In this document: piece by piece, positions 1 to 64,000 of the stretch | Layout of the letters: every line of letters begins with the position of its first letter | How positions within the stretch are numbered: the stretch's first letter is position 1 | Source of the DNA: Cellulomonas sp. WB94 | GTDB lineage: Bacteria; Actinomycetota; Actinomycetes; Actinomycetales; Cellulomonadaceae | Reading direction: 5' to 3' | DNA: 64,000 bases | Assembly (NCBI RefSeq): GCF_003115775.1 | Contig: NZ_QEES01000002.1 | Span: 1,116,001-1,180,000, forward strand | Made by a program: the position numbers and the translations under genes | The notes under the pieces: model-generated | Database searches by the model: none | Seen by the model: only the letters and a program-made list of their open reading frames with translations | Told to the model about the DNA's origin: nothing

Positions 1-420
1 GCGGCCGGCCTGCGCGTGCCGCGCGGGCCCCGGATGCGCGGGGACTTCACGCGGGCGGGTGGGCGCGCGGTCGGCCGCGCCCTCGTGGACGAGGGCGACC
101 TGCCACGTGCGCTGATCTGCGCGAACGACCAGACGGCGCTCGGCATCCTCGACGTGCTGACCCAGGCCGGCGTGCGGGTCCCGCAGGACGTGGCGCTCAC
201 GGGCTTCGACGGGATCGACGGGACCCAGCAGTCCAGCCCGCGCGTGACGACGGTGCACCAGCCTATGCTCGAGCTAGGCCGTGCAGCGGTGGACACCCTG
301 CTGCGTCGGCTGAGTGATCCGCAGCAGGCACCCGAGTCCCGCACGTTGCCGGTGGAGGTCCTGCTCCGAGAGAGCTGCGGGTGCCTTCCTGTCGTGTCGA
401 GCGCGACCGACTTCAGCTAG
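1..420 (+). CDS. LacI-family transcriptional regulator, C-terminal part (5' end outside window)
   Basis: The open frame runs in from the window edge and ends at TAG 418-420, so the N-terminal helix-turn-helix is not visible. What remains is the second lobe of the periplasmic-binding-protein-like effector domain. It has the family signatures ICANDQTALGIL, DVALTGFDGID and a TTVHQP segment. The gene lies directly upstream of a sugar-type ABC/glycosidase operon on the same strand, with a perfect palindrome between them at 479-506. It is therefore probably the local repressor, sensing an oligosaccharide derived from the imported substrate. The family is clear; the ligand is inferred. Confidence 0.88.
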   Translation, partial: AAGLRVPRGPRMRGDFTRAGGRAVGRALVDEGDLPRALICANDQTALGILDVLTQAGVRVPQDVALTGFDGIDGTQQSSPRVTTVHQPMLELGRAAVDTLLRRLSDPQQAPESRTLPVEVLLRESCGCLPVVSSATDFS

Positions 421-472
421 TCCCCGGATCCCCGGCCCCCGGATCCCCCTGATGTACGCGCGCACCCCCCGG

Positions 473-506
473 TTGCACGGTGCAATGTATGCGCATACAT
501 TGCACC
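473..506 (+). promoter_or_regulatory. Promoter with embedded LacI-type operator (28-bp perfect palindrome)
   Basis: Positions 479-506 form a perfect 28-bp palindrome with half-site GGTGCAATGTATGC and a central CG, as LacI-family operators have. A -35-like TTGCAC at 473-478 and a -10-like TACATT at 496-501 are exactly 17 nt apart. The palindrome fills the spacer and covers the -10, so bound repressor would exclude RNA polymerase. The site is about 85 nt upstream of the binding-protein ATG. The palindrome is seen directly; promoter assignment and repressor identity are inference. Confidence 0.72.
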
Positions 507-591
507 TAGGCGCCGAGCACCGAAGCTCGCGCGCAGGAGCAGCGCCTCACGCAGCTCTCGTGACGACGACGACACGAAGGAGAAGGACGCC

Positions 592-2256
592 ATGACCAAT
601 GGCTCCCGGCGGGCGCCACGGCGACTCGCTACTGCGCTCGGGGTGGCTCTCACCGCCGCCCTGGCGATCACAGGATGCTCGGCGAACGTCCAGACACCCG
701 AAGGCAGCGCCTCGAGCGCGACCGGGTCGCTGCTCGTCGCTGCCGACAACGGCTCGCCCACGTTCGTACGGAACTTCAACCCGTACTCGCCGAGCAAGCG
801 GAACACCGCGACCATCATCTACGAACCCCTGTTCGTGACGAACTCGCTCGACGGCAAGGCGGTGCCGTTCCTCGGGACCGCGTTCACGCAGCCCGACGCG
901 AAGACGATCGTCGTGGACATCCGTCAGGGCGTGACATGGTCCGACGGCGAGGCCTTCAGCGCCGCCGACGTCGCCTTCACCTACGACCTGCTCAAGAAGT
1001 TCCCTGCCCTCGACACGACCGGCGTCTGGCAGCACCTGGCCGACGTCAAGGCCGACGGCTCGAAGGTCACGATGACGCTGACGGCCGAGGACGTGCCGGC
1101 CGCGGCCATCGTGCTCAGCGTCCCGATCGTCTCGGAGCACCTGTGGAAGGACGTCGCCGACCCGGTGACCGCGACGGACGAGAAGCCCGTCGGCACCGGC
1201 CCCTACACGCTCGGCGAGTTCGGCCCGAACCAGTACAAGCTCGAGAAGAACGCGACCTACTGGCAGGCCGACAAGGTCGCCGCGACCGAGCTCGTGATCC
1301 CCGCGTCGAACACGCAGCTCGACGTCGTGAACAACGGCTACGACTGGGCGTACGCGTTCATGTCCGACGTCGAGAACACGTGGGTCAAGGCCGGCAAGGG
1401 CAACACGTACTGGTTCCCGCCGGGCGGCACGATCAGCCTGCTGCCGAACCTCACCAAGGCACCGTTCAACGACGTGAACTTCCGCAAGGGGCTGTCTGCT
1501 GCGCTCGACCGCTCGTCGATCGCGGAGGTCGCCGAGGAGGGCTACGTGCAGGCCGCGGGCCAGTCGGGCCTGCTCCTGCCGAACCAGGAGGCCTGGCTCA
1601 ACTCGGCCCTGCCTGACGGCGGCGCGATCACGCAGGACGCGGCAGCCGCGACCGACCTCTTCGCGAAGGCCGGCTACACGAAGTCGGGCGACAAGCTCGT
1701 CGACAAGGCCGGCCAGCCGCTCACGATCGCGATCACGACGGCCAACGGCTGGACCGACTGGCTGCGCGGCGTCCAGGAGGTGCAGAAGCAGCTCCAGGCT
1801 GTCGGCATCACCGTCACGATCAACCAGCCGCAGCCCGCGGCCTACCAGCAGGCGATCCAGAACGGCGACTTCGACCTCGCGATGGGGTCGTTCGGCGGGA
1901 CCGGATCGGTCTACCAGGACTTCAACAACCTGCTGAGCAGCGAGTTCCTGCAGCCCGTCGGCACGAGCACGACCGCGAACTTCCAGCGGTTCTCCGACCC
2001 GGCCGTCGACGCCCTGCTCGCGGACCTCAAGGTGACGATCGACCCGGCCAAGCAGAAGGACATCGCCAACAAGCTCCAGCAGGCGATGTACGACCAGGTG
2101 CCCGTGATCTCGATGTTCTACGGCGGCCTGTGGGGCCTGTTCTCGGACAAGGCCTTCACCAACTGGCCGAGCAAGGACAACCCCTACGCCACCCCGGCGA
2201 CGTGGGGCTCCAACCCGCTGCTCGTCCTGACGAACATCACCAAGGCCGGTAGCTGA
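592..2256 (+). CDS. ABC transporter family-5 substrate-binding lipoprotein
   Basis: This 554-residue exported lipoprotein has an Arg-rich N-region, a hydrophobic stretch and lipobox ITGC with Cys29 as the lipidated residue. The mature protein has the SBP_bac_5 layout: an early NPYSPS segment, IIYEPLF, a GTGPYTL segment and a late PVISMF segment. Family 5 is usually annotated as oligopeptide-binding, but members also bind beta-gluco-oligosaccharides. The GH1 and GH94 genes downstream argue for a sugar here. AAGGAGAAGG at 577-586 is a strong ribosome site for the ATG. It would deliver ligand to the two permeases that follow. Confidence 0.88.
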   Translation: MTNGSRRAPRRLATALGVALTAALAITGCSANVQTPEGSASSATGSLLVAADNGSPTFVRNFNPYSPSKRNTATIIYEPLFVTNSLDGKAVPFLGTAFTQPDAKTIVVDIRQGVTWSDGEAFSAADVAFTYDLLKKFPALDTTGVWQHLADVKADGSKVTMTLTAEDVPAAAIVLSVPIVSEHLWKDVADPVTATDEKPVGTGPYTLGEFGPNQYKLEKNATYWQADKVAATELVIPASNTQLDVVNNGYDWAYAFMSDVENTWVKAGKGNTYWFPPGGTISLLPNLTKAPFNDVNFRKGLSAALDRSSIAEVAEEGYVQAAGQSGLLLPNQEAWLNSALPDGGAITQDAAAATDLFAKAGYTKSGDKLVDKAGQPLTIAITTANGWTDWLRGVQEVQKQLQAVGITVTINQPQPAAYQQAIQNGDFDLAMGSFGGTGSVYQDFNNLLSSEFLQPVGTSTTANFQRFSDPAVDALLADLKVTIDPAKQKDIANKLQQAMYDQVPVISMFYGGLWGLFSDKAFTNWPSKDNPYATPATWGSNPLLVLTNITKAGS

Positions 2257-2267
2257 CCGACCCGCGC

Positions 2268-2322
2268 GACCAGGCTCGCGGGAGGGGCGACATCATGCTT
2301 CGCCCCTCCCGCGAGCCTGGTC
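2268..2322 (+). terminator. Intercistronic 23-bp hairpin between binding-protein and permease genes
   Basis: Two perfectly complementary 23-nt arms (2268-2290 and 2300-2322) enclose a 9-nt loop, starting 11 nt after the binding-protein stop. No U-run follows. The next gene in the operon starts at 2388, so full termination is unlikely. This is the usual position for a hairpin that stabilises the binding-protein mRNA or attenuates readthrough, giving more binding protein than permease. The structure is certain from sequence; the role is inferred from malE-malF-like operons. Confidence 0.7.
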
Positions 2323-2387
2323 GGACGCCGGCCCGTCCGGCACCCTCGTCCCCGCATCACGAACGTCCCGACGAAGGGGAGAACCCC

Positions 2388-3368
2388 GTGCGGTACATCC
2401 TGCGCAAGCTCGGCTTGCTGCTGCTCACGGCATGGGCCGCGATCACCCTCAACTTCCTGCTCCCCCGGCTCATGCCCGGCTCGCCGGCGGACGCGGCCCT
2501 CGCGAAGCTCGCCCAGGCCGGTCCCGTGAGCCCTGCGACCAAGGCCGCGATCGAGGCCCAGCTCGGCGTGCCGACCGGCAGCGCCTGGTCGCAGTACGTG
2601 CAGTACCTGGGCAACGTCGCCCATCTCGACTTCGGGGTGTCGTACACGTTCTTCCCGCAGAGCGTCTCGTCGCTCGTGACGTCGGCGCTGCCCTGGACGC
2701 TCGTCATGGTCGGGCTCGTCACCATCGTCGCGTTCCTCATCGGGACGCTCGTCGGGGTGCTCGCGGCCTGGAAGCGCGGCACGTGGCTCGACACGCTGCC
2801 CACGCTCGGCGGCACGTTCACCTCCGCGTTCCCGTACTTCTGGACCGCCCTGCTGCTGCTGTTCTTCCTCGGGTACGTGCTGCGCTGGTTCCCGACGTCG
2901 GGCGCGTACGGCGCGTCCGTGAGCCCCAACCTCAGCGCGACGTTCTTCGTCGACGCCCTGCACCACGCGGTCCTGCCCGCGCTGACGATCCTCATCACGT
3001 CGCTCGGCGGCTGGATCCTCGGGATGCGCAACACGATGATCAACACCCTCGGCGAGGACTACGTGACGTTCGCCGAGGCCAACGGCCTGCGCAGCCGCAC
3101 CGTCGCGCTGCGGTACGCCGCCCGCAACGCGATCCTGCCGAGCCTCACCGGCTTCGGCCTCGCGCTCGGCGGTGTCGTCGGCGGGTCGCTGCTCGTCGAA
3201 CGGGTCTTCAACTACCCCGGCGTCGGCTACCTGCTCTACAACGCCGTGACCAACCAGGACTACCCCCTCATGCAGGCCCTGTTCCTGATGATCACCATCA
3301 GCGTCCTGATGGCGAACTTCATCGTCGACATCCTGTACGGCTTCTTGGACCCGAGGACACGGCGATGA
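2388..3368 (+). CDS. ABC transporter permease (DppB/OppB type)
   Basis: This 326-residue inner-membrane permease starts at GTG 2388, preceded by AAGGGGA. An ATG further upstream lies in the intercistronic hairpin and is not used. It has an N-terminal TM helix (residues about 5-25), a long extracytoplasmic loop, then five more TM helices. The BPD_transp_1 coupling motif contains EANGLR followed by LPSLTGFG. DppB-type proteins typically have FNYPGVGYLLYNA near the C terminus, as here. It pairs with the following permease, overlapping it by ATGA. Confidence 0.9.
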   Translation: MRYILRKLGLLLLTAWAAITLNFLLPRLMPGSPADAALAKLAQAGPVSPATKAAIEAQLGVPTGSAWSQYVQYLGNVAHLDFGVSYTFFPQSVSSLVTSALPWTLVMVGLVTIVAFLIGTLVGVLAAWKRGTWLDTLPTLGGTFTSAFPYFWTALLLLFFLGYVLRWFPTSGAYGASVSPNLSATFFVDALHHAVLPALTILITSLGGWILGMRNTMINTLGEDYVTFAEANGLRSRTVALRYAARNAILPSLTGFGLALGGVVGGSLLVERVFNYPGVGYLLYNAVTNQDYPLMQALFLMITISVLMANFIVDILYGFLDPRTRR

Positions 3369-4318
3369 CGACGCAAGCGATGCTCCCCGAACCCACCGGT
3401 GCACCCCGACGCGACATCGGGTCGACGGTCGTCCCCCCGCTCAAGGGGCCCGCGTCCCCGTGGCGCGTGCTGACCCGGGCCGTCGAGACCATCTGGAGCA
3501 ACAAGAAGGCACGCCTCGGCGTCGTGGTCCTGGGCGTCTTCGTCCTGCTCGCGGTCCTCGCACCGCTCATCGCCCCCTACGGCGCGTCCGAGAACGGCTT
3601 CGGTCGCAACCAGCCCGGCAGCGCCGCGCACTGGTTCGGGACGACCGCAGCCGGCGAGGACGTGCTGTCCCAGGTCGTCTTCGGCGCGCGGATCTCGGTG
3701 CTCGTCGGCTTCCTCGCCGGGTTGCTGTCGACGCTGATCGCGGTGCTCGTCGGGCTCTCGTGGGGCTACGTGCGCGGGCCGCTCGCCGACGTCGTCAACT
3801 TCATCGTCAACCTGTTCCTGGTGATCCCGGGCCTGCCGCTCATGATCGTCGTCGCGGCCTACCTGCAGAACGGCGGGCTGGCGATGATCATCTTCGTCGT
3901 CGTCATCACCGGCTGGGCGTGGGGTGCGCGCGTGCTGCGCTCGCAGACCCAGTCGCTGCGCGGCCGGGACTTCGTCACCGCGGCGCAGTTCGCGGGCGAG
4001 GGCTCCTGGCGGATCGTCTTCCGCGAGATCCTGCCGAACATGACCTCGCTCATCGCGGGGAGCTTCTTCGGTGCGGCGACCGCCGCGATCCTCGCCGAGT
4101 CCGGTCTGTCGTTCCTCGGCGTCGGGGACACCACGACCGTCAGCTGGGGCTCGATGCTCTTCTGGGCCCAGAACTCCAACGCGATCCTCACCGGCCAGTG
4201 GGTGCTGCTCTTCGCGCCCGGCCTGTGCATCGCGCTGCTCGCGACCTCACTCACCCTCATCAACTTCGGGGTCGACGGACTGTCGAACCCCCGACTGCGG
4301 GAAGGAGCGGGTCGATGA
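3365..4318 (+). CDS. ABC transporter permease (DppC/OppC type)
   Basis: This 317-residue permease starts at ATG 3365, which overlaps the stop of the previous permease (ATGA), so translation is coupled. It has the DppC N-terminal cytoplasmic extension, a first TM segment around residues 55-77, the HWFGTTAAGEDVLSQVVFGAR signature region and a coupling loop near FAGEGSWRIVFREILPN. The typical SGLSFLGVG motif follows. It forms the heterodimeric membrane channel with the DppB-type partner for substrate delivered by the family-5 lipoprotein. Confidence 0.9.
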   Translation: MTTQAMLPEPTGAPRRDIGSTVVPPLKGPASPWRVLTRAVETIWSNKKARLGVVVLGVFVLLAVLAPLIAPYGASENGFGRNQPGSAAHWFGTTAAGEDVLSQVVFGARISVLVGFLAGLLSTLIAVLVGLSWGYVRGPLADVVNFIVNLFLVIPGLPLMIVVAAYLQNGGLAMIIFVVVITGWAWGARVLRSQTQSLRGRDFVTAAQFAGEGSWRIVFREILPNMTSLIAGSFFGAATAAILAESGLSFLGVGDTTTVSWGSMLFWAQNSNAILTGQWVLLFAPGLCIALLATSLTLINFGVDGLSNPRLREGAGR

Positions 4319-6000
4319 GCCTGCTGGAAGTCACCGACCTGTCGGTCGTGTACGAGCCGCGCGGAGCCGAGCCGACGTACGCCGTGAAGGACGCGACGTT
4401 CTCGCTCGAGCGCGGAGAGTTCGTCGGGCTCGTGGGCGAGTCGGGGTCGGGCAAGTCGACGATCGGGTTCGCGATCACGAGGCTGTCCAAGCCCCCGGCC
4501 CGCGTCACGGCGGGACGCATCCTGTTCGACGGCACGGACATCGCCGGCATCGAGGCCGAGGACCTGCGGCGCCAGCGCCAGGGCGGGTTCGCGATGGTGC
4601 TGCAGTCGGGCATGAACGCGCTCAACCCCGTGCGCTCGATCCGCCACCACTTCGGTGACATCTTCGCTGCGCACGGCCACGTGCCGCGGGACAAGCGGCT
4701 CGCCCGGGCGCGCGAGCTCGTCGAGAAGGTCGAGCTGCCCGTGTCGGTGCTCGACCGGTACCCCGGCGAGCTGTCCGGCGGGATGCGTCAGCGCGTCTCG
4801 ATCGCGCTCGCCCTGTCGCTCGAGCCGCAGCTCATGGTGTTCGACGAGCCGACGACCGCGCTCGACGTCCTCGTGCAGCACGCCGTGATGAACACGATCC
4901 GCGAGCTGCAGCGCTCCGAGAACTTCACGGCGCTGCTCATCAGCCACGACCTGGGCGTCGTGCTCGAGTCGACGTCGCGCGTCATGGTCATGCACGAGGG
5001 CGTGATCGTCGAGGACGCGCCCGCCGAGCAGATCCTGCACGCCCCGCGGCACGAGTACACGCGGATGCTGCTCAGCCACTACGCGGACCCCCGCGCCGAG
5101 GTCGTCGAGCTGCCCGGCCTCGCGGTGCGCGGCGGGACGATCGAGACCTCGGGCCGGTCGGTCGCGGCGTCGTCGGGGAGCTCGCAGGCCCCGCGCCTCG
5201 CCCACTCGCCGATCGTCGTCGACGACGTCAGCAAGGTGTACCCACCGCCCCGACGCGGCCAGGACCCGGTCACCGCCGTCGACCACGTGTCGTTCACGCT
5301 CGAGCCCGGCCAGGCCATGGCGCTCGTGGGTGCGAGCGGCTCGGGCAAGAGCACGATCGCCAAGCTCATCACCGGGGTCGAGAAGCCCACGTCGGGCAGC
5401 GTGCAGTTCGGCGACGTGCGCGTCGAGACCCTCGGCCGCCGGGGGCTCAAGGACCTGCGGCGCGAGATGCAGATGGTCTTCCAGGACCCGTACTCCGCGC
5501 TCAACCCGCTGCACACCGTGGAGTACACGCTCACGCGACCCGTCGTGAACTACACGGCGCTGCGCGGCGTCGAGGCACGCCGCCGCGTCCTCGAGCTGCT
5601 CGACACCGTCGGCCTGACCCCCGTCGAGCAGTTCGCCGCGAAGCTCCCGCACCAGCTCTCGGGCGGCCAGCGGCAGCGCGTCGTCATCGCCCGCGCGCTC
5701 GCGTGCGACCCGCAGGTCCTCATCGCCGACGAGCCCGTCTCGATGCTCGACGTCTCGCTGCGGGCCGGGGTGCTCGCGCTGCTCGACGACCTGCGCGTCC
5801 AGTTCGGGGTCTCGATGCTGTACATCACGCACGACCTGCTCTCCGCGCGCCTCGTGACCGACCAGATCATGGTGCTCAACCGCGGTCGCGTCGTGGAGTC
5901 GGGCGACACCGCGCAGGTGCTGCGGTTCCCCCAGGACGAGTACACGGTCGAGCTGCTCGACGCGATCCCCCAGCCGGCCCGGGCCGGAGGCGCCGCATGA
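4315..6000 (+). CDS. Fused double ABC ATPase (DppD-DppF type)
   Basis: The 561-residue protein contains two complete nucleotide-binding domains, which replace the separate D and F subunits of classical systems. Domain 1 (about 1-265) has Walker A GESGSGKST, signature LSGGMRQRV and Walker B LMVFDEP. Domain 2 (about 300-555) has Walker A GASGSGKST, signature LSGGQRQRV and Walker B VLIADEP. Both have D-loops and switch histidines (SHDLG, THDLL). The start ATG 4315 overlaps the upstream stop by ATGA. This is the energising subunit of the importer encoded just upstream. Confidence 0.92.
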   Translation: MSLLEVTDLSVVYEPRGAEPTYAVKDATFSLERGEFVGLVGESGSGKSTIGFAITRLSKPPARVTAGRILFDGTDIAGIEAEDLRRQRQGGFAMVLQSGMNALNPVRSIRHHFGDIFAAHGHVPRDKRLARARELVEKVELPVSVLDRYPGELSGGMRQRVSIALALSLEPQLMVFDEPTTALDVLVQHAVMNTIRELQRSENFTALLISHDLGVVLESTSRVMVMHEGVIVEDAPAEQILHAPRHEYTRMLLSHYADPRAEVVELPGLAVRGGTIETSGRSVAASSGSSQAPRLAHSPIVVDDVSKVYPPPRRGQDPVTAVDHVSFTLEPGQAMALVGASGSGKSTIAKLITGVEKPTSGSVQFGDVRVETLGRRGLKDLRREMQMVFQDPYSALNPLHTVEYTLTRPVVNYTALRGVEARRRVLELLDTVGLTPVEQFAAKLPHQLSGGQRQRVVIARALACDPQVLIADEPVSMLDVSLRAGVLALLDDLRVQFGVSMLYITHDLLSARLVTDQIMVLNRGRVVESGDTAQVLRFPQDEYTVELLDAIPQPARAGGAA

Positions 6001-7220
6001 TGCTGCACTTCCCCGAGGGGTTCCGTTGGGGGTCCGCGACCGCGGCCCACCAGATCGAGGGCAACAACCTCAACACCGACTGGTGGGCTCGCGAGCACGC
6101 CCCCGGCACCACGATCGCGGAGCCGAGCGGCGACGCGTGCGACAGCTACCACCGCTACCGCGAGGACATGGAGGTCCTGGCCGACGTCGGCCTCGGCACC
6201 TACCGGTTCTCGCTCGAGTGGGCGCGGATCGAGCCCGAGAAGGGCTTCGTGTCGCGGGCCGAGCTGGACCACTACCGCCGCATGGTCGAGACCGCGCGCG
6301 AGCTCGGCATCGAGCCGATGGTCACGCTGCACCACTTCACCATCCCCCGCTGGTTCGACGCCGAGGGCGGCTGGCTCGCCCTCGACGCGGTCGACCGGTT
6401 CACACGGTTCACCGAGGCGGTGCTGCCCGTGCTCGACGGGGTCGAGCTGGTCTGCACGATCAACGAGCCCAACATGGTCGCGATGTTCGCGGGCGACGAC
6501 CCGGCGCACGCCGAACCCACGACGCTGCAGGCGTTCGGCCAGCCCGCGCCGAACCCTCGCGTCGCCGACACGCTGCTCGCCGCCCACCAGTCCGCCCGCG
6601 AGGTGCTCGCCGCCGCGGGACCGTTCCGCTCGGGCTGGACCGTCGCGACGCAGGACTTCCAGCCCGAGCCCGGCTGCGAGGAGCTCGCCCGCGCGTACGG
6701 CTACCCGCGCGACGCGTGGTTCCTCGAGGCCGCCCGCGGCGACGACTGGGTCGGGGTGCAGGCGTACACGCGCACGAAGATCGGGCCCGGCGGCCCGCTG
6801 CCCGTCCCTGCCGACGCCGAGAAGACCCTCACCGGGTGGGAGTTCTACCCCCGGGCGCTCGAGGACGGCGTCCGCCTCGCCCACGCGATGGTGCCCGGCG
6901 TCCCCGTCCTCGTCACCGAGAACGGCATCGCGACCGCCGACGACACGCGCCGGATCGCCTACACGCGAGGCGCGCTCACCGGCCTGCACGCGGCGATCGC
7001 GGACGGCATCCAGGTCGAGGGCTACCTCTACTGGAGCCTGCTCGACAACTACGAGTGGGGGTCGTACGGGCCGACGTTCGGTCTCGTCGCCGTCGACCGC
7101 GAGACGTTCGCGCGCACCGTCAAGCCGAGCGCGCGCTGGCTCGGCGACGTCGCGCGGGCCAACGCGGTCGAGGCCGACCCCACCGCGGCCGACCCCACCT
7201 CTGCCGAGGCCGACGCGTGA
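5997..7220 (+). CDS. GH1 family beta-glucosidase
   Basis: This 407-residue cytoplasmic GH1 enzyme has no signal peptide. The start motif FPEGFRWGSATAAHQIEG is the GH1 N-terminal signature. The acid/base Glu157 lies in TINEPN and the nucleophile Glu308 in VTENGI. A late YWSLLDNYEWG loop forms the aglycone side. It is shorter than most GH1 enzymes (about 450-480), mainly in loop regions. It would hydrolyse imported beta-glucosides. The ATG overlaps the ATPase stop (ATGA). Two adjacent ATG codons (5997 and 6000) are possible starts. Confidence 0.92.
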   Translation: MMLHFPEGFRWGSATAAHQIEGNNLNTDWWAREHAPGTTIAEPSGDACDSYHRYREDMEVLADVGLGTYRFSLEWARIEPEKGFVSRAELDHYRRMVETARELGIEPMVTLHHFTIPRWFDAEGGWLALDAVDRFTRFTEAVLPVLDGVELVCTINEPNMVAMFAGDDPAHAEPTTLQAFGQPAPNPRVADTLLAAHQSAREVLAAAGPFRSGWTVATQDFQPEPGCEELARAYGYPRDAWFLEAARGDDWVGVQAYTRTKIGPGGPLPVPADAEKTLTGWEFYPRALEDGVRLAHAMVPGVPVLVTENGIATADDTRRIAYTRGALTGLHAAIADGIQVEGYLYWSLLDNYEWGSYGPTFGLVAVDRETFARTVKPSARWLGDVARANAVEADPTAADPTSAEADA

Positions 7221-10200
7221 CGACGTCGGCGCTCGCGGGCGTGCTGCGCGGCGGGGCCACCCGCATCGAGCTCTCCGCGGCGGGGGACGTCCGGGCGATC
7301 CGCCACGGCGACGCCACCCTCGTGAGCCAGTACCTCGCCACGGCGCACGACGCCATGGTGGGCGGAGTGTTCCTGCGCCGTCGCGCGCCGGACGGCACCG
7401 TCGAGTCCGCCGCACTCGTGGGCGGGCACGCGGACGGCACGTTCGCGGTCGACGACCGGTGCGCGCGCTGGTCCGGCCGGGCCCTCGGCGCGCAGTACGC
7501 CGTCACGCTCACGCTCGACCCGGACGGCGTGCTCTGGGTGTGGCGGGTCGACGTCTCGGCGGACACCGCCGACGCGGATCGGGCGCCCGACGACGGCGCC
7601 ACGTACGACGTCGTCGTCGCCCAGGACCTCGCGCTCGCCCCCGAGGCGATGTCCACGAGCAACGAGCCGTACGTCAGCCAGTACGTCGTGCACCACGTGA
7701 TCGACGACCCGCGCGCGGGAGCCGTCGTCGCCAGCCGTCAGACCATGGCGACGGCACCGGTCCTCCCGCTCGCGCTGACGGCGGTGGTCGAGGGCGCCCG
7801 CGCGTACCTGACCGACGGGTTCTCGTTCTACGGGCTCGGCGCCAAGCTCGACGGGCACGCCGCGGCTCTCGACGACGCGGACTGGGAGTCGCTGACCTAC
7901 CAGTACGAGTTCGCGATGCCGACCCTGCTCGGGCCGTCGTTCGACCTGACGGCTCCGCGCACGGTGCATGCCGTGACCGCGTTCGTGCCCGACTACCGCG
8001 GCGAGCTCGCCGACGCGCAGCACGCCGTGCCGGACCTGCTCGACCGCGCGGCCGCGCTCGCTGCTACGACCGCGCCCATGTCGTCGTCGGCGACCCCGGG
8101 CCGGCACTCAGACCCGGAGGCCGAGCCCGACCACCAGGGCGCCGCCGGGGTCCGGGTGCCGTCCCAGCGGTCCCTGCTCGTCTCGGCCCGACTGCTCGCA
8201 GGCGACGACCTGACGACGGACGAGCTCGTCGGCCTCACGACGACGTCGGCGGGTGCTGCCGAGGTGCTGCGGCCCGAGACCGCCCCCGACGGGACGCTCC
8301 TGTCGTACTTCACCGCCGACGCGACCCACGTCGTCAGCCGGGCCAAGGAGCTGCTCGTCGAGCGTCCGCACGGCCACGTGCTCAAGGCCGGCTCCGACGT
8401 GACCCCGAACGTCGACGTGTTCTCCGCGACCGCCTACGCGTACGGGGTGTTCGCGTCGCACGTCGTCGTCGGCAACACGTCGGCCAACCGGTTCGTGTCG
8501 GTCCAGCGCAACCACCTCAACCTGCTGCGGTCGAGCGGGGTGCGCGTCCTCGCCCGGATCGACGGTGCGTGGCGGCTGCTCGGGGTGCCGTCGGCCCTGG
8601 TCCTGGACCTCGGCGGGCTGCACTGGGCCTACGCGACCGGGGCGGGGCGTATCGACGTGCGGACGACCGTGCGGTCCGACGCGCGGGGCCTCGAGGTGCG
8701 GGTCGACGCCGAGCACGCCCTCGACCTGCTCGTCACGGTCGACGTCGAGCTCGGGGAGGGCCGCTGGTCCGCGACGAGCGAGCTCGACGGCCGGGCCCTC
8801 GTGTTCACGGCCGATGCCGGGACCGACGTCGCCGCACACTGCCCCGACCTCGCCTACGTGCTCGCGACCGCCGCGGGCCGCCTCGGTGACGACGCCGTGC
8901 TGTTCCCGGACGCGCGTGCGCGGGACACCTCGGTCGTCACCGTCGAGTTCGACGCCGCGACGAGCGCGTCGATCGTCCTGACCGGTGACCTCGAGGGCAG
9001 CGCGGCCGCGCTCCAGGTCGCCCGCGACGGCATCGACCACCCGCTCGACGTCGAGGCCGAGCTCGCCGCGCACCGCGCGTACGTCGCCGACTTCACGCGT
9101 CACCTGCACGTCGAGGGCGACGGCCGGCTCGCCGAGCTCAATCTCCTGCTGCCGTGGTTCACCCAGAACGCCCTCGTGCACTTCCTCGTCCCGCACGGGC
9201 TCGAGCAGTTCTCGGGTGCGGCGTGGGGCACGCGCGACGTGTGTCAGGGCCCGCTCGAGCTCAACCTGGCGTTCGGGCACCTCGACACCGTGCGGGACAT
9301 CGTGCTGCGGGTCTTCGCCCACCAGCTCGTCGACGGCACGCTCCCGCAGTGGTTCATGTTCGACGCCTACCGCGAGCGCTACCAGGACGACGCGCACGGC
9401 GACGTCGTCGTCTGGCCGCTCATGGCGCTCGGCGAGTACCTGGCCGCGACGGGTGACACCGGGGTCCTCGACGCCGAGGTCCCGTTCTGGGACCACGCCC
9501 ACCGCAGCCCGGGGACCGTCCCCGTCCCGGTCTCCGAGCACGTGCGCCGGTCGCTCGACCACATCCGTTCGCACCGCGCACCCGGCACCCAGCTGCTCTC
9601 GTACGGCGAGGGCGACTGGGACGACACGCTGCAACCGGCGCAGGCCTCGATGCGCGAGGAGATGGCGTCGGCGTGGACGGTCGCGCTGCTGTACCAGGCG
9701 ACCCGCACGCTCGAGGGCCAGCTGCGCGGCACCGCGCACGCCGGCCTCGCGGCCGAGCTGGGCGCCGAGGCCGACACGATCGCCGCGGAGTTCACGGACC
9801 GGTTCGTGATCGACGGCGTCCTCGCGGGCTACGTCGTGTTCGCGCCCGAGGGCCCGTGGCCGGTGATCCACCCGACCGACGACCGCACCGGTCTGCACTA
9901 CCGGCTCATCCCCATGACCCGGTCGATCATCGCCGGGCTGCTCACGCCCGACCAGGCGCTGCACCACGAGGCGCTCGTCGAGGAGCACCTGCACTTCCCC
10001 GACGGCGTCCGGCTCATGGACCGGCCCGCACCGTTCCACGACGGGATCACGCGGTACTTCCGGCGCGGTGAGCAGGCGGCGAACTTCGGCCGCGAGGTCG
10101 GGCTGATGTACACGCACGCGCACGTCCGCTACACGCAGGCGCTCGCGACGCTCGGCCGGGAACGGCTCGTCACCGAGCTGCTGCGGATCAGCCCTGTCGG

Positions 10201-10696
10201 GCAGCACGACCGGCTCGCGACGAGCGCGCCACGGCAGCGCAACTGCTACTACTCGTCGTCCGACGCGGCCTTCACCGACCGGTACGACGCCGCGGCCCAC
10301 TTCGACGGGCTGCGGGACGGGACCGTGGCGGTCAAGGGCGGCTGGCGCGTCTACTCGAGCGGCCCGGGCATCTATCTGCGGCAGGTCGTGCAGGGCGCGC
10401 TCGGGATCGTCGAGCGCGCGGGCGCCGTCGTCGTCGACCCGGTCCTCGCGCTCGAGGACGACGGCACGACGATCGGGATCGACCTCGGCGGGGTCCACCG
10501 CACCGTGCGGTACCACGTCGAGCCCGGCGACGCCCCGGTGCGCGTGGAGATCGGCGGCTGGCCGCTGCCGGGCGTCGAGGTGCCCGCGGCCTACCGGCGG
10601 GGCGGCCTGCGGATCGACCTGGCCGAGCTCGGGACGGACGCCGCGGCGGTGATCGAGGTGCACGTCGGGACCGACCGCAGCACGCTCACGGCGTGA
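7217..10696 (+). CDS. GH94-type glycoside phosphorylase, probably 1,2-beta-oligoglucan phosphorylase
   Basis: This large 1159-residue cytoplasmic protein has an N-terminal beta-sandwich region and a C-terminal (alpha/alpha)6 barrel. Barrel motifs are WFTQNALVH, a QFSGAAWGTRDVCQGP stretch, WPLMALGEYL and GEGDWDDTLQPA around residues 797-808. The last one matches the position of the catalytic Asp loop (GDWND) of GH94 phosphorylases. The length and the DWDDTLQP form fit 1,2-beta-oligoglucan phosphorylases (about 1100 residues) better than cellobiose phosphorylase (about 800). The GTG start overlaps the GH1 stop (GTGA). Family assignment is good; the exact linkage is an inference. Confidence 0.68.
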   Translation: MTTSALAGVLRGGATRIELSAAGDVRAIRHGDATLVSQYLATAHDAMVGGVFLRRRAPDGTVESAALVGGHADGTFAVDDRCARWSGRALGAQYAVTLTLDPDGVLWVWRVDVSADTADADRAPDDGATYDVVVAQDLALAPEAMSTSNEPYVSQYVVHHVIDDPRAGAVVASRQTMATAPVLPLALTAVVEGARAYLTDGFSFYGLGAKLDGHAAALDDADWESLTYQYEFAMPTLLGPSFDLTAPRTVHAVTAFVPDYRGELADAQHAVPDLLDRAAALAATTAPMSSSATPGRHSDPEAEPDHQGAAGVRVPSQRSLLVSARLLAGDDLTTDELVGLTTTSAGAAEVLRPETAPDGTLLSYFTADATHVVSRAKELLVERPHGHVLKAGSDVTPNVDVFSATAYAYGVFASHVVVGNTSANRFVSVQRNHLNLLRSSGVRVLARIDGAWRLLGVPSALVLDLGGLHWAYATGAGRIDVRTTVRSDARGLEVRVDAEHALDLLVTVDVELGEGRWSATSELDGRALVFTADAGTDVAAHCPDLAYVLATAAGRLGDDAVLFPDARARDTSVVTVEFDAATSASIVLTGDLEGSAAALQVARDGIDHPLDVEAELAAHRAYVADFTRHLHVEGDGRLAELNLLLPWFTQNALVHFLVPHGLEQFSGAAWGTRDVCQGPLELNLAFGHLDTVRDIVLRVFAHQLVDGTLPQWFMFDAYRERYQDDAHGDVVVWPLMALGEYLAATGDTGVLDAEVPFWDHAHRSPGTVPVPVSEHVRRSLDHIRSHRAPGTQLLSYGEGDWDDTLQPAQASMREEMASAWTVALLYQATRTLEGQLRGTAHAGLAAELGAEADTIAAEFTDRFVIDGVLAGYVVFAPEGPWPVIHPTDDRTGLHYRLIPMTRSIIAGLLTPDQALHHEALVEEHLHFPDGVRLMDRPAPFHDGITRYFRRGEQAANFGREVGLMYTHAHVRYTQALATLGRERLVTELLRISPVGQHDRLATSAPRQRNCYYSSSDAAFTDRYDAAAHFDGLRDGTVAVKGGWRVYSSGPGIYLRQVVQGALGIVERAGAVVVDPVLALEDDGTTIGIDLGGVHRTVRYHVEPGDAPVRVEIGGWPLPGVEVPAAYRRGGLRIDLAELGTDAAAVIEVHVGTDRSTLTA

Positions 10697-11624
10697 GCTG
10701 GCAGACCACGCAGCGGTAGAGCTTGCGCGCGGCCATGAGCTCGACGAGCACCGGTGCGCCGCACACCCGGCATGGCCGGCCCGCGCGACCGTAGACCCAG
10801 TGCCGTTCGTCGCGGTCGACGAGCGCGACCGCCCGGCCCGCGTCGTCGAGGTCCTCGCGCGTCAGCATGACGCCGGTGGCGATCCCGTCGTCGAGCAGCG
10901 TCGCCCAGTCCTGCCACAGCGCCCGGGCCAGGTCGGTCGGGACGCGGCGACCGGGGGTCCACGGGTCGAGCCGCGCGCGGAACAGCAGCTCGGCGCGGTA
11001 GATGTTGCCGATCCCCGCGACGACCGACTGGTCCATCAGGAGCTGCCCGACGGGCGTCGCGCGCGTCGTGAGCCGCCGCACGACGACCTCGCCCGCGGCC
11101 TCAAGGTCAGGCTCGGTCGCGGGGTCCGGTCCCAGCCGCGCGACCGCGACCTGCGCGGCCGACGGGTCGAGCACCTCGCACGCCGTCGGCCCCCGCAGGT
11201 CCGCGACGCTCTCCCCGGTCGCGATCCGGACGCGCACCTGCCCGACGGGCGGCGGCGGGAACACGTCGGGCTGCCCGTCGGAGCGCACCGCGAGGTCGAG
11301 CTCGCCCTCGCCCATCCGCACGGCCCGGCGCAGCCGCGGGGCGCCCATGCTGCCGAACGCGACGCCGCCCTCGGTGAGCGGCGAGATCCGCCCGAAGAAG
11401 TCCCACGCGCCGTACAGGCCGAGGTGGACGCGCAGCACGTCGCCGCCCTCGACCGTGAGGAACAGCTGCTTGCCGACCGCGCGTGACGCCACGAGCACGC
11501 GCCCGTCGAGGCGTGCGGCCCCCGCCGCGAACCGTCCCTGCGGGGACGTCACGGTCAGCCGGTGCCCGACGAAGTCGCGGTCGAGCTGCCGCGCGATGCG
11601 GTGGACGGTATGACCTTCAGGCAC
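10686..11624 (-). CDS. Fpg/Nei-family DNA glycosylase (endonuclease VIII-like)
   Basis: This 312-residue base-excision repair enzyme removes oxidised bases. It begins MPEGHT, giving the catalytic Pro2 and Glu3 after Met removal. A conserved Lys lies in AVGKQLFL, and the helix-two-turn-helix includes DQSVVAGIGNIYRAE. The C terminus is a zinc finger with CRVCG and RCVVC cysteine pairs. MPEGHT rather than MPELPE favours the Nei branch over MutM. Its last 11 nt overlap the convergent end of the GH94 gene, so the two transcripts would collide. Confidence 0.9.
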   Translation of the reverse strand: MPEGHTVHRIARQLDRDFVGHRLTVTSPQGRFAAGAARLDGRVLVASRAVGKQLFLTVEGGDVLRVHLGLYGAWDFFGRISPLTEGGVAFGSMGAPRLRRAVRMGEGELDLAVRSDGQPDVFPPPPVGQVRVRIATGESVADLRGPTACEVLDPSAAQVAVARLGPDPATEPDLEAAGEVVVRRLTTRATPVGQLLMDQSVVAGIGNIYRAELLFRARLDPWTPGRRVPTDLARALWQDWATLLDDGIATGVMLTREDLDDAGRAVALVDRDERHWVYGRAGRPCRVCGAPVLVELMAARKLYRCVVCQLTP

Positions 11625-11702
11625 GGTCGCCCAGCGTAGACGGCTGCGTCTGCTGGACGGCTACGGCTACGCCTGCGAGGCCGGGTGCAGCACCGTCGCG
11701 GG

Positions 11703-12476
11703 TCAGACCACCTCGGCCCGCTGCCACCAGGCCGCGGTCGCCCAGAGCCCGAGCACCCCGACGAGCACCGGGAGCGCGAGCTGCACCGGGGTGACGCTCG
11801 ACGCGAGCTCGGCACCGCCCATCCCCGACCACAGCCCGGGAGCAGCCCACGGGAACCAGGCTCCGGCCCCGAAGACGGTCACGACCTGGGTCACGACGAC
11901 GATCCCGATGAGCGCCGCCACGGCCGGCAGGTACCCCCGCCCGGCGCTCGCGACCAGGGCGAGCGGCAGGGCGAGCAACGTGGTGAGCACCGCGACGGTG
12001 ACGGGCAACGCGACCGCCCGCGCGATGTCGTCGACACCGGCCGGGCCGTCGAGCCCGATCACCAGGCCGATCGGCACCGCGACGACGGCGGCCAGCACCG
12101 AGGCCGCACAGCCCCAGCCGAGAACCAGCAGCCCCTTCGCCCACGCGATGCGGTCACGGCTCACGGGCAGCGCGTACAGCGATCCGATGGTGCCGTCCGA
12201 GTACTCCCGGCCGAACACCCACGAGACCACGAAGCCGACGCCGAGAAACGCACCGACCGAGAGCAGCTGGGCCATCAGGCCGAGGTAGTCCGACCAGGTC
12301 GACCCGGTGATCATCGTGCTCACCTTCGCGGACAGCTGGCTGTCACCGCCGGCGAGGTACGCCGCCATGAAGCCTGCGGCCAGGGCAGGCATCAGCACCA
12401 CCATGAGCGCGCTCGCCACCGCGACGACGCGGGAGCGTCGCATCTTGAGCAGCTCGACGGCGAGGGCGGCGCGCAT
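11703..12476 (-). CDS. ABC-2 type transporter permease
   Basis: This 257-residue membrane protein starts at ATG 12476, which overlaps the ATPase stop by one base (TGATG). It has six predicted TM segments. The first follows a short basic N-terminus (LLKMRRSRVVAV), and a FGREYSDGTIGSLYALPVSR loop is typical of ABC-2 exporters of the bacitracin/lantibiotic-immunity type. It forms the membrane part of the exporter with the ATPase at 12476-13246. The TetR-type gene upstream suggests induction by an exported compound. The substrate is unknown. Confidence 0.85.
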   Translation of the reverse strand: MRAALAVELLKMRRSRVVAVASALMVVLMPALAAGFMAAYLAGGDSQLSAKVSTMITGSTWSDYLGLMAQLLSVGAFLGVGFVVSWVFGREYSDGTIGSLYALPVSRDRIAWAKGLLVLGWGCAASVLAAVVAVPIGLVIGLDGPAGVDDIARAVALPVTVAVLTTLLALPLALVASAGRGYLPAVAALIGIVVVTQVVTVFGAGAWFPWAAPGLWSGMGGAELASSVTPVQLALPVLVGVLGLWATAAWWQRAEVV

Positions 12477-13246
12477 CACTGCACGCCCTCCGGAAGGTCG
12501 GGCTCGGCGGCGTAGACCATGTCGAAGAAGCGCCGTTCGAGGTCGGCACCGCCGGGGTCGAGGCGGCCGATGACGACGCCGCGGTGCATCACCGTGATCG
12601 TGTGCGCGATGCGTGCGACCTCGTCCAGGTGGTGGCTGGAGACCAGGACGGCGGCGCCACGCTCGGCCGCGTCCCGGAGCACCCTGCGGACCACGAGGAC
12701 GCCGCGCGGGTCGAGGGCGTTGGTCGGCTCGTCGAGCAGGAGCACGGTCGGCCGGTGCACGAGCGCGCACGCGAGGCCGAGGCGCTGGCGGTTGCCGAGG
12801 GAGAGCACCCGGGCGCGGCGACCGGCCCACGGCGTGAGCGCGAGCGCCGTGACCGCCTCCGCAGCGGCCCGCTCGGCGTCCTCGCGGGCGAGCAGGTGCA
12901 GCCGCGCGGCCGCCACGACGTTCTCGGTGACCGTCAGCTCGGGGTAGGCGAACGGCGTCTCGATGAGGTGCCCGACGCGCGCCCAGTCGTCCGGGGTGCA
13001 GGCGGCCACCTCGTGGCCGTGCACGGTGGCGGTGCCGGAGTCGGCGTGCACCATGCCGAGCAGCAGGCGCATGAGGGTCGTCTTGCCGGCGCCGTTGAGC
13101 CCCACGAGCGCGTGGATCTCGCCCGGGAGGACCTGGAGGTGGACGCCGTCGACGGCGGTGATGTCCCCGAAGGCACGGCTCAGGCCGCGCGCCTCGAGGG
13201 TTGCGGTCCCCGTGCTCGCGGAGGCGAGCTGGATCGGGTCAGCCAT
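12476..13246 (-). CDS. ABC transporter ATP-binding protein (exporter)
   Basis: This 256-residue ATPase has Walker A GLNGAGKTT, signature LSLGNRQRLGLA, Walker B VLLLDEPTNALD and a switch His in SSHHLDEV. ATG 13246 is chosen because AGGAG lies 7 nt upstream; the frame extends further 5' but with no ribosome site. It sits between the TetR gene and its permease in one minus-strand operon, most likely a drug or peptide exporter. Confidence 0.9.
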   Translation of the reverse strand: MADPIQLASASTGTATLEARGLSRAFGDITAVDGVHLQVLPGEIHALVGLNGAGKTTLMRLLLGMVHADSGTATVHGHEVAACTPDDWARVGHLIETPFAYPELTVTENVVAAARLHLLAREDAERAAAEAVTALALTPWAGRRARVLSLGNRQRLGLACALVHRPTVLLLDEPTNALDPRGVLVVRRVLRDAAERGAAVLVSSHHLDEVARIAHTITVMHRGVVIGRLDPGGADLERRFFDMVYAAEPDLPEGVQ

Positions 13247-13295
13247 GGTGGGCTCCTGAACGGTGTGGACTGTGGTTCGGTTGCGCGTGCGCCGG

Positions 13296-13862
13296 CTACC
13301 GCGCCGCGTCGGGTGCGTGCGGCAGGGCCTCGAGTGCCGCGACGACGCGTGGGCCGAGCGGCCCGGCGTCCGGGTCGACACCCCAGTCGACCAGGGCGGC
13401 CATGATCGCGCCGAGACAGGCGCCGGTCGCGACGATCGCCTCGACGTGCGGGACACCCGTGTCCTCGAGCGCGGCCACGACGATCGCCTCGGTGGCCCGG
13501 CTGCTCTCCTGGCTCGCAGCCCTCAGGGCGGGGTGGCGAACAGCGAGCCGGATCCGGTCGCGCGTCTCGCCCATCGCCATCTCGGGCATCTGGCTCCACG
13601 CGGCGAGCAGGCCGCGCCGGACCCGCTCGAAGGCAGGCAGGTCGACAGGCTGCTGCTGGACCGCCTCGGCGATGAGCGGGTCGTACGGGTCGCCGACGAC
13701 GACGGACTCCTTCGTCGGGAAGTGCCGGAAGAACGTCATGTGCGAGACACCGGCGGCGGCGGCGATCTGGGCCACCGTCGTCTCGTCGTAGCCACGCTCG
13801 AGAAAGAGCCGCAGGGCGGTGCTCTGCAGCAACGCCGACCTGCGTTCAGCGCGAGTCGTCAC
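13296..13862 (-). CDS. TetR-family transcriptional regulator
   Basis: This 188-residue repressor has an N-terminal TetR helix-turn-helix (TVAQIAAAAGVSHMTFFRHFPTK, residues about 29-51) and an alpha-helical ligand domain. Translation starts at GTG 13862. A 17-bp palindrome spans the promoter immediately upstream, and the exporter genes follow 50 nt downstream on the same strand. Autoregulation of a tetR-ATPase-permease operon is the simplest reading. The start lies about 7 nt after the -10, so the mRNA is probably leaderless. Confidence 0.88.
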   Translation of the reverse strand: MTTRAERRSALLQSTALRLFLERGYDETTVAQIAAAAGVSHMTFFRHFPTKESVVVGDPYDPLIAEAVQQQPVDLPAFERVRRGLLAAWSQMPEMAMGETRDRIRLAVRHPALRAASQESSRATEAIVVAALEDTGVPHVEAIVATGACLGAIMAALVDWGVDPDAGPLGPRVVAALEALPHAPDAAR

Positions 13863-13869
13863 CGCTCAA

Positions 13870-13898
13870 ATGTTAGTGACTAACATCGCGCGAGGCAA
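13870..13898 (-). promoter_or_regulatory. TetR operator overlapping a leaderless-type promoter
   Basis: ATGTTAGTGACTAACAT at 13870-13886 is a perfect 17-bp palindrome with a single central base. Read on the minus strand, -35 TTGCCT (13898-13893) and -10 TAACAT (13875-13870) are 17 nt apart. The palindrome covers the -10 and most of the spacer. The predicted transcription start falls at about 13863, at the GTG start codon of the TetR gene. The geometry fits direct steric repression. Confidence 0.72.
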
Positions 13899-13934
13899 GA
13901 GAGTGTCCCGCACCACCGCGAGCCGGTTCGGCGC

Positions 13935-15260
13935 CTACCGCCCGGTCACGGTCCAGGTCCCCGCGGCCAGGTCGATGAGCCGCGGCAGGATCACGTCGCC
14001 CGCGACGCGCAGCCCGTCGTGCAGGTGCTCGTTGGTGACCCAGACCTGCGCGTTGCCGATCCCCGCGGCCGTCCCCAGCGCGAGGTCGAGGTCGACGTAC
14101 GGGTCGTCGAAGTACTGCACGGCAGCGACCGGCACGTCGTTGGCGGCGAGCCGGTCGAGGTCGTACAGCGCGGGCCACGACGTGCGCGCGGCGAGCACGT
14201 CGGCGGCCGCCACGAACGGCTGCAGCGCGCGGTGCTCGGCGTACATCCACGGGAAGATCGCCTCGCCGGTGAGCTGCAGCGGCCTCGCACCGACCGCGAA
14301 CGACGGCCACCGGTCGTGCTCGGCCTGGGCCGCCCAGCCGCCGGCGCGCTCGCCCTGGTGGTAGATGACCTCCTGCAGGACGGCGTACAGCGGGTTCGCC
14401 TCGAACGCGGTCTCGTGCGCGACGGCGGCGCCGAACGCCGACGACGGGTCGTCCGTGCCGTCGTCGAACGCCGTGTCGAGCAGCCAGTGCAGCGCATCGA
14501 TGCCCGTGCTCATGCCGAACGGCATGCCGAGCATCTGCAGGCGGGAGACGCTGAACGGTTCGCCGGTCGGCAGGGTGACGTCCCCGACGGCGAGCCGGTC
14601 TGCGAGACGGTTCAGCGCGTCGACGTCGGACGGGTGCAGCCGCGCGAGCTCACGGTTGCGCGCCGCCTGACGCGGGTAGGTGCTGCGGTACACGTCCTCG
14701 GCGGTCGCGGTCGTGCCCGGCAGGCCGCCCGTCACGTAGCAGGCGGTCAGCGCCTCGGGGTGCCGGGAAAGGTAGACGAGCGTGAGGAAGCCGCCGTACG
14801 ACTGGCCGAGGGTCGACCACTGCCGGCCGCCGTAGACGGTCGCCCGCAGGTGCTCGGCGTCCGCGACGATCGCGTCGCCACGGAAGCACGCAAGGTAGTC
14901 GGCGGTCACGTCCGCCGTGGGGAACCGGCCGATCACCCGGCCGTCGACGCGCGAGGACCGGCCCGTCCCGCGCTGGTCGAGCAGCACGACGCGGTGGGTC
15001 TTGGTGGCGGTCGCGAGCCAGCCACCGGGCATCGGCCGGGGGCCCTGGCCGCCCGGGCCGCCCTGCAGGAACAGCAGCAGGGGCAGGTCGTCGGCCGCCC
15101 GCTTCGGGTCGACGACCTCGCGGGCGAACACCTCGATCGACCCGAACCGCGCGGGGTCCGCCCAGTCGACCGGGACCTGGACCCGGCGCTCGCGCACGAG
15201 CAGCCCCGCCGCCCGGTACTCCCCCGCCGCTGCGTCCCCGACCTGGGTGATCTCGCTCAT
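13935..15260 (-). CDS. Alpha/beta-hydrolase, proline iminopeptidase-like (peptidase S33)
   Basis: This 441-residue cytoplasmic hydrolase of the prolyl aminopeptidase type releases N-terminal proline (or a similar residue) from peptides. It shows an oxyanion-hole segment LFLQGGPGG, the DQRGTGRS motif, nucleophile Ser in GQSYGG and a likely catalytic His in NEHLHDG near the C terminus. The start MSEITQ at 15260 is preferred because the family's N-terminal residues begin there. No signal peptide is seen. It stands alone, 72 nt upstream of the TetR gene. Confidence 0.85.
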   Translation of the reverse strand: MSEITQVGDAAAGEYRAAGLLVRERRVQVPVDWADPARFGSIEVFAREVVDPKRAADDLPLLLFLQGGPGGQGPRPMPGGWLATATKTHRVVLLDQRGTGRSSRVDGRVIGRFPTADVTADYLACFRGDAIVADAEHLRATVYGGRQWSTLGQSYGGFLTLVYLSRHPEALTACYVTGGLPGTTATAEDVYRSTYPRQAARNRELARLHPSDVDALNRLADRLAVGDVTLPTGEPFSVSRLQMLGMPFGMSTGIDALHWLLDTAFDDGTDDPSSAFGAAVAHETAFEANPLYAVLQEVIYHQGERAGGWAAQAEHDRWPSFAVGARPLQLTGEAIFPWMYAEHRALQPFVAAADVLAARTSWPALYDLDRLAANDVPVAAVQYFDDPYVDLDLALGTAAGIGNAQVWVTNEHLHDGLRVAGDVILPRLIDLAAGTWTVTGR

Positions 15261-15395
15261 CGGCCCACCGTAGGCCACTGCAGTGGTCGCCGAGGGGCCC
15301 ACATCCTGACCCCCGTCTCAGGCCCCGCACAGACGAGCCACAGGCCCGGGGCGCTGGATAGAGGCCACACCACGAGACCCACCCGGGAGCGTCCC

Positions 15396-15998
15396 ATGTC
15401 GCAGTACCTGCTCTACGCCGTCGACCTCGTCGCGATCAGCGTCCTCGTCCTCGGCCTGTACTTCCCCCGTCACCGCCGCCGCGACCTCGTCGTCGCCTAC
15501 CTGGGCGTCAACGTCGGCGTGCTGGCCGTCGCCGGGGCGCTCGGGCAGAGCACGGTCGGCGCCGGACTGGGGCTGGGGCTGTTCGGTGTGCTGTCGATCA
15601 TCCGGCTGCGGTCCACCGAGCTGACCCAGCACGAGGTGGCGTACTACTTCTCGGCGCTCGCGCTGGGCCTGCTCGGCGGGCTGCCGGGCAGCTCGACGGG
15701 GCTGACGATCGCGCTCATGGCGCTCCTCGTGGTCGTCCTCGCGGTCGGCGACAGCCCGCGCCTGTTCCCCCGCTACCGCCAGCAGGTCATGGTCCTCGAC
15801 CGGGCCATCACCGACGAGGTCGCGCTCGTCGCGCACCTCGAGCAGCTGCTGGGCGCGCGCGTGCACCGGGTGGCCGTCCAGCGCGTCGACCTCGTCAACG
15901 ACACGACGTCGCTCGAGGTCCGCTACGAGCTCGGCACGGGCCCCACGGCCCGCACACCCGCCGAGGACCAGCCCTCCTGGCCGGGCGCGACGCGATGA
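15396..15998 (+). CDS. DUF4956 membrane protein
   Basis: This 200-residue protein has about four TM helices in the first 110 residues, with a conserved GLFGVLSIIRLRSTELT motif. A soluble C-terminal ferredoxin-like region follows. This matches DUF4956, which is regularly encoded next to a VTC-domain protein, as here: the next ATG overlaps this stop (ATGA). GGGAG lies just before the ATG. The pairing suggests a membrane partner for a polyphosphate-polymerase-like enzyme. The molecular role is unknown. Confidence 0.85.
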   Translation: MSQYLLYAVDLVAISVLVLGLYFPRHRRRDLVVAYLGVNVGVLAVAGALGQSTVGAGLGLGLFGVLSIIRLRSTELTQHEVAYYFSALALGLLGGLPGSSTGLTIALMALLVVVLAVGDSPRLFPRYRQQVMVLDRAITDEVALVAHLEQLLGARVHRVAVQRVDLVNDTTSLEVRYELGTGPTARTPAEDQPSWPGATR

Positions 15999-16774
15999 CG
16001 ACCGCCATCCTGGGCGCCCTCGACGCGCTCGCCCCGATCGACCTCGACGAGCTCAACGCCCTGGCTGCGCTGCAGACGCGGATCGACCGCAAGTACCTCG
16101 TGCCGCTCGTGGCGCTCGACGGACTGCTGCAGGAGCTCGAGCCCGGCGCCCGGATCCTGCAGATCGGCGCCGACCGCGACTTCGCGTACGAGTCGGTGTA
16201 CTTCGACACGCCCGACCTGACGAGCTACCTGGGAGCGGCCCGGCGTCGGCGTCGGCGCTACAAGGTCCGCACCCGCACGTACGTCGACTCCGCCGAGTGC
16301 TGGGTCGAGGTCAAGACGCGCGGGTCGCGCGGCAGCACCGTCAAGACGCGGCAGGAGCACGACCCGGACGCTCGGGAGCGGCTGACGACCGACGCCCGCC
16401 GGTTCGCCGACGGGGTCCTCGACGACGCGCACCTGCCCGAGGCCGTCGACGGCCCGCTCGCGCCGACGCTCGTGAGCCGGTACCGCCGCACGACCCTCTA
16501 CCTGCCGGGCACCCAGAGCCGCACGACGCTCGACACCGACCTCGTCTGGACGGCCGCCGACACGGGCGAGGAGCTCGCACTGCGCGGGTTCGCGGTCGTC
16601 GAGACGAAGACCGGCTCGACCCCGTCGTCCACCGACCGCCTCCTGTGGCGGCACGGCTACCGCCCGCTGCGGATGTCGAAGTACGGCACCGGCATGGCGG
16701 CCCTGCACCCGGAGCTGCCGGCCGCCCCGTGGCGACGCGTCCTCGACCGGCACCTCACGCTCGCCCTGCACTGA
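15995..16774 (+). CDS. VTC-domain polyphosphate polymerase-like protein
   Basis: This 259-residue protein has the triphosphate-tunnel fold of the VTC domain. Alternating basic and acidic strand motifs line the tunnel: RIDRKYLV, SVYFDTPD, KVRTRTY, WVEVKT, SRYRRTTLY, VVETKT and a final MSKYG. In yeast Vtc4 this domain makes polyphosphate from ATP. Bacterial stand-alone versions sit beside DUF4956 and a surface protein, as here. It starts within the DUF4956 stop. Catalysis is inferred from conserved residues; the bacterial function is not settled. Confidence 0.87.
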   Translation: MTTAILGALDALAPIDLDELNALAALQTRIDRKYLVPLVALDGLLQELEPGARILQIGADRDFAYESVYFDTPDLTSYLGAARRRRRRYKVRTRTYVDSAECWVEVKTRGSRGSTVKTRQEHDPDARERLTTDARRFADGVLDDAHLPEAVDGPLAPTLVSRYRRTTLYLPGTQSRTTLDTDLVWTAADTGEELALRGFAVVETKTGSTPSSTDRLLWRHGYRPLRMSKYGTGMAALHPELPAAPWRRVLDRHLTLALH

Positions 16775-16812
16775 CCCTTTCCCCCACCCCTTCCCCTCAC
16801 CTGGAGCTCACG

Positions 16813-18657
16813 ATGCGACGTCCCACTGCCACCTTCCTTGCCCCCGCCGCGATCGTCGCGGTGCTGCTCGCGGGCTGCTCGTCCACGGCGACGCCCGCCG
16901 GCACGACCAGCACGTCCACCTCCTCGACGTCGTCCGGCACGACCACGACCGCCATCGCGGCCACCGATGCGAACCTCACGGTCGAGCAGGCGCTCGCCGC
17001 AAACACGGCGGCCCACACCGCCGAGTCCACCTGGGACGAGTCCGCCGAGGTCGCGATCGCCCTCACGGGTTCGTCCGCCACGGTGACCGGCGAGGGCGTG
17101 ACCGTCGACGGCTCGACCGTGACGATCACCGCGCCCGGCACCTACCGCATCACCGGGACGCTCGACGACGGGCAGGTCGTCGTGAGCAGCGCGGCCGACG
17201 GGCTCGTGCGGATCGTGCTCGCGGGCGCCGACGTCTCGAGCTCGACGACGTCTCCGCTGCAGATCATGGACGCCGACCAGGCCGTCGTCGTGCTCGCGGA
17301 CGGCACCACGAACCACCTGTCCGACGCCGCGACGTACGTGTACCCGGATGCGACGACCGACGAGCCCAACGCGGCCCTGTTCTCGACGGCCGACCTCACC
17401 ATCACCGGCACGGGCGCGCTGACGGTCGAGGGCAACGCGAACGACGGCATCTCCAGCAAGGACGGCCTCGTCATCGAGTCCGGCACGATCACGGTCACCG
17501 CGGCCGACGACGGCATCCGCGGCAAGGACTACCTCGTCGTGTCCGGCGGGACACTGACGGTCGACGCGGGCGGGGACGGCCTCAAGTCCGACAACGCCGA
17601 CGACGCCGCCCTCGGCTACGTGTACGTCGCGAGCGGCGAGATCACGGTGACGTCCGTGGACGACGGCGTGGCCGCAGCGACCGACGTGATCGTCGGCGAC
17701 GGGACCCTGACGGTCGTCGCCGGCGGCGGCAGCACGGCCCAGCTCGCGGCCGACGCCACCCCGAAGGGCCTGGTCGGTGACGTGTCCGTCGTCATCGGCG
17801 GCGGCCAGGTCATGCTCGACTCGGCCGACGACGCCATCCACTCCAACGGGGTCGTGTCGGTCGCGGGCGGCGAGGTGACGATCGCCGCGGGCGACGACGG
17901 CATCCACGCGGACAACGCGCTGCAGATCAGCGCCGGCTCGGTCGACGTGACCCGCTCGTACGAGGGCCTGGAGTCGACGGCGATCACCGTGGGCGGCGGG
18001 ACGGTCTCCGTGGTGGCGAGCGACGACGGCGTGAACGCGTCGACCGGCACGACGTCCGCCGGCGCGGGCGGGGCGGGTGGCGGGTCGATGGGCGCCGACG
18101 GCAGCTCCCTGACCATCACCGGCGGCACCCTCGTCGTCGACGCCGACGGTGACGGCCTCGACTCCAACGGGTCGATGACGATGTCGGGCGGCACGGTCGT
18201 GGTGTCCGGGCCCACGACCAGCGGCAACGGCTCGCTCGACTACAACGGCACGTTCGACATCTCCGGCGGGGAGCTCATCGCGGTCGGCTCGTCCGGCATG
18301 GCGCAGACCCCGTCCGCGACCTCCACGCAGTCGTTCGTCGGCCTGACGTTCTCCGCGCAGCAGCCCGCCGGGACGGTCGTGAACATCCTGGCCGCGGACG
18401 GCTCGGTCGTCGCCGCGTTCGACTCGACGAAGACCTTCAGCTCGGTCGTCTACTCCTCCCCCGCGGTGGTGACCGGCCAGGAGTACCAGGCGGCGGTCGG
18501 CGGGACCGTGACCGGCACGACAGGCGGGCTCGCTTCGGCCGACGCGCTCGGGACGGCCGGGTCCAGCATCGCGGCCACCGGGACGGCCGGTGAGGTCGCG
18601 GCCGGGATGGGCGGCGGCGGGCAGATGGGCGCCGGGCGTCCCGGCGGTCGGGGCTGA
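16813..18657 (+). CDS. Cthe_2159-like carbohydrate-binding lipoprotein (beta-helix)
   Basis: This 614-residue secreted lipoprotein has lipobox LAGC (Cys22) and a Thr/Ser-rich linker at about 24-50. The central beta-helix is built of repeats like GGTLTVDAGGDGLKSDN and ADDGIHADN, and the tail is Gly-rich. The Asp/Asn-rich turns (DDGI, GDGL) resemble the calcium-binding Cthe_2159 family, whose founder binds cellulose and pectin-like polymers. It is third in the DUF4956-VTC set, 38 nt downstream. A role at the cell surface in polymer binding or adhesion is inferred. Confidence 0.82.
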   Translation: MRRPTATFLAPAAIVAVLLAGCSSTATPAGTTSTSTSSTSSGTTTTAIAATDANLTVEQALAANTAAHTAESTWDESAEVAIALTGSSATVTGEGVTVDGSTVTITAPGTYRITGTLDDGQVVVSSAADGLVRIVLAGADVSSSTTSPLQIMDADQAVVVLADGTTNHLSDAATYVYPDATTDEPNAALFSTADLTITGTGALTVEGNANDGISSKDGLVIESGTITVTAADDGIRGKDYLVVSGGTLTVDAGGDGLKSDNADDAALGYVYVASGEITVTSVDDGVAAATDVIVGDGTLTVVAGGGSTAQLAADATPKGLVGDVSVVIGGGQVMLDSADDAIHSNGVVSVAGGEVTIAAGDDGIHADNALQISAGSVDVTRSYEGLESTAITVGGGTVSVVASDDGVNASTGTTSAGAGGAGGGSMGADGSSLTITGGTLVVDADGDGLDSNGSMTMSGGTVVVSGPTTSGNGSLDYNGTFDISGGELIAVGSSGMAQTPSATSTQSFVGLTFSAQQPAGTVVNILAADGSVVAAFDSTKTFSSVVYSSPAVVTGQEYQAAVGGTVTGTTGGLASADALGTAGSSIAATGTAGEVAAGMGGGGQMGAGRPGGRG

Positions 18658-18661
18658 GCTC

Positions 18662-19155
18662 TCAGCGCTCCGGCTGTGCGGCGTCCCGGATCTTCTGCAG
18701 GAGCGTCGCCAGCTGGACCCGCTCGGGGGGCTCAGCGTCGCCAGGATCGCCTGCTCGGTCTCGAGGTGGGCGGGCAGGGTCGTCTCGACGGCCGCCCGTC
18801 CCGCCTCGGTGAGGGCGATGACCGTGCCGCGGCCGTCGTCGGGGTCGGGGGCCCGGCGGACGAAGCCACGGCGTTCCAGCTTGTTGAGACGCTGAGCGAC
18901 CGCGCTGGTGGTGATCATGGCGTCGCGGGCGAGCACGCGCGGCGAGATCCGGTAGGGCGGGCCGCTGCGCAGCAGGGTGGCCAGGACGTCGAACGACGAG
19001 GCGTCGATCCCGTGCTCGGCGAAGGTCCGCGCGAGGCGTGCGTCGACGGCCGCGGAGGCCCGGCTCAGCCGCCCGACGACGCCCATCGGGGACACGTCGA
19101 GACCCGGCTTCTCGCTGTGCCACTGCTCGAGGATGCGGTCGACGTCGTCGGTCAT
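18662..19155 (-). pseudogene. MarR-family regulator with a single-base frameshift
   Basis: Starting at ATG 19155 the frame encodes a MarR winged helix (SSFDVLATLLRSGPPYRISP; TTSAVAQRLNKLERRGFVRR; DPDDGRGTVIALTEAGR) up to LATLSPP. It then loses the family sense. The expected ending ERVQLATLLQKIRDAAQPER is present in the next frame, stopping at 18662. Adding one C to the six-C run on the minus strand (plus-strand G run 18725-18730) restores one continuous MarR protein of about 164 residues. It is divergent from the EamA gene and probably represses it. Real mutation or read error cannot be told apart here. Confidence 0.8.
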
Positions 19156-19175
19156 CCCGCCATGCTAGCCAAACG

Positions 19176-19208
19176 CTAAGCGCTTAGTTACTATCACTAA
19201 GTGCTTAG
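19176..19208 (+). promoter_or_regulatory. Tandem MarR-type operators around a leaderless promoter
   Basis: Two near-identical 12-bp inverted repeats, CTAAGCGCTTAG (19176-19187) and CTAAGTGCTTAG (19197-19208), have centres 21 bp apart, two helical turns on the same DNA face. A -10-like TACTAT at 19189-19194 lies between them. The second site contains the GTG start codon of the EamA gene, so the transcript is probably leaderless. No good -35 is seen. The MarR gene starts 20 nt to the left on the other strand. Confidence 0.7.
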
Positions 19209-20160
19209 CAAATACCCGGCCCTCCTGATCGGCACAGCCGCAGCGCCCGCGCTCTGGGGCTCGACCTACCTGGCGACGACGACGCTGCTGCCCGCCGACC
19301 GTCCCCTGCTCGCGGCAACCCTGCGCGCCCTGCCCGCAGGCGTCCTCCTTCTCCTCATGTGCCGACGACTGCCTCACGGCATCTGGTGGTGGAGGTCCTG
19401 GGTTCTCGGCACGCTCAACATCGCCGCGTTCTTCGCGCTGCTCTTCGTGGCCGCCTACCGCCTCCCCGGTGGCGTGGCCGCCATGGTCGGGGCGATCCAG
19501 CCGCTCCTCGTCGCACTGCTCGCGCACCGGGTGCTCGGCGAACGCGTGACCACCCGCGCCGTGTTCTCCGCAGTCGCCGGCCTCGCCGGTGTCGCCCTCA
19601 TCGTGCTGCGCGCCCAGGCGCGGCTGGACGCCCTCGGTCTCGTCGCTGCCGTGGGCGGCGCACTCTCGATGGGGACGGGGATCGTCCTGGCGAAGAAGTG
19701 GGGTCAGCCGGCGCCCCCGCTGACGACCACGAGCTGGCAGCTCGTCGCGGGCGGCCTCACGCTGGTCCCCCTCCTGCTGACGATCGAGGGGCTGCCGCCG
19801 GAACTCCTCACGGCGCGGAACCTGGCGGGCTACGCCTACCTGTCGCTGCTGGGGACGGCCTTCGCGTACGTGATGTGGTTCCGCGGGATCGCCCGCCTGC
19901 CCACGCGGATCCCCTCGTTCCTGGGCCTGCTGAGCCCTGTCGTCGCCATTCTGCTCGGCTGGCTGCTCGCCGGTCAGGCGATGGCCGCAGCGCAGGTCGC
20001 CGGGGTCGCGATCGTCCTCACCTCGATCCTCACCGCCGTCATCCCGTGCCGAGCACGGGCCGCCGCTGCCCACGACGAAAGGCCGTCGCGGCCCGTGCTC
20101 GCGTGGGTAGGGTCGGGTCATGACGCTCGAGATCAGAGACGTCCAGCACGCCTTCGGTGA
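19201..20160 (+). CDS. EamA/DMT-family transporter
   Basis: This 319-residue membrane protein of the drug/metabolite transporter superfamily has ten TM helices in two EamA repeats. Repeat 1 has PALWGSTYLATT and MVGAIQPLLVALLAHRVLGER; repeat 2 has AYVMWFRGIARLPTR and FLGLLSPVVAILLGWLL. GTG 19201 is the only usable start because an in-frame stop lies just upstream. The last 41 nt overlap the next gene, so the final ~14 residues after the last helix are unlikely to be important. The substrate is unknown; MarR control suggests export of a toxic or signalling compound. Confidence 0.87.
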   Translation: MLSKYPALLIGTAAAPALWGSTYLATTTLLPADRPLLAATLRALPAGVLLLLMCRRLPHGIWWWRSWVLGTLNIAAFFALLFVAAYRLPGGVAAMVGAIQPLLVALLAHRVLGERVTTRAVFSAVAGLAGVALIVLRAQARLDALGLVAAVGGALSMGTGIVLAKKWGQPAPPLTTTSWQLVAGGLTLVPLLLTIEGLPPELLTARNLAGYAYLSLLGTAFAYVMWFRGIARLPTRIPSFLGLLSPVVAILLGWLLAGQAMAAAQVAGVAIVLTSILTAVIPCRARAAAAHDERPSRPVLAWVGSGHDARDQRRPARLR

Positions 20161-21037
20161 CCGCGTGGCCCTCGACGGAGTGAGTCTCGACGTCGTCCCG
20201 GGCGTGCTCACCGGCCTCCTCGGCCCGAACGGCGCCGGCAAGACGACCCTCCTGCGGATCCTGCTCGGCGTGCTGAGCCCGGACCACGGGCAGGTGCGGT
20301 ACGACGGCCGTCCGGTCGTCGAGGAGGACCGCCGCAGGTGGGGCTACATGCCGCAGGAGCGCGGGCTGTACCCCGGGATGCCGGCGGGCGACCAGGTCGT
20401 GCACTTCGGGCGGCTGCACGGGCTGTCCAAGCGCGATGCGACGACCCGGGCGCACGCGCTGCTCGCCGAGCTCGACCTCGACGACCGGTGGGCGGACCGC
20501 ACCGACAAGCTGTCCGGCGGCATGCAGCAGCGCCTTCAGCTCGCGACCGCCCTCGTGCACGAGCCCGAGGTCATCGTCCTCGACGAGCCGTTCGCCGGCC
20601 TCGACCCGGTGGCCGTCGCGAGCCTGTCCGAGACCCTGCGCCAGCGTGCCGACGCCGGCTGCACCATGCTGTTCTCGAGCCACCAGCTCGACCTCGTCCA
20701 GGACCTCTGCGAGGACATCGCGATGATCGACCGCGGGCGCGCGGTGCTCCAGGGCAACGTCGCCACGCTGCGCGCGTCGTCGGGCCGACGCCAGCTGCGG
20801 CTGCACGTCGACGCGCCGAACCGCTCCTGGCTCGACGCCTGGCCCGGCGTGACGGTCATCAGCGCCGAGGCCGACGACCTGCGCCTCGAGGTCCCGCACG
20901 ACGTCGAGCCCCTCGACCTGCTCGACGCCGCCCGGGCGGGCGGCCGGGTCGTCGACTTCGGGCTCGAGCTGCCCACCCTCTCGCAGCTGTTCCTGGCAGC
21001 GGCCGACCGCACCGTCGACTGGGACGGAGCGAGCTGA
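20120..21037 (+). CDS. ABC transporter ATP-binding protein (NatA-type)
   Basis: This 305-residue ATPase has Walker A GPNGAGKTT, signature LSGGMQQRL, Walker B VIVLDEPFAGLD and switch His in SSHQLDLV. The extra C-terminal domain (residues about 220-300, DUF4162-like) is typical of NatA/multidrug exporters. The ATG at 20120 lies inside the end of the EamA gene. It is followed without a gap by its permease (TGATG), forming a two-subunit exporter. Confidence 0.9.
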   Translation: MTLEIRDVQHAFGDRVALDGVSLDVVPGVLTGLLGPNGAGKTTLLRILLGVLSPDHGQVRYDGRPVVEEDRRRWGYMPQERGLYPGMPAGDQVVHFGRLHGLSKRDATTRAHALLAELDLDDRWADRTDKLSGGMQQRLQLATALVHEPEVIVLDEPFAGLDPVAVASLSETLRQRADAGCTMLFSSHQLDLVQDLCEDIAMIDRGRAVLQGNVATLRASSGRRQLRLHVDAPNRSWLDAWPGVTVISAEADDLRLEVPHDVEPLDLLDAARAGGRVVDFGLELPTLSQLFLAAADRTVDWDGAS

Positions 21038-22221
21038 TGCGCGCCTGGTGGCAGGGCACCCGCCTGGTGGCGGAGCGAGGGCTCGTCGAGAACGTCCGGT
21101 CGCGGTCGTTCAGTGTCGTCACCGGCCTGCTGCTGCTCGTCTCCATCGCTGCCGTCGTCCTCCCGCGGCTGCTCGGTGGCGGCCCCACGACGTACACGCT
21201 CGCGACGATCGGCGACGCGCCGGCGGCCGTCGTGGCGACGCTCGACGCGGCGGGCTCGTCGGGCGGGTTCACGGTGACGTTCGTGACCCGCGACACCGAG
21301 GACGCCGTCCGGCTCGCGGTCCGCGACGGTGACGCCACCGCGGGCCTCGCCGGGCACAACCTCTACACGTCGTCCCAGGCGGGCCTGACCTTCCCGGCCC
21401 TCGTGGCCCAGACCGTGATGACTCTCGAGATGTCGAGCCGCCTCGCCGAGGCGGGGCTGAGTGCCGCGCAGGTCGCCGAGATCCAGTCCGTGCGGCCGCC
21501 CACGCAGATCAGCGTCGGCCGCGTGGCCGACGAGGGACGCGCCGGCGTCGGGATCGCCGTCGGCATCCTCCTGTACCTCGCGCTGACCTTCGCGGGGAGC
21601 GCGATCGCCACGACCGTGGCCATGGAGAAGTCCACCCGCATCTCCGAGGTGCTGCTCGCCGTCCTGCGCCCCAGCCAGGTGCTCGTGGGCACCGTGCTGG
21701 CCGTCGGTGCGGCCACGCTCCTGCAGATGCTCGTGCTCGCGACACCGCTCGTGGTCGCCCTGCGGGTCACCGACGACATCGGGCTGCCACCGGTCGCCGG
21801 GGGCGACATCGCGCTCGCCGTCGTGTGGTTCGTCCTCGGGTTCCTGCTCTACGCGTTCCTGTTCGCGGCGACCGCGGCGCTCGTCAACAAGGTCACCGAG
21901 GTCGGCTCGGCGATCCTGCCCGTCACCATGACCCTCCTCGCGGGCTACCTCCTGGCGCTCACCGTCGTCGCGGGCGACCCGAACGGCGGGTGGGGCGTGG
22001 CGGCGTCGATGTTCCCGCTCAGCGCACCGTTGGCGATGCCGATCCGGTGGGCCGCGGGCGAGGTCCCGCTCTACCAGCTGCTGCTCGCGATGGCGCTCAC
22101 GGCCGGCACCGCGGTGCTGCTCGTCTCGCTCGCGTCGTCCATCTACCGCCGGGCCCTGCTCATCACCGGCCACCGCGTGAAGCTGCGCGAGGTCATCGGG
22201 CGCCGGCCGGTGAGCCAGTGA
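21037..22221 (+). CDS. ABC-2 type exporter permease (NatB-like)
   Basis: This 394-residue permease has one N-terminal TM (about 30-48), a large extracytoplasmic domain (about 50-175) and five C-terminal TM helices. A cytoplasmic segment MEKSTRISEVLLAVLRPSQ is characteristic of NatB/YhaP-type proteins. The ATG overlaps the ATPase stop by one base. NatAB systems export Na+ or drugs; nothing here identifies the substrate. The AbrB-type gene begins within its stop codon if the first GTG is used. Confidence 0.87.
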   Translation: MRAWWQGTRLVAERGLVENVRSRSFSVVTGLLLLVSIAAVVLPRLLGGGPTTYTLATIGDAPAAVVATLDAAGSSGGFTVTFVTRDTEDAVRLAVRDGDATAGLAGHNLYTSSQAGLTFPALVAQTVMTLEMSSRLAEAGLSAAQVAEIQSVRPPTQISVGRVADEGRAGVGIAVGILLYLALTFAGSAIATTVAMEKSTRISEVLLAVLRPSQVLVGTVLAVGAATLLQMLVLATPLVVALRVTDDIGLPPVAGGDIALAVVWFVLGFLLYAFLFAATAALVNKVTEVGSAILPVTMTLLAGYLLALTVVAGDPNGGWGVAASMFPLSAPLAMPIRWAAGEVPLYQLLLAMALTAGTAVLLVSLASSIYRRALLITGHRVKLREVIGRRPVSQ

Positions 22222-22490
22222 CGCTGCCGAGCGGGACGAGGGGGGCGCACGCCGTGACGATGGGCTCGCGAGGACGGTTGGTCGTCCCCGCGCAGGTACG
22301 CGAACGCGCCGGCCTGGCCGTGGGTGCGCCTCTCATCCTGCTCGAGACGACGTCCGGTCTGGTGGTGATGACCCGGGAGCAGGCGCGCGACCAGGTGCGC
22401 ACTCAGCTGGCCGACGCCGAGCTTGTCCCTCAGCTGCTCACCGAACGTCGCAAGGCTGCCGAGCGCGAGTACACCGCAGAACCGTGGTGA
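22218..22490 (+). CDS. AbrB/MazE-type antitoxin-like DNA-binding protein
   Basis: This small protein of up to 90 residues has a SpoVT-AbrB swapped-hairpin domain, TMGSRGRLVVPAQVRERAG, followed by LVVMTREQA and a charged helical tail. GTG 22218 overlaps the permease stop. An internal GTG at 22254, with a G-rich ribosome site and the usual AbrB beginning (VTMGSRGR), is an equally good start. No PIN or MazF toxin gene follows. The accessory region begins right after it, so a partner may have been lost. Confidence 0.72.
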   Translation: MTLPSGTRGAHAVTMGSRGRLVVPAQVRERAGLAVGAPLILLETTSGLVVMTREQARDQVRTQLADAELVPQLLTERRKAAEREYTAEPW

Positions 22491-22719
22491 GCGGGCCGCC
22501 GGGCGCGGCGCAACCAATGCGCGGAGTTGTTCACCGAAAGCCCCGTGCGGACACCGGCATCCGGGCACGCCGAGCCGTCCCGGCGGCCGTCAGCCACACA
22601 GCGCTTTGCATGGTCACCCGAGATCGGCACTCACGACGTTCCCCCGCCTCACCGGCGCGGCAAGCTACCCCCCCACTGGATCCACCGAGAGTCAGCTAAC
22701 GATTTCGGAAGGGCAGACG

Positions 22720-23226
22720 ATGGACAGCTACGCCCGCTACTTGCGCAAGCCGTACAAATTGGGCCGCCAGCAGCATCTCGGCGACTTTCTCGATTACCTG
22801 CTTGAGGTCGGCGCCGTTTCTTCATGGCATCTACGCCACGAGGGGCCCACCGCGATCTGGGTGGTTTCAGAGGGTGGGCGTCCGTCGCGCGAGTACACGA
22901 CGAGGCAGGCGGAGGCTCTCGCCGAGGCGATCGCGGACAACGTCCAGATCTATTGGCGACCCGTGCCGAGTCCCGGGGGCGAGAACCTGTATCGGGCGAT
23001 GCGTGCACAGATCGCCGCGCGACGTCGCAAGCTCGCGCAAGAACCGCTCACCCACGGTCCCGGGGCCTTGACCCCTGAGGGTGGACACGCTGATTCCAGG
23101 TCTGGCCTGGAGGAAGCGAGAAGATCTGATCATGGCGAGGAAGACGTACTCGGCGGAGTTCCGCCGCGATGCGGTCGAGCTGTACCGCTCGACGCCGACA
23201 GCGACGGTCGCGGGGATCGCGGCTGA
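22720..23226 (+). pseudogene. Small hypothetical gene with its 3' end replaced by IS insertion
   Basis: ATG 22720 has GGAAGGG upstream. The first 114 codons encode a soluble protein of unknown family, beginning MDSYARYLRKPYKLG and ending RRKLAQEPLTHG. The IS begins at 23063, so the frame now runs on into it and ends at 23226, giving a 168-residue chimera. Removing the IS and one CCG duplication joins it in frame to DLLGEHWA and a TGA at 24420-24422. That gives an original protein of 122 residues. Most of the protein survives, so the fusion may still work. Confidence 0.7.
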
Positions 23227-23461
23227 TCTGGGGATCATGGACACGACCCTGTCGGGTTGGATCAAGGCCGCTGGGGTGGCGATCCGCGGGCAGTCCCGGC
23301 CGGCATCGACGGCCCCGCCGCCGGGTGAGACACCCGAGCAGGAGCTCGTGCGACTTCGCTCGCGGGTGCGTGAGCTGGAGGACTCCGAGCGCAAGCTGAG
23401 CACCGAGCGGGAGATCTTGCGCGCGGCGGCGAAGTATTTCGCCGGGGAGACGAACTGGTGA
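23132..23461 (+). CDS. IS3-family transposase OrfA (copy 1)
   Basis: This 109-residue protein has an N-terminal transposase helix-turn-helix (MARKTYSAEFRRDAVELYRS; VAGIAADLGIMDTTLSGWIK) and a C-terminal leucine-zipper region (RLRSRVRELEDSERKLSTER). It binds the IS ends. ATG 23132 follows AGGAAG; an earlier in-frame ATG near the IS end lacks support. Its stop overlaps the orfB GTG in the -1 frame, the arrangement from which IS3 elements make OrfAB by frameshifting. Confidence 0.9.
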   Translation: MARKTYSAEFRRDAVELYRSTPTATVAGIAADLGIMDTTLSGWIKAAGVAIRGQSRPASTAPPPGETPEQELVRLRSRVRELEDSERKLSTEREILRAAAKYFAGETNW

Positions 23462-24357
23462 GCCGCTTCCAGTTCGTCGCCGACCACCAGTCCACCTTCG
23501 AGGTGAAGCGGTTGTGCCAGGTCGTTCAGGTCGCACGGTCCTCGTTCTACAAATGGCTGTCCGCAGCCCCGGCCCGCGCGGCACGCCAGACGGCCGATGC
23601 GGCCCTGGCCGCGCGGATCGCCGCGGTGCACGCCACCGACAGTGCGTGCGGGGCGCCGCGGATCACCGCCGAGCTCAACGACGGCGCCGGCGAGCAGGAG
23701 CGTGTCAACCACAAGCGCGTCGCCCGGGTGATGCGCGCCCATCACATCGCCGGGATCCGGCTGCGCCGACGGGTGCGCACCACCGTGCCCGACCCGGACG
23801 GCCAGCTGGTCCCGGACCTGCTCGAGCGTGACTTCACGGCCCACGCACCGAACACGAAGTACGTCGGGGACATCACCTACCTGCCCTGCGGGGCCGGGCA
23901 GTTCCTCTACCTGGCCACCGTGATCGACTGCTACTCCCGGCGCCTGGTCGGCTGGTCGATCGCCGACCACATGCGCACCGACCTGGTCGCCGACGCCCTG
24001 CGCGCAGCCGCCCGAGAACGCGGGTCGCTGGCCGGGGCGATCTTTCACAGCGACCACGGCGGTCAGTACGTCGCCAAGGACTACACCGCGCTCTGCGAGC
24101 GGCTGGGCGTGACCCGCTCCATGGGCGCCGTGGGGACCTCTGCGGACAACGCAATGGCCGAGTCCTTCAACGCCTCCCTCAAGCGCGAGACCCTCGCCGG
24201 CTCCCACGGGTGGCCCGACGCGACCACCGCACGTCGGGTCGTGTTCGCGTGGATCACCCGCTACAACACCCGCCGCCGCCACTCCTACTGCGACTACCTC
24301 AGCCCCATCACCTACGAGAACACCCACTACGCGGCTACGCTGGCCACCGCCGCGTGA
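23458..24357 (+). CDS. IS3-family transposase OrfB (copy 1)
   Basis: This 299-residue DDE integrase-core protein has an N-terminal HTH_21 segment (HATDSACGAPRITAELN) and the rve catalytic core. Catalytic acids are the Asp in GDITYLP, the Asp in FHSDHGGQY and the Glu in NAMAESFNASLKRE. The C terminus has the usual NTRRRHSYCDYLSP. It is full length. It differs from the copy at 33706 by a few residues (for example RQT against RQA, LLER against LLGR, SPIT against SPVA). Confidence 0.93.
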   Translation: MSRFQFVADHQSTFEVKRLCQVVQVARSSFYKWLSAAPARAARQTADAALAARIAAVHATDSACGAPRITAELNDGAGEQERVNHKRVARVMRAHHIAGIRLRRRVRTTVPDPDGQLVPDLLERDFTAHAPNTKYVGDITYLPCGAGQFLYLATVIDCYSRRLVGWSIADHMRTDLVADALRAAARERGSLAGAIFHSDHGGQYVAKDYTALCERLGVTRSMGAVGTSADNAMAESFNASLKRETLAGSHGWPDATTARRVVFAWITRYNTRRRHSYCDYLSPITYENTHYAATLATAA

Positions 24358-24393
24358 AACCCACCGCGTGTCCACCACCGGGGGTCAAGCCCC

Positions 24394-24422
24394 CCGACCT
24401 CCTGGGCGAGCACTGGGCCTGA
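24394..24422 (+). pseudogene. Displaced 3' end of the IS-interrupted gene
   Basis: After the CCG target duplicate, the bases read on as GAC CTC CTG GGC GAG CAC TGG GCC TGA. With the IS removed these are in frame with the gene starting at 22720. They supply its last residues DLLGEHWA and its stop. This fragment has no start of its own. Confidence 0.65.
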
Positions 24423-24588
24423 GTGGAACCGGGACTTTCTCGATGTGCGGTTCACACCGGCCGAAGGTGTATGACCTGGCCACCAGACAGCAGATGTGGG
24501 CCTTGGTTGGCATGAGCCGACAGGCCTGTTCGGTACCCCGGTTGTATTCGAAGAGTCGGCATTGTCGGCGTGCTTCGCGCCGATCCGA

Positions 24589-25209
24589 TCAGTCCAGGCC
24601 TGCGCCCGACAGATTGTCGGTGACGTCCTCGTACTGCTGCGTGCCGGGAAGTGCGCTCGGCGCGTAGATGAGGCGGACGACTCCGGTCGGGAACGTCTCC
24701 GAGCGCAGCAGCCGCAGCGGGTAGATCGGCTCGCCCTCGTCGAAGAGCCGCTCGCCCTTGCGGGCCGCCACCGGGTGCACCAGCAGGCGCAGCTCGTCGA
24801 GCAGGCCCGCCGCGAGCAGCTGCCGCACGATCGAGATCGACCCCGGGACGACGATCTTGTCGACGCCGGGCTCGGCCCCGAGCGCCCGCACCGCCCCGAC
24901 CAGGTCGTCGTGCACCGCCTCGACGTTCCGCCAGCCGAGGTCCTGGTCCCCCCTTGTCGCGACGACCTTGCGGGTGTCACCGAGCTGCGCCGCGAAGGTC
25001 GCGTCCTCACCGCCAGCAGTCTCCCGTTCCGGCCACGCTCCCGCGAAGCTGTCGTAGGTCACGCGCCCAAGCAGGAGCGCGTCCGCGCCCTCGTAGTCCT
25101 CGCCGACGGCCGCACCCATGTGCTCGTCGAAGTACGGGAAGTGCCATGCCGGGTCGATCTCGACGACACCGTCGAGCGACATGAACAAGGTCGAGACGAT
25201 CGTTGCCAT
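24589..25209 (-). CDS. Dihydrofolate reductase-family protein (RibD C-terminal domain)
   Basis: This 206-residue protein has the RibD_C/DHFR-like fold. It opens MATIVSTLFMSLDGVVE, continues with ADALLLGRVTYDSFAGAWPE, and has IVVPGSISIVRQLLAAGLLDELRLLVHPV near the NADPH site. Such stand-alone proteins are NADPH-dependent reductases of unknown substrate, common in actinobacteria. GGAGGA precedes the ATG. It lies alone between IS copy 1 and a transposase remnant and has no evident partner. Confidence 0.87.
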   Translation of the reverse strand: MATIVSTLFMSLDGVVEIDPAWHFPYFDEHMGAAVGEDYEGADALLLGRVTYDSFAGAWPERETAGGEDATFAAQLGDTRKVVATRGDQDLGWRNVEAVHDDLVGAVRALGAEPGVDKIVVPGSISIVRQLLAAGLLDELRLLVHPVAARKGERLFDEGEPIYPLRLLRSETFPTGVVRLIYAPSALPGTQQYEDVTDNLSGAGLD

Positions 25210-25330
25210 GGGGATCCTCCGGGGTCGTCACCGCGCCCGCACCTCGTGTCAACGCCGGGCGAATATTGACCCCCTGGTGCTGGGCGGATTCTGGGGCGGA
25301 TTCGAGTCATCGTCGCAACGTTGACGGTGT

Positions 25331-25420
25331 TCATCGTGCCAGTGCGGGGGTGAAGACGTCGATCGGGGCCTTCCATCCGAGGGGTGGGTTCCAGCGGACG
25401 TCGCAACACGTCCTTGATGC
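25331..25420 (-). pseudogene. Transposase C-terminal remnant (IS30-like)
   Basis: On the minus strand one frame reads DVRWNPPLGWKAPIDVFTP and then ALAR before a TGA (25333-25331). The NPPLGWKAP pattern resembles the C terminus of IS30-type and related integrases (usually N-x-R-P-R-K-x-L-G-W-x-T-P). No catalytic domain is present upstream; the adjoining LacI gene begins its 3' end at 25445. It is short and divergent, so the family call is tentative. Confidence 0.4.
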
Positions 25421-25444
25421 TGGGGGTTGTGTTGTCTCGACTCG

Positions 25445-26487
25445 TCAGGCGGGGCGGGGAGCTGTTACGGAGTCTCGGATCACGAGAGTGGTGTGGAGCC
25501 GACGACGGTGCAACTGGCTGTCGTGGGCTGCGATGGCGTCGACGAGGTACTCGGAGGCCAGTCGTCCCTTTGCCTCTATGGGTTGGCGTGCAGTGGTCAG
25601 TCCGGGGCGCGCCCACTCGGACTCGGGCAGGTCGTCGAATCCGGTGACGGAGAGCTCGCCGGGCACGTCGATGCCTAGCTCATGCGCCGCGTCGAGCACG
25701 CCGAAGGCGATGATGTCGGAGAAGGTGATCACCGCAGTCGGGTGCTCACCATGCAGCCAGACGTCCCGCAGTGCCGCCGCACCGCCCGCGCGGGTACACG
25801 GGATCTCGCGGATCTGAACCCGAGGATCGTCGATCGCCAGGCCGTAGTTCTCGAGAGCCTGGTCAACTCCACGCTTGCGTCGAGAGAGAGGTCCGTGCCA
25901 GCCCGTCGGGCCGCCTGTGGTTCCGGACTCGAATGCGAGCACGAGGATTCGGCGGTGGCCCTGGCTGAGGATGTACTCGGCGACCTCCCGCATCCCGTTC
26001 TCTTCGTCCACGTCGATGCATGAGACACCGTCGGTCTCGTCGCTGTCGACGAGCACGAACGGGATGCACCGTTGGCGCAGCGCCTGGACCTCGCCGCGGT
26101 CGGCTTCCAGGCCGCAGACGACGAAGCCGTCGACCGCCGCGTAGGGGATCGCTTTGAGCATGGATCCGCGCAGCGGAGGCACGAGGAGCATGGACAGCCC
26201 TTCCTGGTGGCACGTTTGACCGATGCCTCGGAAGAACTGGGTGTAGTAGGGGTTCTCGAGAGTTGCGTCGATCTGCTGCGGCAGGAGCACCCCCAGGGAG
26301 TTGGTGCGGCCTGTCCGCAGCATCCGCGCGGCCGGATCACGAACGTAGCCGAGCTCCTCGGCAACCGCGAGGATCTGCTGGAGGGTCGCCTCGGACAGTC
26401 GCGACGGGTTGTTGAAGGCGAACGAGACCGCGGTCTTGGAGACGTTTGCCTTGGCCGCGACGTCGGCCATCGTGGCTCGGCGGGGGC

Positions 26488-26491
<4 letters not shown>
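25445..26491 (-). CDS. LacI-family transcriptional regulator of the alpha-glucan operon
   Basis: This 348-residue repressor has an N-terminal LacI helix-turn-helix (RATMADVAAKANVSKTAVSF) and hinge helix (ILAVAEELGYVRDPAAR). The effector domain contains DGFVVCGLEA, GHRRILVLAFES, AVITFSDIIAFGVLDAA and SVTGFDDLPES. GTG 26491 overlaps the stop of the upstream GH13 gene, so the repressor is the last gene of the operon it probably controls. A matching palindrome lies 6 kb away at the operon promoter (32745-32766). The likely inducer is a malto-oligosaccharide. Confidence 0.9.
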
Positions 26492-27902
<1,411 letters not shown>

Positions 27903-27906
<4 letters not shown>

Positions 27907-28751
27907 CCTTTCACGCCGGTACCGGCGACACCGCGGATCAGGGCCCGCTGAAAGATCAAGAACATGACGATAGTCGGGATAGCGGACGTCAAGGTGCCCG
28001 CCATCAGATAGTTCCACGAGGTGGCGTAGCGGCCTTGGAACGCCGCTAGCCCGATCTGGATGGTGCGCATGTCATCGCCGTTGGTGACCAGCAGGGGCCA
28101 CAGGAAGTCGTTCCAGGCGAACAGCATCGCGAAGATCGCGAGCGTGGCCAGGGACGCCGTGGACAGCGGGACGACCACTTGAAGGAACGTGCGCACGCGT
28201 CCGCAGCCGTCCAGCTGAGCGGCCTCCTCGATCTCCTTCGGGATGGTCGAGAAGTACTGTCTCAGCAGGACGATGCCGAACACGTCGGCCAGCCTCGGGA
28301 CGATCAACGCCCAGTAGGTGTCCGTCCAGTGGAACTGCACGACCAGGGAGAACGCCGGGATGATCGTGACGAATTGCGGCACCATCATCGTGGCCAGAAG
28401 GAGCAGGAAGATCGCGTTCTTCGCTGGGAAGCGCAATCGCGCGAAGGCGTATGCGGCCAGCGAGTCCAGCACGAGGTGTCCCAGGACGATGCCGATGGTC
28501 ATCACGATGCTGTTGAAGTAGTAGCGGCTGAACGGGGCCGCCTGCCATGCGTGGACGTAGTTCTCCCAGTGCCACTCAGTGGGCCAGACCCGGGTGAATA
28601 TCTCCGAGCGCTTCTTCACCGAGGTGAGGAACATCCACACGAACGGCACGATGACTGTGGCGCTGCCGAAGATCAGTAGCGTGTGACGGGCCGCAGTGCC
28701 CCAGCGGGTGTGCCCGGGGCGCCGAGCGGTCGTGGTCGAGGTCGCGCTCAT
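27903..28751 (-). CDS. ABC sugar transporter permease (MalG-like)
   Basis: This 282-residue CUT1-type permease has six TM helices. The first is around residues 24-44, and the family motif LLATMMVPQFVTIIPAF is present. The EAA coupling loop is EEAAQLDGCGRVRTFLQVVVP-like, and LFAWNDFLWPL is typical of MalG. The start overlaps the MalF stop (ATGA). With MalF and the binding protein it forms an importer. The operon has no ATPase, so a shared MsiK-type ATPase elsewhere is expected. Confidence 0.9.
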
Positions 28752-29695
28752 GCCAGATCAGACTCCCCCGAGCCGGTGGCCTTCCACTGCACGAGCGTGA
28801 CGCCCAGCATCAGCGCGAGGGTCGCGAAGGCGATCGCCGCCCCGTAGCCGAACTCGCCGAGCTTGAAGGCGTAGCGGTACATGAGCATCCCGAGCACCTC
28901 GGTTCCTCCGGTGGGTCCGCCTCCGGTCAGCACGTAGACGAGATCGAAGGACTGGAAGGCGGTGATGAGGGCCTGGATGACCACGAAGAAGGTCATGGGC
29001 CGCAGGAGCGGCACGGTAATCCAGCGGATCCGTTGCCAAAGGCTCGCTCCGTCCAGCTGCGCCGCCTCGGTCAAGGAGACCGGCAGGGCCTGCAGCGCGG
29101 TCAGGTACAAGATCGCGTTGAAGCCGAGGTTCTTCCAGACGGTGAGCAACGTCAGTGCGCCCAGTGCCGTCCAGCGTTGGTTGAGCCAGTCGACGGTCGG
29201 CATGCCGATCCATTCCAGGGCTCTGTTGATCACGCCGGACGGGTCGAGCATGTACCGCCAGACGATTGCCGCCGCCACCGATGACGTGACGACTGGCAGG
29301 AAGTAGATGCCGCGGTAGATCGCCCGGCCACGCAACGGTGCGTCCAGCAGCAAGGCGATGCCCAGACCGGAGGCCACTGACAGGACGCTGACACCGAAGG
29401 CGTAGATGACTGTGACGACGAGGGAGTTCCAGAACTCGTGGTCGGCGAGCATCCGGGCGTAGTTGTCCAGGCCGACGAACTTCTGGGCAGTGCCGAAGCC
29501 GTTCCACGACGTGAGGCTGAGCAACCCGCCCGACACGATGGGGTAGATCACGAACGTGCCCAGGATGATCAGCGCCGGGACGAGGAACCCGACCGCGGTG
29601 AGGACCTCGCGCCGGCTATACCGGTCCCGCACCGACCGCCGGGTGCGCTCCAGGGAGCTCCCGACGGCCGGCGCGGTGGTCGACACGATGGTCAT
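28748..29695 (-). CDS. ABC sugar transporter permease (MalF-like)
   Basis: This 315-residue CUT1-type permease starts at ATG 29695, overlapping the binding-protein stop (ATGA). It has a cytoplasmic N-terminus, TM1 at about 34-56, a FVGLDNYARMLAD segment after TM1, RGIYFLPVVTSSVAAAIVWRY, and an EAA loop around LTEAAQLDGASLWQRIRWIT. It pairs with the MalG-like permease. Confidence 0.9.
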   Translation of the reverse strand: MTIVSTTAPAVGSSLERTRRSVRDRYSRREVLTAVGFLVPALIILGTFVIYPIVSGGLLSLTSWNGFGTAQKFVGLDNYARMLADHEFWNSLVVTVIYAFGVSVLSVASGLGIALLLDAPLRGRAIYRGIYFLPVVTSSVAAAIVWRYMLDPSGVINRALEWIGMPTVDWLNQRWTALGALTLLTVWKNLGFNAILYLTALQALPVSLTEAAQLDGASLWQRIRWITVPLLRPMTFFVVIQALITAFQSFDLVYVLTGGGPTGGTEVLGMLMYRYAFKLGEFGYGAAIAFATLALMLGVTLVQWKATGSGESDLA

Positions 29696-30984
29696 CGACC
29701 GGTGGTGAGAACAGCGTTGACGTCCGTCTCGGCGCCCTTCAGCGCGTCGTCCACGGAGACCTGACCGGCCAGAGCCTTCTCGATCTGCTTGGCGAAGGCC
29801 AGCGACACCTGCGGGTACAGCGGGGTGTTGGGCCGGGACTTGGCCGTGGCCAGCTGGTCGACGAAGGGCTGCATGCGTGGCTCGGTCGTGGCGATCCACT
29901 GCTTGTACGCGGCGGAGTCGCCCACGGCCTTGCGCACGGGCAGCATGCCCGTCTTCTCGCTCCAGGAGGTGACCTGCTCGGGGGCCAGGAACCAGGTCAG
30001 GAAGTCAGCAGAGGCCTTCTGCGTGGCTTCGTCGGAGGTGAAGACGACGGCACGCTCACCACCCATGTTCGTGGCGGGCTTGCCGTCCGAGGGGTACGGG
30101 ACGGTGGCCGCGCCGAAGTCGAACGGCGGGTCGGACTTCCAGATCCCGACCATCCAGGCACCCTCCTGCGCGCCGCCGGCGTTGCCCTTCTCGAACGCGC
30201 CCCACTGCGTGCGAGGCGCCAGGCCCTTGTTCAGCAGGTCGACCCAGAACTGCAGCGCCTTCTTGCCCGCCGCGGTGTTGAACGCCGCGGTCTTGTTGTC
30301 GGCACTGAGGAACTCACCACCGGCCTGCCACAGGCTCACCTGGAAGTTCCAGGTCAGACCCTCCCCGGAGTCCCCCGCCTGCGTGTACAGCTCGACACCG
30401 GGTTCGCCGGTCTTGTCCTTGATCTGCTGCGCCTGGGTTACCAGGTCCTCCCAGGTCTTTGGAGGGCTATCCGGGTTGAGCCCGGCTTTCTTGTACAGGT
30501 CCTTGTTGTACATGTACCCGAGGTTGTTGGTGGACACCGGGACGGCGTACTGCTTGTCCCCGTCCTTGCCGAAGTCCAGCAGCGCCGGGTAGATGTCGGA
30601 CATCGTTGCCGAGTCGATCAGCGGCTTGAGGTCGACGAGCTTGCCGGTCTGTGCGACCTGCGGGACCGAGACCAGGTCCATGATCGCCATCGACGGCAAC
30701 GTGTCGGTCTTGGCGGACGTCTGGATCTTGGTGATCAGGTCCGAGCTGGGGATGTTCACTGCCTTGACCGTCACGCCGGGGTGGCTCTTGGAGTACTCGT
30801 CGGCCATGGCCTGGAAGGTGTCGGCATTGGCGCCGTCCCAGTAGTGCCACACGTTCACGGTGACGGGCTTGGCGGGCGCGCTCGTCGTCGCCGCGCTGGT
30901 TGGTGTCGATCCAGGTGCGCACGCAGCCACGGTCAACAGACCAATGGCGATACTCGATGCCAGTGCAGTCCTGCGAAGCATCAT
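29692..30984 (-). CDS. ABC sugar-binding lipoprotein (family 1, MalE-like)
   Basis: This 430-residue lipoprotein has lipobox VAAC with Cys22. The mature protein shows SBP_bac_1 features: VTVNVWHYWDGANADTF, SVPQVAQTG, a PVSTNNLGYMYNKDLYKKAG segment and GAWMVGIWKSD. Two adjacent ATG codons (30984 and 30981) follow AAAGGAG; the second has better spacing. It overlaps the upstream GH13 stop. The ligand is most likely a maltodextrin or another alpha-glucan, judged from the GH13 genes on both sides. Confidence 0.9.
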   Translation of the reverse strand: MMLRRTALASSIAIGLLTVAACAPGSTPTSAATTSAPAKPVTVNVWHYWDGANADTFQAMADEYSKSHPGVTVKAVNIPSSDLITKIQTSAKTDTLPSMAIMDLVSVPQVAQTGKLVDLKPLIDSATMSDIYPALLDFGKDGDKQYAVPVSTNNLGYMYNKDLYKKAGLNPDSPPKTWEDLVTQAQQIKDKTGEPGVELYTQAGDSGEGLTWNFQVSLWQAGGEFLSADNKTAAFNTAAGKKALQFWVDLLNKGLAPRTQWGAFEKGNAGGAQEGAWMVGIWKSDPPFDFGAATVPYPSDGKPATNMGGERAVVFTSDEATQKASADFLTWFLAPEQVTSWSEKTGMLPVRKAVGDSAAYKQWIATTEPRMQPFVDQLATAKSRPNTPLYPQVSLAFAKQIEKALAGQVSVDDALKGAETDVNAVLTTGR

Positions 30985-32627
30985 TGCTCCTTTGTCATGC
31001 CGACGGTCGCCGGCGTAGGTGAAGGTGAAACGCCGTCGCACTCGGCGACGGACAACCACGCGCAGGCATCCGTGGGGAGAATCCTGCCGTTGATCGGCGC
31101 GCTGGACACCCGCACGGTGCCCCAGGCGTCGGGAAGGACCAGCTCGCGCGCTGAGGTGTTGACCACGCACACGCCGTCGCCGCGGCGGAAGGCGACGACG
31201 TCGTGCCCGGCTTCCAGCCACGTCAGGTCATCGCCGGCGAACAACCCCGTACGCGTGCGGGCGTGTACGGCCCGGCGAACCACTCCAAGCGGGGACCACG
31301 GGTCCCGCTCCTGGACCTCCACGCTGAGCGCCCCGAACAGCCCGGGCTGCGGCAGCCACGCGCTGGCCGCGTCAGTGAAGCCGAACGTCGCCGGCTCTGC
31401 AGTCCACGGCATCGGTACGCGGCACCCGTCACGGCCCAGCTCGGATCCACCGGACCGGACCCAGATCGGGTCCTGCCGTACGTGATCCGGCAGATCAAGG
31501 ACCTCCGGGAGCGCCAGCTCGTCACCCTGGTACAGGTACGCAGCGCCCGGCAGCGCCAGCATCAGCAAAGAAGCGGCGACCGCGCGGCGACGACCAAGCG
31601 GCAGATCGACCGGCCCGCGACGGCGCGCGGAGGCAAGCATGTCCGCCGGATCTGGCGCCTGGATCACCTGCTGCTGCCCGTAACGGGTTGCCGGCCGGTG
31701 CACGTCGTGGTTGGCCAGGGCCCACGCGGTGCCCGGCCGAAGACCGTGCTCAACGGCACCGCGGATCGACGCGGCATGCCAGGGCTGCACCAGCAAGTGG
31801 AAGTCGAACGCCTGCCCAAGCTCATCCGGGGATGCGTACGCGACCAGGTCTGCGGTCGACGCGACCCAGACTTCACCCACGAAGCACGCGCCATACTCGT
31901 CAGCAATCTTGCGCCAGCGCCGGTACACGTCGTGCACGCCGGGCTGGTTCCACATGAACTCGTTGCTCGTCCCCGGTGCACCGTTCCAGTCCGGAAGCCC
32001 GTCCTGCTTGACGAGCCCGTGCGCTACATCGACGCGGAACCCGTCAACGCCCCGGTCGAACCAGAACCTCAAGACGTCATCCATCATCTCGAGCACCTCG
32101 TCGCAGCCCCAGTTGAAGTCCGGCTGGGAGGAGTCGAACGAGTGCAGGTACCACTGCCCGTCGGGAAGCCGGGTCCAGGCAGCGCCGCCGAACACGCTGC
32201 CCCAGTTGTTCGGCGGGAGCGCCCCGTTGGGTCCGCGCCCGTCGGAAAAATGGAACCTGGACCTGGCCTGGGAGCCAGCCGGTGCGCCGACGGCCTCACG
32301 AAACCATGCGTGCTCAACCGAACAGTGGTTCGGGACCAGGTCGAGCATCACGCGCAGCCCACGGGCGTGTGCGGCGGTCACGAAGGCTTCCAGCTCCGCA
32401 ACGGTCCCGAACAGGGGATCGATCTGCGTGTAGTCCGCCACGTCGTACCCATGGTCTGCCTGCGGTGACTGGAAGCACGGGCTCAACCAGAGCGCGTCGA
32501 CGTCGAGAGACGCCACGTGGTCGAGGTGAGCGGTCAAGCCCGCGAAGTCACCGACCCCGTCCCCGTTCCCGTCCGCGAACGAGCGGAGGTACACCTGGTA
32601 CACGACCGCCTCGTCGATCCAACTCAC
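30981..32627 (-). CDS. GH13 alpha-glucosidase / oligo-glucosidase
   Basis: This 548-residue cytoplasmic GH13 enzyme has region I DLVPNH, nucleophile Asp in GFRVDVAH, acid Glu in VGEVW and Asp in ANHDVHR. The N-terminal VVYQVYLRSFADGNGDGVGD is the usual alpha-glucosidase beginning. GTG 32627 is chosen because GGAG lies 8 nt upstream and homology starts there; the frame stays open far upstream without support. First gene of the operon, about 118 nt after the operator. It would release glucose from imported oligosaccharides. Confidence 0.88.
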   Translation of the reverse strand: MSWIDEAVVYQVYLRSFADGNGDGVGDFAGLTAHLDHVASLDVDALWLSPCFQSPQADHGYDVADYTQIDPLFGTVAELEAFVTAAHARGLRVMLDLVPNHCSVEHAWFREAVGAPAGSQARSRFHFSDGRGPNGALPPNNWGSVFGGAAWTRLPDGQWYLHSFDSSQPDFNWGCDEVLEMMDDVLRFWFDRGVDGFRVDVAHGLVKQDGLPDWNGAPGTSNEFMWNQPGVHDVYRRWRKIADEYGACFVGEVWVASTADLVAYASPDELGQAFDFHLLVQPWHAASIRGAVEHGLRPGTAWALANHDVHRPATRYGQQQVIQAPDPADMLASARRRGPVDLPLGRRRAVAASLLMLALPGAAYLYQGDELALPEVLDLPDHVRQDPIWVRSGGSELGRDGCRVPMPWTAEPATFGFTDAASAWLPQPGLFGALSVEVQERDPWSPLGVVRRAVHARTRTGLFAGDDLTWLEAGHDVVAFRRGDGVCVVNTSARELVLPDAWGTVRVSSAPINGRILPTDACAWLSVAECDGVSPSPTPATVGMTKEQ

Positions 32628-32744
32628 GACGCACGCTCCATTGCCTTGCACTCCTGTTGGTTCGTCCGAGAAGTCCGGGCCACGACCCGGGAGGGGACCG
32701 TGAGCTGGGACGGTGGAACGGCCCACCTCACGGCTCGCCGCTGC

Positions 32745-32797
32745 GTTAGTAATTCGATTTACTAACACCGTAGCAGAGGGAGTGCGACCGGTGTCAA
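32745..32797 (-). promoter_or_regulatory. Promoter and LacI-type operator of the alpha-glucan operon
   Basis: Read on the minus strand there is a perfect -35 TTGACA (32797-32792), then after 19 nt a -10-like TACGGT (32772-32767). Immediately downstream is a 22-bp inverted repeat (plus-strand 32745-32766) with halves GTTAGTAATTC and GATTTACTAAC. The halves match at 10 of 11 positions around a central CG. This position would block transcription start for the six-gene operon. The LacI-type gene at its far end is the obvious candidate regulator. Confidence 0.72.
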
Positions 32798-33180
32798 GAC
32801 CCAGTTGGCGACGCGGGGCACCTGTCTTGGAGCTGTCCCTCGACGGCCAAGCGGTGTCTGCAAGGGCGCCTGCCCGGCATGGCGCGGGACTCGGCCCATC
32901 ATGGTTGCGGGGTGGCTCTTCACCCCTGCATCGAACTTGCTGACGACCCCGACGGCGGCCACGATGCACGGACCTGCCGGTTCGGCCGGCCGGACGCGGG
33001 CTTAGAGATCGACGTGACCGACACGCATCGCGACGACTTCGTGTGCGCGCTGCAGCAAGGGCGAATCGGCAGATCCAATGCAGGGCGTCGGCGGACTGCC
33101 ACCTGCAGACCGCTGACCTGCGGTGATGAGCGGATGGATGTGAGCACCGTGCTCGGGACTCAGCTTGAGGTGCCGATGAG
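32798..33180. other. Intergenic stretch without a clear gene; weak DUF397-like trace
   Basis: No convincing start, ribosome site or codon pattern was found here. One plus-strand frame (about 32923-33070) reads CIELADDPDGGHDART, and further on HRDDFVCALQQGRIG. This recalls the CVEVADLPDGGVAVRDS and EWRAFLAGVRDGEF segments of DUF397 proteins, but the middle is not conserved. It could be a decayed DUF397 gene or chance. Composition is less GC-biased than the chromosomal flanks. Confidence 0.3.
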
Positions 33181-33307
33181 TCACGCAGCCGAACGACCGG
33201 TCGCTGACGACGCCAGCCCCGATCCGCACCCGGGCCCGGAGTCCGCCCGGCGTATCGCAAGCGGGTGACTGCGGGCGCGGAACTCCTCAGTGGTCCACAC
33301 GTCGTAG
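33181..33307 (-). pseudogene. 3' part of the small gene split by IS copy 2
   Basis: This is the C-terminal fragment of the gene whose 5' part is at 34642-34877. Joining the two across one GTG target copy continues the frame from VVITVLWHT into YDVWTTEEFRARSHPLAIRR and on to a TGA at 33183-33181. On its own it has no start codon or promoter. Confidence 0.65.
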
Positions 33308-33379
33308 GTGGGGCCTTGACCCCTGAGGGTGGACACGCTGATTCCAGGTCTGGCCTGGAGGAAGCGAGAAGATCTGATC

Positions 33380-33709
33380 ATGGCGAGGAAGACGTACTCG
33401 GCGGAGTTCCGCCGCGATGCGGTCGAGCTGTACCGCTCGACGCCGACAGCGACGGTCGCGGGGATCGCGGCTGATCTGGGGATCATGGACACGACCCTGT
33501 CGGGTTGGATCAAGGCCGCTGGGGTGGCGATCCGCGGGCAGTCCCGGCCGGCATCGACGGCCCCGCCGCCGGGTGAGACACCCGAGCAGGAGCTCGTGCG
33601 ACTTCGCTCGCGGGTGCGTGAGCTGGAGGACTCCGAGCGCAAGCTGAGCACCGAGCGGGAGATCTTGCGCGCGGCGGCGAAGTATTTCGCCGGGGAGACG
33701 AACTGGTGA
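33380..33709 (+). CDS. IS3-family transposase OrfA (copy 2)
   Basis: This 109-residue protein is identical in sequence to OrfA of the first copy, with the same helix-turn-helix and leucine-zipper arrangement and the same AGGAAG site before the ATG. Its stop overlaps the orfB start by GTGA in the -1 frame. Confidence 0.9.
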   Translation: MARKTYSAEFRRDAVELYRSTPTATVAGIAADLGIMDTTLSGWIKAAGVAIRGQSRPASTAPPPGETPEQELVRLRSRVRELEDSERKLSTEREILRAAAKYFAGETNW

Positions 33710-34605
33710 GCCGCTTCCAGTTCGTCGCCGACCACCAGTCCACCTTCGAGGTGAAGCGGTTGTGCCAGGTCGTTCAGGTCGCACGGTCCTCGTTCTATAA
33801 GTGGCTGTCCGCAGCCCCGGCCCGCGCGGCACGCCAGGCGGCCGATGCGGCCCTGGCCGCGCGGATCGCCGCGGTGCACGCCACCGACAGTGCGTGCGGG
33901 GCGCCGCGGATCACCGCCGAGCTCAACGACGGCGCCGGCGAGCAGGAGCGGGTCAACCACAAGCGTGTCGCCCGGGTGATGCGCGCCCATCACATCGCCG
34001 GGATCCGGCTGCGCCGGCGGGTGCGCACCACCGTGCCCGACCCGGACGGCCAGCTGGTCCCGGACCTGCTCGGCCGGGACTTCACGGCCCACGCACCGAA
34101 CATGAAGTACGTCGGGGACATCACGTACCTGCCCTGCGGGGCCGGGCAGTTCCTCTACCTGGCCACCGTGATCGACTGCTACTCCCGGCGCCTGGTCGGC
34201 TGGTCGATCGCCGACCACATGCGCACCGACCTGGTCGCCGACGCCCTGCGCGCAGCTGCCCGCGAACGCGGGTCGCTGGCCGGGGCGATCTTTCACAGCG
34301 ACCACGGCGGTCAGTACGTCGCCAAGGACTACACCGCGCTCTGCGAGCGGCTGGGCGTGACCCGCTCGATGGGCGCGGTGGGGACCTCTGCGGACAACGC
34401 GATGGCCGAGTCCTTCAACGCCTCCCTCAAGCGCGAGACCCTCGCCGGCTCCCACGGGTGGCCCGATGCGACCACCGCACGTCGGGTCGTGTTCGCGTGG
34501 ATCACCCGCTACAACACCCGCCGCCGCCACTCCTACTGCGACTACCTCAGCCCCGTCGCCTACGAGAACACCCACTACGCAGCTACGCTGGCCACCGCCG
34601 CGTGA
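33706..34605 (+). CDS. IS3-family transposase OrfB (copy 2)
   Basis: This 299-residue DDE integrase-core transposase has all three catalytic acids intact (GDITYLP, FHSDHGGQY, AMAESFN). It differs from the first copy by about five residues, including NMKYV for NTKYV and SPVAYE for SPITYE, so the copies have diverged since they shared a parent. It should be functional with OrfA. Confidence 0.93.
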   Translation: MSRFQFVADHQSTFEVKRLCQVVQVARSSFYKWLSAAPARAARQAADAALAARIAAVHATDSACGAPRITAELNDGAGEQERVNHKRVARVMRAHHIAGIRLRRRVRTTVPDPDGQLVPDLLGRDFTAHAPNMKYVGDITYLPCGAGQFLYLATVIDCYSRRLVGWSIADHMRTDLVADALRAAARERGSLAGAIFHSDHGGQYVAKDYTALCERLGVTRSMGAVGTSADNAMAESFNASLKRETLAGSHGWPDATTARRVVFAWITRYNTRRRHSYCDYLSPVAYENTHYAATLATAA

Positions 34606-34641
34606 AACCCACCGCGTGTCCACCATCGGGGGTCAAGCCCC

Positions 34642-34877
34642 GTGTGCCACAGGACGGTGATCACCACACGCGTGGCCGGGGCCACGACCACGGAGATGTC
34701 GCCTCGGGTGTAGATGAAGCGGCCTTCGCCGTAGTCGTTGGCGGAGCGCGTGATCTGCGGGTCGGCGACGACCTCGAGGACGGTGCGCACGGGGACGGCG
34801 CGTTCAGCCGCGCATCGGCGAGCGTGCGCACACAGCCGCCATCCGTAGGTGCCACGCAGGTCGATCAGCGCGCTCAT
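34642..34877 (-). pseudogene. 5' part of a small DUF4258-like gene interrupted by IS copy 2
   Basis: ATG 34877 (MSALIDLRGTYGWRLCAHA) overlaps the stop of the upstream gene by ATGA. The visible part ends FIYTRGDISVVVAPATRVVITVLWH at the IS. The pattern of a helical start, then a basic strand, RFIY and a terminal VVITVLW strand recalls DUF4258/RelE-like small domains. With the IS removed the gene would encode about 120 residues, ending at 33181. The family call is tentative; the interruption is clear. Confidence 0.6.
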
Positions 34878-35653
34878 CGGACCGCACCGTTCAGCGCCTC
34901 GGCGAGACGCGCAGGATGCCAGCGCCCTGAAGTGCCCGCGCGGTTCACGTACCCGAACGTCTCCAGGTACGCCCGGATCCACCGTCCGGACCGGCCGGCC
35001 GCCGATGCGACGCGCGCTACCTCGCAGGCTGCGGCGAACCCCCGCGTGGGGCGATCGATGGCTCTGTTCGACATGACGGCCGTGATCAGCTGTGCAGTGG
35101 TGGGGGCAAGTGCTTGGAGGTCTTCCAGGACGTTCGCCTCGCTATGGGGTGCCGGGGGTCGCAGGATCTCCTGGAGGCGGCCGCCGGGCGCTCGGTAGAT
35201 CGGCAGCGGTGACTCAGCCCGCTTGAGCCTGAAGGTGCCCGCGGGTTCAGCGGCGATCAGGGCGAAGCTGCTGTGCTCATCGCGAGTCAGCACGTGTCGG
35301 ACGGCGACCGCGAGCTGCTGCTGGTGCTTCACGTCGTACTGGCCCCAGTGGGGGATCACTACCCCACCGAGTCGGACGATGCCTGCCTCGAAGCGCCAGA
35401 CCATGAGGTCCGCCATTGCCTCACGCCAGCTCTCGTCGGACCCGGCGTGGTCGTAGGGGATCTGCGGGCCGAGGTAGACCTGGTGGGATGCGTTCGGCAC
35501 GCTGCCGGCTTGAACGGCGCGCTCCTCGTGAGTCCAGCCGGTGCTGTCAGCTTTCGACCTGGCGCCGAACAGGATGAGTGGAAGCCGGGATCGCTTCGAG
35601 GGTTCCGAGTCCAGCACCGGCGCCTCGGCCGGGTATGTCGCCGTCTGGTACAT
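34874..35653 (-). CDS. Hypothetical protein, first gene of the IS-interrupted operon
   Basis: This 259-residue soluble protein does not match a family I recognise. ATG 35653 has GGAG 7 nt upstream. A central region YDVKHQQQLAVAVRHVLTRDEHSSFALIAA looks like a helix and strand pair. The C-terminal ~60 residues (GRWIRAYLETFGYVNRAGTSGRW) could be a small helix-turn-helix. No TM segment or signal peptide is seen. It is translationally coupled (ATGA) to the DUF4258-like gene now broken by IS copy 2, so the pair probably worked together. Confidence 0.65.
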   Translation of the reverse strand: MYQTATYPAEAPVLDSEPSKRSRLPLILFGARSKADSTGWTHEERAVQAGSVPNASHQVYLGPQIPYDHAGSDESWREAMADLMVWRFEAGIVRLGGVVIPHWGQYDVKHQQQLAVAVRHVLTRDEHSSFALIAAEPAGTFRLKRAESPLPIYRAPGGRLQEILRPPAPHSEANVLEDLQALAPTTAQLITAVMSNRAIDRPTRGFAAACEVARVASAAGRSGRWIRAYLETFGYVNRAGTSGRWHPARLAEALNGAVR

Positions 35654-36113
35654 GCAGTGCTCCTTGGTTCGTCCGGGGCGCAGTGCCCGGGTTCACCTCA
35701 AGGTTCAGGGTGACTCATGCACACTTGATAATGGCATATACGACCGACGGGCGGCAGCAATACTTGGAGCCATCTATTTCGGTGCGGAGAACTCATCCGA
35801 TGGCGAAGTGAACACCGTGACCTGCGACGTTGCTCACACTCCGATGCGTCGTCACTACCTGCTCTCCGACAAAGGAACGGGCCACCTCTCGAGAAATTGG
35901 ACCCGTTCCGCCCTTGACAGGTTCTGCAGAAGTGACCGCTGGTCGCGCATCCCATCGCGCCGCGCCACCAGCTGGGCCGTCCTGGCGCACACCCGTAGGG
36001 CTCTTGGTCGGCTCTCTGCTAGGCCGCGCCCACCAATGCCGCGTCTGGCCGCCTTCGACGCCGCCGAAGGCTGGACGGCCACCCCTGAAGCAGCGACCCC
36101 CGGCGAGGCGTCG
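35654..36113. other. Intergenic region with no recognisable gene
   Basis: Open frames here have no ribosome site or family resemblance. The left end (35660-35740) is AT-richer than its surroundings and should contain the promoter of the minus-strand gene starting at 35653. I see no transfer RNA, no strong hairpin and no repeat shared with the rest of the window. Confidence 0.5.
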
Positions 36114-36302
36114 TCAGCCCCCGGCACTCGCTCGCAGCCGCTCGCGTCGCCACCACCACGAATCCCGGTCAGGCATCGGGATGAATCGAACCGCGCTCAC
36201 AGTGCGCTGGTGGCCGTCCACTACCGGATGCGCGGTCATCCCGGCCGCCAGCCATGCTCGCGCCCAGTTCTTCTTGGCCAGCGCCGAGTCCTGACCTGTC
36301 AT
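36114..36302 (-). pseudogene. Small ORF or gene remnant abutting the IS481 element
   Basis: A 62-codon frame (MTGQDSALAKKNWARAWLAA, then HPVVDGHQRTVSAVRF, ending RERLRASAGG) begins exactly at the left edge of the IS481-type element and stops at 36114. The Trp/Arg-rich content and normal codon use suggest a real coding remnant. Its 5' part could lie beyond the insertion, but nothing matching was found at 37721 onward. It might instead be a complete small protein. The family is unknown. Confidence 0.35.
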
Positions 36303-36307
36303 CTCCC

Positions 36308-36353
36308 AGGACATCGGTGACGGTTCTGCGTCAGGACATCGGTGACGGTTCTG
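36308..36353 (+). repeat. Left-end tandem transposase-site repeats (2 copies)
   Basis: Two identical 22-bp copies of CAGGACATCGGTGACGGTTC plus TG start at 36308 and 36332, 24 bp apart. They are the inverse of three copies at the right end of the element and probably bind its transposase. Confidence 0.8.
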
Positions 36354-36393
36354 GTGGTCTGCGGGGTGACACTTCTGCCCTGAGGGTGGGCGG

Positions 36394-37665
36394 ATGGCTG
36401 CCAGTGAACCCATCGATCCCCGTGTCCGTCTCGCGATCGCCCGGTGGCCGGATGACGCGCCCAGGGGTGCGGTCTCGACGTTCTGCGTCGAGCATGGCAT
36501 ATCGCGCAAGTCGTTCTACGAGCTGCGCAAGCGCGGCGAGCTCGAGGGGCCGGCTGCGGTGCTCGAGCCGCGGTCCCGGCGTCCGAAGTCGAGTCCGTCG
36601 AGGCTGACCGACGAGGTCAAGTCGCAGGCGATCGGCGTCAGGGCTGCGCTGGAGGCTTCCGGACTGGATCACGGCCCGATCAGCGTGCACGAGAAGATGC
36701 ACACGATGGGCCTCGCGCAGGTGCCGTCCACGGCGTCGCTGGCCCGGATCTTCCGCGAGGCCGGTGTCGCGCGGGTGGAGCCGAAGAAGAAGCCGAGGGT
36801 GTCCTATCGCCGTTTCGTGTATCCGGCACCCAACGCGTGCTGGCAGTTGGACGCGACCGAGTACGTACTGACCGGCGGTCGCAAGTGCGTGATCTTCCAG
36901 CTCATCGACGACCACTCCCGCTTCGCCGTCGCGTCCCACGTCGCGTGGGGCGAGACCGCGGACGCCGCCATCACCGTGGTGGACAAGGCCATCGCCGCCC
37001 ACGGGGTGCCCCAACGCCTGCTCTCGGACAACGGGGTCGCGCTGAACCCGTCCCGGCGCGGGTACGTCGGTCAGCTCGTCGCGCACGTGTCCGCGCTCGG
37101 CGTCCAGGCGATCACCGGCAAGCCCTACAAGCCGACCACGCAGGGTAAGAACGAACGCTTCCACCAGACCTTGTTCCGCTACCTCGACAAGCAGCCGATG
37201 GCCGGCACGCTCGCCGAGCTACAGGCCCAGGTCGATGAGTTCGACCGCATCTACAACACCGAACGGCCCCACCAGGGGCTACCGGGCCGCATCACGCCGC
37301 GCACGGCCTGGGAAGCGACCCCGACGGTCGACGCGCCCCGCCCCAAGCCCGACCGACCCCGGCCGCGACACGAGCACGCGCACGCACCCTCACGACGCCC
37401 GCAGACGCTCGGCGACGACACCCGCGTGACGCGACTACGCCCAAACGGCGCCATCCGCCTGCGCAAGGTCACCTACATGGTCGACGGACAACGCGCCGGC
37501 GAGGAAGTCCTCGTCGTCCAGGACGGCGACAAGATCCTGGTCACCGACCTGCAGGGCACCATCCTCATCGAGCACACCCGCCCGGCGCCCGGCATCAGGT
37601 ACGTCGGCAACGGTCGGCCCCGCGGCCGACGACCCAAGACCCCCGAACCTTCACCGATGTCCTGA
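36394..37665 (+). CDS. IS481-family DDE transposase
   Basis: This 423-residue transposase has an N-terminal helix-turn-helix (VSTFCVEHGISRKSFYELRK) and an rve catalytic core. Catalytic residues are the Asp in CWQLDATEYVL, the Asp in LLSDNG and the Glu in TTQGKNERFHQTLFR. A basic Pro/Arg linker (about 310-340) and a C-terminal strand-rich tail follow. ATG 36394 follows a GAGGG site. The stop lies inside the innermost right-end repeat. All catalytic acids are present and the gene is full length. Confidence 0.9.
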   Translation: MAASEPIDPRVRLAIARWPDDAPRGAVSTFCVEHGISRKSFYELRKRGELEGPAAVLEPRSRRPKSSPSRLTDEVKSQAIGVRAALEASGLDHGPISVHEKMHTMGLAQVPSTASLARIFREAGVARVEPKKKPRVSYRRFVYPAPNACWQLDATEYVLTGGRKCVIFQLIDDHSRFAVASHVAWGETADAAITVVDKAIAAHGVPQRLLSDNGVALNPSRRGYVGQLVAHVSALGVQAITGKPYKPTTQGKNERFHQTLFRYLDKQPMAGTLAELQAQVDEFDRIYNTERPHQGLPGRITPRTAWEATPTVDAPRPKPDRPRPRHEHAHAPSRRPQTLGDDTRVTRLRPNGAIRLRKVTYMVDGQRAGEEVLVVQDGDKILVTDLQGTILIEHTRPAPGIRYVGNGRPRGRRPKTPEPSPMS

Positions 37666-37715
37666 CACACCAACCGTCACCGATGTCCCGACGCAGAACT
37701 GTCACCGACGTCCTG
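37645..37715 (-). repeat. Right-end tandem transposase-site repeats (3 copies)
   Basis: Three copies related to GAACCGTCACCGATGTCCTG occur at 37645-37664, 37671-37690 and 37696-37715, 25-26 bp apart. They are the inverse of the left-end pair. The outer two have one or two changes each. The innermost overlaps the transposase stop codon. Confidence 0.78.
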
Positions 37716-37720
37716 AGACA

Positions 37721-37815
37721 TCACACCCGTCGGGAGGTCCCTGGCGATCTGGGGGGCCACCGTCGGGATGGTCTGCTACGCCGCGGGGCTCGTCATGCGG
37801 GCCATGTCGCTCTGA
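37721..37815 (+). pseudogene. C-terminal remnant of a membrane-protein gene
   Basis: Directly after the IS481 element one frame reads SLAIWGATVGMVCYAAGLV and then MRAMSL before TGA 37813-37815, a typical final TM helix with a basic end. No start exists. The rest of the gene is not visible to the left of the element, so the insertion came with a deletion, or the gene was already broken. Confidence 0.45.
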
Positions 37816-37913
37816 CCTCGGGCACGCTGCTCGGCCCTGCGGGTCGGACGCGTCGGGCGTGGCTGCCGGCGTCCGGCCATAATGGCCGTCGACGCACGAC
37901 GAGGGGTGCTGGC

Positions 37914-38285
37914 ATGTCGACGATCTCCGAGCACGACGACGATGCGGGCACCACCGCCGCCGGGTGGCACCCTGACCCGTCGACCGGCGAGCCGGTGTGG
38001 TCGAGCGGCCGGCAGCCGGGCGCGAGCGGGCCGTCGGCACCGGCGCCCGTCATCAACAACACCCTCGCGACCGTCGGCCTGGCCCTCGGGATCGTGGGCC
38101 TCGCCCTGGCGTTCATCCTCGGCCCCTGGGCGGCGTTGGCTGCGATCGTGTGCTCGGCGGCCGCGCTGCCACGGGCGTCGACCCTCGCGTCGCACGGGTA
38201 CGCGCCGGTCGGCAGGGTCCAGGCGATCGCGGGGGTGCTGCTCGGGATCGGTGGCGTCGTCGTCGCGCTGGTCATCGGCTCCTGA
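37914..38285 (+). CDS. Small membrane protein with DUF2510/DUF4190-like features
   Basis: This 123-residue protein has an N-terminal GWHPDPSTGEPVW segment resembling the short DUF2510 motif, followed by a Pro/Ala linker. Two hydrophobic helices follow (about 48-80 and 100-122), as in DUF4190 proteins. ATG 37914 has GAGGGG upstream. The last 14 nt overlap the convergent APC permease gene. Proteins like this are common in actinobacteria and of unknown role. Confidence 0.7.
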   Translation: MSTISEHDDDAGTTAAGWHPDPSTGEPVWSSGRQPGASGPSAPAPVINNTLATVGLALGIVGLALAFILGPWAALAAIVCSAAALPRASTLASHGYAPVGRVQAIAGVLLGIGGVVVALVIGS

Positions 38286-39522
38286 CGCGCAGCCGCCACC
38301 ACCGCAACGCGACCCCGACGGCGAACACCGCGACCCCGGTCGCGACCGCACCGAGCGGCAGCGTCGCGACGAGCACCACGCACCCCACGAGCCCGGTCCA
38401 GGCCAGCGCACGCGGGTAGCGCCGCTGCTCGACCGGCTGCGTCAGAGCCGAGGCGTTCGCGACCGCGTAGTACAGCAGGACCCCGAACGACGAGAACGCG
38501 ATGGCGCCGCGCAGGTCTGTGACCAGGACGAGCGCTGACACGACGACCGCCACCGCGACCTCGGCGTGGTGCGGGACGCGGTAGCGCGGGTGCACGGCAT
38601 CCAGCCAGCGCGGCAGGTCACCCTCACGGGCCATCGCGAGCGTCGTCCGCCCGATGCCCGCCACGAGCGCCAGCAAGGCCCCGAGCGCGGCCGCGGCAGC
38701 CCCGACGCGCACGACCGCGCCAACCCAGCTGGCTCCCGAGCGCGCCGCCGCGGCGGCCAGCGGGGTCGAGCCGGCGGCGACACCGTCGGGCCCGAGGACC
38801 GCGAGGACCGTGACCGCGACGACGCCGTAGACGACCACGGTGATCGCGAGCGCGAGGACGATCGCCCGCGGGATCGTCCGCGCCGGGTCACGCACCTCCT
38901 CGCCGAGCGTCGCGAGCCGCGCGTACCCGGCGAACGCGAAGAACAGCAGCCCCGCGGCCTGCAGGATCGCGTACGGCCCGCCGTGCAGGACGCCGTCGAG
39001 CCCGATCCGGTCGACGTCGGCGCCGCCGCCCGCCGCACTGGCCGCGACGAGGACAGCGAGCGCCGCGAGCACGACGACGACGAGCACGACGGTCAGCCGC
39101 GCCGTCCGCGTGATCCCGCGGTAGTTCACGGCCGCGAGCCCCACGACGGCCGCCACCGCGAACGGTCGCTGCCACCCGGGCGGTGCGACGTACGCGGCGA
39201 ACGTGAGCGCCATCGCCGCGCACGACGCGAGCTTCCCGACGACGAAGCCCCACCCGGCCAGGTACCCCCACCACGGCCCGAGCCGCGCGCGCCCGTACAC
39301 GTAGGTGCCGCCCGACGTCGGGTGCACGGCCGCGAGCTGCGCCGACGACGTCGCGTTGGCGACGGCGACCAGGGTGGCAATCGCGAGACCGACGAGCAGC
39401 CCGCTGCCGGCCGCTCGGGCCGCGGGACCGAACGCCGCGAACACCCCGGCGCCCAGCATCGAGCCGAGTCCGATCATCACGGCAGAGCCGGTGCCGAGCC
39501 TCCGTGCGAGCTGGTCCGTCAC
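38272..39522 (-). CDS. APC-family amino acid permease
   Basis: This 416-residue membrane protein has about twelve TM helices. TM1 has the APC signature GLGSMLGAGVFAAFGPAA, TM3 has the HPTSGGTYVYGRARLGPWWG segment, and the TM8 region has AGIGRTTLAMAREGDLPRWL. It is a proton-coupled amino acid or polyamine importer by family, with the substrate not determinable. It stands 23 nt downstream of the aminotransferase gene on the same strand, so it is likely co-transcribed from the SAM-IV-controlled promoter. Confidence 0.87.
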   Translation of the reverse strand: MTDQLARRLGTGSAVMIGLGSMLGAGVFAAFGPAARAAGSGLLVGLAIATLVAVANATSSAQLAAVHPTSGGTYVYGRARLGPWWGYLAGWGFVVGKLASCAAMALTFAAYVAPPGWQRPFAVAAVVGLAAVNYRGITRTARLTVVLVVVVLAALAVLVAASAAGGGADVDRIGLDGVLHGGPYAILQAAGLLFFAFAGYARLATLGEEVRDPARTIPRAIVLALAITVVVYGVVAVTVLAVLGPDGVAAGSTPLAAAAARSGASWVGAVVRVGAAAAALGALLALVAGIGRTTLAMAREGDLPRWLDAVHPRYRVPHHAEVAVAVVVSALVLVTDLRGAIAFSSFGVLLYYAVANASALTQPVEQRRYPRALAWTGLVGCVVLVATLPLGAVATGVAVFAVGVALRWWRLRVRSR

Positions 39523-39545
39523 GGTGCGACGCTAGCGCGCCGCAC

Positions 39546-40940
39546 TCACTCGACGGCGGGGCCGCACGCCGCCGCGGTCGCCGCGAGCCCGTCGAGACCG
39601 TGCACCGGGATGAGCGGCCGCGTGTCGTCGGCGACGACCCAGCAGCCGTCCTCGACGACGTACCGGGCGCGGGGGCCGCTCGTGAGGTAGTCGGTGAGCG
39701 CGTTCAGGAGCCGGTCGACCGCCTCGCCAGGAGTGCCGACACCGACCGACGCGCGGATCGCGCCGCCCGGTGCCCCCAGCCGCACGAGCAGCGGGTGCGC
39801 GCAGAAACGCCCGTCGCGCACGCCGATGCCGTGCTCGGCGGCGAGGTAGGCGGCCACGAGGCCCGGGTCGTGGCCCTCGACCGTGAACGTCACGACCCCG
39901 ACGGGCTCGGTCGAGTCGGGCCAGATGCGCAGGACCTCGACCCCGGCGATCGCGTCGAGGCCGGCCACGAGTCGGGTCCGGAGCGCGACCTCGTGCGCCG
40001 CGAGCGCGCCGTCGGGCAGCGCAGCAAGGACCTCGCAGGCCTCGGCGAGCGCGATGGCTCCGATGACGTTCGGGGACCCGGCTTCGTGCCGGGCCGGAGC
40101 CGGCTGCCACAGTGTCCGGTCGGCCCGTACGTCACGCACCGCACCTCCCCCTGCGAGGTACGGCGCACCGTCGTCCAGCCAGTCACGGCGGCCCACGAGG
40201 GCGCCTGCACCGAACGGCGCGTAGGTCTTGTGGCCGGAGAAGGCGACGTAGTCCGCACCGGTCGCGGTGAGCGAGAAGCCGCGATGAGGGACGAGCTGCG
40301 CGCCGTCGACGACGACCCGCGCCCCTGCAGTGTGCGCGAGCGCGACGACATCCGCGACCGGCAGGGCCTCGCCCGTGACGTTGGACGCGCCGGTCACCGC
40401 GACGAGCGCGTAGGCGGTGGACGCCAGCTCGGCGGCGAGGGTGGCGAGGGTCGCGGCGACCGTCGGCTCGATGGGGAGGACGGTCGAGGCGCGGCCCGTC
40501 CCCAGTCCCCACGGCAGCAGGTTCGCGTGGTGCTCGAGGTCGAGCACGAGGACGCGACCCGGGGTGCCGTCCGGCCCCGCGGGGACGACGTTCGCGAGCA
40601 GGTTGAGCGCGTCGGTCGTGTTGCGCGTGATGATCGCGACGTCGTCGGACCGGGCGCCCACGAACCGCGCGATGGTCTGCCGCGACGCCTCGTACAGCGC
40701 CGTGGACACCTGCGAGAGGTAGCCGGCGCCGCGGTGCACCGAGGCGTAGAGCGGCAGGACCTCGGTCACCCGGGCCGCGACCGCCTCGAGGGCCGGCGCG
40801 CTCGCGGCGTAGTCGAGGTTCGCGTAGGTCCGTGCGGTGCCGTCGACGAGCGGCACCTGCGTGCCGGAGCCGACGACGGGGAGCAGCGGCAGCTGCGTGG
40901 ACGGGGTCGCCCAGACGGCGCGCTCGGCGGTGACAGACAT
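39546..40940 (-). CDS. Class V aminotransferase (cysteine desulfurase-like)
   Basis: This 464-residue PLP enzyme shows LDYAASAPALEAV, ITRNTTDALNLLA, LEHHANLLPW (PLP-stacking His), VVVDGAQLVPH (Asp) and the PLP lysine in AFSGHKTYAPFGAG, all in SufS/CsdA order. A late small domain with HDPGLVAAYLAAEHGIGVR is also present. GAGGAG precedes ATG 40940. A SAM-IV riboswitch lies upstream on the same strand, tying the gene to sulfur amino-acid status. Selenocysteine lyase or desulfurase activity is likely, but the substrate is not proven. Confidence 0.85.
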   Translation of the reverse strand: MSVTAERAVWATPSTQLPLLPVVGSGTQVPLVDGTARTYANLDYAASAPALEAVAARVTEVLPLYASVHRGAGYLSQVSTALYEASRQTIARFVGARSDDVAIITRNTTDALNLLANVVPAGPDGTPGRVLVLDLEHHANLLPWGLGTGRASTVLPIEPTVAATLATLAAELASTAYALVAVTGASNVTGEALPVADVVALAHTAGARVVVDGAQLVPHRGFSLTATGADYVAFSGHKTYAPFGAGALVGRRDWLDDGAPYLAGGGAVRDVRADRTLWQPAPARHEAGSPNVIGAIALAEACEVLAALPDGALAAHEVALRTRLVAGLDAIAGVEVLRIWPDSTEPVGVVTFTVEGHDPGLVAAYLAAEHGIGVRDGRFCAHPLLVRLGAPGGAIRASVGVGTPGEAVDRLLNALTDYLTSGPRARYVVEDGCWVVADDTRPLIPVHGLDGLAATAAACGPAVE

Positions 40941-41016
40941 GGCACTCCTCGGCAGATCTGTGGGGAGCCGACGGCCAGCACCCCGCGCTTGCCGTCCACC
41001 GAACGGCGGACGGCCA

Positions 41017-41094
41017 GGTCGTCACCCGGGGCACCCCACCGCGGAGGAGGGTTGCCGGCCAGCAAGCCGGGGCTTTCTGCTGGCACTCGTGACC
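41017..41094 (-). promoter_or_regulatory. SAM-IV riboswitch
   Basis: The minus strand reads GGTCACGAGTGCCAGC, then AAGCCCCGGCTTGCTGGC, CGGCAACCCTCC and GGTGGGGTGCCCCGGGTGAC, closing with GACC. These are the conserved blocks of the actinobacterial SAM-IV aptamer, with the GGTC/GACC closing stem. A further hairpin (CCGTCC and GGACGG arms) lies between the aptamer and the gene. It controls the aminotransferase gene at 40940, about 76 nt downstream. SAM binding is expected to lower expression. Confidence 0.85.
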
Positions 41095-41211
41095 TGCGAC
41101 GAGGATCGCCGCTCCCGCACGGCAGTGTCAACGGAGAACCGGGAAGTCTCGGATCGCGGACACTCTGTCCGCGGACTGGACCACATCCCCGGACGGTCGT
41201 ACGATCGCGGT

Positions 41212-41313
41212 CACCATCCAGAGCGGCTGAGAGATCTGGCTCGACGACGCCGCAGCAACCCGCGAGCACGCACCGTGCTCGGCCGAGGGTGCTACCGCCA
41301 GGACCGATGGAGG
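41212..41313 (+). promoter_or_regulatory. SAM-I (S-box) riboswitch overlapping the ribosome site
   Basis: The S-box blocks appear in order: CCATCCAGAGCGGCTGAGAG, CTGGC, ACGACGCC, GCAGCAACC, a GAGCACG/CGTGCTC hairpin, GGGTGCTACCGCC and CCGATGG. P1 is CCATC (41214-41218) with GATGG (41306-41310). Its 3' strand shares two bases with the GGAGG ribosome site (41309-41313) of the next gene. Ligand-stabilised P1 should therefore hide the site, a translational switch. No terminator is seen. Confidence 0.85.
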
Positions 41314-41317
41314 CGTG

Positions 41318-41560
41318 ATGAGCACGACACCTGACCCCACGACCGACGACGGCACGAGGACGGCGACCCAGACCCGACTCCGCTACCGCCTGCTGACCGG
41401 ACCCGACGACAGGACGTTCTGCGAGCGCATCAGTGCCGCGCTCGACGACGGCTACGTGCTGCACGGCGGACCGACGCTCACGTTCGACGGCGACCGCGTG
41501 ATCGCCGGGCAGGCCGTCGTCCTGCCCACCAACCCGACCCCCGAGACGAGGCTCGTATGA
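41318..41560 (+). CDS. DUF1737 protein
   Basis: This 80-residue protein matches DUF1737: RLRYRLLTGPDDRTFCERIS, then AALDDGYVLHGGPTLTFDG and VIAGQAVVLP. ATG 41318 is 4 nt after GGAGG, within reach of the SAM-I riboswitch. It is first in a SAM-controlled operon with a rhodanese and metZ, which suggests a role in sulfur transfer, although the family has no assigned function. The stop overlaps the rhodanese start (ATGA). Confidence 0.85.
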   Translation: MSTTPDPTTDDGTRTATQTRLRYRLLTGPDDRTFCERISAALDDGYVLHGGPTLTFDGDRVIAGQAVVLPTNPTPETRLV

Positions 41561-41982
41561 GCACGCAGTACGCAGGCGACCTGACCCCCCAGCAGGCCTG
41601 GGACGTCCTCGCGGCCGACGAGCGCGCGGTGCTCGTCGACGTCCGCACCGACGCCGAGTGGCGCTACGTGGGTGTCCCCGACACGTCGTCCCTCGGCCGA
41701 CGCCCCGCTCTGATCGAGTGGGTGACGTACCCGAGCGGCCTGCCCAACCCCTACTTCGTGGCGTCCCTCGCAGCCGCCGGCCTGGCGCCGGGCGACGAGC
41801 GGCCGGTCCTCTTCCTGTGCCGGTCGGGCGTGCGCTCGGTCGCCGCGGCGACGGCCGCGACCGCCGCCGGCTTCGGCCCTGCGTACAACGTGCTCCAGGG
41901 GTTCGAGGGCGACGTCGGGCCCGACGGCCACCGCGGGGCGCACGGCTGGCGCGCGGCCGGCCTGCCCTGGACCCAGCCGTGA
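41557..41982 (+). CDS. Rhodanese-like sulfurtransferase
   Basis: This 141-residue single rhodanese domain has the active-site loop FLCRSGVRS, with the catalytic Cys expected to carry persulfide. Typical VLVDVRTDAEWRYVG and GFEGDVGPDGHRG segments are also present. It lies between DUF1737 and metZ and is coupled to both by overlapping stops and starts. It may hand sulfide or persulfide to the sulfhydrylase. That transfer is an inference from the operon. Confidence 0.88.
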   Translation: MSTQYAGDLTPQQAWDVLAADERAVLVDVRTDAEWRYVGVPDTSSLGRRPALIEWVTYPSGLPNPYFVASLAAAGLAPGDERPVLFLCRSGVRSVAAATAATAAGFGPAYNVLQGFEGDVGPDGHRGAHGWRAAGLPWTQP

Positions 41983-43261
41983 GCGCGGGCGGCGCGCGTC
42001 GCACCCCCGGTCCGGGCGACTGGGACGCCCGCCGCTCCCCCGGGACTCCCTACGACCCGACACTCTCGCGGTCCGCGGCGGCCTCGTGCGCAGCGAGTTC
42101 GGTGAGATGTCCGAGGCGCTGTTCCTCACGCAGGGCTATGCGTACCCGAGCGCCGGCGAGGCCGAGGCGGCCTTCGGCGGCGAGGTCGACCGCTTCCTGT
42201 ACTCGCGCTACGGCAACCCGACGGTCTCGACGTTCGAGGAGCGGCTGCGCCTGATCGAGGGCGCCGAGGCCGCGTACGCCACGGCCAGCGGCATGTCGGC
42301 GGTCTTCACGGCGCTCGCGGCCCTCGTGCGGTCCGGGTCGCGGATCGTCGCGTCGCGCGCGCTGTTCGGCTCGACGGTCGTGATCTTCGACGAGATCCTC
42401 GCGAAGTGGGGGGTGCGGACCGACTACGTCGACGGGCACGTGCCCGAGCAGTGGGAGGCCGCGCTCGCCACCCCGGCGGACGTCGTGTTCTTCGAGACGC
42501 CGTCCAACCCGATGCAGGACCTCGTCGACATCGCGGCCGTCAGCGCGCTCGCGCACGCCGCGGGGGCCGTCGTCGTCGTCGACAACGTGTTCGCCACGCC
42601 CGTGCTGTCCCGGCCGCTCGAGCACGGCGCGGACGTCATCGTGTACTCCGCGACCAAGCACATCGACGGCCAGGGCCGGGTGCTCGGCGGCGCGATCCTC
42701 GGGACCGACGAGTTCATCCACGGGTCGGTGCAGACGTTCATCCGGAACACCGGACCGTCGCTGAGCCCGTTCAACGCCTGGGTCCTGCTCAAGGGTCTCG
42801 AGACCATGTCGCTGCGGGTGCGCCACCAGACGGCGTCCGCGCTGCAGCTCGCGACGTGGCTCGAGCAGCACCCCGCGATCGCGACGGTCCGCTACCCGTA
42901 CCTCGCCTCGCACCCGCAGCACGAGCTCGCGCTGCGCCAGCAGACGGCCGGTGGCACCGTTGTCACCTTCGCCCTCGCCGTGCCCGACGACGCGTCCGCC
43001 GACGACGCCAAGAAGGCCACGTTCGGCTTCCTCGACGCCCTGCGCGTCATCGACATCTCGAACAACCTCGGCGACGCGAAGTCGATCGTCACGCACCCCG
43101 CGACGACGACGCACCGCAAGCTCGGACCCGCGGGGCGCGCCGCGGTCGGGATCGGCGAGGCGACCGTGCGGCTGTCGGTCGGGCTCGAGGACCCCGCGGA
43201 CCTCGTCGACGACCTGTCCCGCGCCCTCGACGGCCTCGGGGCGGGCCGTCCAGCCGCGTAG
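41979..43261 (+). CDS. metZ: O-succinylhomoserine sulfhydrylase, 5' end frameshifted
   Basis: This is a PLP Cys/Met-metabolism enzyme that makes homocysteine from O-succinylhomoserine and sulfide. From 42086 the frame is intact: SRYGNPTVSTFEERL, FETPSNPMQDLVDI, PLP Lys in VYSATKHIDGQGR and SNNLGDAKSIVTHP. The conserved N-terminal DTLAVRGGLVRSEFGE lies upstream of the first in-frame start, while GTG 41979 (overlapping the rhodanese stop) is in another frame. One extra C in the run 42037-42041 would join them into 427 residues. Either an error or a real 5' frameshift. Confidence 0.85.
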
Positions 43262-43431
43262 GCCGATCGGATTTCATCCGGCTCAGGTAAGGCTGCACTC
43301 TCGCGCGCTCGACCACCTGCTGCGAGGGTGAGCCCAGGAGTCGTGCCCTGGCACGGCCCCTCGCGCCGCTCATACCCGAGCGCCCGTGACCGATCAGGGG
43401 ATCGACCGCTGAAGTCGTCCTGCACGCGAAC

Positions 43432-45033
43432 GTGAGCCACATGACCGGGAGACGGGTGTCGATGACGCACCCCGCGGGCGATGCGCGCCCTCGGGCGCGG
43501 GTCGTCGCCGTGGCGAGCGCCGGCCTCGCCACCGTGATCGCGGTGGTCGGGGTGTTCGGCCTGTGGTCGTCGCGCGAGCTCGAGGCGGGAGCCGACCGTG
43601 CTCTCGCCGCGATCCACCTCTCGGGTGCCTACGCCCACGCCGCGACCGCCATCGCGGCCGAGGAGTCGTTCGAGCGCAAGTACCGCCTCGAACCGGGGCC
43701 GGACGTGCGCGCACGCCTCGACGACGCGTCGGCCGACCTCGCCGCAGCGCTCGCCGAGGTGGAGATCCACGGCGACGCGGACGACAGGGCGCGGGTGCGC
43801 GTCGTGGGCGTCGCCCACACCACCTATCTGATGTGGATGGACCACATGTTCGCGGCCGTCGACGACGGCGACCTCGCGACCGTGCTTCTCATCGACAGCT
43901 CGAAGATGGAGCCGGCGTTCGAGACGATGTCCACGACCGTCTCCGGCGCAGCCACGCAGAGGGAGCAGGCCGCCGTCGCCCAGCTCGCCGATCTCAACCG
44001 GCTCGAGAGCATCACGAGCTGGCTGGCACCGACCGTCCTCCTCGTCGGCCTCCTCGTGGCGGCCGGCCTGCTGTCGGTCATCCGGTCGCACCGCCGGATG
44101 CTCGACACCGAGCGGGCTCGCGCCGTCGAGGACTCGCTGCACGACGCCCTGACCGGCCTGCCGAACCGGACGCTTCTCACCGCTCGCCTCGACGAGGCGC
44201 TGGACACCGACGACCGAGACGGACCTCGGACCGAGACCGCGCTGCTCCTGATCGACCTCGACCGGTTCAAGGAGATCAACGACACGTTCGGGCACGGCTA
44301 CGGCGACCAGCTGCTGCGCCAGGCCGGGCAGCGGCTGGCCGGGTTCGCGGGCGAGCGTTCGACCGTGTCCCGCCTCGGTGGCGACGAGTTCGCCATCCTC
44401 CTTCCCGACGTCCCGAGCGTCGATGCGGCGACCCGCGCGGCACGGCTGGTGCTGGCTGCGCTCCGGACGCCGTTCCGCGTCGAGGGTGTCGACCTGGACG
44501 TGGACGCGAGCATCGGCGTCGTCGTCTCGGGCCAGCACGGACGCGACAGCACGACGCTGATGCAGCGCGCTGACGTCGCGATGTACGTCGCGAAGACCGA
44601 GCAGATCGGGGTGTCGGTGTACGACCCGACCGGCGACGCGCACTCCCCCTCGCGGCTCGCGCTGCTCGGTGAGCTCCGCCGCGCGATCGACCACGAGGAC
44701 TCGTGCTGCACTACCAGCCCAAGGTGCGGATCAGGGACGGCGCACTCGTCGGCGCGGAGGCCCTCGTCCGGTGGCAGCACCCCGAACGCGGGCTCATCCT
44801 GCCGGGCGAGTTCATCCCGCTCGCCGAGCACACCAGCCTCGTCTCCCCGCTCATGTACCTGGTGCTCGACACCGCGCTCGCCCAGGTGCGCGCCTGGTCG
44901 TCCGCCGGCCGACGGACGCCGGTCTCGGTCAACCTGTCCGCCCGGAACCTGCTCGACCCCGACCTCGCCGTGCAGGTCGCGGACCTCCTCGCCATCCACG
45001 AGGTCGAGCCGGAGCTCCTTCAGCTCGAGGTGA
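43432..45033 (+). CDS. Membrane GGDEF protein, N-terminal part of a frameshifted GGDEF-EAL protein
   Basis: TM1 (about 24-47) and TM2 (about 198-217) enclose a helical extracytoplasmic sensor region. A GGDEF domain follows (DALTGLPNRTLL, LIDLDRFKEINDTFGHGYGD, SRLGGDEFAILLP), with an intact catalytic GGDEF near residue 316. No RxxD inhibitory site is seen before it. After AIDHED (44700) this frame loses meaning and stops at 45033, while the EAL domain starts in the next frame at 44703. It was probably one protein that makes and degrades cyclic di-GMP. Confidence 0.78.
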   Translation: MSHMTGRRVSMTHPAGDARPRARVVAVASAGLATVIAVVGVFGLWSSRELEAGADRALAAIHLSGAYAHAATAIAAEESFERKYRLEPGPDVRARLDDASADLAAALAEVEIHGDADDRARVRVVGVAHTTYLMWMDHMFAAVDDGDLATVLLIDSSKMEPAFETMSTTVSGAATQREQAAVAQLADLNRLESITSWLAPTVLLVGLLVAAGLLSVIRSHRRMLDTERARAVEDSLHDALTGLPNRTLLTARLDEALDTDDRDGPRTETALLLIDLDRFKEINDTFGHGYGDQLLRQAGQRLAGFAGERSTVSRLGGDEFAILLPDVPSVDAATRAARLVLAALRTPFRVEGVDLDVDASIGVVVSGQHGRDSTTLMQRADVAMYVAKTEQIGVSVYDPTGDAHSPSRLALLGELRRAIDHEDSCCTTSPRCGSGTAHSSARRPSSGGSTPNAGSSCRASSSRSPSTPASSPRSCTWCSTPRSPRCAPGRPPADGRRSRSTCPPGTCSTPTSPCRSRTSSPSTRSSRSSFSSR

Positions 45034-45446
45034 CCGAGACGGCGATCATGATCGAGCCCGTGCGGGCCGAGCGGGTCCTGCGCGAGCTCGCGGCGCTGGG
45101 CATCCGGATCTCGCTCGACGACTTCGGTGCGGGGTACACGAGCCTCGGCCAGCTCCGCACGCTGCCGATCTCCGAGCTGAAGATCGACCTGTCACTCGTC
45201 ATCCCGATGGCCCGGGAGCCCGGCGCGGCACTGATCGTGCGGAGCGTCGTGGACCTCGGACGCAGCCTCGGCCTGACGCTCGTGGCGGAGGGCGTGGAGG
45301 ACGCGGCGACCCTCGCCGCCCTGGCGCACATGGGGTGCGACGAGGCGCAGGGGTACCACTTCTCGCCGGCGCTCGCCGCCGACGCCTTCGAGGCGTGGTG
45401 CGTCAGCCGCCACCTCGGCCTCGTCGTCCCCCTGGACGTGGCGTAG
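44703..45446 (+). CDS. EAL-domain part of the frameshifted GGDEF-EAL protein
   Basis: The 247-codon frame begins LHYQPKVRIRDGALVGAEAL, directly where the GGDEF frame fails. Catalytic residues of a cyclic-di-GMP phosphodiesterase are all present: EAL in GAEALVRW, Asn in NLSARNL, Glu in EVTETAI, DDFG in LDDFGAGYTS, Lys in LKIDLSLV, Glu in AEGVED and a final QGYHFSP. It could begin at GTG 44703, but no ribosome site precedes it. One missing base around 44700-44704 explains the split. Confidence 0.78.
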   Translation: MLHYQPKVRIRDGALVGAEALVRWQHPERGLILPGEFIPLAEHTSLVSPLMYLVLDTALAQVRAWSSAGRRTPVSVNLSARNLLDPDLAVQVADLLAIHEVEPELLQLEVTETAIMIEPVRAERVLRELAALGIRISLDDFGAGYTSLGQLRTLPISELKIDLSLVIPMAREPGAALIVRSVVDLGRSLGLTLVAEGVEDAATLAALAHMGCDEAQGYHFSPALAADAFEAWCVSRHLGLVVPLDVA

Positions 45447-45481
45447 CCGTCTCCCGTGGCCGACGGCCGACGGCCGACGCG

Positions 45482-46063
45482 TCAGGCTGCGCACAGGTCG
45501 CCGACCAGGAGACGCAGCCGCTGCACGTCCGCGCCCCCGGCGAGCGGGACGAGCACCACCTCATCGACTCCCACCCGTTCACCGAGCGTCATGGCGGCGT
45601 CGACGAGCCCTGAGGGTGCCGCGACGGCCCTCGTCACCGAGGGCGCCCAGGCGATCCCGGCCAGCGCGTCGAGGTGGTCGAGCAGGGCGCGCTTGCGACG
45701 GGCTGCGGCGTCGTCGTCGGTCACCACGACCTCGACGTCGAGGACGATCCGGATGCTCGAGCGGTCCCGGCCGACGGCGGCGATCTCCTCCTCGACCGCC
45801 GCGACGAGCTGGCGCATCGCCGCGAGCGACGGGACCCGCGACGAGAACCCCAGCCGCACGACGTCGGCCCGGGCGGCGCCGAGCGCAAGACCCGCCTCGG
45901 ACTCCGGCCGGAACTGCAGCGGCGCGGAGCCGTCCGGCTGGGGGGACGGGACGGCGACGGCGACGGCGGTGCCGAGCGCCCGTCGGGGTCGACCGGCGAC
46001 TGCGGCGGCCGACTCGGGTGCGGCGGCGACCGTGCGGGGACGGTCAAGGATGAGCTGAGGCAT
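45482..46063 (-). CDS. Short luciferase-like (LLM) family protein
   Basis: This 193-residue protein resembles the C-terminal half of LLM flavin enzymes: VRLGFSSRVPSLAAMRQLV, SIRIVLDVEVVVTDDDAAA and LGERVGVDEVVLVPLAGG. The N-terminal barrel strands that normally hold FMN are missing, so it is about half the usual length (about 330). It is either a reduced stand-alone protein or the surviving end of a larger gene. It is divergent from a full-length LLM gene at 46299, with a small inverted repeat between them. Confidence 0.6.
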   Translation of the reverse strand: MPQLILDRPRTVAAAPESAAAVAGRPRRALGTAVAVAVPSPQPDGSAPLQFRPESEAGLALGAARADVVRLGFSSRVPSLAAMRQLVAAVEEEIAAVGRDRSSIRIVLDVEVVVTDDDAAARRKRALLDHLDALAGIAWAPSVTRAVAAPSGLVDAAMTLGERVGVDEVVLVPLAGGADVQRLRLLVGDLCAA

Positions 46064-46298
46064 GGGTCGCGTCCTGGAGTTTTCCTTGCAGGTGCGCAGC
46101 GGGGGCCGGTCGGCCGCGGGCGCGCGGGGTTGTCAGGTCAGCGACAACACGTCTGCATCGGGAGCACGCGCCGATACTAACCGGTCGTGTCGCGCCTGCC
46201 CAGACCACGTCCAGAACGTCGACACCTGCTTGCTACGGTCGTTGCGTGGGCACCTGACCGCCGTCCGCGCGGCCGGAGTCGCTTCTGAGGGAGGACGC

Positions 46299-47345
46299 AT
46301 GGCCATCGAGCTCGGCATCGACACGTTCGGGGACGTCACGCAGGACGCCGACGGCACCCCCCTCAGCCAGGCGCAGGTGCTGCGCAACGTCGTCGAGCAG
46401 GGGGTCCTCGCGGACCAGGTCGGGCTCGACGCCATCGGGGTCGGCGAGCACCACCGCGACGACTTCGCGGTCTCCGCACCCGAGGTGGTCCTTGCCGCGA
46501 TCGCCGCCCGCACGGAGCACATCCGGCTCGGGTCCGCCGTGACGGTGCTCTCGTCGGACGACCCGATCCGCGTGTTCGAGCGGTTCTCGACCCTCGACGC
46601 GATCTCGGGCGGGCGCGCCGAGGTGACGGTCGGGCGCGGGTCGTTCGTCGAGTCGTTCGGGCTGTTCGGGTTCGACCTCGACCAGTACGAGGTGCTGTTC
46701 GAGGAGAAGCTCGACCTGTTCACGCACCTGCTCGCGGGCGGTCCGGTGACCTGGTCCGGCACCACCCGACCGCCGCTGACCGACCAGCACGTCTACCCGC
46801 CGATCGAGCGCGGGAGCCTGCGCACCTGGGTCGGGGTCGGCGGCAGCCCCGAGTCGGTCGTGCGCGCGGCGCGGTACGGGCTGCCCCTCATGCTCGCGAT
46901 CATCGGCGGCGACCCCGTCCGCTTCCAGCCGTTCGTCGAGCTGTACCACCGTGCCCTGACCGAGCTCGGGACCGGGCCGGGCCTCGTCGGGCAGCACTCG
47001 CCGGGTCACATCGCCGACACCGACGACGAGGCCCTCGAGCAGGTGTGGCCGCACTACCGCACGTACGTCGGGCGCCTGGGCCGTGAGCGGGGCTGGCCGC
47101 CCCCGACGCGTGCCTCGTTCGAGGAGGCGGCCGGGCCCGACGGTGCGCTGTATGTGGGCTCCCCGACGACCGTCGCGAAGAAGATCCTCCGTTCCGCACG
47201 GGTTCTCGGGCTCGACCGGTTCGACCTGAAGATCTCGCAGGGCGCCCTCCCGCACGAGCACACGATGCGGGCGATCGAGCTGTACGGGACGGTGGTCGCA
47301 CCCCGCGTCCGCGCTGCGCTCGCGCACGACGCGCCGGCGGTGTGA
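46299..47345 (+). CDS. LLM-class flavin-dependent oxidoreductase
   Basis: This 348-residue luciferase-like monooxygenase-fold protein has an N-terminal GIDTFGDVTQDADG, the barrel motif GVGEHHRDDFAVSAPEVVLAA and RLGSAVTVLSSDDPIRVFERF. FDRF-like strands and a C-terminal LDRFDLKISQGALPHE complete it. It is a cytoplasmic FMN or F420 enzyme by family; the substrate is unknown. GGGAGGA before ATG 46299 fixes the start, although the frame is open further upstream. Confidence 0.88.
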   Translation: MAIELGIDTFGDVTQDADGTPLSQAQVLRNVVEQGVLADQVGLDAIGVGEHHRDDFAVSAPEVVLAAIAARTEHIRLGSAVTVLSSDDPIRVFERFSTLDAISGGRAEVTVGRGSFVESFGLFGFDLDQYEVLFEEKLDLFTHLLAGGPVTWSGTTRPPLTDQHVYPPIERGSLRTWVGVGGSPESVVRAARYGLPLMLAIIGGDPVRFQPFVELYHRALTELGTGPGLVGQHSPGHIADTDDEALEQVWPHYRTYVGRLGRERGWPPPTRASFEEAAGPDGALYVGSPTTVAKKILRSARVLGLDRFDLKISQGALPHEHTMRAIELYGTVVAPRVRAALAHDAPAV

Positions 47346-47401
47346 CCGGGTCGGCCGACCGGCTCGCCTGACCTGCTGCCTGACCGGCCCGCCTGACCTG
47401 C

Positions 47402-48484
47402 TCAGAGGTCCTTCGCGAAGCACATCGCGATCGGGTCGCCGACGTATGGCGCGAAGGGCGGGATCGGCCGGTACCCGACCGACAGGTACAGCGTCATGGC
47501 CTCGGGCTGACGCCGCCCGGTGTGCAGGACGAGCCGGTCCAGCCCGCGAGCGCGCGCCTCGACCTCGACCTCGGCGAGCAGCGTCCGGGCGAGCCCGAGC
47601 CCGCGTGCACTCCCCCGCACGAAGACCTTCTTGAGCTCTCCGGCGTGGTCGCCGATGCCCGGTCCGGCCGCCCGCAGCGTCACGCAGGCGACGGGCTCCC
47701 CGTCGACGTCGGCGATGAGGGTCGTGAGCGCGCCCTCGCCCTCGGCCGCGTCGTGCACGTCGTAGCCACCGCGCCGCTCGACGGCCTGCCCGAGCTCGGG
47801 GTACCGCGGCAGGTTCTCCTCGTCGTACATCGCGCGCCGCAGCCGGACGGCGTCCGGGTCGTCCCAGCCGACGGCGCGCAGCGTGACGGCGTGGCGGACG
47901 TGCACGTCGTCGTCGTCGGGCAGGGCGTCCTGGCCGTCGTCCCCGGCGGGCAGAGCCGAGCCGCGGGCAGCCGCACCCCGGGCCGAGCGCCGCGGCGTCG
48001 CGTGCAGGTTCTTCGCGAAGCACCGGGACTCGGCCACGTCCGCGTACTCGCCGAAGTTCTCGATCGGGTGGTAGCCCGACGTCAGGTACAGGCCGATCGC
48101 CTCGGACTGCAGGACGCCGGTCTCGAGGATGAGCCGACCGAACCCGAGCGCGCGCGCCCGTTCCTCGAGGTCCGTCAGGACGAGCCGCGACAGCCCACGA
48201 CCGCGGTAGCCCGGCACGACGTACATCCGCTTGAGCTCACCGACGCCCGCGCCCTGCTCGTCGCTCACGTCGCGCAGCGCCCCGCACGCGGCGGGCACCC
48301 CGTCCACGCGGACCAGCACCATCGCGACGATCTGCTCGCCGGTCATGGTGTGCCCGATGTCGTCGTCCCCGTACATCGCGCGCAGCTCGGCCTGCTGGGC
48401 GTCCCGGAGCCGGGTCGCGTCGGGGTCGTCCCAGTCGACGAGGTCGATCGAGACGTCGGGCTCCTGGGCGCTCTGCGCGGTCAT
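47402..48484 (-). CDS. Tandem-domain GNAT acetyltransferase
   Basis: This 360-residue protein has two complete GNAT domains joined by an acidic linker ([11 protein letters not shown], about residue 180). Acetyl-CoA-binding motifs are [15 protein letters not shown] in domain 1 and [15 protein letters not shown] in domain 2. Both domains end in matching [12 protein letters not shown] / [12 protein letters not shown] and CFAKNL / CFAKDL, evidence of internal duplication. ATG 48484 overlaps the purQ stop (ATGA). The substrate is unknown. Confidence 0.85.
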
Positions 48485-49176
48485 CCGACCAGTGCGTGCA
48501 GGACCGAGGTGAAGACCCGCAGCCCGTCCGTCCCGGTGCGCGGGCCCTTGGCGCCGTCGGGCCCGAAGCCCACCTCGACCGCGTGCTCGGGGTGCGGCAT
48601 CAGGCCGACGACGTTGCCCGCGGCGTTCGTGATGCCGGCGATGCCGCGCCGCGACCCGTTCGGGTTGACGTCCTCGTAGCGGAAGACGACCCGGCCCTCG
48701 CCCTCGAGCTCGTCGAGCGTGCGCTCGTCGGCGACGTACTGGCCGTCCTGGTTCTTCAGCGGCACGGTGATGCGCTCGCCGCGCGTGTAGTCGCGCGTCC
48801 AGGCCGTGTCGATGTTCTCGATGCTCAGCACCTGCTCGCGGCACACGAAGCGCAGATGGTCGTTCTTGATCATCGACCCCGGCAGCAGGTGCGCCTCGGT
48901 GAGGACCTGGAAGCCGTTGCAGATACCCAGCACGGGCAGCCCACCGTTCGCGGCGTCCACGATCGAGCTCATGACCGGCGCGAACCGGCTGATCGCACCC
49001 GCGCGCAGGTAGTCGCCATAGGAGAAACCACCCGGCAGCACGACGGCGTCGACCTCATGCAGGTCCGCGTCCGCGTGCCAGAGCGCCACCGGCTCGGCGC
49101 CAGCGAGCGTGACCGCGCGGGCGGCATCCCGGTCGTCGAGCGTGCCCGGGAACGTGACGACGCCGATGCGCGTCAT
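48481..49176 (-). CDS. purQ: Phosphoribosylformylglycinamidine synthase subunit PurQ
   Basis: This 231-residue class I glutamine amidotransferase is the glutaminase of the PurLQS complex in purine synthesis. It has a [13 protein letters not shown] start, [15 protein letters not shown], nucleophile Cys in LGICNGFQ and the catalytic His/Glu in MPHPEHAVE. It overlaps purS (TGATG) upstream and the GNAT gene downstream. The large subunit PurL is not in the window. Confidence 0.95.
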
Positions 49177-49442
49177 CAGGCGTCCGCCGCGACCGACTCG
49201 TCCGCGTAGACCGCGACGACGTCCTCGATCACCGGGTTGGAGAGCACGTGCTCCCCGGCCTCACGGGCGGCCGCGAGGATCTCGTCGGTCACCGGACCGT
49301 CGCACGTCAGCTCGAACCGCTTGCCCTGGCGCACGCTCGTGAACTGCACGAACCCCAGCCGGGGCAGCGCACCGGCGACGGCCTTGCCCTGCGGGTCGAG
49401 AATCTCGGGCTTCGGCATCACATCGACGACGACTCGTCCCAC
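49176..49442 (-). CDS. purS: Phosphoribosylformylglycinamidine synthase subunit PurS
   Basis: This 88-residue small subunit begins at GTG 49442 ([19 protein letters not shown]), with AGGAG 7 nt upstream. The family core [25 protein letters not shown] and the closing [13 protein letters not shown] are complete. It bridges PurQ and PurL for ammonia transfer. A longer frame upstream has no ribosome site. Confidence 0.93.
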
Positions 49443-49653
49443 GGGTGGCTCCTGAGTTCGCGGTGGAGGGGCAGGAGCCAGACTACCGAGTTGCGGACCA
49501 GGTCTCGTCGTCGGGCCGCATGGCGAGAACCCGGGCCGCAGGACTCGTACCCCCTCGGTCCGGAAAGCCGCCACCGTCACGGGATTCAGAGGATCCTGCG
49601 CGCCCGGAGGACCGATTCCTCTGGATAGCGCCTCGAGAGCGGTGGCTGGCAGC

Positions 49654-50709
49654 TCACGGCACGACGATCGTCATCCCCGTCGACCCCACCGGCCCGCCCA
49701 TGGCCGCGAGCGCCTCGGGTGCCTCGTCGAGCCGGACGACCCGCCCCACGAGCTGCTCGGGGCGCAGCACGCCCGCGGCGATCAGCTCGAGCATCGCGGG
49801 GTACTCGTGCGCGGCCATGCCGTGGCTGCCGTACAGCTCGAGCTCCCAGGCGATGACCCGGTCCATCGGCAGGCGGGGCGCGGACTGGTCCCCGAGCAGG
49901 AGCCCGACCTGCACGTGCCGGCCGCGCCGACGCAGGCTCAGGACAGACGCCGCAGCGGTTGCGGGCGAGCCCAGCGCGTCGAGCGAGACGTGGGCGCCAC
50001 CGTCGGTCAGCGCGCGGATCCCCGCGCCGACGTCCGCCGGGGAGCCCGTGCCCAGCGTCCGGGGGTCGACATGGAGCGTCGCACCGAACTTGTGCGCCGC
50101 GACCAGGGCCGCACGCGAGACGTCGACCGCGACGACCCGGGCGCCGAGGGCGGCTGCAATCATGACGGCCGACAGGCCCACGCCGCCGCAGCCGATCACG
50201 GCGACCCACTGCCCGGGCTGGATCCGCCCGTGCACGGTCAGCGCGCGGTAGGCCGTCGCGAACCGGCAGCCGAGCCCCGCGGCCGTCACGGGCGACATCC
50301 CGTCGGGCAGCCGGACGAGGTTGACGTCCGCGTGGTCGAGCGCGACGAGGTCGGCGAACGAGCCCCAGTGCGTGAAACCCGGCTGCGTCTGGCGCTCGCA
50401 CACCTGCTGCTCGCCCGCCCGGCACGCCGCGCAGTCGCCGCACGCGTTGACGAACGGCACCGTGACCCGGTCGCCGACCACCCAGTTGCGCACGTCGGGC
50501 CCGACCTCGACGACGGTTCCTGCGAGCTCGTGGCCCGGGACGTGCGGGAGCGTGACGTCCGAGTCGTGGCCTTGCCACGCGTGCCAGTCGCTGCGGCACA
50601 CGCCCGTGGCCTCGACCTTCACCACCACGCCCGCCGTCGGGCACGCGGGCGTCGGGACGTCCTGGACGGTGGGCAGGGCCCCGAACTCCTCGATCATGAC
50701 GGCGCGCAC
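49654..50709 (-). CDS. Zinc-dependent alcohol dehydrogenase
   Basis: This 351-residue medium-chain dehydrogenase has catalytic zinc ligands in GVCRSDWHAW and PGHELAG, structural zinc cysteines in NACGDCAACRAGEQQVC and the NAD(P) Rossmann motif GCGGVGLSAVMIAAALGA. GTG 50709 follows AGGA; the frame extends 60 nt further upstream without support. It is a stand-alone gene. Substrate class (alcohol, polyol or aldehyde) cannot be fixed from sequence. Confidence 0.9.
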   Translation of the reverse strand: MRAVMIEEFGALPTVQDVPTPACPTAGVVVKVEATGVCRSDWHAWQGHDSDVTLPHVPGHELAGTVVEVGPDVRNWVVGDRVTVPFVNACGDCAACRAGEQQVCERQTQPGFTHWGSFADLVALDHADVNLVRLPDGMSPVTAAGLGCRFATAYRALTVHGRIQPGQWVAVIGCGGVGLSAVMIAAALGARVVAVDVSRAALVAAHKFGATLHVDPRTLGTGSPADVGAGIRALTDGGAHVSLDALGSPATAAASVLSLRRRGRHVQVGLLLGDQSAPRLPMDRVIAWELELYGSHGMAAHEYPAMLELIAAGVLRPEQLVGRVVRLDEAPEALAAMGGPVGSTGMTIVVP

Positions 50710-50824
50710 GGGTACATCCTGGGGCACGCGCGGTCGCCGAGCCGCGACCTGCCATCCGGTGACAACCATTCCTTGCCGCGACCACTGGCAATTATTGGTC
50801 GATCATCCGATGCCAGCGCCGAGG

Positions 50825-51313
50825 TCACATCGACGGGCCGACGGTGGCGAAGGCAGCGGTCACGTCGGTGAGATCTCCGGTCAGGGTGATGTCGACCGCG
50901 GGTCCCGGCTGCACGTCCCCCACGGTGTCGCGAACGATGTCAGGTCCGCACGGAACGCTTCCCGAGGCCACGACGATGTCGCCCTGGTGTACGACGAAGG
51001 TGAGTTCGACGGTTGCCGTCGCCCGGCAGGACGCCGTGACGACGTAGTCCACCGCGGCCTGCGGTGGCGACTCGGTTCTCGAGCTCACGACTCCGGACGC
51101 CTGGGTGTAGTCCACGCGCGCGACCTCACCGAGCACCGGCGTGGGGACGACGAGCGGCGCCACGGTCGGAGTCGAGCGCGGCGGGGGGGCATCCGAGGTC
51201 GCGGAGATCACCGACGGAGCCGGCGAGGCCGACGGTGACGCGGTACAGGCGGCGACCACGAGCGCGATCGCCACCGCCGCGAGAGCTTGACGTACGAGCT
51301 GGCGTCGACGCAC
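50825..51313 (-). CDS. Putative lipoprotein
   Basis: About 162 residues: GTG 51313 (VRRRQLVRQALAAVAIALVV) with GGAAGG upstream gives a clean lipoprotein signal with lipobox VAAC (Cys23). ATG 51328 is an alternative but lacks a ribosome site. A Ser/Pro/Thr-rich linker follows, then an all-beta domain (YVVTASCRATATVELTFVV; DITLTGDLTDVTAAFA). I do not recognise the family. It is exported and membrane-anchored. Confidence 0.7.
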   Translation of the reverse strand: MRRRQLVRQALAAVAIALVVAACTASPSASPAPSVISATSDAPPPRSTPTVAPLVVPTPVLGEVARVDYTQASGVVSSRTESPPQAAVDYVVTASCRATATVELTFVVHQGDIVVASGSVPCGPDIVRDTVGDVQPGPAVDITLTGDLTDVTAAFATVGPSM

Positions 51314-51348
51314 AGGTTTCCCTTCCATGGCGATCGGAGGCGGACTGC

Positions 51349-52851
51349 TCAGAACGTGCGGTGCGTCCAGCGCCCGCCGAGCAACGTGCCCGCGACCGGC
51401 ATCGCCCGCAGCCCGCCCGGTGCGTCGACCTGGTCGTCCGGGTCGACGTCGAGCACCGCGAGGTCCGCGGGCGCACCCACGGCCAGGGTGAGCGGACGGC
51501 CATCGGTCGACGACGCGAGCGCGGTGCGCAGGTCGATGCGCTGCTCGGGGTGCCACGGCTCGCGGCCGTCCCGAGCGCGCGTCACGCCAGCGTCGATCGC
51601 GATCCACGGGTCGAGCGGGGCGACCGGCGCGTCGGAGCCGAGCACGAGCGTGGCCCCGGCGTCGACGAGCGAGCGGAACATGAACGCACGGTCGGTGCGC
51701 CCGTGCCAGTGCCGGTCGGCGACGTCGCGGTCGTCCATCGCGTGCTCGGGCTGGACGCTCGCGACGAGGCCGAGCTCGGCGAACCGGGGGATGTCGGCGG
51801 GGTCGAGCAGCTGCGCGTGCTCGATGCTGCCGCGCGCACCCGTCGCGGCGAACGCGTCGAGCGCGAGGGTGTTCGCGGTGTCGCCGATCGCGTGGATCGC
51901 GCACGTCAGGCCATGCGCGTGCGCGTAGCCCATGAGCGGGACGAGCAGCTCGGGCGGGATCGAGAGCACGCCGCGCGCGCCGTCGCCCGTGAGGTCCGGG
52001 TACGGCTCGACGCAGAACGCCGTCCGCGAGTTGAGCGAACCGTCGGTGATGACCTTGAGCGGGCCCTGCGCGAGCAGCCCGCCCGTGCCGACGACCACGT
52101 CGCCCGTCGCGAGCTCCTCGGCCACGACGCGGTCGAGGAACGCCTCCCACACGCCGGCCCGGACCCGCAGCGCTGTCGAGCCGTGCGCCATCCGGCGGCG
52201 CCACACGTCGAGGTTGTCGGCGATCTCGTAGTCCACGACACCGACCACTCCGCGGGCTGCCGCAGCCCGGGCGGCCTCGTCGACCCAGGCGTCCGCGAGG
52301 TCGTCGGGCACGTGGTCGATCGCGGCCGTGAACGGCATCCACGCACCCTCGCGCAGCACCCCGGTCGAACCCTCGCCCGCGCCGACGAGCCGGAGCCCGG
52401 CGCTGCTCAGCCACCCGGAGTGCAGGTCGCCCGACACGAGCACGACGGGCGTCTCCCCCACGGCCGCGTCGAGCAGGGCCGCGGTCGGGACGTCGGGCCA
52501 CAGCCCGTCGCGGAACCCGTGCCCGACGAGTGGCACCCCGGCGGGCGGCGGCTGCTCGGCGAGCCGACGGGCGACGATCGCGACAGCCTCGGCGGCCGAC
52601 GACGCCCCGGACAGGTCGACCCGCCGCCGCGCGAGCGCCCACTGCGTCATGTGCGTGTGCGCGTCCCAGAGGCCAGGGATGACCGTCCGGCCGTCGAGGT
52701 CGATCCGCTCGGCACCCGCCCGGCCGTCCGCCGTGTCCCGAGGTCCGACCGCCACGATCCGGCCGTCGCGCACGAGCACATCGACCGGGCGCGCAGCCCC
52801 CACGAGCCGCGCGTCGGTGAGCAGGACAGCCTCGACCGGAGATCCGTTCAT
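51349..52851 (-). CDS. Amidohydrolase family protein (YtcJ-like)
   Basis: This 500-residue protein of the Amidohydro_3/YtcJ group has the metal motif PGLWDAHTHMTQW, later metal-site histidines in CAIHAIGD and IEHAQL, and the catalytic Asp in LGSDAPVAPLDPW. It is a metal-dependent hydrolase, probably of cyclic amides or N-acyl compounds. The start MNGSPVEAVLL at 52851 fits the family. Stand-alone gene. Confidence 0.87.
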   Translation of the reverse strand: MNGSPVEAVLLTDARLVGAARPVDVLVRDGRIVAVGPRDTADGRAGAERIDLDGRTVIPGLWDAHTHMTQWALARRRVDLSGASSAAEAVAIVARRLAEQPPPAGVPLVGHGFRDGLWPDVPTAALLDAAVGETPVVLVSGDLHSGWLSSAGLRLVGAGEGSTGVLREGAWMPFTAAIDHVPDDLADAWVDEAARAAAARGVVGVVDYEIADNLDVWRRRMAHGSTALRVRAGVWEAFLDRVVAEELATGDVVVGTGGLLAQGPLKVITDGSLNSRTAFCVEPYPDLTGDGARGVLSIPPELLVPLMGYAHAHGLTCAIHAIGDTANTLALDAFAATGARGSIEHAQLLDPADIPRFAELGLVASVQPEHAMDDRDVADRHWHGRTDRAFMFRSLVDAGATLVLGSDAPVAPLDPWIAIDAGVTRARDGREPWHPEQRIDLRTALASSTDGRPLTLAVGAPADLAVLDVDPDDQVDAPGGLRAMPVAGTLLGGRWTHRTF

Positions 52852-52931
52852 GTGGTCATCGAACCACTCGGGGGCAGCGGCCGGGCGCGGTGTGGCGGGC
52901 GGCCGCGGCGAGGCCGATCCATCATGGGGGG

Positions 52932-53810
52932 ATGACCGCGACCGGATCACCCCTCCCCCCTGCCACGGCGGGCCTCATCGCAGTGACCGGCGCGACCGGC
53001 CACGTCGGCGGGCTCGTCGCGCACGACCTGGCGCGCGAGGGGGCACGGCTGCGACTCGTCGTCCGGTCGGCCGCTCGGGCACCGCAGCTCCCCGGAGCGA
53101 CGGTCGTGGAGACGACGTACGGCGACCACGACCGGTCGGTCGCTGCGCTCGCCGGGGTCGACGTGCTGCTCATGGTCTCGGCCGCGGAGAGCGCGGACCG
53201 GCTCGACCAGCACCGCACCTTCATCGACGCGGCGGTCGCGGCGGGGGTCCACCACGTCGTCTACACGTCGTTCCTCGGAGCCGCGCCCGATGCGACCTTC
53301 ACGCTCGCGCGGGACCACTGGGCCACCGAGGAGCACCTGCGGGCAGCCGGGGTGCCGCACACGATCCTGCGCGACAGCTGCTACCTCGACTTCCTGCCCG
53401 ACCTGGCCGGGCCCGACGGCGTCATCCGGGGCCCCGCGGACGACGGCGTGGTCGGTGCCGTGGCGCGCGCCGACGTCGCACGAGTCGCCGCGGGCATCCT
53501 CCTTGCCGCCGACGAGCACGCCGGGGCGACCTACGAGCTCACCGGAAGCGAGGCCCTGACCCTGACGGAAGCCGCCCAGATCATCACCGAGGTGACCGGC
53601 CGCGCGACGACCTACGTCCCGGAGACGATCGAGGAGGCGTACGCGTCGCGCGCGTCCTACGGCGCCCCCGACTGGCAGGTCGACGCCTGGGTCTCCACCT
53701 ACACCGCGATCGCCGCCGGCGAGCTGGCCCTCGTCACCGACACGGTCGAACGGCTCACGGGCCGGCGCTCGATGACGCTCCGCGAGCTGCTGGCGCCGCT
53801 CGCGCTCTGA
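52932..53810 (+). CDS. NmrA-like NAD(P)-binding protein
   Basis: This 292-residue atypical short-chain dehydrogenase has the NAD(P) motif VTGATGHVGGLVAHDL near residue 17. Family segments are VDVLLMVSAAE, VYTSFLGAAPDATFTLARDH and ILRDSCYLDFLPD. There is no YxxxK catalytic pair, as in NmrA/HSCARG regulators and quinone-oxidoreductase-like proteins. GGGGGG precedes the ATG. Divergent from the amidohydrolase gene. Confidence 0.87.
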   Translation: MTATGSPLPPATAGLIAVTGATGHVGGLVAHDLAREGARLRLVVRSAARAPQLPGATVVETTYGDHDRSVAALAGVDVLLMVSAAESADRLDQHRTFIDAAVAAGVHHVVYTSFLGAAPDATFTLARDHWATEEHLRAAGVPHTILRDSCYLDFLPDLAGPDGVIRGPADDGVVGAVARADVARVAAGILLAADEHAGATYELTGSEALTLTEAAQIITEVTGRATTYVPETIEEAYASRASYGAPDWQVDAWVSTYTAIAAGELALVTDTVERLTGRRSMTLRELLAPLAL

Positions 53811-53879
53811 CGTGCTCGTCCGTGTCGGTGCCCCGTCCTAGCCTCTGCACCGAGATCCGCGACGACCCCGGAGCACCCC

Positions 53880-54353
53880 ATGACGACGACCGACCTCGAC
53901 GACCTCACGCGATTCATCGTCCGGGCGAAGGCGCACACGTACGCGGCCAGCAGCGGCATGGTCGCGTCGTCGCGTCCCGGGTCGCACGACCTGCAGTTCG
54001 CCGACGGACCGTTCACCTACATCGACACGTACGTGGGCGGCGCGGACTTCCTCGGGCAGGAGCTCGTCGTGCGGGACGGGCACCCCGTCTGGGCGCTCAA
54101 CTACTACGGGTATCTGCTGCGTCCGGACCTCATCGACGCGGCCACGTCGGGCGCGACGATCAAGGCGTGCCTCACGGCGCTGTACGCCGAGGGCCGCTTC
54201 CTGGGCGGCTGGAGCTTCGACGTCGACCCTTACACGTACACCGACACGAACGACGGCGACGTCACGCACTTCACCGGCACCGAGTGGATCGGCCGGGGCG
54301 ACGAGCGGGTCTACGAGCTCGTCTACCACGGCGGGCTCGTGCGCGAGCGCTGA
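53880..54353 (+). CDS. DUF5680 protein
   Basis: This 157-residue protein is built like DUF5680: FIVRAKAHTYAASSGMV, SSRPGSHDLQFADGPFTYID, DTYVGGADFLGQELV, WALNYYGYLL and a closing YELVYHGG. It is soluble, without known function; some members are fused to XRE regulators. Followed by a strong hairpin at 54365-54402. Confidence 0.82.
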   Translation: MTTTDLDDLTRFIVRAKAHTYAASSGMVASSRPGSHDLQFADGPFTYIDTYVGGADFLGQELVVRDGHPVWALNYYGYLLRPDLIDAATSGATIKACLTALYAEGRFLGGWSFDVDPYTYTDTNDGDVTHFTGTEWIGRGDERVYELVYHGGLVRER

Positions 54354-54364
54354 CGCCAGCGTCC

Positions 54365-54402
54365 ACGGCGGCGCCGGTACCCGAAGGTTCCGGCGCCGCC
54401 GT
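54365..54402. terminator. Bidirectional terminator-like hairpin
   Basis: Arms ACGGCGGCGCCGG (54365-54377) and CCGGCGCCGCCGT (54390-54402) pair perfectly over 13 bp. The loop has three further pairs. It lies between two convergent genes ending at 54353 and 54421. The T content on the plus side is low, so factor-independent termination is likely but not strong. Confidence 0.6.
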
Positions 54403-54420
54403 CGTCGTTCTCAGCTGGGT

Positions 54421-55227
54421 TCAGAACCCCTTGTACTCCGGAGCCCGCTTCTGTGCCGCCGCGACGTTCGTCTCCATGAAGTCCGCGCTCAGTGCACCGA
54501 GCGCGAGGTAGTCACCCTCGATCTGGAAGTACGTGTCCATCGAGTAGTCGTGCAGCCGGTTCGAGATCTGCTTGACGTGGTTGATGCCGACGGGCGACTT
54601 CTCGGCGATCTTGTCGGCCAGGGCGCGGGCCCGGGCGTACGCCTCGTCGGCAGGGGCGACCTCGTATACCATGCCCATGTCGAGTGCGGCCTGCGCGCCG
54701 ATCGGCTCGCCGAGCATGCACAGCGCCTTCGCCTTCATCGGGCCGACCAGACGCTGGAGCGCCCACAGCCCACCCGTGTCGGGGCTGAGCGCGTAGTTGA
54801 CGAACAGCTCGTGGAACGAGGCCTTCTCGGAGGCCACGACGATGTCGGTCGAGAGCACCAGGTTGCAGCCACCGCCGAGGCACGCGCCCTCCGCGAGCCC
54901 GATGACGGGCACCGGGATCGTGTACAGCTTCTTCAGCAGGCCCGAGATCTCGAACATGACCTCGCGCGCGGATTTCAGGTCCTTTGCGAGCTTGGTCTTG
55001 ATGATGTCGAGGTCGCCGGGCCCGAACGACACCGGGCCGGTGCCGCGCAGGATCGCGACGCGGATCTCGTCGTCCCAGTGGACGTCGTCGAGCGCGGCGC
55101 CCAGCTCGTCGATGAGCTGCTCGCCGAACCGGTTGAGGTTCTCCGCGCAGTCGAGCGTGATCGTCGCGACGTGGCCGTCCTTCTCGACGGTCACGACGTG
55201 GTCGTACTTCTTCTCATACGGGTACAC
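54421..55227 (-). CDS. Enoyl-CoA hydratase/isomerase family protein
   Basis: This 268-residue crotonase-fold protein has an oxyanion-hole segment GLAEGACLGGGCNLVLSTD, and in the catalytic region SFHELFVNYALSPDTGGLW. The usual glutamate pair is only partly kept: HELF supplies one, while the second position reads SPDTGG. It could act as a hydratase, isomerase or hydrolase. Last gene of the fixABCX-acyl-CoA dehydrogenase-SDR cluster, 40 nt after the SDR gene. Confidence 0.83.
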   Translation of the reverse strand: MYPYEKKYDHVVTVEKDGHVATITLDCAENLNRFGEQLIDELGAALDDVHWDDEIRVAILRGTGPVSFGPGDLDIIKTKLAKDLKSAREVMFEISGLLKKLYTIPVPVIGLAEGACLGGGCNLVLSTDIVVASEKASFHELFVNYALSPDTGGLWALQRLVGPMKAKALCMLGEPIGAQAALDMGMVYEVAPADEAYARARALADKIAEKSPVGINHVKQISNRLHDYSMDTYFQIEGDYLALGALSADFMETNVAAAQKRAPEYKGF

Positions 55228-55267
55228 GGTGCTTGCTCCTTGCCAGGGTCCGGTCGGTCGGGTCAGG

Positions 55268-56116
55268 TCAGCGCACGACGAGCTTGGGCCGCACGCCCGC
55301 GACGATCGCCGCGGTCCGGCCCGTGATCGCCGGGTTGTAGGCGGGGTGCGTGAGGATGTAGAAGGTCCCCTTCTCCATCTCGGTGATGATCGTCTCGACC
55401 GCGTCCGCGACCGGCAGGCCGAGCGGGATCGACCCCGTGACGACCGCGGTCTTCGCGCGGAAGTCGTCGGTCGCGTAGTACGGGTCGTTCGCGTCGTACG
55501 TGCTCGGGTCGCGGTGCCGCAGGCAGTTGTCGAGGTCGGTCTGCACGACGGCGGGGCACACGACGTGCGCCGTGACCTTCGAGCCGATCCCCTGCAGCTG
55601 CAGCTCGAGCACCTCGGTCAGGGACAGCGACGCGAACTTGCTCGCGACGTACGCGGGCGAGTTCTCGACCGTGAGCAGTCCGGCGATCGACGCGGTGTCG
55701 ATGATCCGGCACGGGGTGTCCTGCGCGATCATCTTTGGCACGAACGCCTTGATGCCGTGCACGACGCCCTTGACGTTGACGTCGAACAGCCAGTCCCAGT
55801 CCGCGAGCGGCTGGTCCCAGATCGTTCCGACCGAGATGACGCCCGCGTTGTTGAAGAACAGGTCGACCGCGCCGTACGTCGCGACGGTCCGGACAGCGAA
55901 CGCCTCCATGTCGGCGAAGTGGCGCACGTCGAACACCGACTCGAACACCTCGACGCCGTAGTCCTCGAGCTCCTTGCGCAGCGCGCCGAGGTGGTCGGCG
56001 TCGATGTCCGCGAGCGCCAGACGTGCGCCCGCGGCCCCGAAGCGGAGCGCGAGCTCCTTGCCGATGCCGTTCGCCGCACCCGTGATCGCGACGACCTTGC
56101 CCTGGTAGTCCTGCAT
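55268..56116 (-). CDS. Short-chain dehydrogenase/reductase
   Basis: This 282-residue classical SDR has the NAD motif TGAANGIGKEL, Asp in ALADIDADH (NAD preference), NNAG, catalytic Ser in DTASIAGL and YxxxK in SPAYVASKFA. A strong AGGAGG lies before ATG 56116. Its place beside an acyl-CoA dehydrogenase and an enoyl-CoA hydratase suggests oxidation of a hydroxyacyl-CoA or a related alcohol. The substrate is not known. Confidence 0.88.
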   Translation of the reverse strand: MQDYQGKVVAITGAANGIGKELALRFGAAGARLALADIDADHLGALRKELEDYGVEVFESVFDVRHFADMEAFAVRTVATYGAVDLFFNNAGVISVGTIWDQPLADWDWLFDVNVKGVVHGIKAFVPKMIAQDTPCRIIDTASIAGLLTVENSPAYVASKFASLSLTEVLELQLQGIGSKVTAHVVCPAVVQTDLDNCLRHRDPSTYDANDPYYATDDFRAKTAVVTGSIPLGLPVADAVETIITEMEKGTFYILTHPAYNPAITGRTAAIVAGVRPKLVVR

Positions 56117-56169
56117 GACGTTCCTCCTTGAACAGTGCTGCGTGAGTTGGGTGAACCGAGGGGGTGCGG

Positions 56170-57327
56170 TCAGGCGAGCTTCCGCTTGATCAGGCCGGCG
56201 ATGACGTCCTGGAGCGCCTCGACCGAGGCGCCGCCGATCGCCATGACCTTGGCGTCGCGCCAGAACCGCTCGACGCCGGTGTCGACGACCGTGCCGACGC
56301 CGCCGAACAGCTGGATGGCCTCGCGGCCGACGTACTCGGAGACCTCGGCGCCCTTGACCTTGAGCAGACGGCCCGTCGCGAGGCACAGCTCGCCGCGGTC
56401 CCGCTCGGCGTAGGTCGAGTACACGAGAGCGCGCAACGACTCGATCTCGCCCCACATGCGCGCGAGCTTGTGCCGCGTGACCTGGAACCGGTCGAACAGC
56501 GCGAGTCCCTGCTGCTCACGCTCGAGGCTGTAGGCGAGCGCCATCTGGTAGGCGCCCTCGGCGATCCCGAGGCTGACCGGGCCGCAGCTGAGGAACTCGG
56601 CGGTCGCGCTGACGAACATCGCCTGCAGGCACCCGCCGAGCGGGCCGAGGAGGTTCTCCTTCGGGATGCGGCAGCCGGTGAACGACAGCGAACCGGTCGC
56701 CGAGCCGTGCCAGCCGAGCTTGTGCTCGGGCTTGCCGATCCCCAGGCCGGGCGTGCCGGCGGGGACGAGGAACGCGCTCAGACCGGCCTTCGTCACGGGG
56801 TCGACGTGGTCGGCCGTGACCGCGATGACGACGTAGAGGTCCGCGACGCCGATGTTGCAGATGAGCACCTTGCCGCCGTCGAGCACCCACTCGTCGCCGT
56901 CGAGCACGGCCCGCGTCTGGAACTCGACCTGGTTGTCGCCGCCGACGGCCTCGGTCGAGCCGCACGCCATGATGATCTCGCCGGCCGCCGCGGGCACGAG
57001 GTACTGCTTCTTCTGCTCGACGGTGCCGAGCATCTCGAGCAGGCCGCCCGCGAGGAGGCTGTGCGCACCCATCGCGACCGTCAGGACCGGCAGGGCCTTG
57101 GCGATCTCCTCGTAGACCAGCGCGTGCGTCGTCTGGTCGCCGCCGAGCCCGCCGAACTCCTCGGGTACGGACACCCCGAGCAGCCCGAGCTCACCCGCCC
57201 GCTTGAACAGCGCGAGCGGGAACTCGTTGCTCGCGTCGATCTCCATCGCCTGCGGCGCGACCTCGGTCGCGACGAACTCCCGGACGGTGCGCAGGATCGC
57301 TTCGCGCTCCTCATTCAGGTACCACAT
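56170..57327 (-). CDS. Acyl-CoA dehydrogenase
   Basis: This 385-residue flavoprotein has an N-terminal helical domain (EEREAILRTVREFVATEV), a middle strand domain (GGDNQVEFQTRAVLDGDEWVLDG) and the C-terminal FAD region QLFGGVGTVVDTGVERFWRDAK. The usual base loop after RDAK (YEGT in many members) reads IGGAS, so the Glu is not at that position. Some FadE-type enzymes place it elsewhere. It would pass electrons to the adjacent FixAB flavoprotein. Confidence 0.87.
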   Translation of the reverse strand: MWYLNEEREAILRTVREFVATEVAPQAMEIDASNEFPLALFKRAGELGLLGVSVPEEFGGLGGDQTTHALVYEEIAKALPVLTVAMGAHSLLAGGLLEMLGTVEQKKQYLVPAAAGEIIMACGSTEAVGGDNQVEFQTRAVLDGDEWVLDGGKVLICNIGVADLYVVIAVTADHVDPVTKAGLSAFLVPAGTPGLGIGKPEHKLGWHGSATGSLSFTGCRIPKENLLGPLGGCLQAMFVSATAEFLSCGPVSLGIAEGAYQMALAYSLEREQQGLALFDRFQVTRHKLARMWGEIESLRALVYSTYAERDRGELCLATGRLLKVKGAEVSEYVGREAIQLFGGVGTVVDTGVERFWRDAKVMAIGGASVEALQDVIAGLIKRKLA

Positions 57328-57395
57328 CGTCGTGCTCCTTCACTTGATCGATCTCTGCTGATGACGCGCGACACCGGGGTCTGCCCGGAGCGGCG

Positions 57396-57689
57396 CTAGC
57401 CCTGCCGGTAGCTGACGCCGAACGTGCCGCGCGGGTAGGTCCACCGGACGATCCCGCCGGTCCGGCACACGACCCGGCAGGTGCCGCACTCGAGGCACCC
57501 GGCGTGGTCGAAGGTCAGCTCGCCGTCGGGGCCGAGCGTGTAGAGCTGTGCGGGGCAGACCGCGACGCACGGCTTGTCGACGCACGTCGCGCAGATCCGG
57601 GCGTCGACGACGATGTGCGGCTCGTCCTCGTCGACCTCGAACTGGTCGCGCCCGAGCAGCTCCGGGACGCTCAGGGGCTGGGCGCTCAT
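57396..57689 (-). CDS. fixX: Ferredoxin-like protein FixX
   Basis: This 97-residue protein has CATCVDKPCVAVCP and CLECGTCRVVC, eight cysteines arranged for iron-sulfur binding as in FixX, CaiX and ETF-quinone-oxidoreductase tails. ATG 57689 overlaps the fixC stop (ATGA). It carries electrons within the FixABCX complex, at the membrane side with FixC. Confidence 0.9.
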   Translation of the reverse strand: MSAQPLSVPELLGRDQFEVDEDEPHIVVDARICATCVDKPCVAVCPAQLYTLGPDGELTFDHAGCLECGTCRVVCRTGGIVRWTYPRGTFGVSYRQG

Positions 57690-58969
57690 ATCGACCTCAC
57701 TCCGACGAGGCCGTCGCGCAGGACGGCGCGCAACGGCACGTGGTGGGCGCGCATCGCCGCGCGGACCTGCGTGCGGATCGGCCGTGGGGCGCGGGCGTCG
57801 ACGGTGAACAGCGACTGGGCGACGTCGAGCACGAGGCCTGGGTAGGTCCGGTAGAGGCGCTCGATGCCCATGAGGTCCGCGTAGCCGTCGGCCGCGTGCA
57901 TCGTCGCGGGCAGGCCGGACCGGTCGAGGGCCGTGCGGTACGCGATCTCCAGGTCGCCGCCCGCGACGATCGCCTCGGCGGCCGCGACGCCCGACACGAG
58001 CGCGAGGTCCATCCCGCGCACGGTGTACCCGAGGTTGAGGACGAACCCCGCAGCCTCCCCCGTGACCAGGAACCCGTCGCGCGCGAGCCGTTTCGGCACG
58101 CCGCGCCAGCCGTCCTCGCGCACGAGGTGCGCCGCGTACTCGAGCGTCGTGCCGCCCGCGACGAGCGGTCGCACGGCGGGGTGGGCCTTGAGGGCCTGCA
58201 GCATCCCGTGGGTCGTGGTGCCGCTCGCGGTCACCTGCTCGGGAGAGACGACGATGCCCAGCGAGACGCTGTCAGCGTTCGTGTAGAGGAACGCTCCGCC
58301 GTGGACCCCCGCGGTGCAGCCGAGCATGAGGGTCGCCGCACCCTCACCGGGACCGACGCCGAACCGTGCCTCGATCGTCGCGGCGTCGAGCGCGATGACC
58401 TCCTTGACCCCGACGCCGACCGCGTGCGCCGACAGCTCGCCGACCAGCCCGGCCTCACGCGCCAGGAACGAGTTGACCCCGTCCGCGGCCACCACGACCC
58501 CGGCGCGCATCTCCTCGCCGCCCGCCATGATCCCGACGACCCGACCGTCCTCGACGAGCAGAGAGTCGACCCGGATGCCGGTCGCGAGCATGACCCCGGC
58601 GGCCTCGGCCCGGTCGGCGAACCACGCGTCGAACCGCGAGCGCAGGACCGTGACCGACGTCGGCAGGTCGTCGACCGCTGCGGGCGGACCCGCGAGCGAG
58701 ACGGTCATCGAGCGGTCGTCGTCCATCATCACGATCTGCTCGCGCACGACCGACCGCTCGAACGGCGCCTCGCGGGTCAGCCCCGCCTCAACCGCCTCGA
58801 GCGCGTACGTGTACAGGCGCCCGCCGCTGACGTTCTTCGAGCCGACGGTCGTCCCGCGCTCGACCAGCACGACCGACCGGCCCGCGAGCGCGAGCCGGTA
58901 GGCGCACGCGATCCCGGCCAGTCCCGCGCCGACGACGATGACGTCGACGGCCTCCGTGTCCTCGCCCAT
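57686..58969 (-). CDS. fixC: Electron-transfer flavoprotein:quinone oxidoreductase-like FixC
   Basis: This 427-residue FAD protein has a dinucleotide motif VIVVGAGLAGIACAYRLA at the N terminus, a GSKNVSGGRLY segment and the FAD-contacting FLVTGEAAGFVLNLGYTVRGMDLAL. This is the FixC/ETF-QO pattern. Such proteins take electrons from FixAB and, with FixX, reduce quinone. ATG 58969 is chosen because the FAD fold starts there. It sits between fixB and fixX in order. Confidence 0.9.
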   Translation of the reverse strand: MGEDTEAVDVIVVGAGLAGIACAYRLALAGRSVVLVERGTTVGSKNVSGGRLYTYALEAVEAGLTREAPFERSVVREQIVMMDDDRSMTVSLAGPPAAVDDLPTSVTVLRSRFDAWFADRAEAAGVMLATGIRVDSLLVEDGRVVGIMAGGEEMRAGVVVAADGVNSFLAREAGLVGELSAHAVGVGVKEVIALDAATIEARFGVGPGEGAATLMLGCTAGVHGGAFLYTNADSVSLGIVVSPEQVTASGTTTHGMLQALKAHPAVRPLVAGGTTLEYAAHLVREDGWRGVPKRLARDGFLVTGEAAGFVLNLGYTVRGMDLALVSGVAAAEAIVAGGDLEIAYRTALDRSGLPATMHAADGYADLMGIERLYRTYPGLVLDVAQSLFTVDARAPRPIRTQVRAAMRAHHVPLRAVLRDGLVGVRSI

Positions 58970-58979
58970 GTCCCGGCCC

Positions 58980-59915
58980 TCAGCGCCGCGCGCGGACGGC
59001 CGCGGCGAGCAGTGGCACGATCTCGTGCGCGTCGCCCACGACCGCGTAGTCGCACACTGCGAACAGGGGCGCCGTCGGGCTCGTGTTGATGCCGACGACG
59101 ACCTTCGCGTCCCTGAACCCGACTGTGTGCTGGACCTGCCCGGAGACACCGAGCCCGACGTAGAGGTCGGGGTGCACGTGGGCACCCGAGATCCCGATGT
59201 ACCGCTCGGTCGGCAGCAGCCCGCGGTCCTCTGCGACGGGGCGCGTGCAGGCCACCTCGGCGTCGAGCGCCTCGGCCAGGTCGCCGGCGAGCTCGAGGTC
59301 GCCGGGCTCGGCGAGCCCCATGCCGATGCACACGACGCGGGCGGCGCTCGCGAGGTCGACCCCCGCGCGCACTCGAGCGGTCCGCGACAGGACCCGGACG
59401 CGCTCGTCGACGTCGACCGCGACCACCTCGACGGGACTCGCGCTGCCCGAGGCTGAGGCTGCGACCGCGCGTCCCGCCGCGACCGTCACGACGGCCGTCC
59501 CGGTCCACGTCTCGGTCTGCACGGCACCGCCCGCGTACATGACGCGCTCGGCCTGCCATGCGCCGTCGGGCAGGGCCGTGATGACGCTCGCCTCGCTGAC
59601 CAGCGCGCAGTCGAGGAGTGCCGCGACCCGTGCCGCGACCTCCCAGCCGCTGACGGTCGCACCGACGAGCAGCAGGTCGGCGCCGCGGTCGCGCACGAGA
59701 CCGGCGAGCGCAGCGACGTACGCCTCGGGCCGTGCGGCGCCCGTCGTCCCGCGGGCCTCGAGCACGACGACCGACGTAGCGCCCGTCGCGCTGAGCGTGC
59801 CGGCCGCGTCGGCACCGAGGCACACGGCGTGCACCTCGTCCGCGAGCGCCGCGGCGCTCGTCACGAGCTCGGCGGCGAGCCGCGGGTCCTCGGAGAAGAC
59901 GTAGATCCCGGTCAT
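58980..59915 (-). CDS. fixB: Electron-transfer flavoprotein alpha subunit FixB
   Basis: This 311-residue protein has an N-terminal nucleotide-binding-like domain (IYVFSEDPRLAAELV; DLLLVGATVSGWEVAARVAA). The C-terminal FAD domain has VVCIGMGLAEPGDLELA, TERYIGISGAHVHPDLYVGLGVSGQVQH and VVVGINTSPTAPLFAVCDY, the ETF-alpha FAD signature. It forms a heterodimer with FixA; the ATG overlaps the fixA stop (TGATG). Confidence 0.92.
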   Translation of the reverse strand: MTGIYVFSEDPRLAAELVTSAAALADEVHAVCLGADAAGTLSATGATSVVVLEARGTTGAARPEAYVAALAGLVRDRGADLLLVGATVSGWEVAARVAALLDCALVSEASVITALPDGAWQAERVMYAGGAVQTETWTGTAVVTVAAGRAVAASASGSASPVEVVAVDVDERVRVLSRTARVRAGVDLASAARVVCIGMGLAEPGDLELAGDLAEALDAEVACTRPVAEDRGLLPTERYIGISGAHVHPDLYVGLGVSGQVQHTVGFRDAKVVVGINTSPTAPLFAVCDYAVVGDAHEIVPLLAAAVRARR

Positions 59916-60694
59916 CAGAGCACCCCGTCCTGGGCCAGGCCCGCGACGAGCGCGTCGACCTTGTCCTGTGCGTCGCCGTCGGCCAGCACCACGCGGCGGC
60001 GCGCGGCGACGTACCCGAGGAACGACGTGACGGTCGTCCGGGCCGTCACGGCAGCCACCGGCAGCCCGAGGTCGGCGACGGGCACCTGCTCGCTGGGCTT
60101 CTTGGCCGCGCCGAGCACCGACCGGAGCCCGGGGATCGGTGCCGGGGCGACCTCGGGGACCACCGTCACGAGCGCGGGCAGGTCGCACTCGACGGTCTCG
60201 AGGTCGACGCCGACGACGCGCACCGCCCGCAGCGTGCGGCCCTCGACCGTGAGCTCACGGACGTTGGTCACGACCGGCCAGCCGAGCAGCTCGCCGAGGC
60301 GCGGTCCGGTCTCGTGGGCGTAGGTGTCGGACGCGCCCTCGGTGCACAGGACCAGGTCGACGTCGTCGAGCCGACGGACCTGCGCCGCGAGGACCTGCGC
60401 GGTGACGTGGCCGTCCGCCCGGGTGCCCTCGTCGGCAACCACGTGCACAGCGCGGTCGACGCCCCGGGACAGCGCGTCCTTCAGACCCGTCCGGGCGTCT
60501 GGGCCGCCGAACGTCAGGCCGACGAGCTCACCGCCCATCGACCCGGCGACGATGCGCGCGGACTCGATCGTGTTGCGGTCGTAGTCGGAGATCTTGCGTC
60601 GCGCGCGGCTCGCGTCGACGGCACGCGTCACGGGGTCCACCCGCAGCTCGCCCTCGGCGGCGACCCACTTGAAGCACACGACTGTCCTGGCCAA
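59915..60694 (-). CDS. fixA: Electron-transfer flavoprotein beta subunit FixA
   Basis: This 259-residue ETF-beta protein shows ISDYDRNTIESARIV, LTFGGPDARTGLKDALSRGVDRAVHV, VDLVLCTEGASDTYAHETGP and a LPALVTVVPEV segment. In bifurcating FixAB the beta subunit binds NADH and the bifurcating flavin. It is first in the run fixA-fixB-fixC-fixX. No obvious operator was found in the 170 nt upstream. Confidence 0.9.
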   Translation of the reverse strand: MARTVVCFKWVAAEGELRVDPVTRAVDASRARRKISDYDRNTIESARIVAGSMGGELVGLTFGGPDARTGLKDALSRGVDRAVHVVADEGTRADGHVTAQVLAAQVRRLDDVDLVLCTEGASDTYAHETGPRLGELLGWPVVTNVRELTVEGRTLRAVRVVGVDLETVECDLPALVTVVPEVAPAPIPGLRSVLGAAKKPSEQVPVADLGLPVAAVTARTTVTSFLGYVAARRRVVLADGDAQDKVDALVAGLAQDGVL

Positions 60695-60864
60695 GGCCGG
60701 ATCCTCACCACGAGCGCGTCCCGGCGACGCGTTCGTCGCGGTACCGGGCTGACCCTCCTACCCTCGCGGCCGGGCACCGCCCGGAACCGCGCCGGTGCGG
60801 TAGGAACGGGACCGGTCGTGGTCAGTTCGGGACACGGCCCGGCGCGGACCCGCCGCAGTACCGC

Positions 60865-61722
60865 TCAGCCGCGACGCGACGCACGGAAGGAGCCTGGCGT
60901 CGTGCCCGTCGCCCGCGTGAAGAACTTGCAGAAGTTCGCCGCGTCGTCGAAGCCGAGCCGTCGGCCGACGACGCTCACCGACAGGTCGGTGTAGGCGAGC
61001 AGGCGCCGGGCCTCGAGGGCGAGCCGCGCGTCGATGACACGCTTCGGGGTGAGGCCGCTCGCCTCGACGCTCGCGCGGGCCACGGTCTTCGACGAGTACC
61101 CGAGGACGGCCGCGTACTCCTCGGCGGTGTGCAGCGTGCTGAAGGAGCGCTCGACGAGGTCGAAGAACGCCTGGGCGACGGGGTGTGGCTCGACGGGCTT
61201 CCCGGCGTGCAGAGCGGGGGCCTGGCCGAGCCGCAGGAGGAAGGCGAGCAGCAGGTGCCGCAGCATCGTGTCGCCCTGCGCGAGGTGCGGGCCGGTGGGG
61301 CCGAACACGTACCGCTCGTACTCGCCCTCGAGGACCGCGAGGTGCGCGCGGACATCACCCAGGTCGTCGGCGCCGAGGTTCCACGACGTCGGACCCACGC
61401 GCATCGAGGAGTCCGCACCGAGGAACTCGTCGGTGAAGCACACGGCCGTCCCCTCGACCGCGGGCGGACGCTCGTGGACCTGCCCCGGACGGATCCACAG
61501 GAGCGAGCCCGGCTCGTGGTGGTGCATCTCGAGGTCGACCATCTGGTCGGCCGCACCACCCGAGCACAGCAGGATCACGTGGAACTCGGTGCGTACCAGG
61601 TCGAACGCGCGGTTCCGGTCCATGCAGCCGCCGGTCGGGCGCAGCGGCGCGAGGCACACCCCGAGCTCGGACCGGGTCGGGTGGACCGCGCCGAGCCGGC
61701 CGATCGTGGGCTGCACTGCCAT
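60865..61722 (-). CDS. AraC-family transcriptional regulator
   Basis: This 285-residue regulator has an N-terminal cupin-like sensing domain (MHHHEPGSLLWIRPGQVHE) and a C-terminal AraC double helix-turn-helix (SSKTVARASVEASGLTPKRV; SVVGRRLGFDDAANFCKFFTRATGTTPGSFR). It lies directly upstream of fixA on the same strand, 170 nt away. It is a candidate activator of the fix/acyl-CoA cluster or of its own gene. The ligand is unknown. Confidence 0.87.
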   Translation of the reverse strand: MAVQPTIGRLGAVHPTRSELGVCLAPLRPTGGCMDRNRAFDLVRTEFHVILLCSGGAADQMVDLEMHHHEPGSLLWIRPGQVHERPPAVEGTAVCFTDEFLGADSSMRVGPTSWNLGADDLGDVRAHLAVLEGEYERYVFGPTGPHLAQGDTMLRHLLLAFLLRLGQAPALHAGKPVEPHPVAQAFFDLVERSFSTLHTAEEYAAVLGYSSKTVARASVEASGLTPKRVIDARLALEARRLLAYTDLSVSVVGRRLGFDDAANFCKFFTRATGTTPGSFRASRRG

Positions 61723-61791
61723 GCCCGAGACGCTAGGGGCGTCACGGGGGGTCGGGTCGGGACCATCGGCCCGCCACCGACGACCCAGCGG

Positions 61792-62616
61792 TCACGACGC
61801 CCGGCGCAGCGGCACGACCATCGGGGTGCCGGTCTCCGGGTCGGCGATGACGCGGCAGCCGAGCCCGAAGATCTCCTCGACGCCCTCCGCGGTCACGACG
61901 TCGGCGGGGGCTCCCTGCGCGACGACCCGGCCGTCCTTCATCGCGATCAGGTGGGTCGCGTACCTCGCGGCCTGATTGAGGTCGTGGAGCACCGCGACGA
62001 GCGTGCGACCGTCCTCGTGCAGGCGCGCGCACAGGTCCATGACCTCGACCTGGTGGGCGATGTCGAGGAACGTCGTGGGCTCGTCGAGCAGCAGCAGGTC
62101 GGTCTCCTGCGCGAGGGCCATCGCGAGCCACACGCGCTGGCGCTGCCCGCCGGAGAGCTCGCTCACGAGCCGGCCGCGCAGGTCGGTGACCTCGGTCGCG
62201 GCGAGCGCGGAGGCGACGGCGACCTCGTCCGCGGGCGACCACTGCCGCAGCAGCCCCTGGTGCGGGTAGCGGCCGCGCGCGACGAGGTCGCCCACCGTGA
62301 TCGCGTCGGGCGCGAGGGGGGCCTGCGGGAGCAGCGCGAGACGACGGGCGACGTCCCGGGTGCGCAGCCGCGAGAGCGGGACGCCGTCGAGCAGCACGCG
62401 CCCGGAGCGCGGAGGGAGCGTGCGGGCGAACGCGCGCAGCAGGGTGGACTTGCCGCAGCCGTTGGGGCCGATGACGACCGCGAACGAGCCGCGCGGGATG
62501 GTGACGCTCAGGTCCTGCACGACGACCGCGTGGTCGTACGCGAGCGTCAGCGCATCGGCACGGAGCGCGTCGGCGGCCGGCGCTCCGGCAACCAGCGATT
62601 CGGTCGGGGTCGTCAC
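61792..62616 (-). CDS. Iron-siderophore/heme ABC transporter ATP-binding protein (FepC-like)
   Basis: This 274-residue ATPase has Walker A GPNGCGKST, signature LSGGQRQRV, Walker B LLLLDEPTTFLD and a LHDLNQAARYATHLIAM segment typical of the FepC/FhuC group. GTG 62616 overlaps the permease stop by GTGA and follows GAGGAG. An ATG at 62634 would overlap by 22 nt. It powers the FecCD-type permeases encoded just upstream. Confidence 0.92.
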   Translation of the reverse strand: MTTPTESLVAGAPAADALRADALTLAYDHAVVVQDLSVTIPRGSFAVVIGPNGCGKSTLLRAFARTLPPRSGRVLLDGVPLSRLRTRDVARRLALLPQAPLAPDAITVGDLVARGRYPHQGLLRQWSPADEVAVASALAATEVTDLRGRLVSELSGGQRQRVWLAMALAQETDLLLLDEPTTFLDIAHQVEVMDLCARLHEDGRTLVAVLHDLNQAARYATHLIAMKDGRVVAQGAPADVVTAEGVEEIFGLGCRVIADPETGTPMVVPLRRAS

Positions 62617-63644
62617 AGCGAGCTCCTCTTCCATTCACGGACCAGCAGGGCGGCGAGGTAGACCCCGCCGAGGCCGGCCGTGACGACCCCGACCGGGTAC
62701 TGCACGCCGAACGGCAGCCGCTGGGCGATCAGGTCGGCGACCACGAGGGCCGCCGCGCCGGCGCAGGCGGCCGCGACCATGCCCGGACCGGTCGACCGGG
62801 TCAGGCGGCGGGCGACCTGCGGCGCCGCGAGCGCGACGAAGGCGACCGGGCCGCACACCGCGACGGCCGCGGCTGTCAGCAGCACCCCGACCCCGACGGC
62901 CAGGAGCCGGGTCCGGCCCGGGGAGACGCCGAGCGACGTCGCGGAGTCGTCGCCCAGCTCGAGGGCCTGCAACGGGCGGGTCAGCGTGAGCGCCGCGGGG
63001 ACGAGCAGCACGAGCGCCGCCGCGATGACCGCCACGTCGCTCCAGCGGCGGGACGCGAGCGAGCCGTTGAGCCATGCGGCCATGACCTGGGCGTCCTCGC
63101 GCGTCGCGCGCACGAGCGCGAGCTGCACGAACGCGAGCGCCATCGCACCGACGGCGATGCCGGTGACGACCATCCGGTACGGCGACGCGAACCCGCGCCC
63201 AGATCCGACGAACACCGCGACCACGGCCAGGAGCGCCCCGAGAACGGCCCCGACGGGAGCCGGCACCACACCCGGCCAGACGAGCGACGCGGCTGCCGCG
63301 CCCGCGGCCGCGCCCGCCCCGAGCCCGATGACGTCCGGGCTGCCGAGCGGGTTGCGCGTGACGCTCTGGAAGATCGACCCCGCGACGCCGAACGCCGCGC
63401 CCGCACCGAGCCCGACGAGCAGCCGCGGCATCCGGTTGGTGCGCAGCACCCACTGCTGGGCCCGGCTCCCGTCGCCCGCGAGGACGGCGGGCAGGTCGGC
63501 GAGCGGGATGCCGAGCTCACCGACCGTGAGCGTGACGAGCATCGCGACGAGCGCGACGACGACCGTCGCGGCGCACACGAGGACGGCCCGGCGGTGCCAC
63601 CGCAGCGTCACGCCCGCGCCGAGGCGCACGACCGGTGCGCTCAC
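62613..63644 (-). CDS. FecCD-family ABC transporter permease
   Basis: This 343-residue permease has nine to ten TM helices with the FecCD features RMPRLLVGLGAGAAFGVAGS, FQSVTRNPLGSPDVIGLGAGA and the late CGPVAFVALAAPQVARRL (coupling) and PVGVVTAGLGGVYL. It imports ferric siderophore, heme or cobalamin, with iron most common. It overlaps its partner permease (ATGA at 63641-63644) and the ATPase. Confidence 0.92.
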   Translation of the reverse strand: MSAPVVRLGAGVTLRWHRRAVLVCAATVVVALVAMLVTLTVGELGIPLADLPAVLAGDGSRAQQWVLRTNRMPRLLVGLGAGAAFGVAGSIFQSVTRNPLGSPDVIGLGAGAAAGAAAASLVWPGVVPAPVGAVLGALLAVVAVFVGSGRGFASPYRMVVTGIAVGAMALAFVQLALVRATREDAQVMAAWLNGSLASRRWSDVAVIAAALVLLVPAALTLTRPLQALELGDDSATSLGVSPGRTRLLAVGVGVLLTAAAVAVCGPVAFVALAAPQVARRLTRSTGPGMVAAACAGAAALVVADLIAQRLPFGVQYPVGVVTAGLGGVYLAALLVREWKRSSL

Positions 63645-64000
63645 AGGCCCGACCCCCCGCGGCGGACCGCCGCGACGAGGAACGGCGCGCCGACGAACGC
63701 CGTGACCGCCCCCACGAGGAGCTCACCGGGCCGGGCGACGACTCGGCCGAGGATGTCGGCGCCGAGCAGCAGGACGGGGCCGAGAAGCGCGCAGTACGGC
63801 AGCAGCCACCGGTGGTCGGCGCCCGTGAAGGAGCGGACCACGTGCGGGACGGCGAGCCCGACAAAGGCGATCGGTCCGGCGGCGGCGACCGCGGCCGCCG
63901 CGAGCACCGTGGCGGCGAGGGCGCCGACGGCCCTCGTCCGACCGGCGCGCAGACCGAGCGACGTCGCAGTCTCGTCCCCGAGCGCGAGCGCGTTGAACGG
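63641..64000 (-). CDS. FecCD-family ABC transporter permease, partial (5' end outside window)
   Basis: The C-terminal 119 residues are visible, beginning NALALGDETATSLGLRAGRT and including AGPIAFVGLAVPHVVRSF and LLVGAVTAFVGAPFLVA. This is the second permease of the iron-type importer. The binding protein should lie beyond the window edge. Confidence 0.9.
   Translation of the reverse strand, partial: PFNALALGDETATSLGLRAGRTRAVGALAATVLAAAAVAAAGPIAFVGLAVPHVVRSFTGADHRWLLPYCALLGPVLLLGADILGRVVARPGELLVGAVTAFVGAPFLVAAVRRGGSGL

Follow-up and report, generated by a model that had tools for sequence, protein, structure and literature searches.

The closest described relatives of the RNAs considered here are the SAM-I and SAM-IV riboswitch classes. 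A structural study of SAM-IV reports that its ligand-binding core is homologous to that of SAM-I, while the periphery of the RNA is distinct (PMC6890682). For SAM-I leaders, the location of a ribosome-binding site inside P1 has already been published, in a report that also addresses how frequently direct translation control is used in Actinobacteria (PMC2258182). In Streptomyces clavuligerus, a SAM-IV RNA precedes a gene for a class-V PLP enzyme, and premature transcript ends have been described for this leader (PMC8269248). With regard to the arrangement of two riboswitches at one locus, the abstract of PMC12452182 deals with tandem layouts, and its definition on the basis of the 'same intergenic region' could include divergent pairs. 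In the main text of that paper, the terms 'divergent', 'opposite strand', 'opposite direction' and 'strand' are absent. Literature searches on divergent riboswitch pairs, on SAM-IV together with SAM-I and on Cellulomonas riboswitches, whose scope excludes the SAM-IV discovery paper, returned no description of the pair presented below.

The stretch of DNA analysed here, hereafter called the window, comprises 64,000 nucleotides. When its whole length was scanned with cmscan at the Rfam gathering thresholds, exactly two matches were returned:

40980..41094, minus strand: SAM-IV aptamer (RF00634; 118 bits, cut-off 38, E 3.3e-21)
41211..41313, plus strand: SAM-I (S-box) aptamer without helix P4 (RF00162; 56 bits, cut-off 44.4, E 3.2e-10)

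The match to RF00634 is full length (model positions 1-116). An earlier, sequence-only reading of this DNA had placed a SAM-IV aptamer on the minus strand and a SAM-I aptamer on the plus strand, and the covariance-model search bears out both calls with scores above the cut-offs. The close layout proposed in that reading is also correct, although the gap between the aptamers measures 116 nucleotides (41095-41210) and not 117. Likewise, the interval that it gave for the pair (41017-41313) ends correctly with SAM-I but is too short on the left, where SAM-IV extends to its 3′ end at 40980, with hairpin P5 and the 3′ pseudoknot strand located beyond 41017. Its view of the two aptamers as unrelated RNA folds is ruled out. 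Given that RF00162 and RF00634 both belong to Rfam clan CL00012, and that the SAM-IV core is described as homologous to that of SAM-I (PMC6890682), the two classes are related designs. The covariance scores, together with the recurrence of the pair in 54 other genome records, exclude a chance origin, and both RNAs probably bind SAM. The genome that carries the window contains two SAM-IV and two SAM-I RNAs in all, and the second SAM-I precedes metF-metE (Pfam MTHFR, Meth_synt_1).

Profile matches confirm both sets of genes that had been assigned to the leaders, namely an aminotransferase and a permease on the minus strand and DUF1737-rhodanese-metZ on the plus strand:

39546..40940, minus strand: class-V aminotransferase, SufS/cysteine-desulfurase-like, 464 aa (PF00266, 266 bits)
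38272..39522, minus strand: APC amino acid permease (PF13520), directly behind the class-V enzyme gene
41318..41560, plus strand: DUF1737 protein (PF08410)
41557..41982, plus strand: rhodanese (PF00581)
42086..43261, plus strand: open part of metZ, coding for O-succinylhomoserine sulfhydrylase (NF005870, 689.5 bits, cut-off 618)

The class-V enzyme scores 275.2 bits against the SufS model TIGR01979, which is under the curated cut-off of 475.1, and its best PDB matches are entries named cysteine desulfurase or aminotransferase. The PLP lysine is kept in 49 of 49 aligned copies and the likely catalytic cysteine (DGRFCAHPL) in 46 of 46, with the window copy included in both counts, and these two residues align with the lysine and cysteine of a solved cysteine desulfurase. 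The SufS-like protein may serve as a cysteine-sulfur enzyme. The active-site cysteine of the rhodanese is similarly kept in all 52 aligned copies, the window's counted, and it is tempting to conjecture that sulfur could travel from cysteine through the rhodanese to MetZ. The score of the MetZ model was computed on the ORF starting at 42086. In this assembly, an N-terminal stretch of metZ (41979-42086) is out of frame with the remainder of the gene, and the MetZ frame lacks a start codon in the stretch before 42086; 15 relatives are open there and have start codons. The frame break may be a sequencing error or a real lesion.

Within the Cellulomonas family, SAM-IV was found in 198 of the 221 genomes surveyed and SAM-I in 201. 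A first, narrow pattern for the tight divergent pair matched 31 of these genomes, and the wider pattern that replaced it matched 81. For five of the 81 (G081, G099, G140, G187 and G197), Rfam reports SAM-I and no SAM-IV at the matched place, and their removal leaves 76 of 221 genomes with a tight pair, most of them judged from listed stretches and not individually by Rfam. The sequence-only reading had proposed a survey of how often the pair is conserved, and the arrangement proves to be recurrent. A census by exact pattern across 84,980 species, whose count is a lower bound given a pattern stricter than that used for the family, returned 60 matches, of which 54 are real pairs as judged by a check of the aptamer cores (52 complete and two with SAM-IV cut at a sequence edge). 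The six others (L067, L085, L086, L095, L105 and L118) were rejected as false. Named hosts are Cellulomonas, Sanguibacter, Paraoerskovia, Sediminihabitans, Jonesia, Pengzhenrongella and Cellulosimicrobium, to which a few metagenome bins are added. Two bins from one sample (BP9), labelled Actinomycetes and Proteobacteria, carry the same pair (L077 and L083), and this double labelling suggests a mis-binned contig.

The 54 census pairs and that of the window were compared as a set of 55, in which the class-V enzyme is encoded at 50 loci, the rhodanese at 53, MetZ at 51 and the DUF1737 protein at 18. Every miss for the enzyme, the rhodanese or MetZ concerns an aptamer located near a sequence edge. 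Wherever the census sequence extends far enough, the pair is flanked by a SufS-like enzyme gene and, at its opposite end, by rhodanese-metZ. The permease was rejected as a conserved part of the module, being present at only four of the 55 loci, in two of which it is the next gene by position after the enzyme. Another arrangement was observed in four genomes of genus g14 (G162-G165; for example, G165 C1:4647291-4648513), each of which carries two SAM-I RNAs on the same strand, separated by ~1.1 kb.

The SAM-I leader joins its aptamer directly to the ribosome-binding site of the first plus-strand ORF:

41235..41239, plus strand: 5′ strand of the pseudoknot, UCUGG, in loop 2 (SAM-I alignment)
41298..41302, plus strand: 3′ strand of the pseudoknot, CCAGG, in J3/4 (SAM-I alignment)
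41309..41313, plus strand: Shine-Dalgarno sequence GGAGG, of which two G residues are shared with P1 (read from the sequence)

In the window, P1 consists of five pairs formed by CCAUC (41214-41218) and GAUGG (41306-41310). The overlap between P1 and the Shine-Dalgarno sequence, GATGGAGG, is present in 48 of the 55 pairs, and in the other seven the Shine-Dalgarno sequence is changed or placed further downstream. In most pairs the start codon is located 12-15 nucleotides 3′ of the first GATG base. Among 28 diverse SAM-I sequences, 98.6% of the 644 cells that represent P1, P2a, P2b, P3 and the pseudoknot between loop 2 and J3/4 are paired, and the covariation score is reached by none of 500 shuffles. 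Both-sided changes are seen in three of the five pseudoknot pairs; P1 and P3 are nearly invariant, and no covariation comes from them. The alignment also reveals that the UGA/GACGAC internal loop in P2 is mostly conserved.

Helix P4 is absent from this aptamer, in which two nucleotides replace 18 columns of the Rfam model and a 13-nucleotide segment separates GGUGC from GAUG. All 83 distinct aptamers parsed from these actinobacterial loci are P4-less in the same manner, with 12-14 nucleotides from GGUGC to GAUG, a count that discounts nine longer values beginning at an earlier GGTGC. In a wider sample of the phylum, 25 of 30 SAM-I loci were parsed, of which 21 have 24-35 nucleotides at the P4 site, a length sufficient for the helix, and four have 11-15. 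Since its score still exceeds the cut-off for the whole model, the window aptamer is a P4-less SAM-I. Our literature searches found no description of a SAM-I RNA of this form.

On the minus strand, three segments at and beyond the 3′ end of SAM-IV can be read as a candidate platform for gene control:

40981..40987, minus strand: 3′ tail with CGCGG, the putative PK-2 strand by position, overlapping the helix A 5′ strand GGGG
40962..40969, minus strand: GGCUCCCC, the 3′ strand of helix A or, alternatively, the anti-Shine-Dalgarno strand of helix B
40945..40950, minus strand: Shine-Dalgarno sequence GAGGAG of the class-V enzyme gene (read from the sequence)

PK-2 is proposed from the complementarity, in the window sequence, of CCGCG near P3 and CGCGG in the 3′ tail. 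The UCCC-rich strand 3′ of SAM-IV has two alternative pairing partners, the PK-2 tail in helix A and the Shine-Dalgarno sequence in helix B. In a set of 51 leaders, each helix exceeds its counterparts in shuffled sequences in strength (mean z of -1.1 for A and -0.7 for B), and they overlap on their common strand by at least 3 nucleotides in 45 leaders (88%), compared with 57% in shuffles. When the strands of helix A were swapped among the 51 leaders, 0 of 2000 swaps matched the energy obtained with a leader's own strands, and swaps restricted to the ten distinct 5′ strands with a start other than GGGG were as good in energy in 2 of 2000 cases; the swap test by contiguous pairs is not significant (179/1000). 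Locking the PK-2 strand in the window is predicted to reduce accessibility of the Shine-Dalgarno sequence from 0.95 to 0.27. Over the 51 leaders the predicted mean moves from 0.298 to 0.253, with accessibility down in 20, up in six and the same in 25. These calculations fit a platform of competing helices that is clear for the window and uneven among its relatives. Because the S. clavuligerus leader ends prematurely (PMC8269248), transcript termination may contribute on the SAM-IV side as well.

SAM-IV RNAs were additionally observed in association with genes of a different kind. Diverged representatives (62-69 bits) are located directly 5′ of phage-type repressor genes in three genera, at L002:1501-1612 (G000 C2:1475784-1475895, minus strand), L216:2506-2623 and L220:2102-2219. 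Nine repressor loci were scanned with Rfam, and SAM-IV was found at three, the window genome's own counted; four phage loci that encode repressor homologues were scanned likewise and contained no aptamer, Rfam reporting no match. The repressor domain corresponds to PHROG 3929, and the sequences are 50-54% identical to repressors among the matches listed (25 of 172 records from Streptomyces phages). It would be striking if SAM proved to control a repressor of this phage type.

The sequence-only reading had the two leaders diverging from one promoter region. A shared region is indeed present, but the 116 nucleotides are better fitted by two putative promoters than by a single one:

41126..41131, minus strand: putative -35 element TTGACA of the minus promoter (a TGTCAA-type hexamer occurs 28-34 nucleotides into 53 of the 55 spacers)
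41102..41107, minus strand: putative -10 element GATCCT of the minus promoter, 18-nucleotide spacer
41176..41181, plus strand: putative -35 element CTGGAC of the plus promoter
41200..41205, plus strand: putative -10 element TACGAT of the plus promoter, 18-nucleotide spacer
41146..41162, between the promoters: conserved element GTCTCGGATCGCGGACA, a candidate protein operator

In most of the 55 spacers, a plus-strand -10 element of the TAGCAT or TACGAT type lies ~20 nucleotides 5′ of the AGAG core. Given the usual promoter spacing, the start of each transcript would coincide with the first base of P1 or be adjacent to it.

Mixed pairs are also found beyond the Cellulomonas family. In a sample of the order, 19 of 297 genomes match a pair pattern. 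Nine pattern loci from outside the family (L144-L152, with L154 and L155 left out) were checked by Rfam, which reports both aptamers in four (L144, L147, L151 and L152), SAM-I and no SAM-IV in three (L145, L146 and L149), and nothing above threshold in two (L148 and L150). In family f14 (L144 and L147), the pair is flanked by a Bac_luciferase monooxygenase gene next to SAM-IV and by a gene for an SBP_bac_5 binding protein next to SAM-I, as determined in L144. In family f8 (L151 and L152), the gene next to SAM-IV codes for a Peripla_BP_4 binding protein and the gene next to SAM-I for a Bac_luciferase monooxygenase, as determined in L151. Among 119 genomes sampled across the phylum, SAM-I occurs in 57 and SAM-IV in 11, and a comparison of the tables finds both classes at E <= 0.001 in six (the SAM-I of G225 is under the cut-off). 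The two classes are adjacent and divergent in two of the six, namely the window's genome and G542 of family f22. In G542, SAM-IV is oriented towards a gene for a class-V enzyme with 57% identity. Located under SAM-I, 164 nucleotides away, is a gene of the 2OG-Fe(II) oxygenase-like type. Rfam-confirmed mixed pairs are present in three further families, flanked by other or partly other genes. The rhodanese-metZ genes are found under SAM-I alone in f14 (L145), and under SAM-IV in two other families (L198 in G542 and L202 in G225). Given that these genes are associated with SAM-I in the Cellulomonas family and with SAM-IV in L198 and L202, the riboswitch class that precedes them is exchangeable.

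We consider it likely, with a probability of roughly 0.8, that back-to-back promoters at this locus serve two translational OFF switches, which act independently and provide coordinate feedback by SAM. This reading builds on matters that are directly observed, namely the covariance-model aptamers, their conservation, the synteny, the overlap of P1 with the Shine-Dalgarno sequence and the energy statistics of helix A. The two promoters would drive divergent sulfur operons, each transcript would begin with one SAM-sensing leader, and the leaders would respond independently to a common signal. On the plus strand, SAM would stabilize the five-pair P1 of the P4-less SAM-I aptamer, the 3′ strand of which enters the Shine-Dalgarno sequence, and formation of P1 would shut off DUF1737-rhodanese-metZ. 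On the minus strand, SAM would stabilize PK-2 of SAM-IV, whose 3′ strand would then be lost to helix A, in which it pairs with UCCC; the freed UCCC strand would cover the Shine-Dalgarno sequence by forming helix B, and the SufS-like enzyme would be shut off. The outcome would be coordinate SAM feedback on homocysteine synthesis and on the neighbouring cysteine-sulfur enzyme. In this scheme, we infer the binding of SAM, the promoters, the direction of switching and the role of the enzyme.

Other readings of the pair must be weighed against this one. As the sequence-only reading suggested, the two leaders might be set to different SAM thresholds, such that one arm of sulfur metabolism would be shut before the other. 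Differences in the periphery of SAM-IV and SAM-I, together with the missing P4 and the P1 of only five pairs in the window SAM-I, are consistent with such tuning, but the location of rhodanese-metZ under SAM-IV in L198 and L202 indicates that class is not bound to gene, and we regard distinct thresholds as unlikely. Even odds are appropriate for the proposal that the pairing is functionless, the two sulfur operons simply being neighbours that each keep their own riboswitch. At the two g15 loci tested (L037 and L041), both riboswitches are kept at a separation of ~1.0-1.1 kb, with an APH-family gene between them in L041, and SAM-I and SAM-IV are non-adjacent in four of the six two-class genomes of the phylum sample, all of which favours mere proximity; against it stands the repeated occurrence of tight mixed pairs, seen in four families and in as many gene contexts. 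These four contexts, and the lack of same-class pairs in our controls, could be taken to mean that the mixed head-to-head pair is a repeatedly assembled bidirectional module in which the mixture itself is selected. A same-class inverted pair would create a long inverted repeat as well as leaders complementary to each other, both of which a mixed pair avoids, and the P4-less SAM-I, which resembles SAM-IV in the absence of P4, would be a structural half-way form if the mixture is selected. A pattern search of the 221 family genomes found no tight divergent SAM-I/SAM-I pair. The SAM-IV/SAM-IV pattern matches 35 places in 32 of the 221 genomes, and Rfam finds two SAM-IV RNAs at none of the 34 places scanned, among which is the mixed pair of the window (the 35th, L207, was assessed by eye). 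However, these controls are limited to a single family and a narrow range of spacing, which counts against selection of the mixture, and we view it as rather improbable.

Control could also reside chiefly in a DNA-binding protein that would act at the GTCTCGnATGnCGGGAC element, and the riboswitches would then form a second layer. Elements of this type (GTCTYR) are present in 41 of the 55 spacers, and 37 of these 41 are located 20-22 nucleotides from the minus -35 element, start to start. Similar elements occur 5′ of several other SAM-I leaders, including those of L056 and L051 and that of metF in the window genome, and the presence of such elements near SAM-riboswitch promoters makes them a lead to a candidate operator of a regulator. 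Nevertheless, the pattern was chosen after the spacers had been viewed, its regular expression misses 14 of the 55, and the copy in the window is an imperfect palindrome, and it seems to us doubtful that a protein is the main control. Two independent translational OFF switches responding to one signal stay our preferred interpretation.

The arrangement is real and well conserved, and it is made of known parts plus a compact SAM-I variant. We regard the mixed pair as a natural test bed and not as a new kind of regulator. Such loci place two related but distinct SAM sensors in the same cell, where they share a ligand and a promoter region, an arrangement that permits direct comparisons of threshold, speed and class exchange. 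They also allow the replacement of one riboswitch class by another to be traced, given that rhodanese-metZ is located under SAM-I in this family and under SAM-IV in others. Moreover, the P4-less SAM-I would show the natural lower size of a SAM-I aptamer, if its binding of SAM proves true.

As with the SAM-IV RNA (RF00634) described in S. clavuligerus (PMC8269248), a class-V PLP enzyme is encoded downstream, but the window copy and a SAM-I leader diverge from a common promoter region of 116 nucleotides, and the SAM-IV leader carries the proposed competition between PK-2 and the anti-Shine-Dalgarno strand. With SAM-I (RF00162), the plus-strand aptamer has in common the core of P1, P2a, P2b and P3 and the pseudoknot between loop 2 and J3/4, and the placement of the ribosome-binding site within the 3′ strand of P1 is a known layout (PMC2258182); it differs in that helix P4 is absent from all 83 aptamers parsed at these actinobacterial loci. 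The SAM-I/IV variant (RF01725) is a relative reported to combine features of both families (PMC2864571, PMC6890682). However, the best clan members reported by cmscan at the two sites in the window are RF00162 and RF00634, and the internal loop of P2, which the variant is described as lacking (PMC2864571), is present in the window. Finally, the pair resembles the tandem or contiguous riboswitches treated in PMC12452182 in that two aptamers occupy one intergenic region, whereas the aptamers of the window belong to separate, divergent transcripts.
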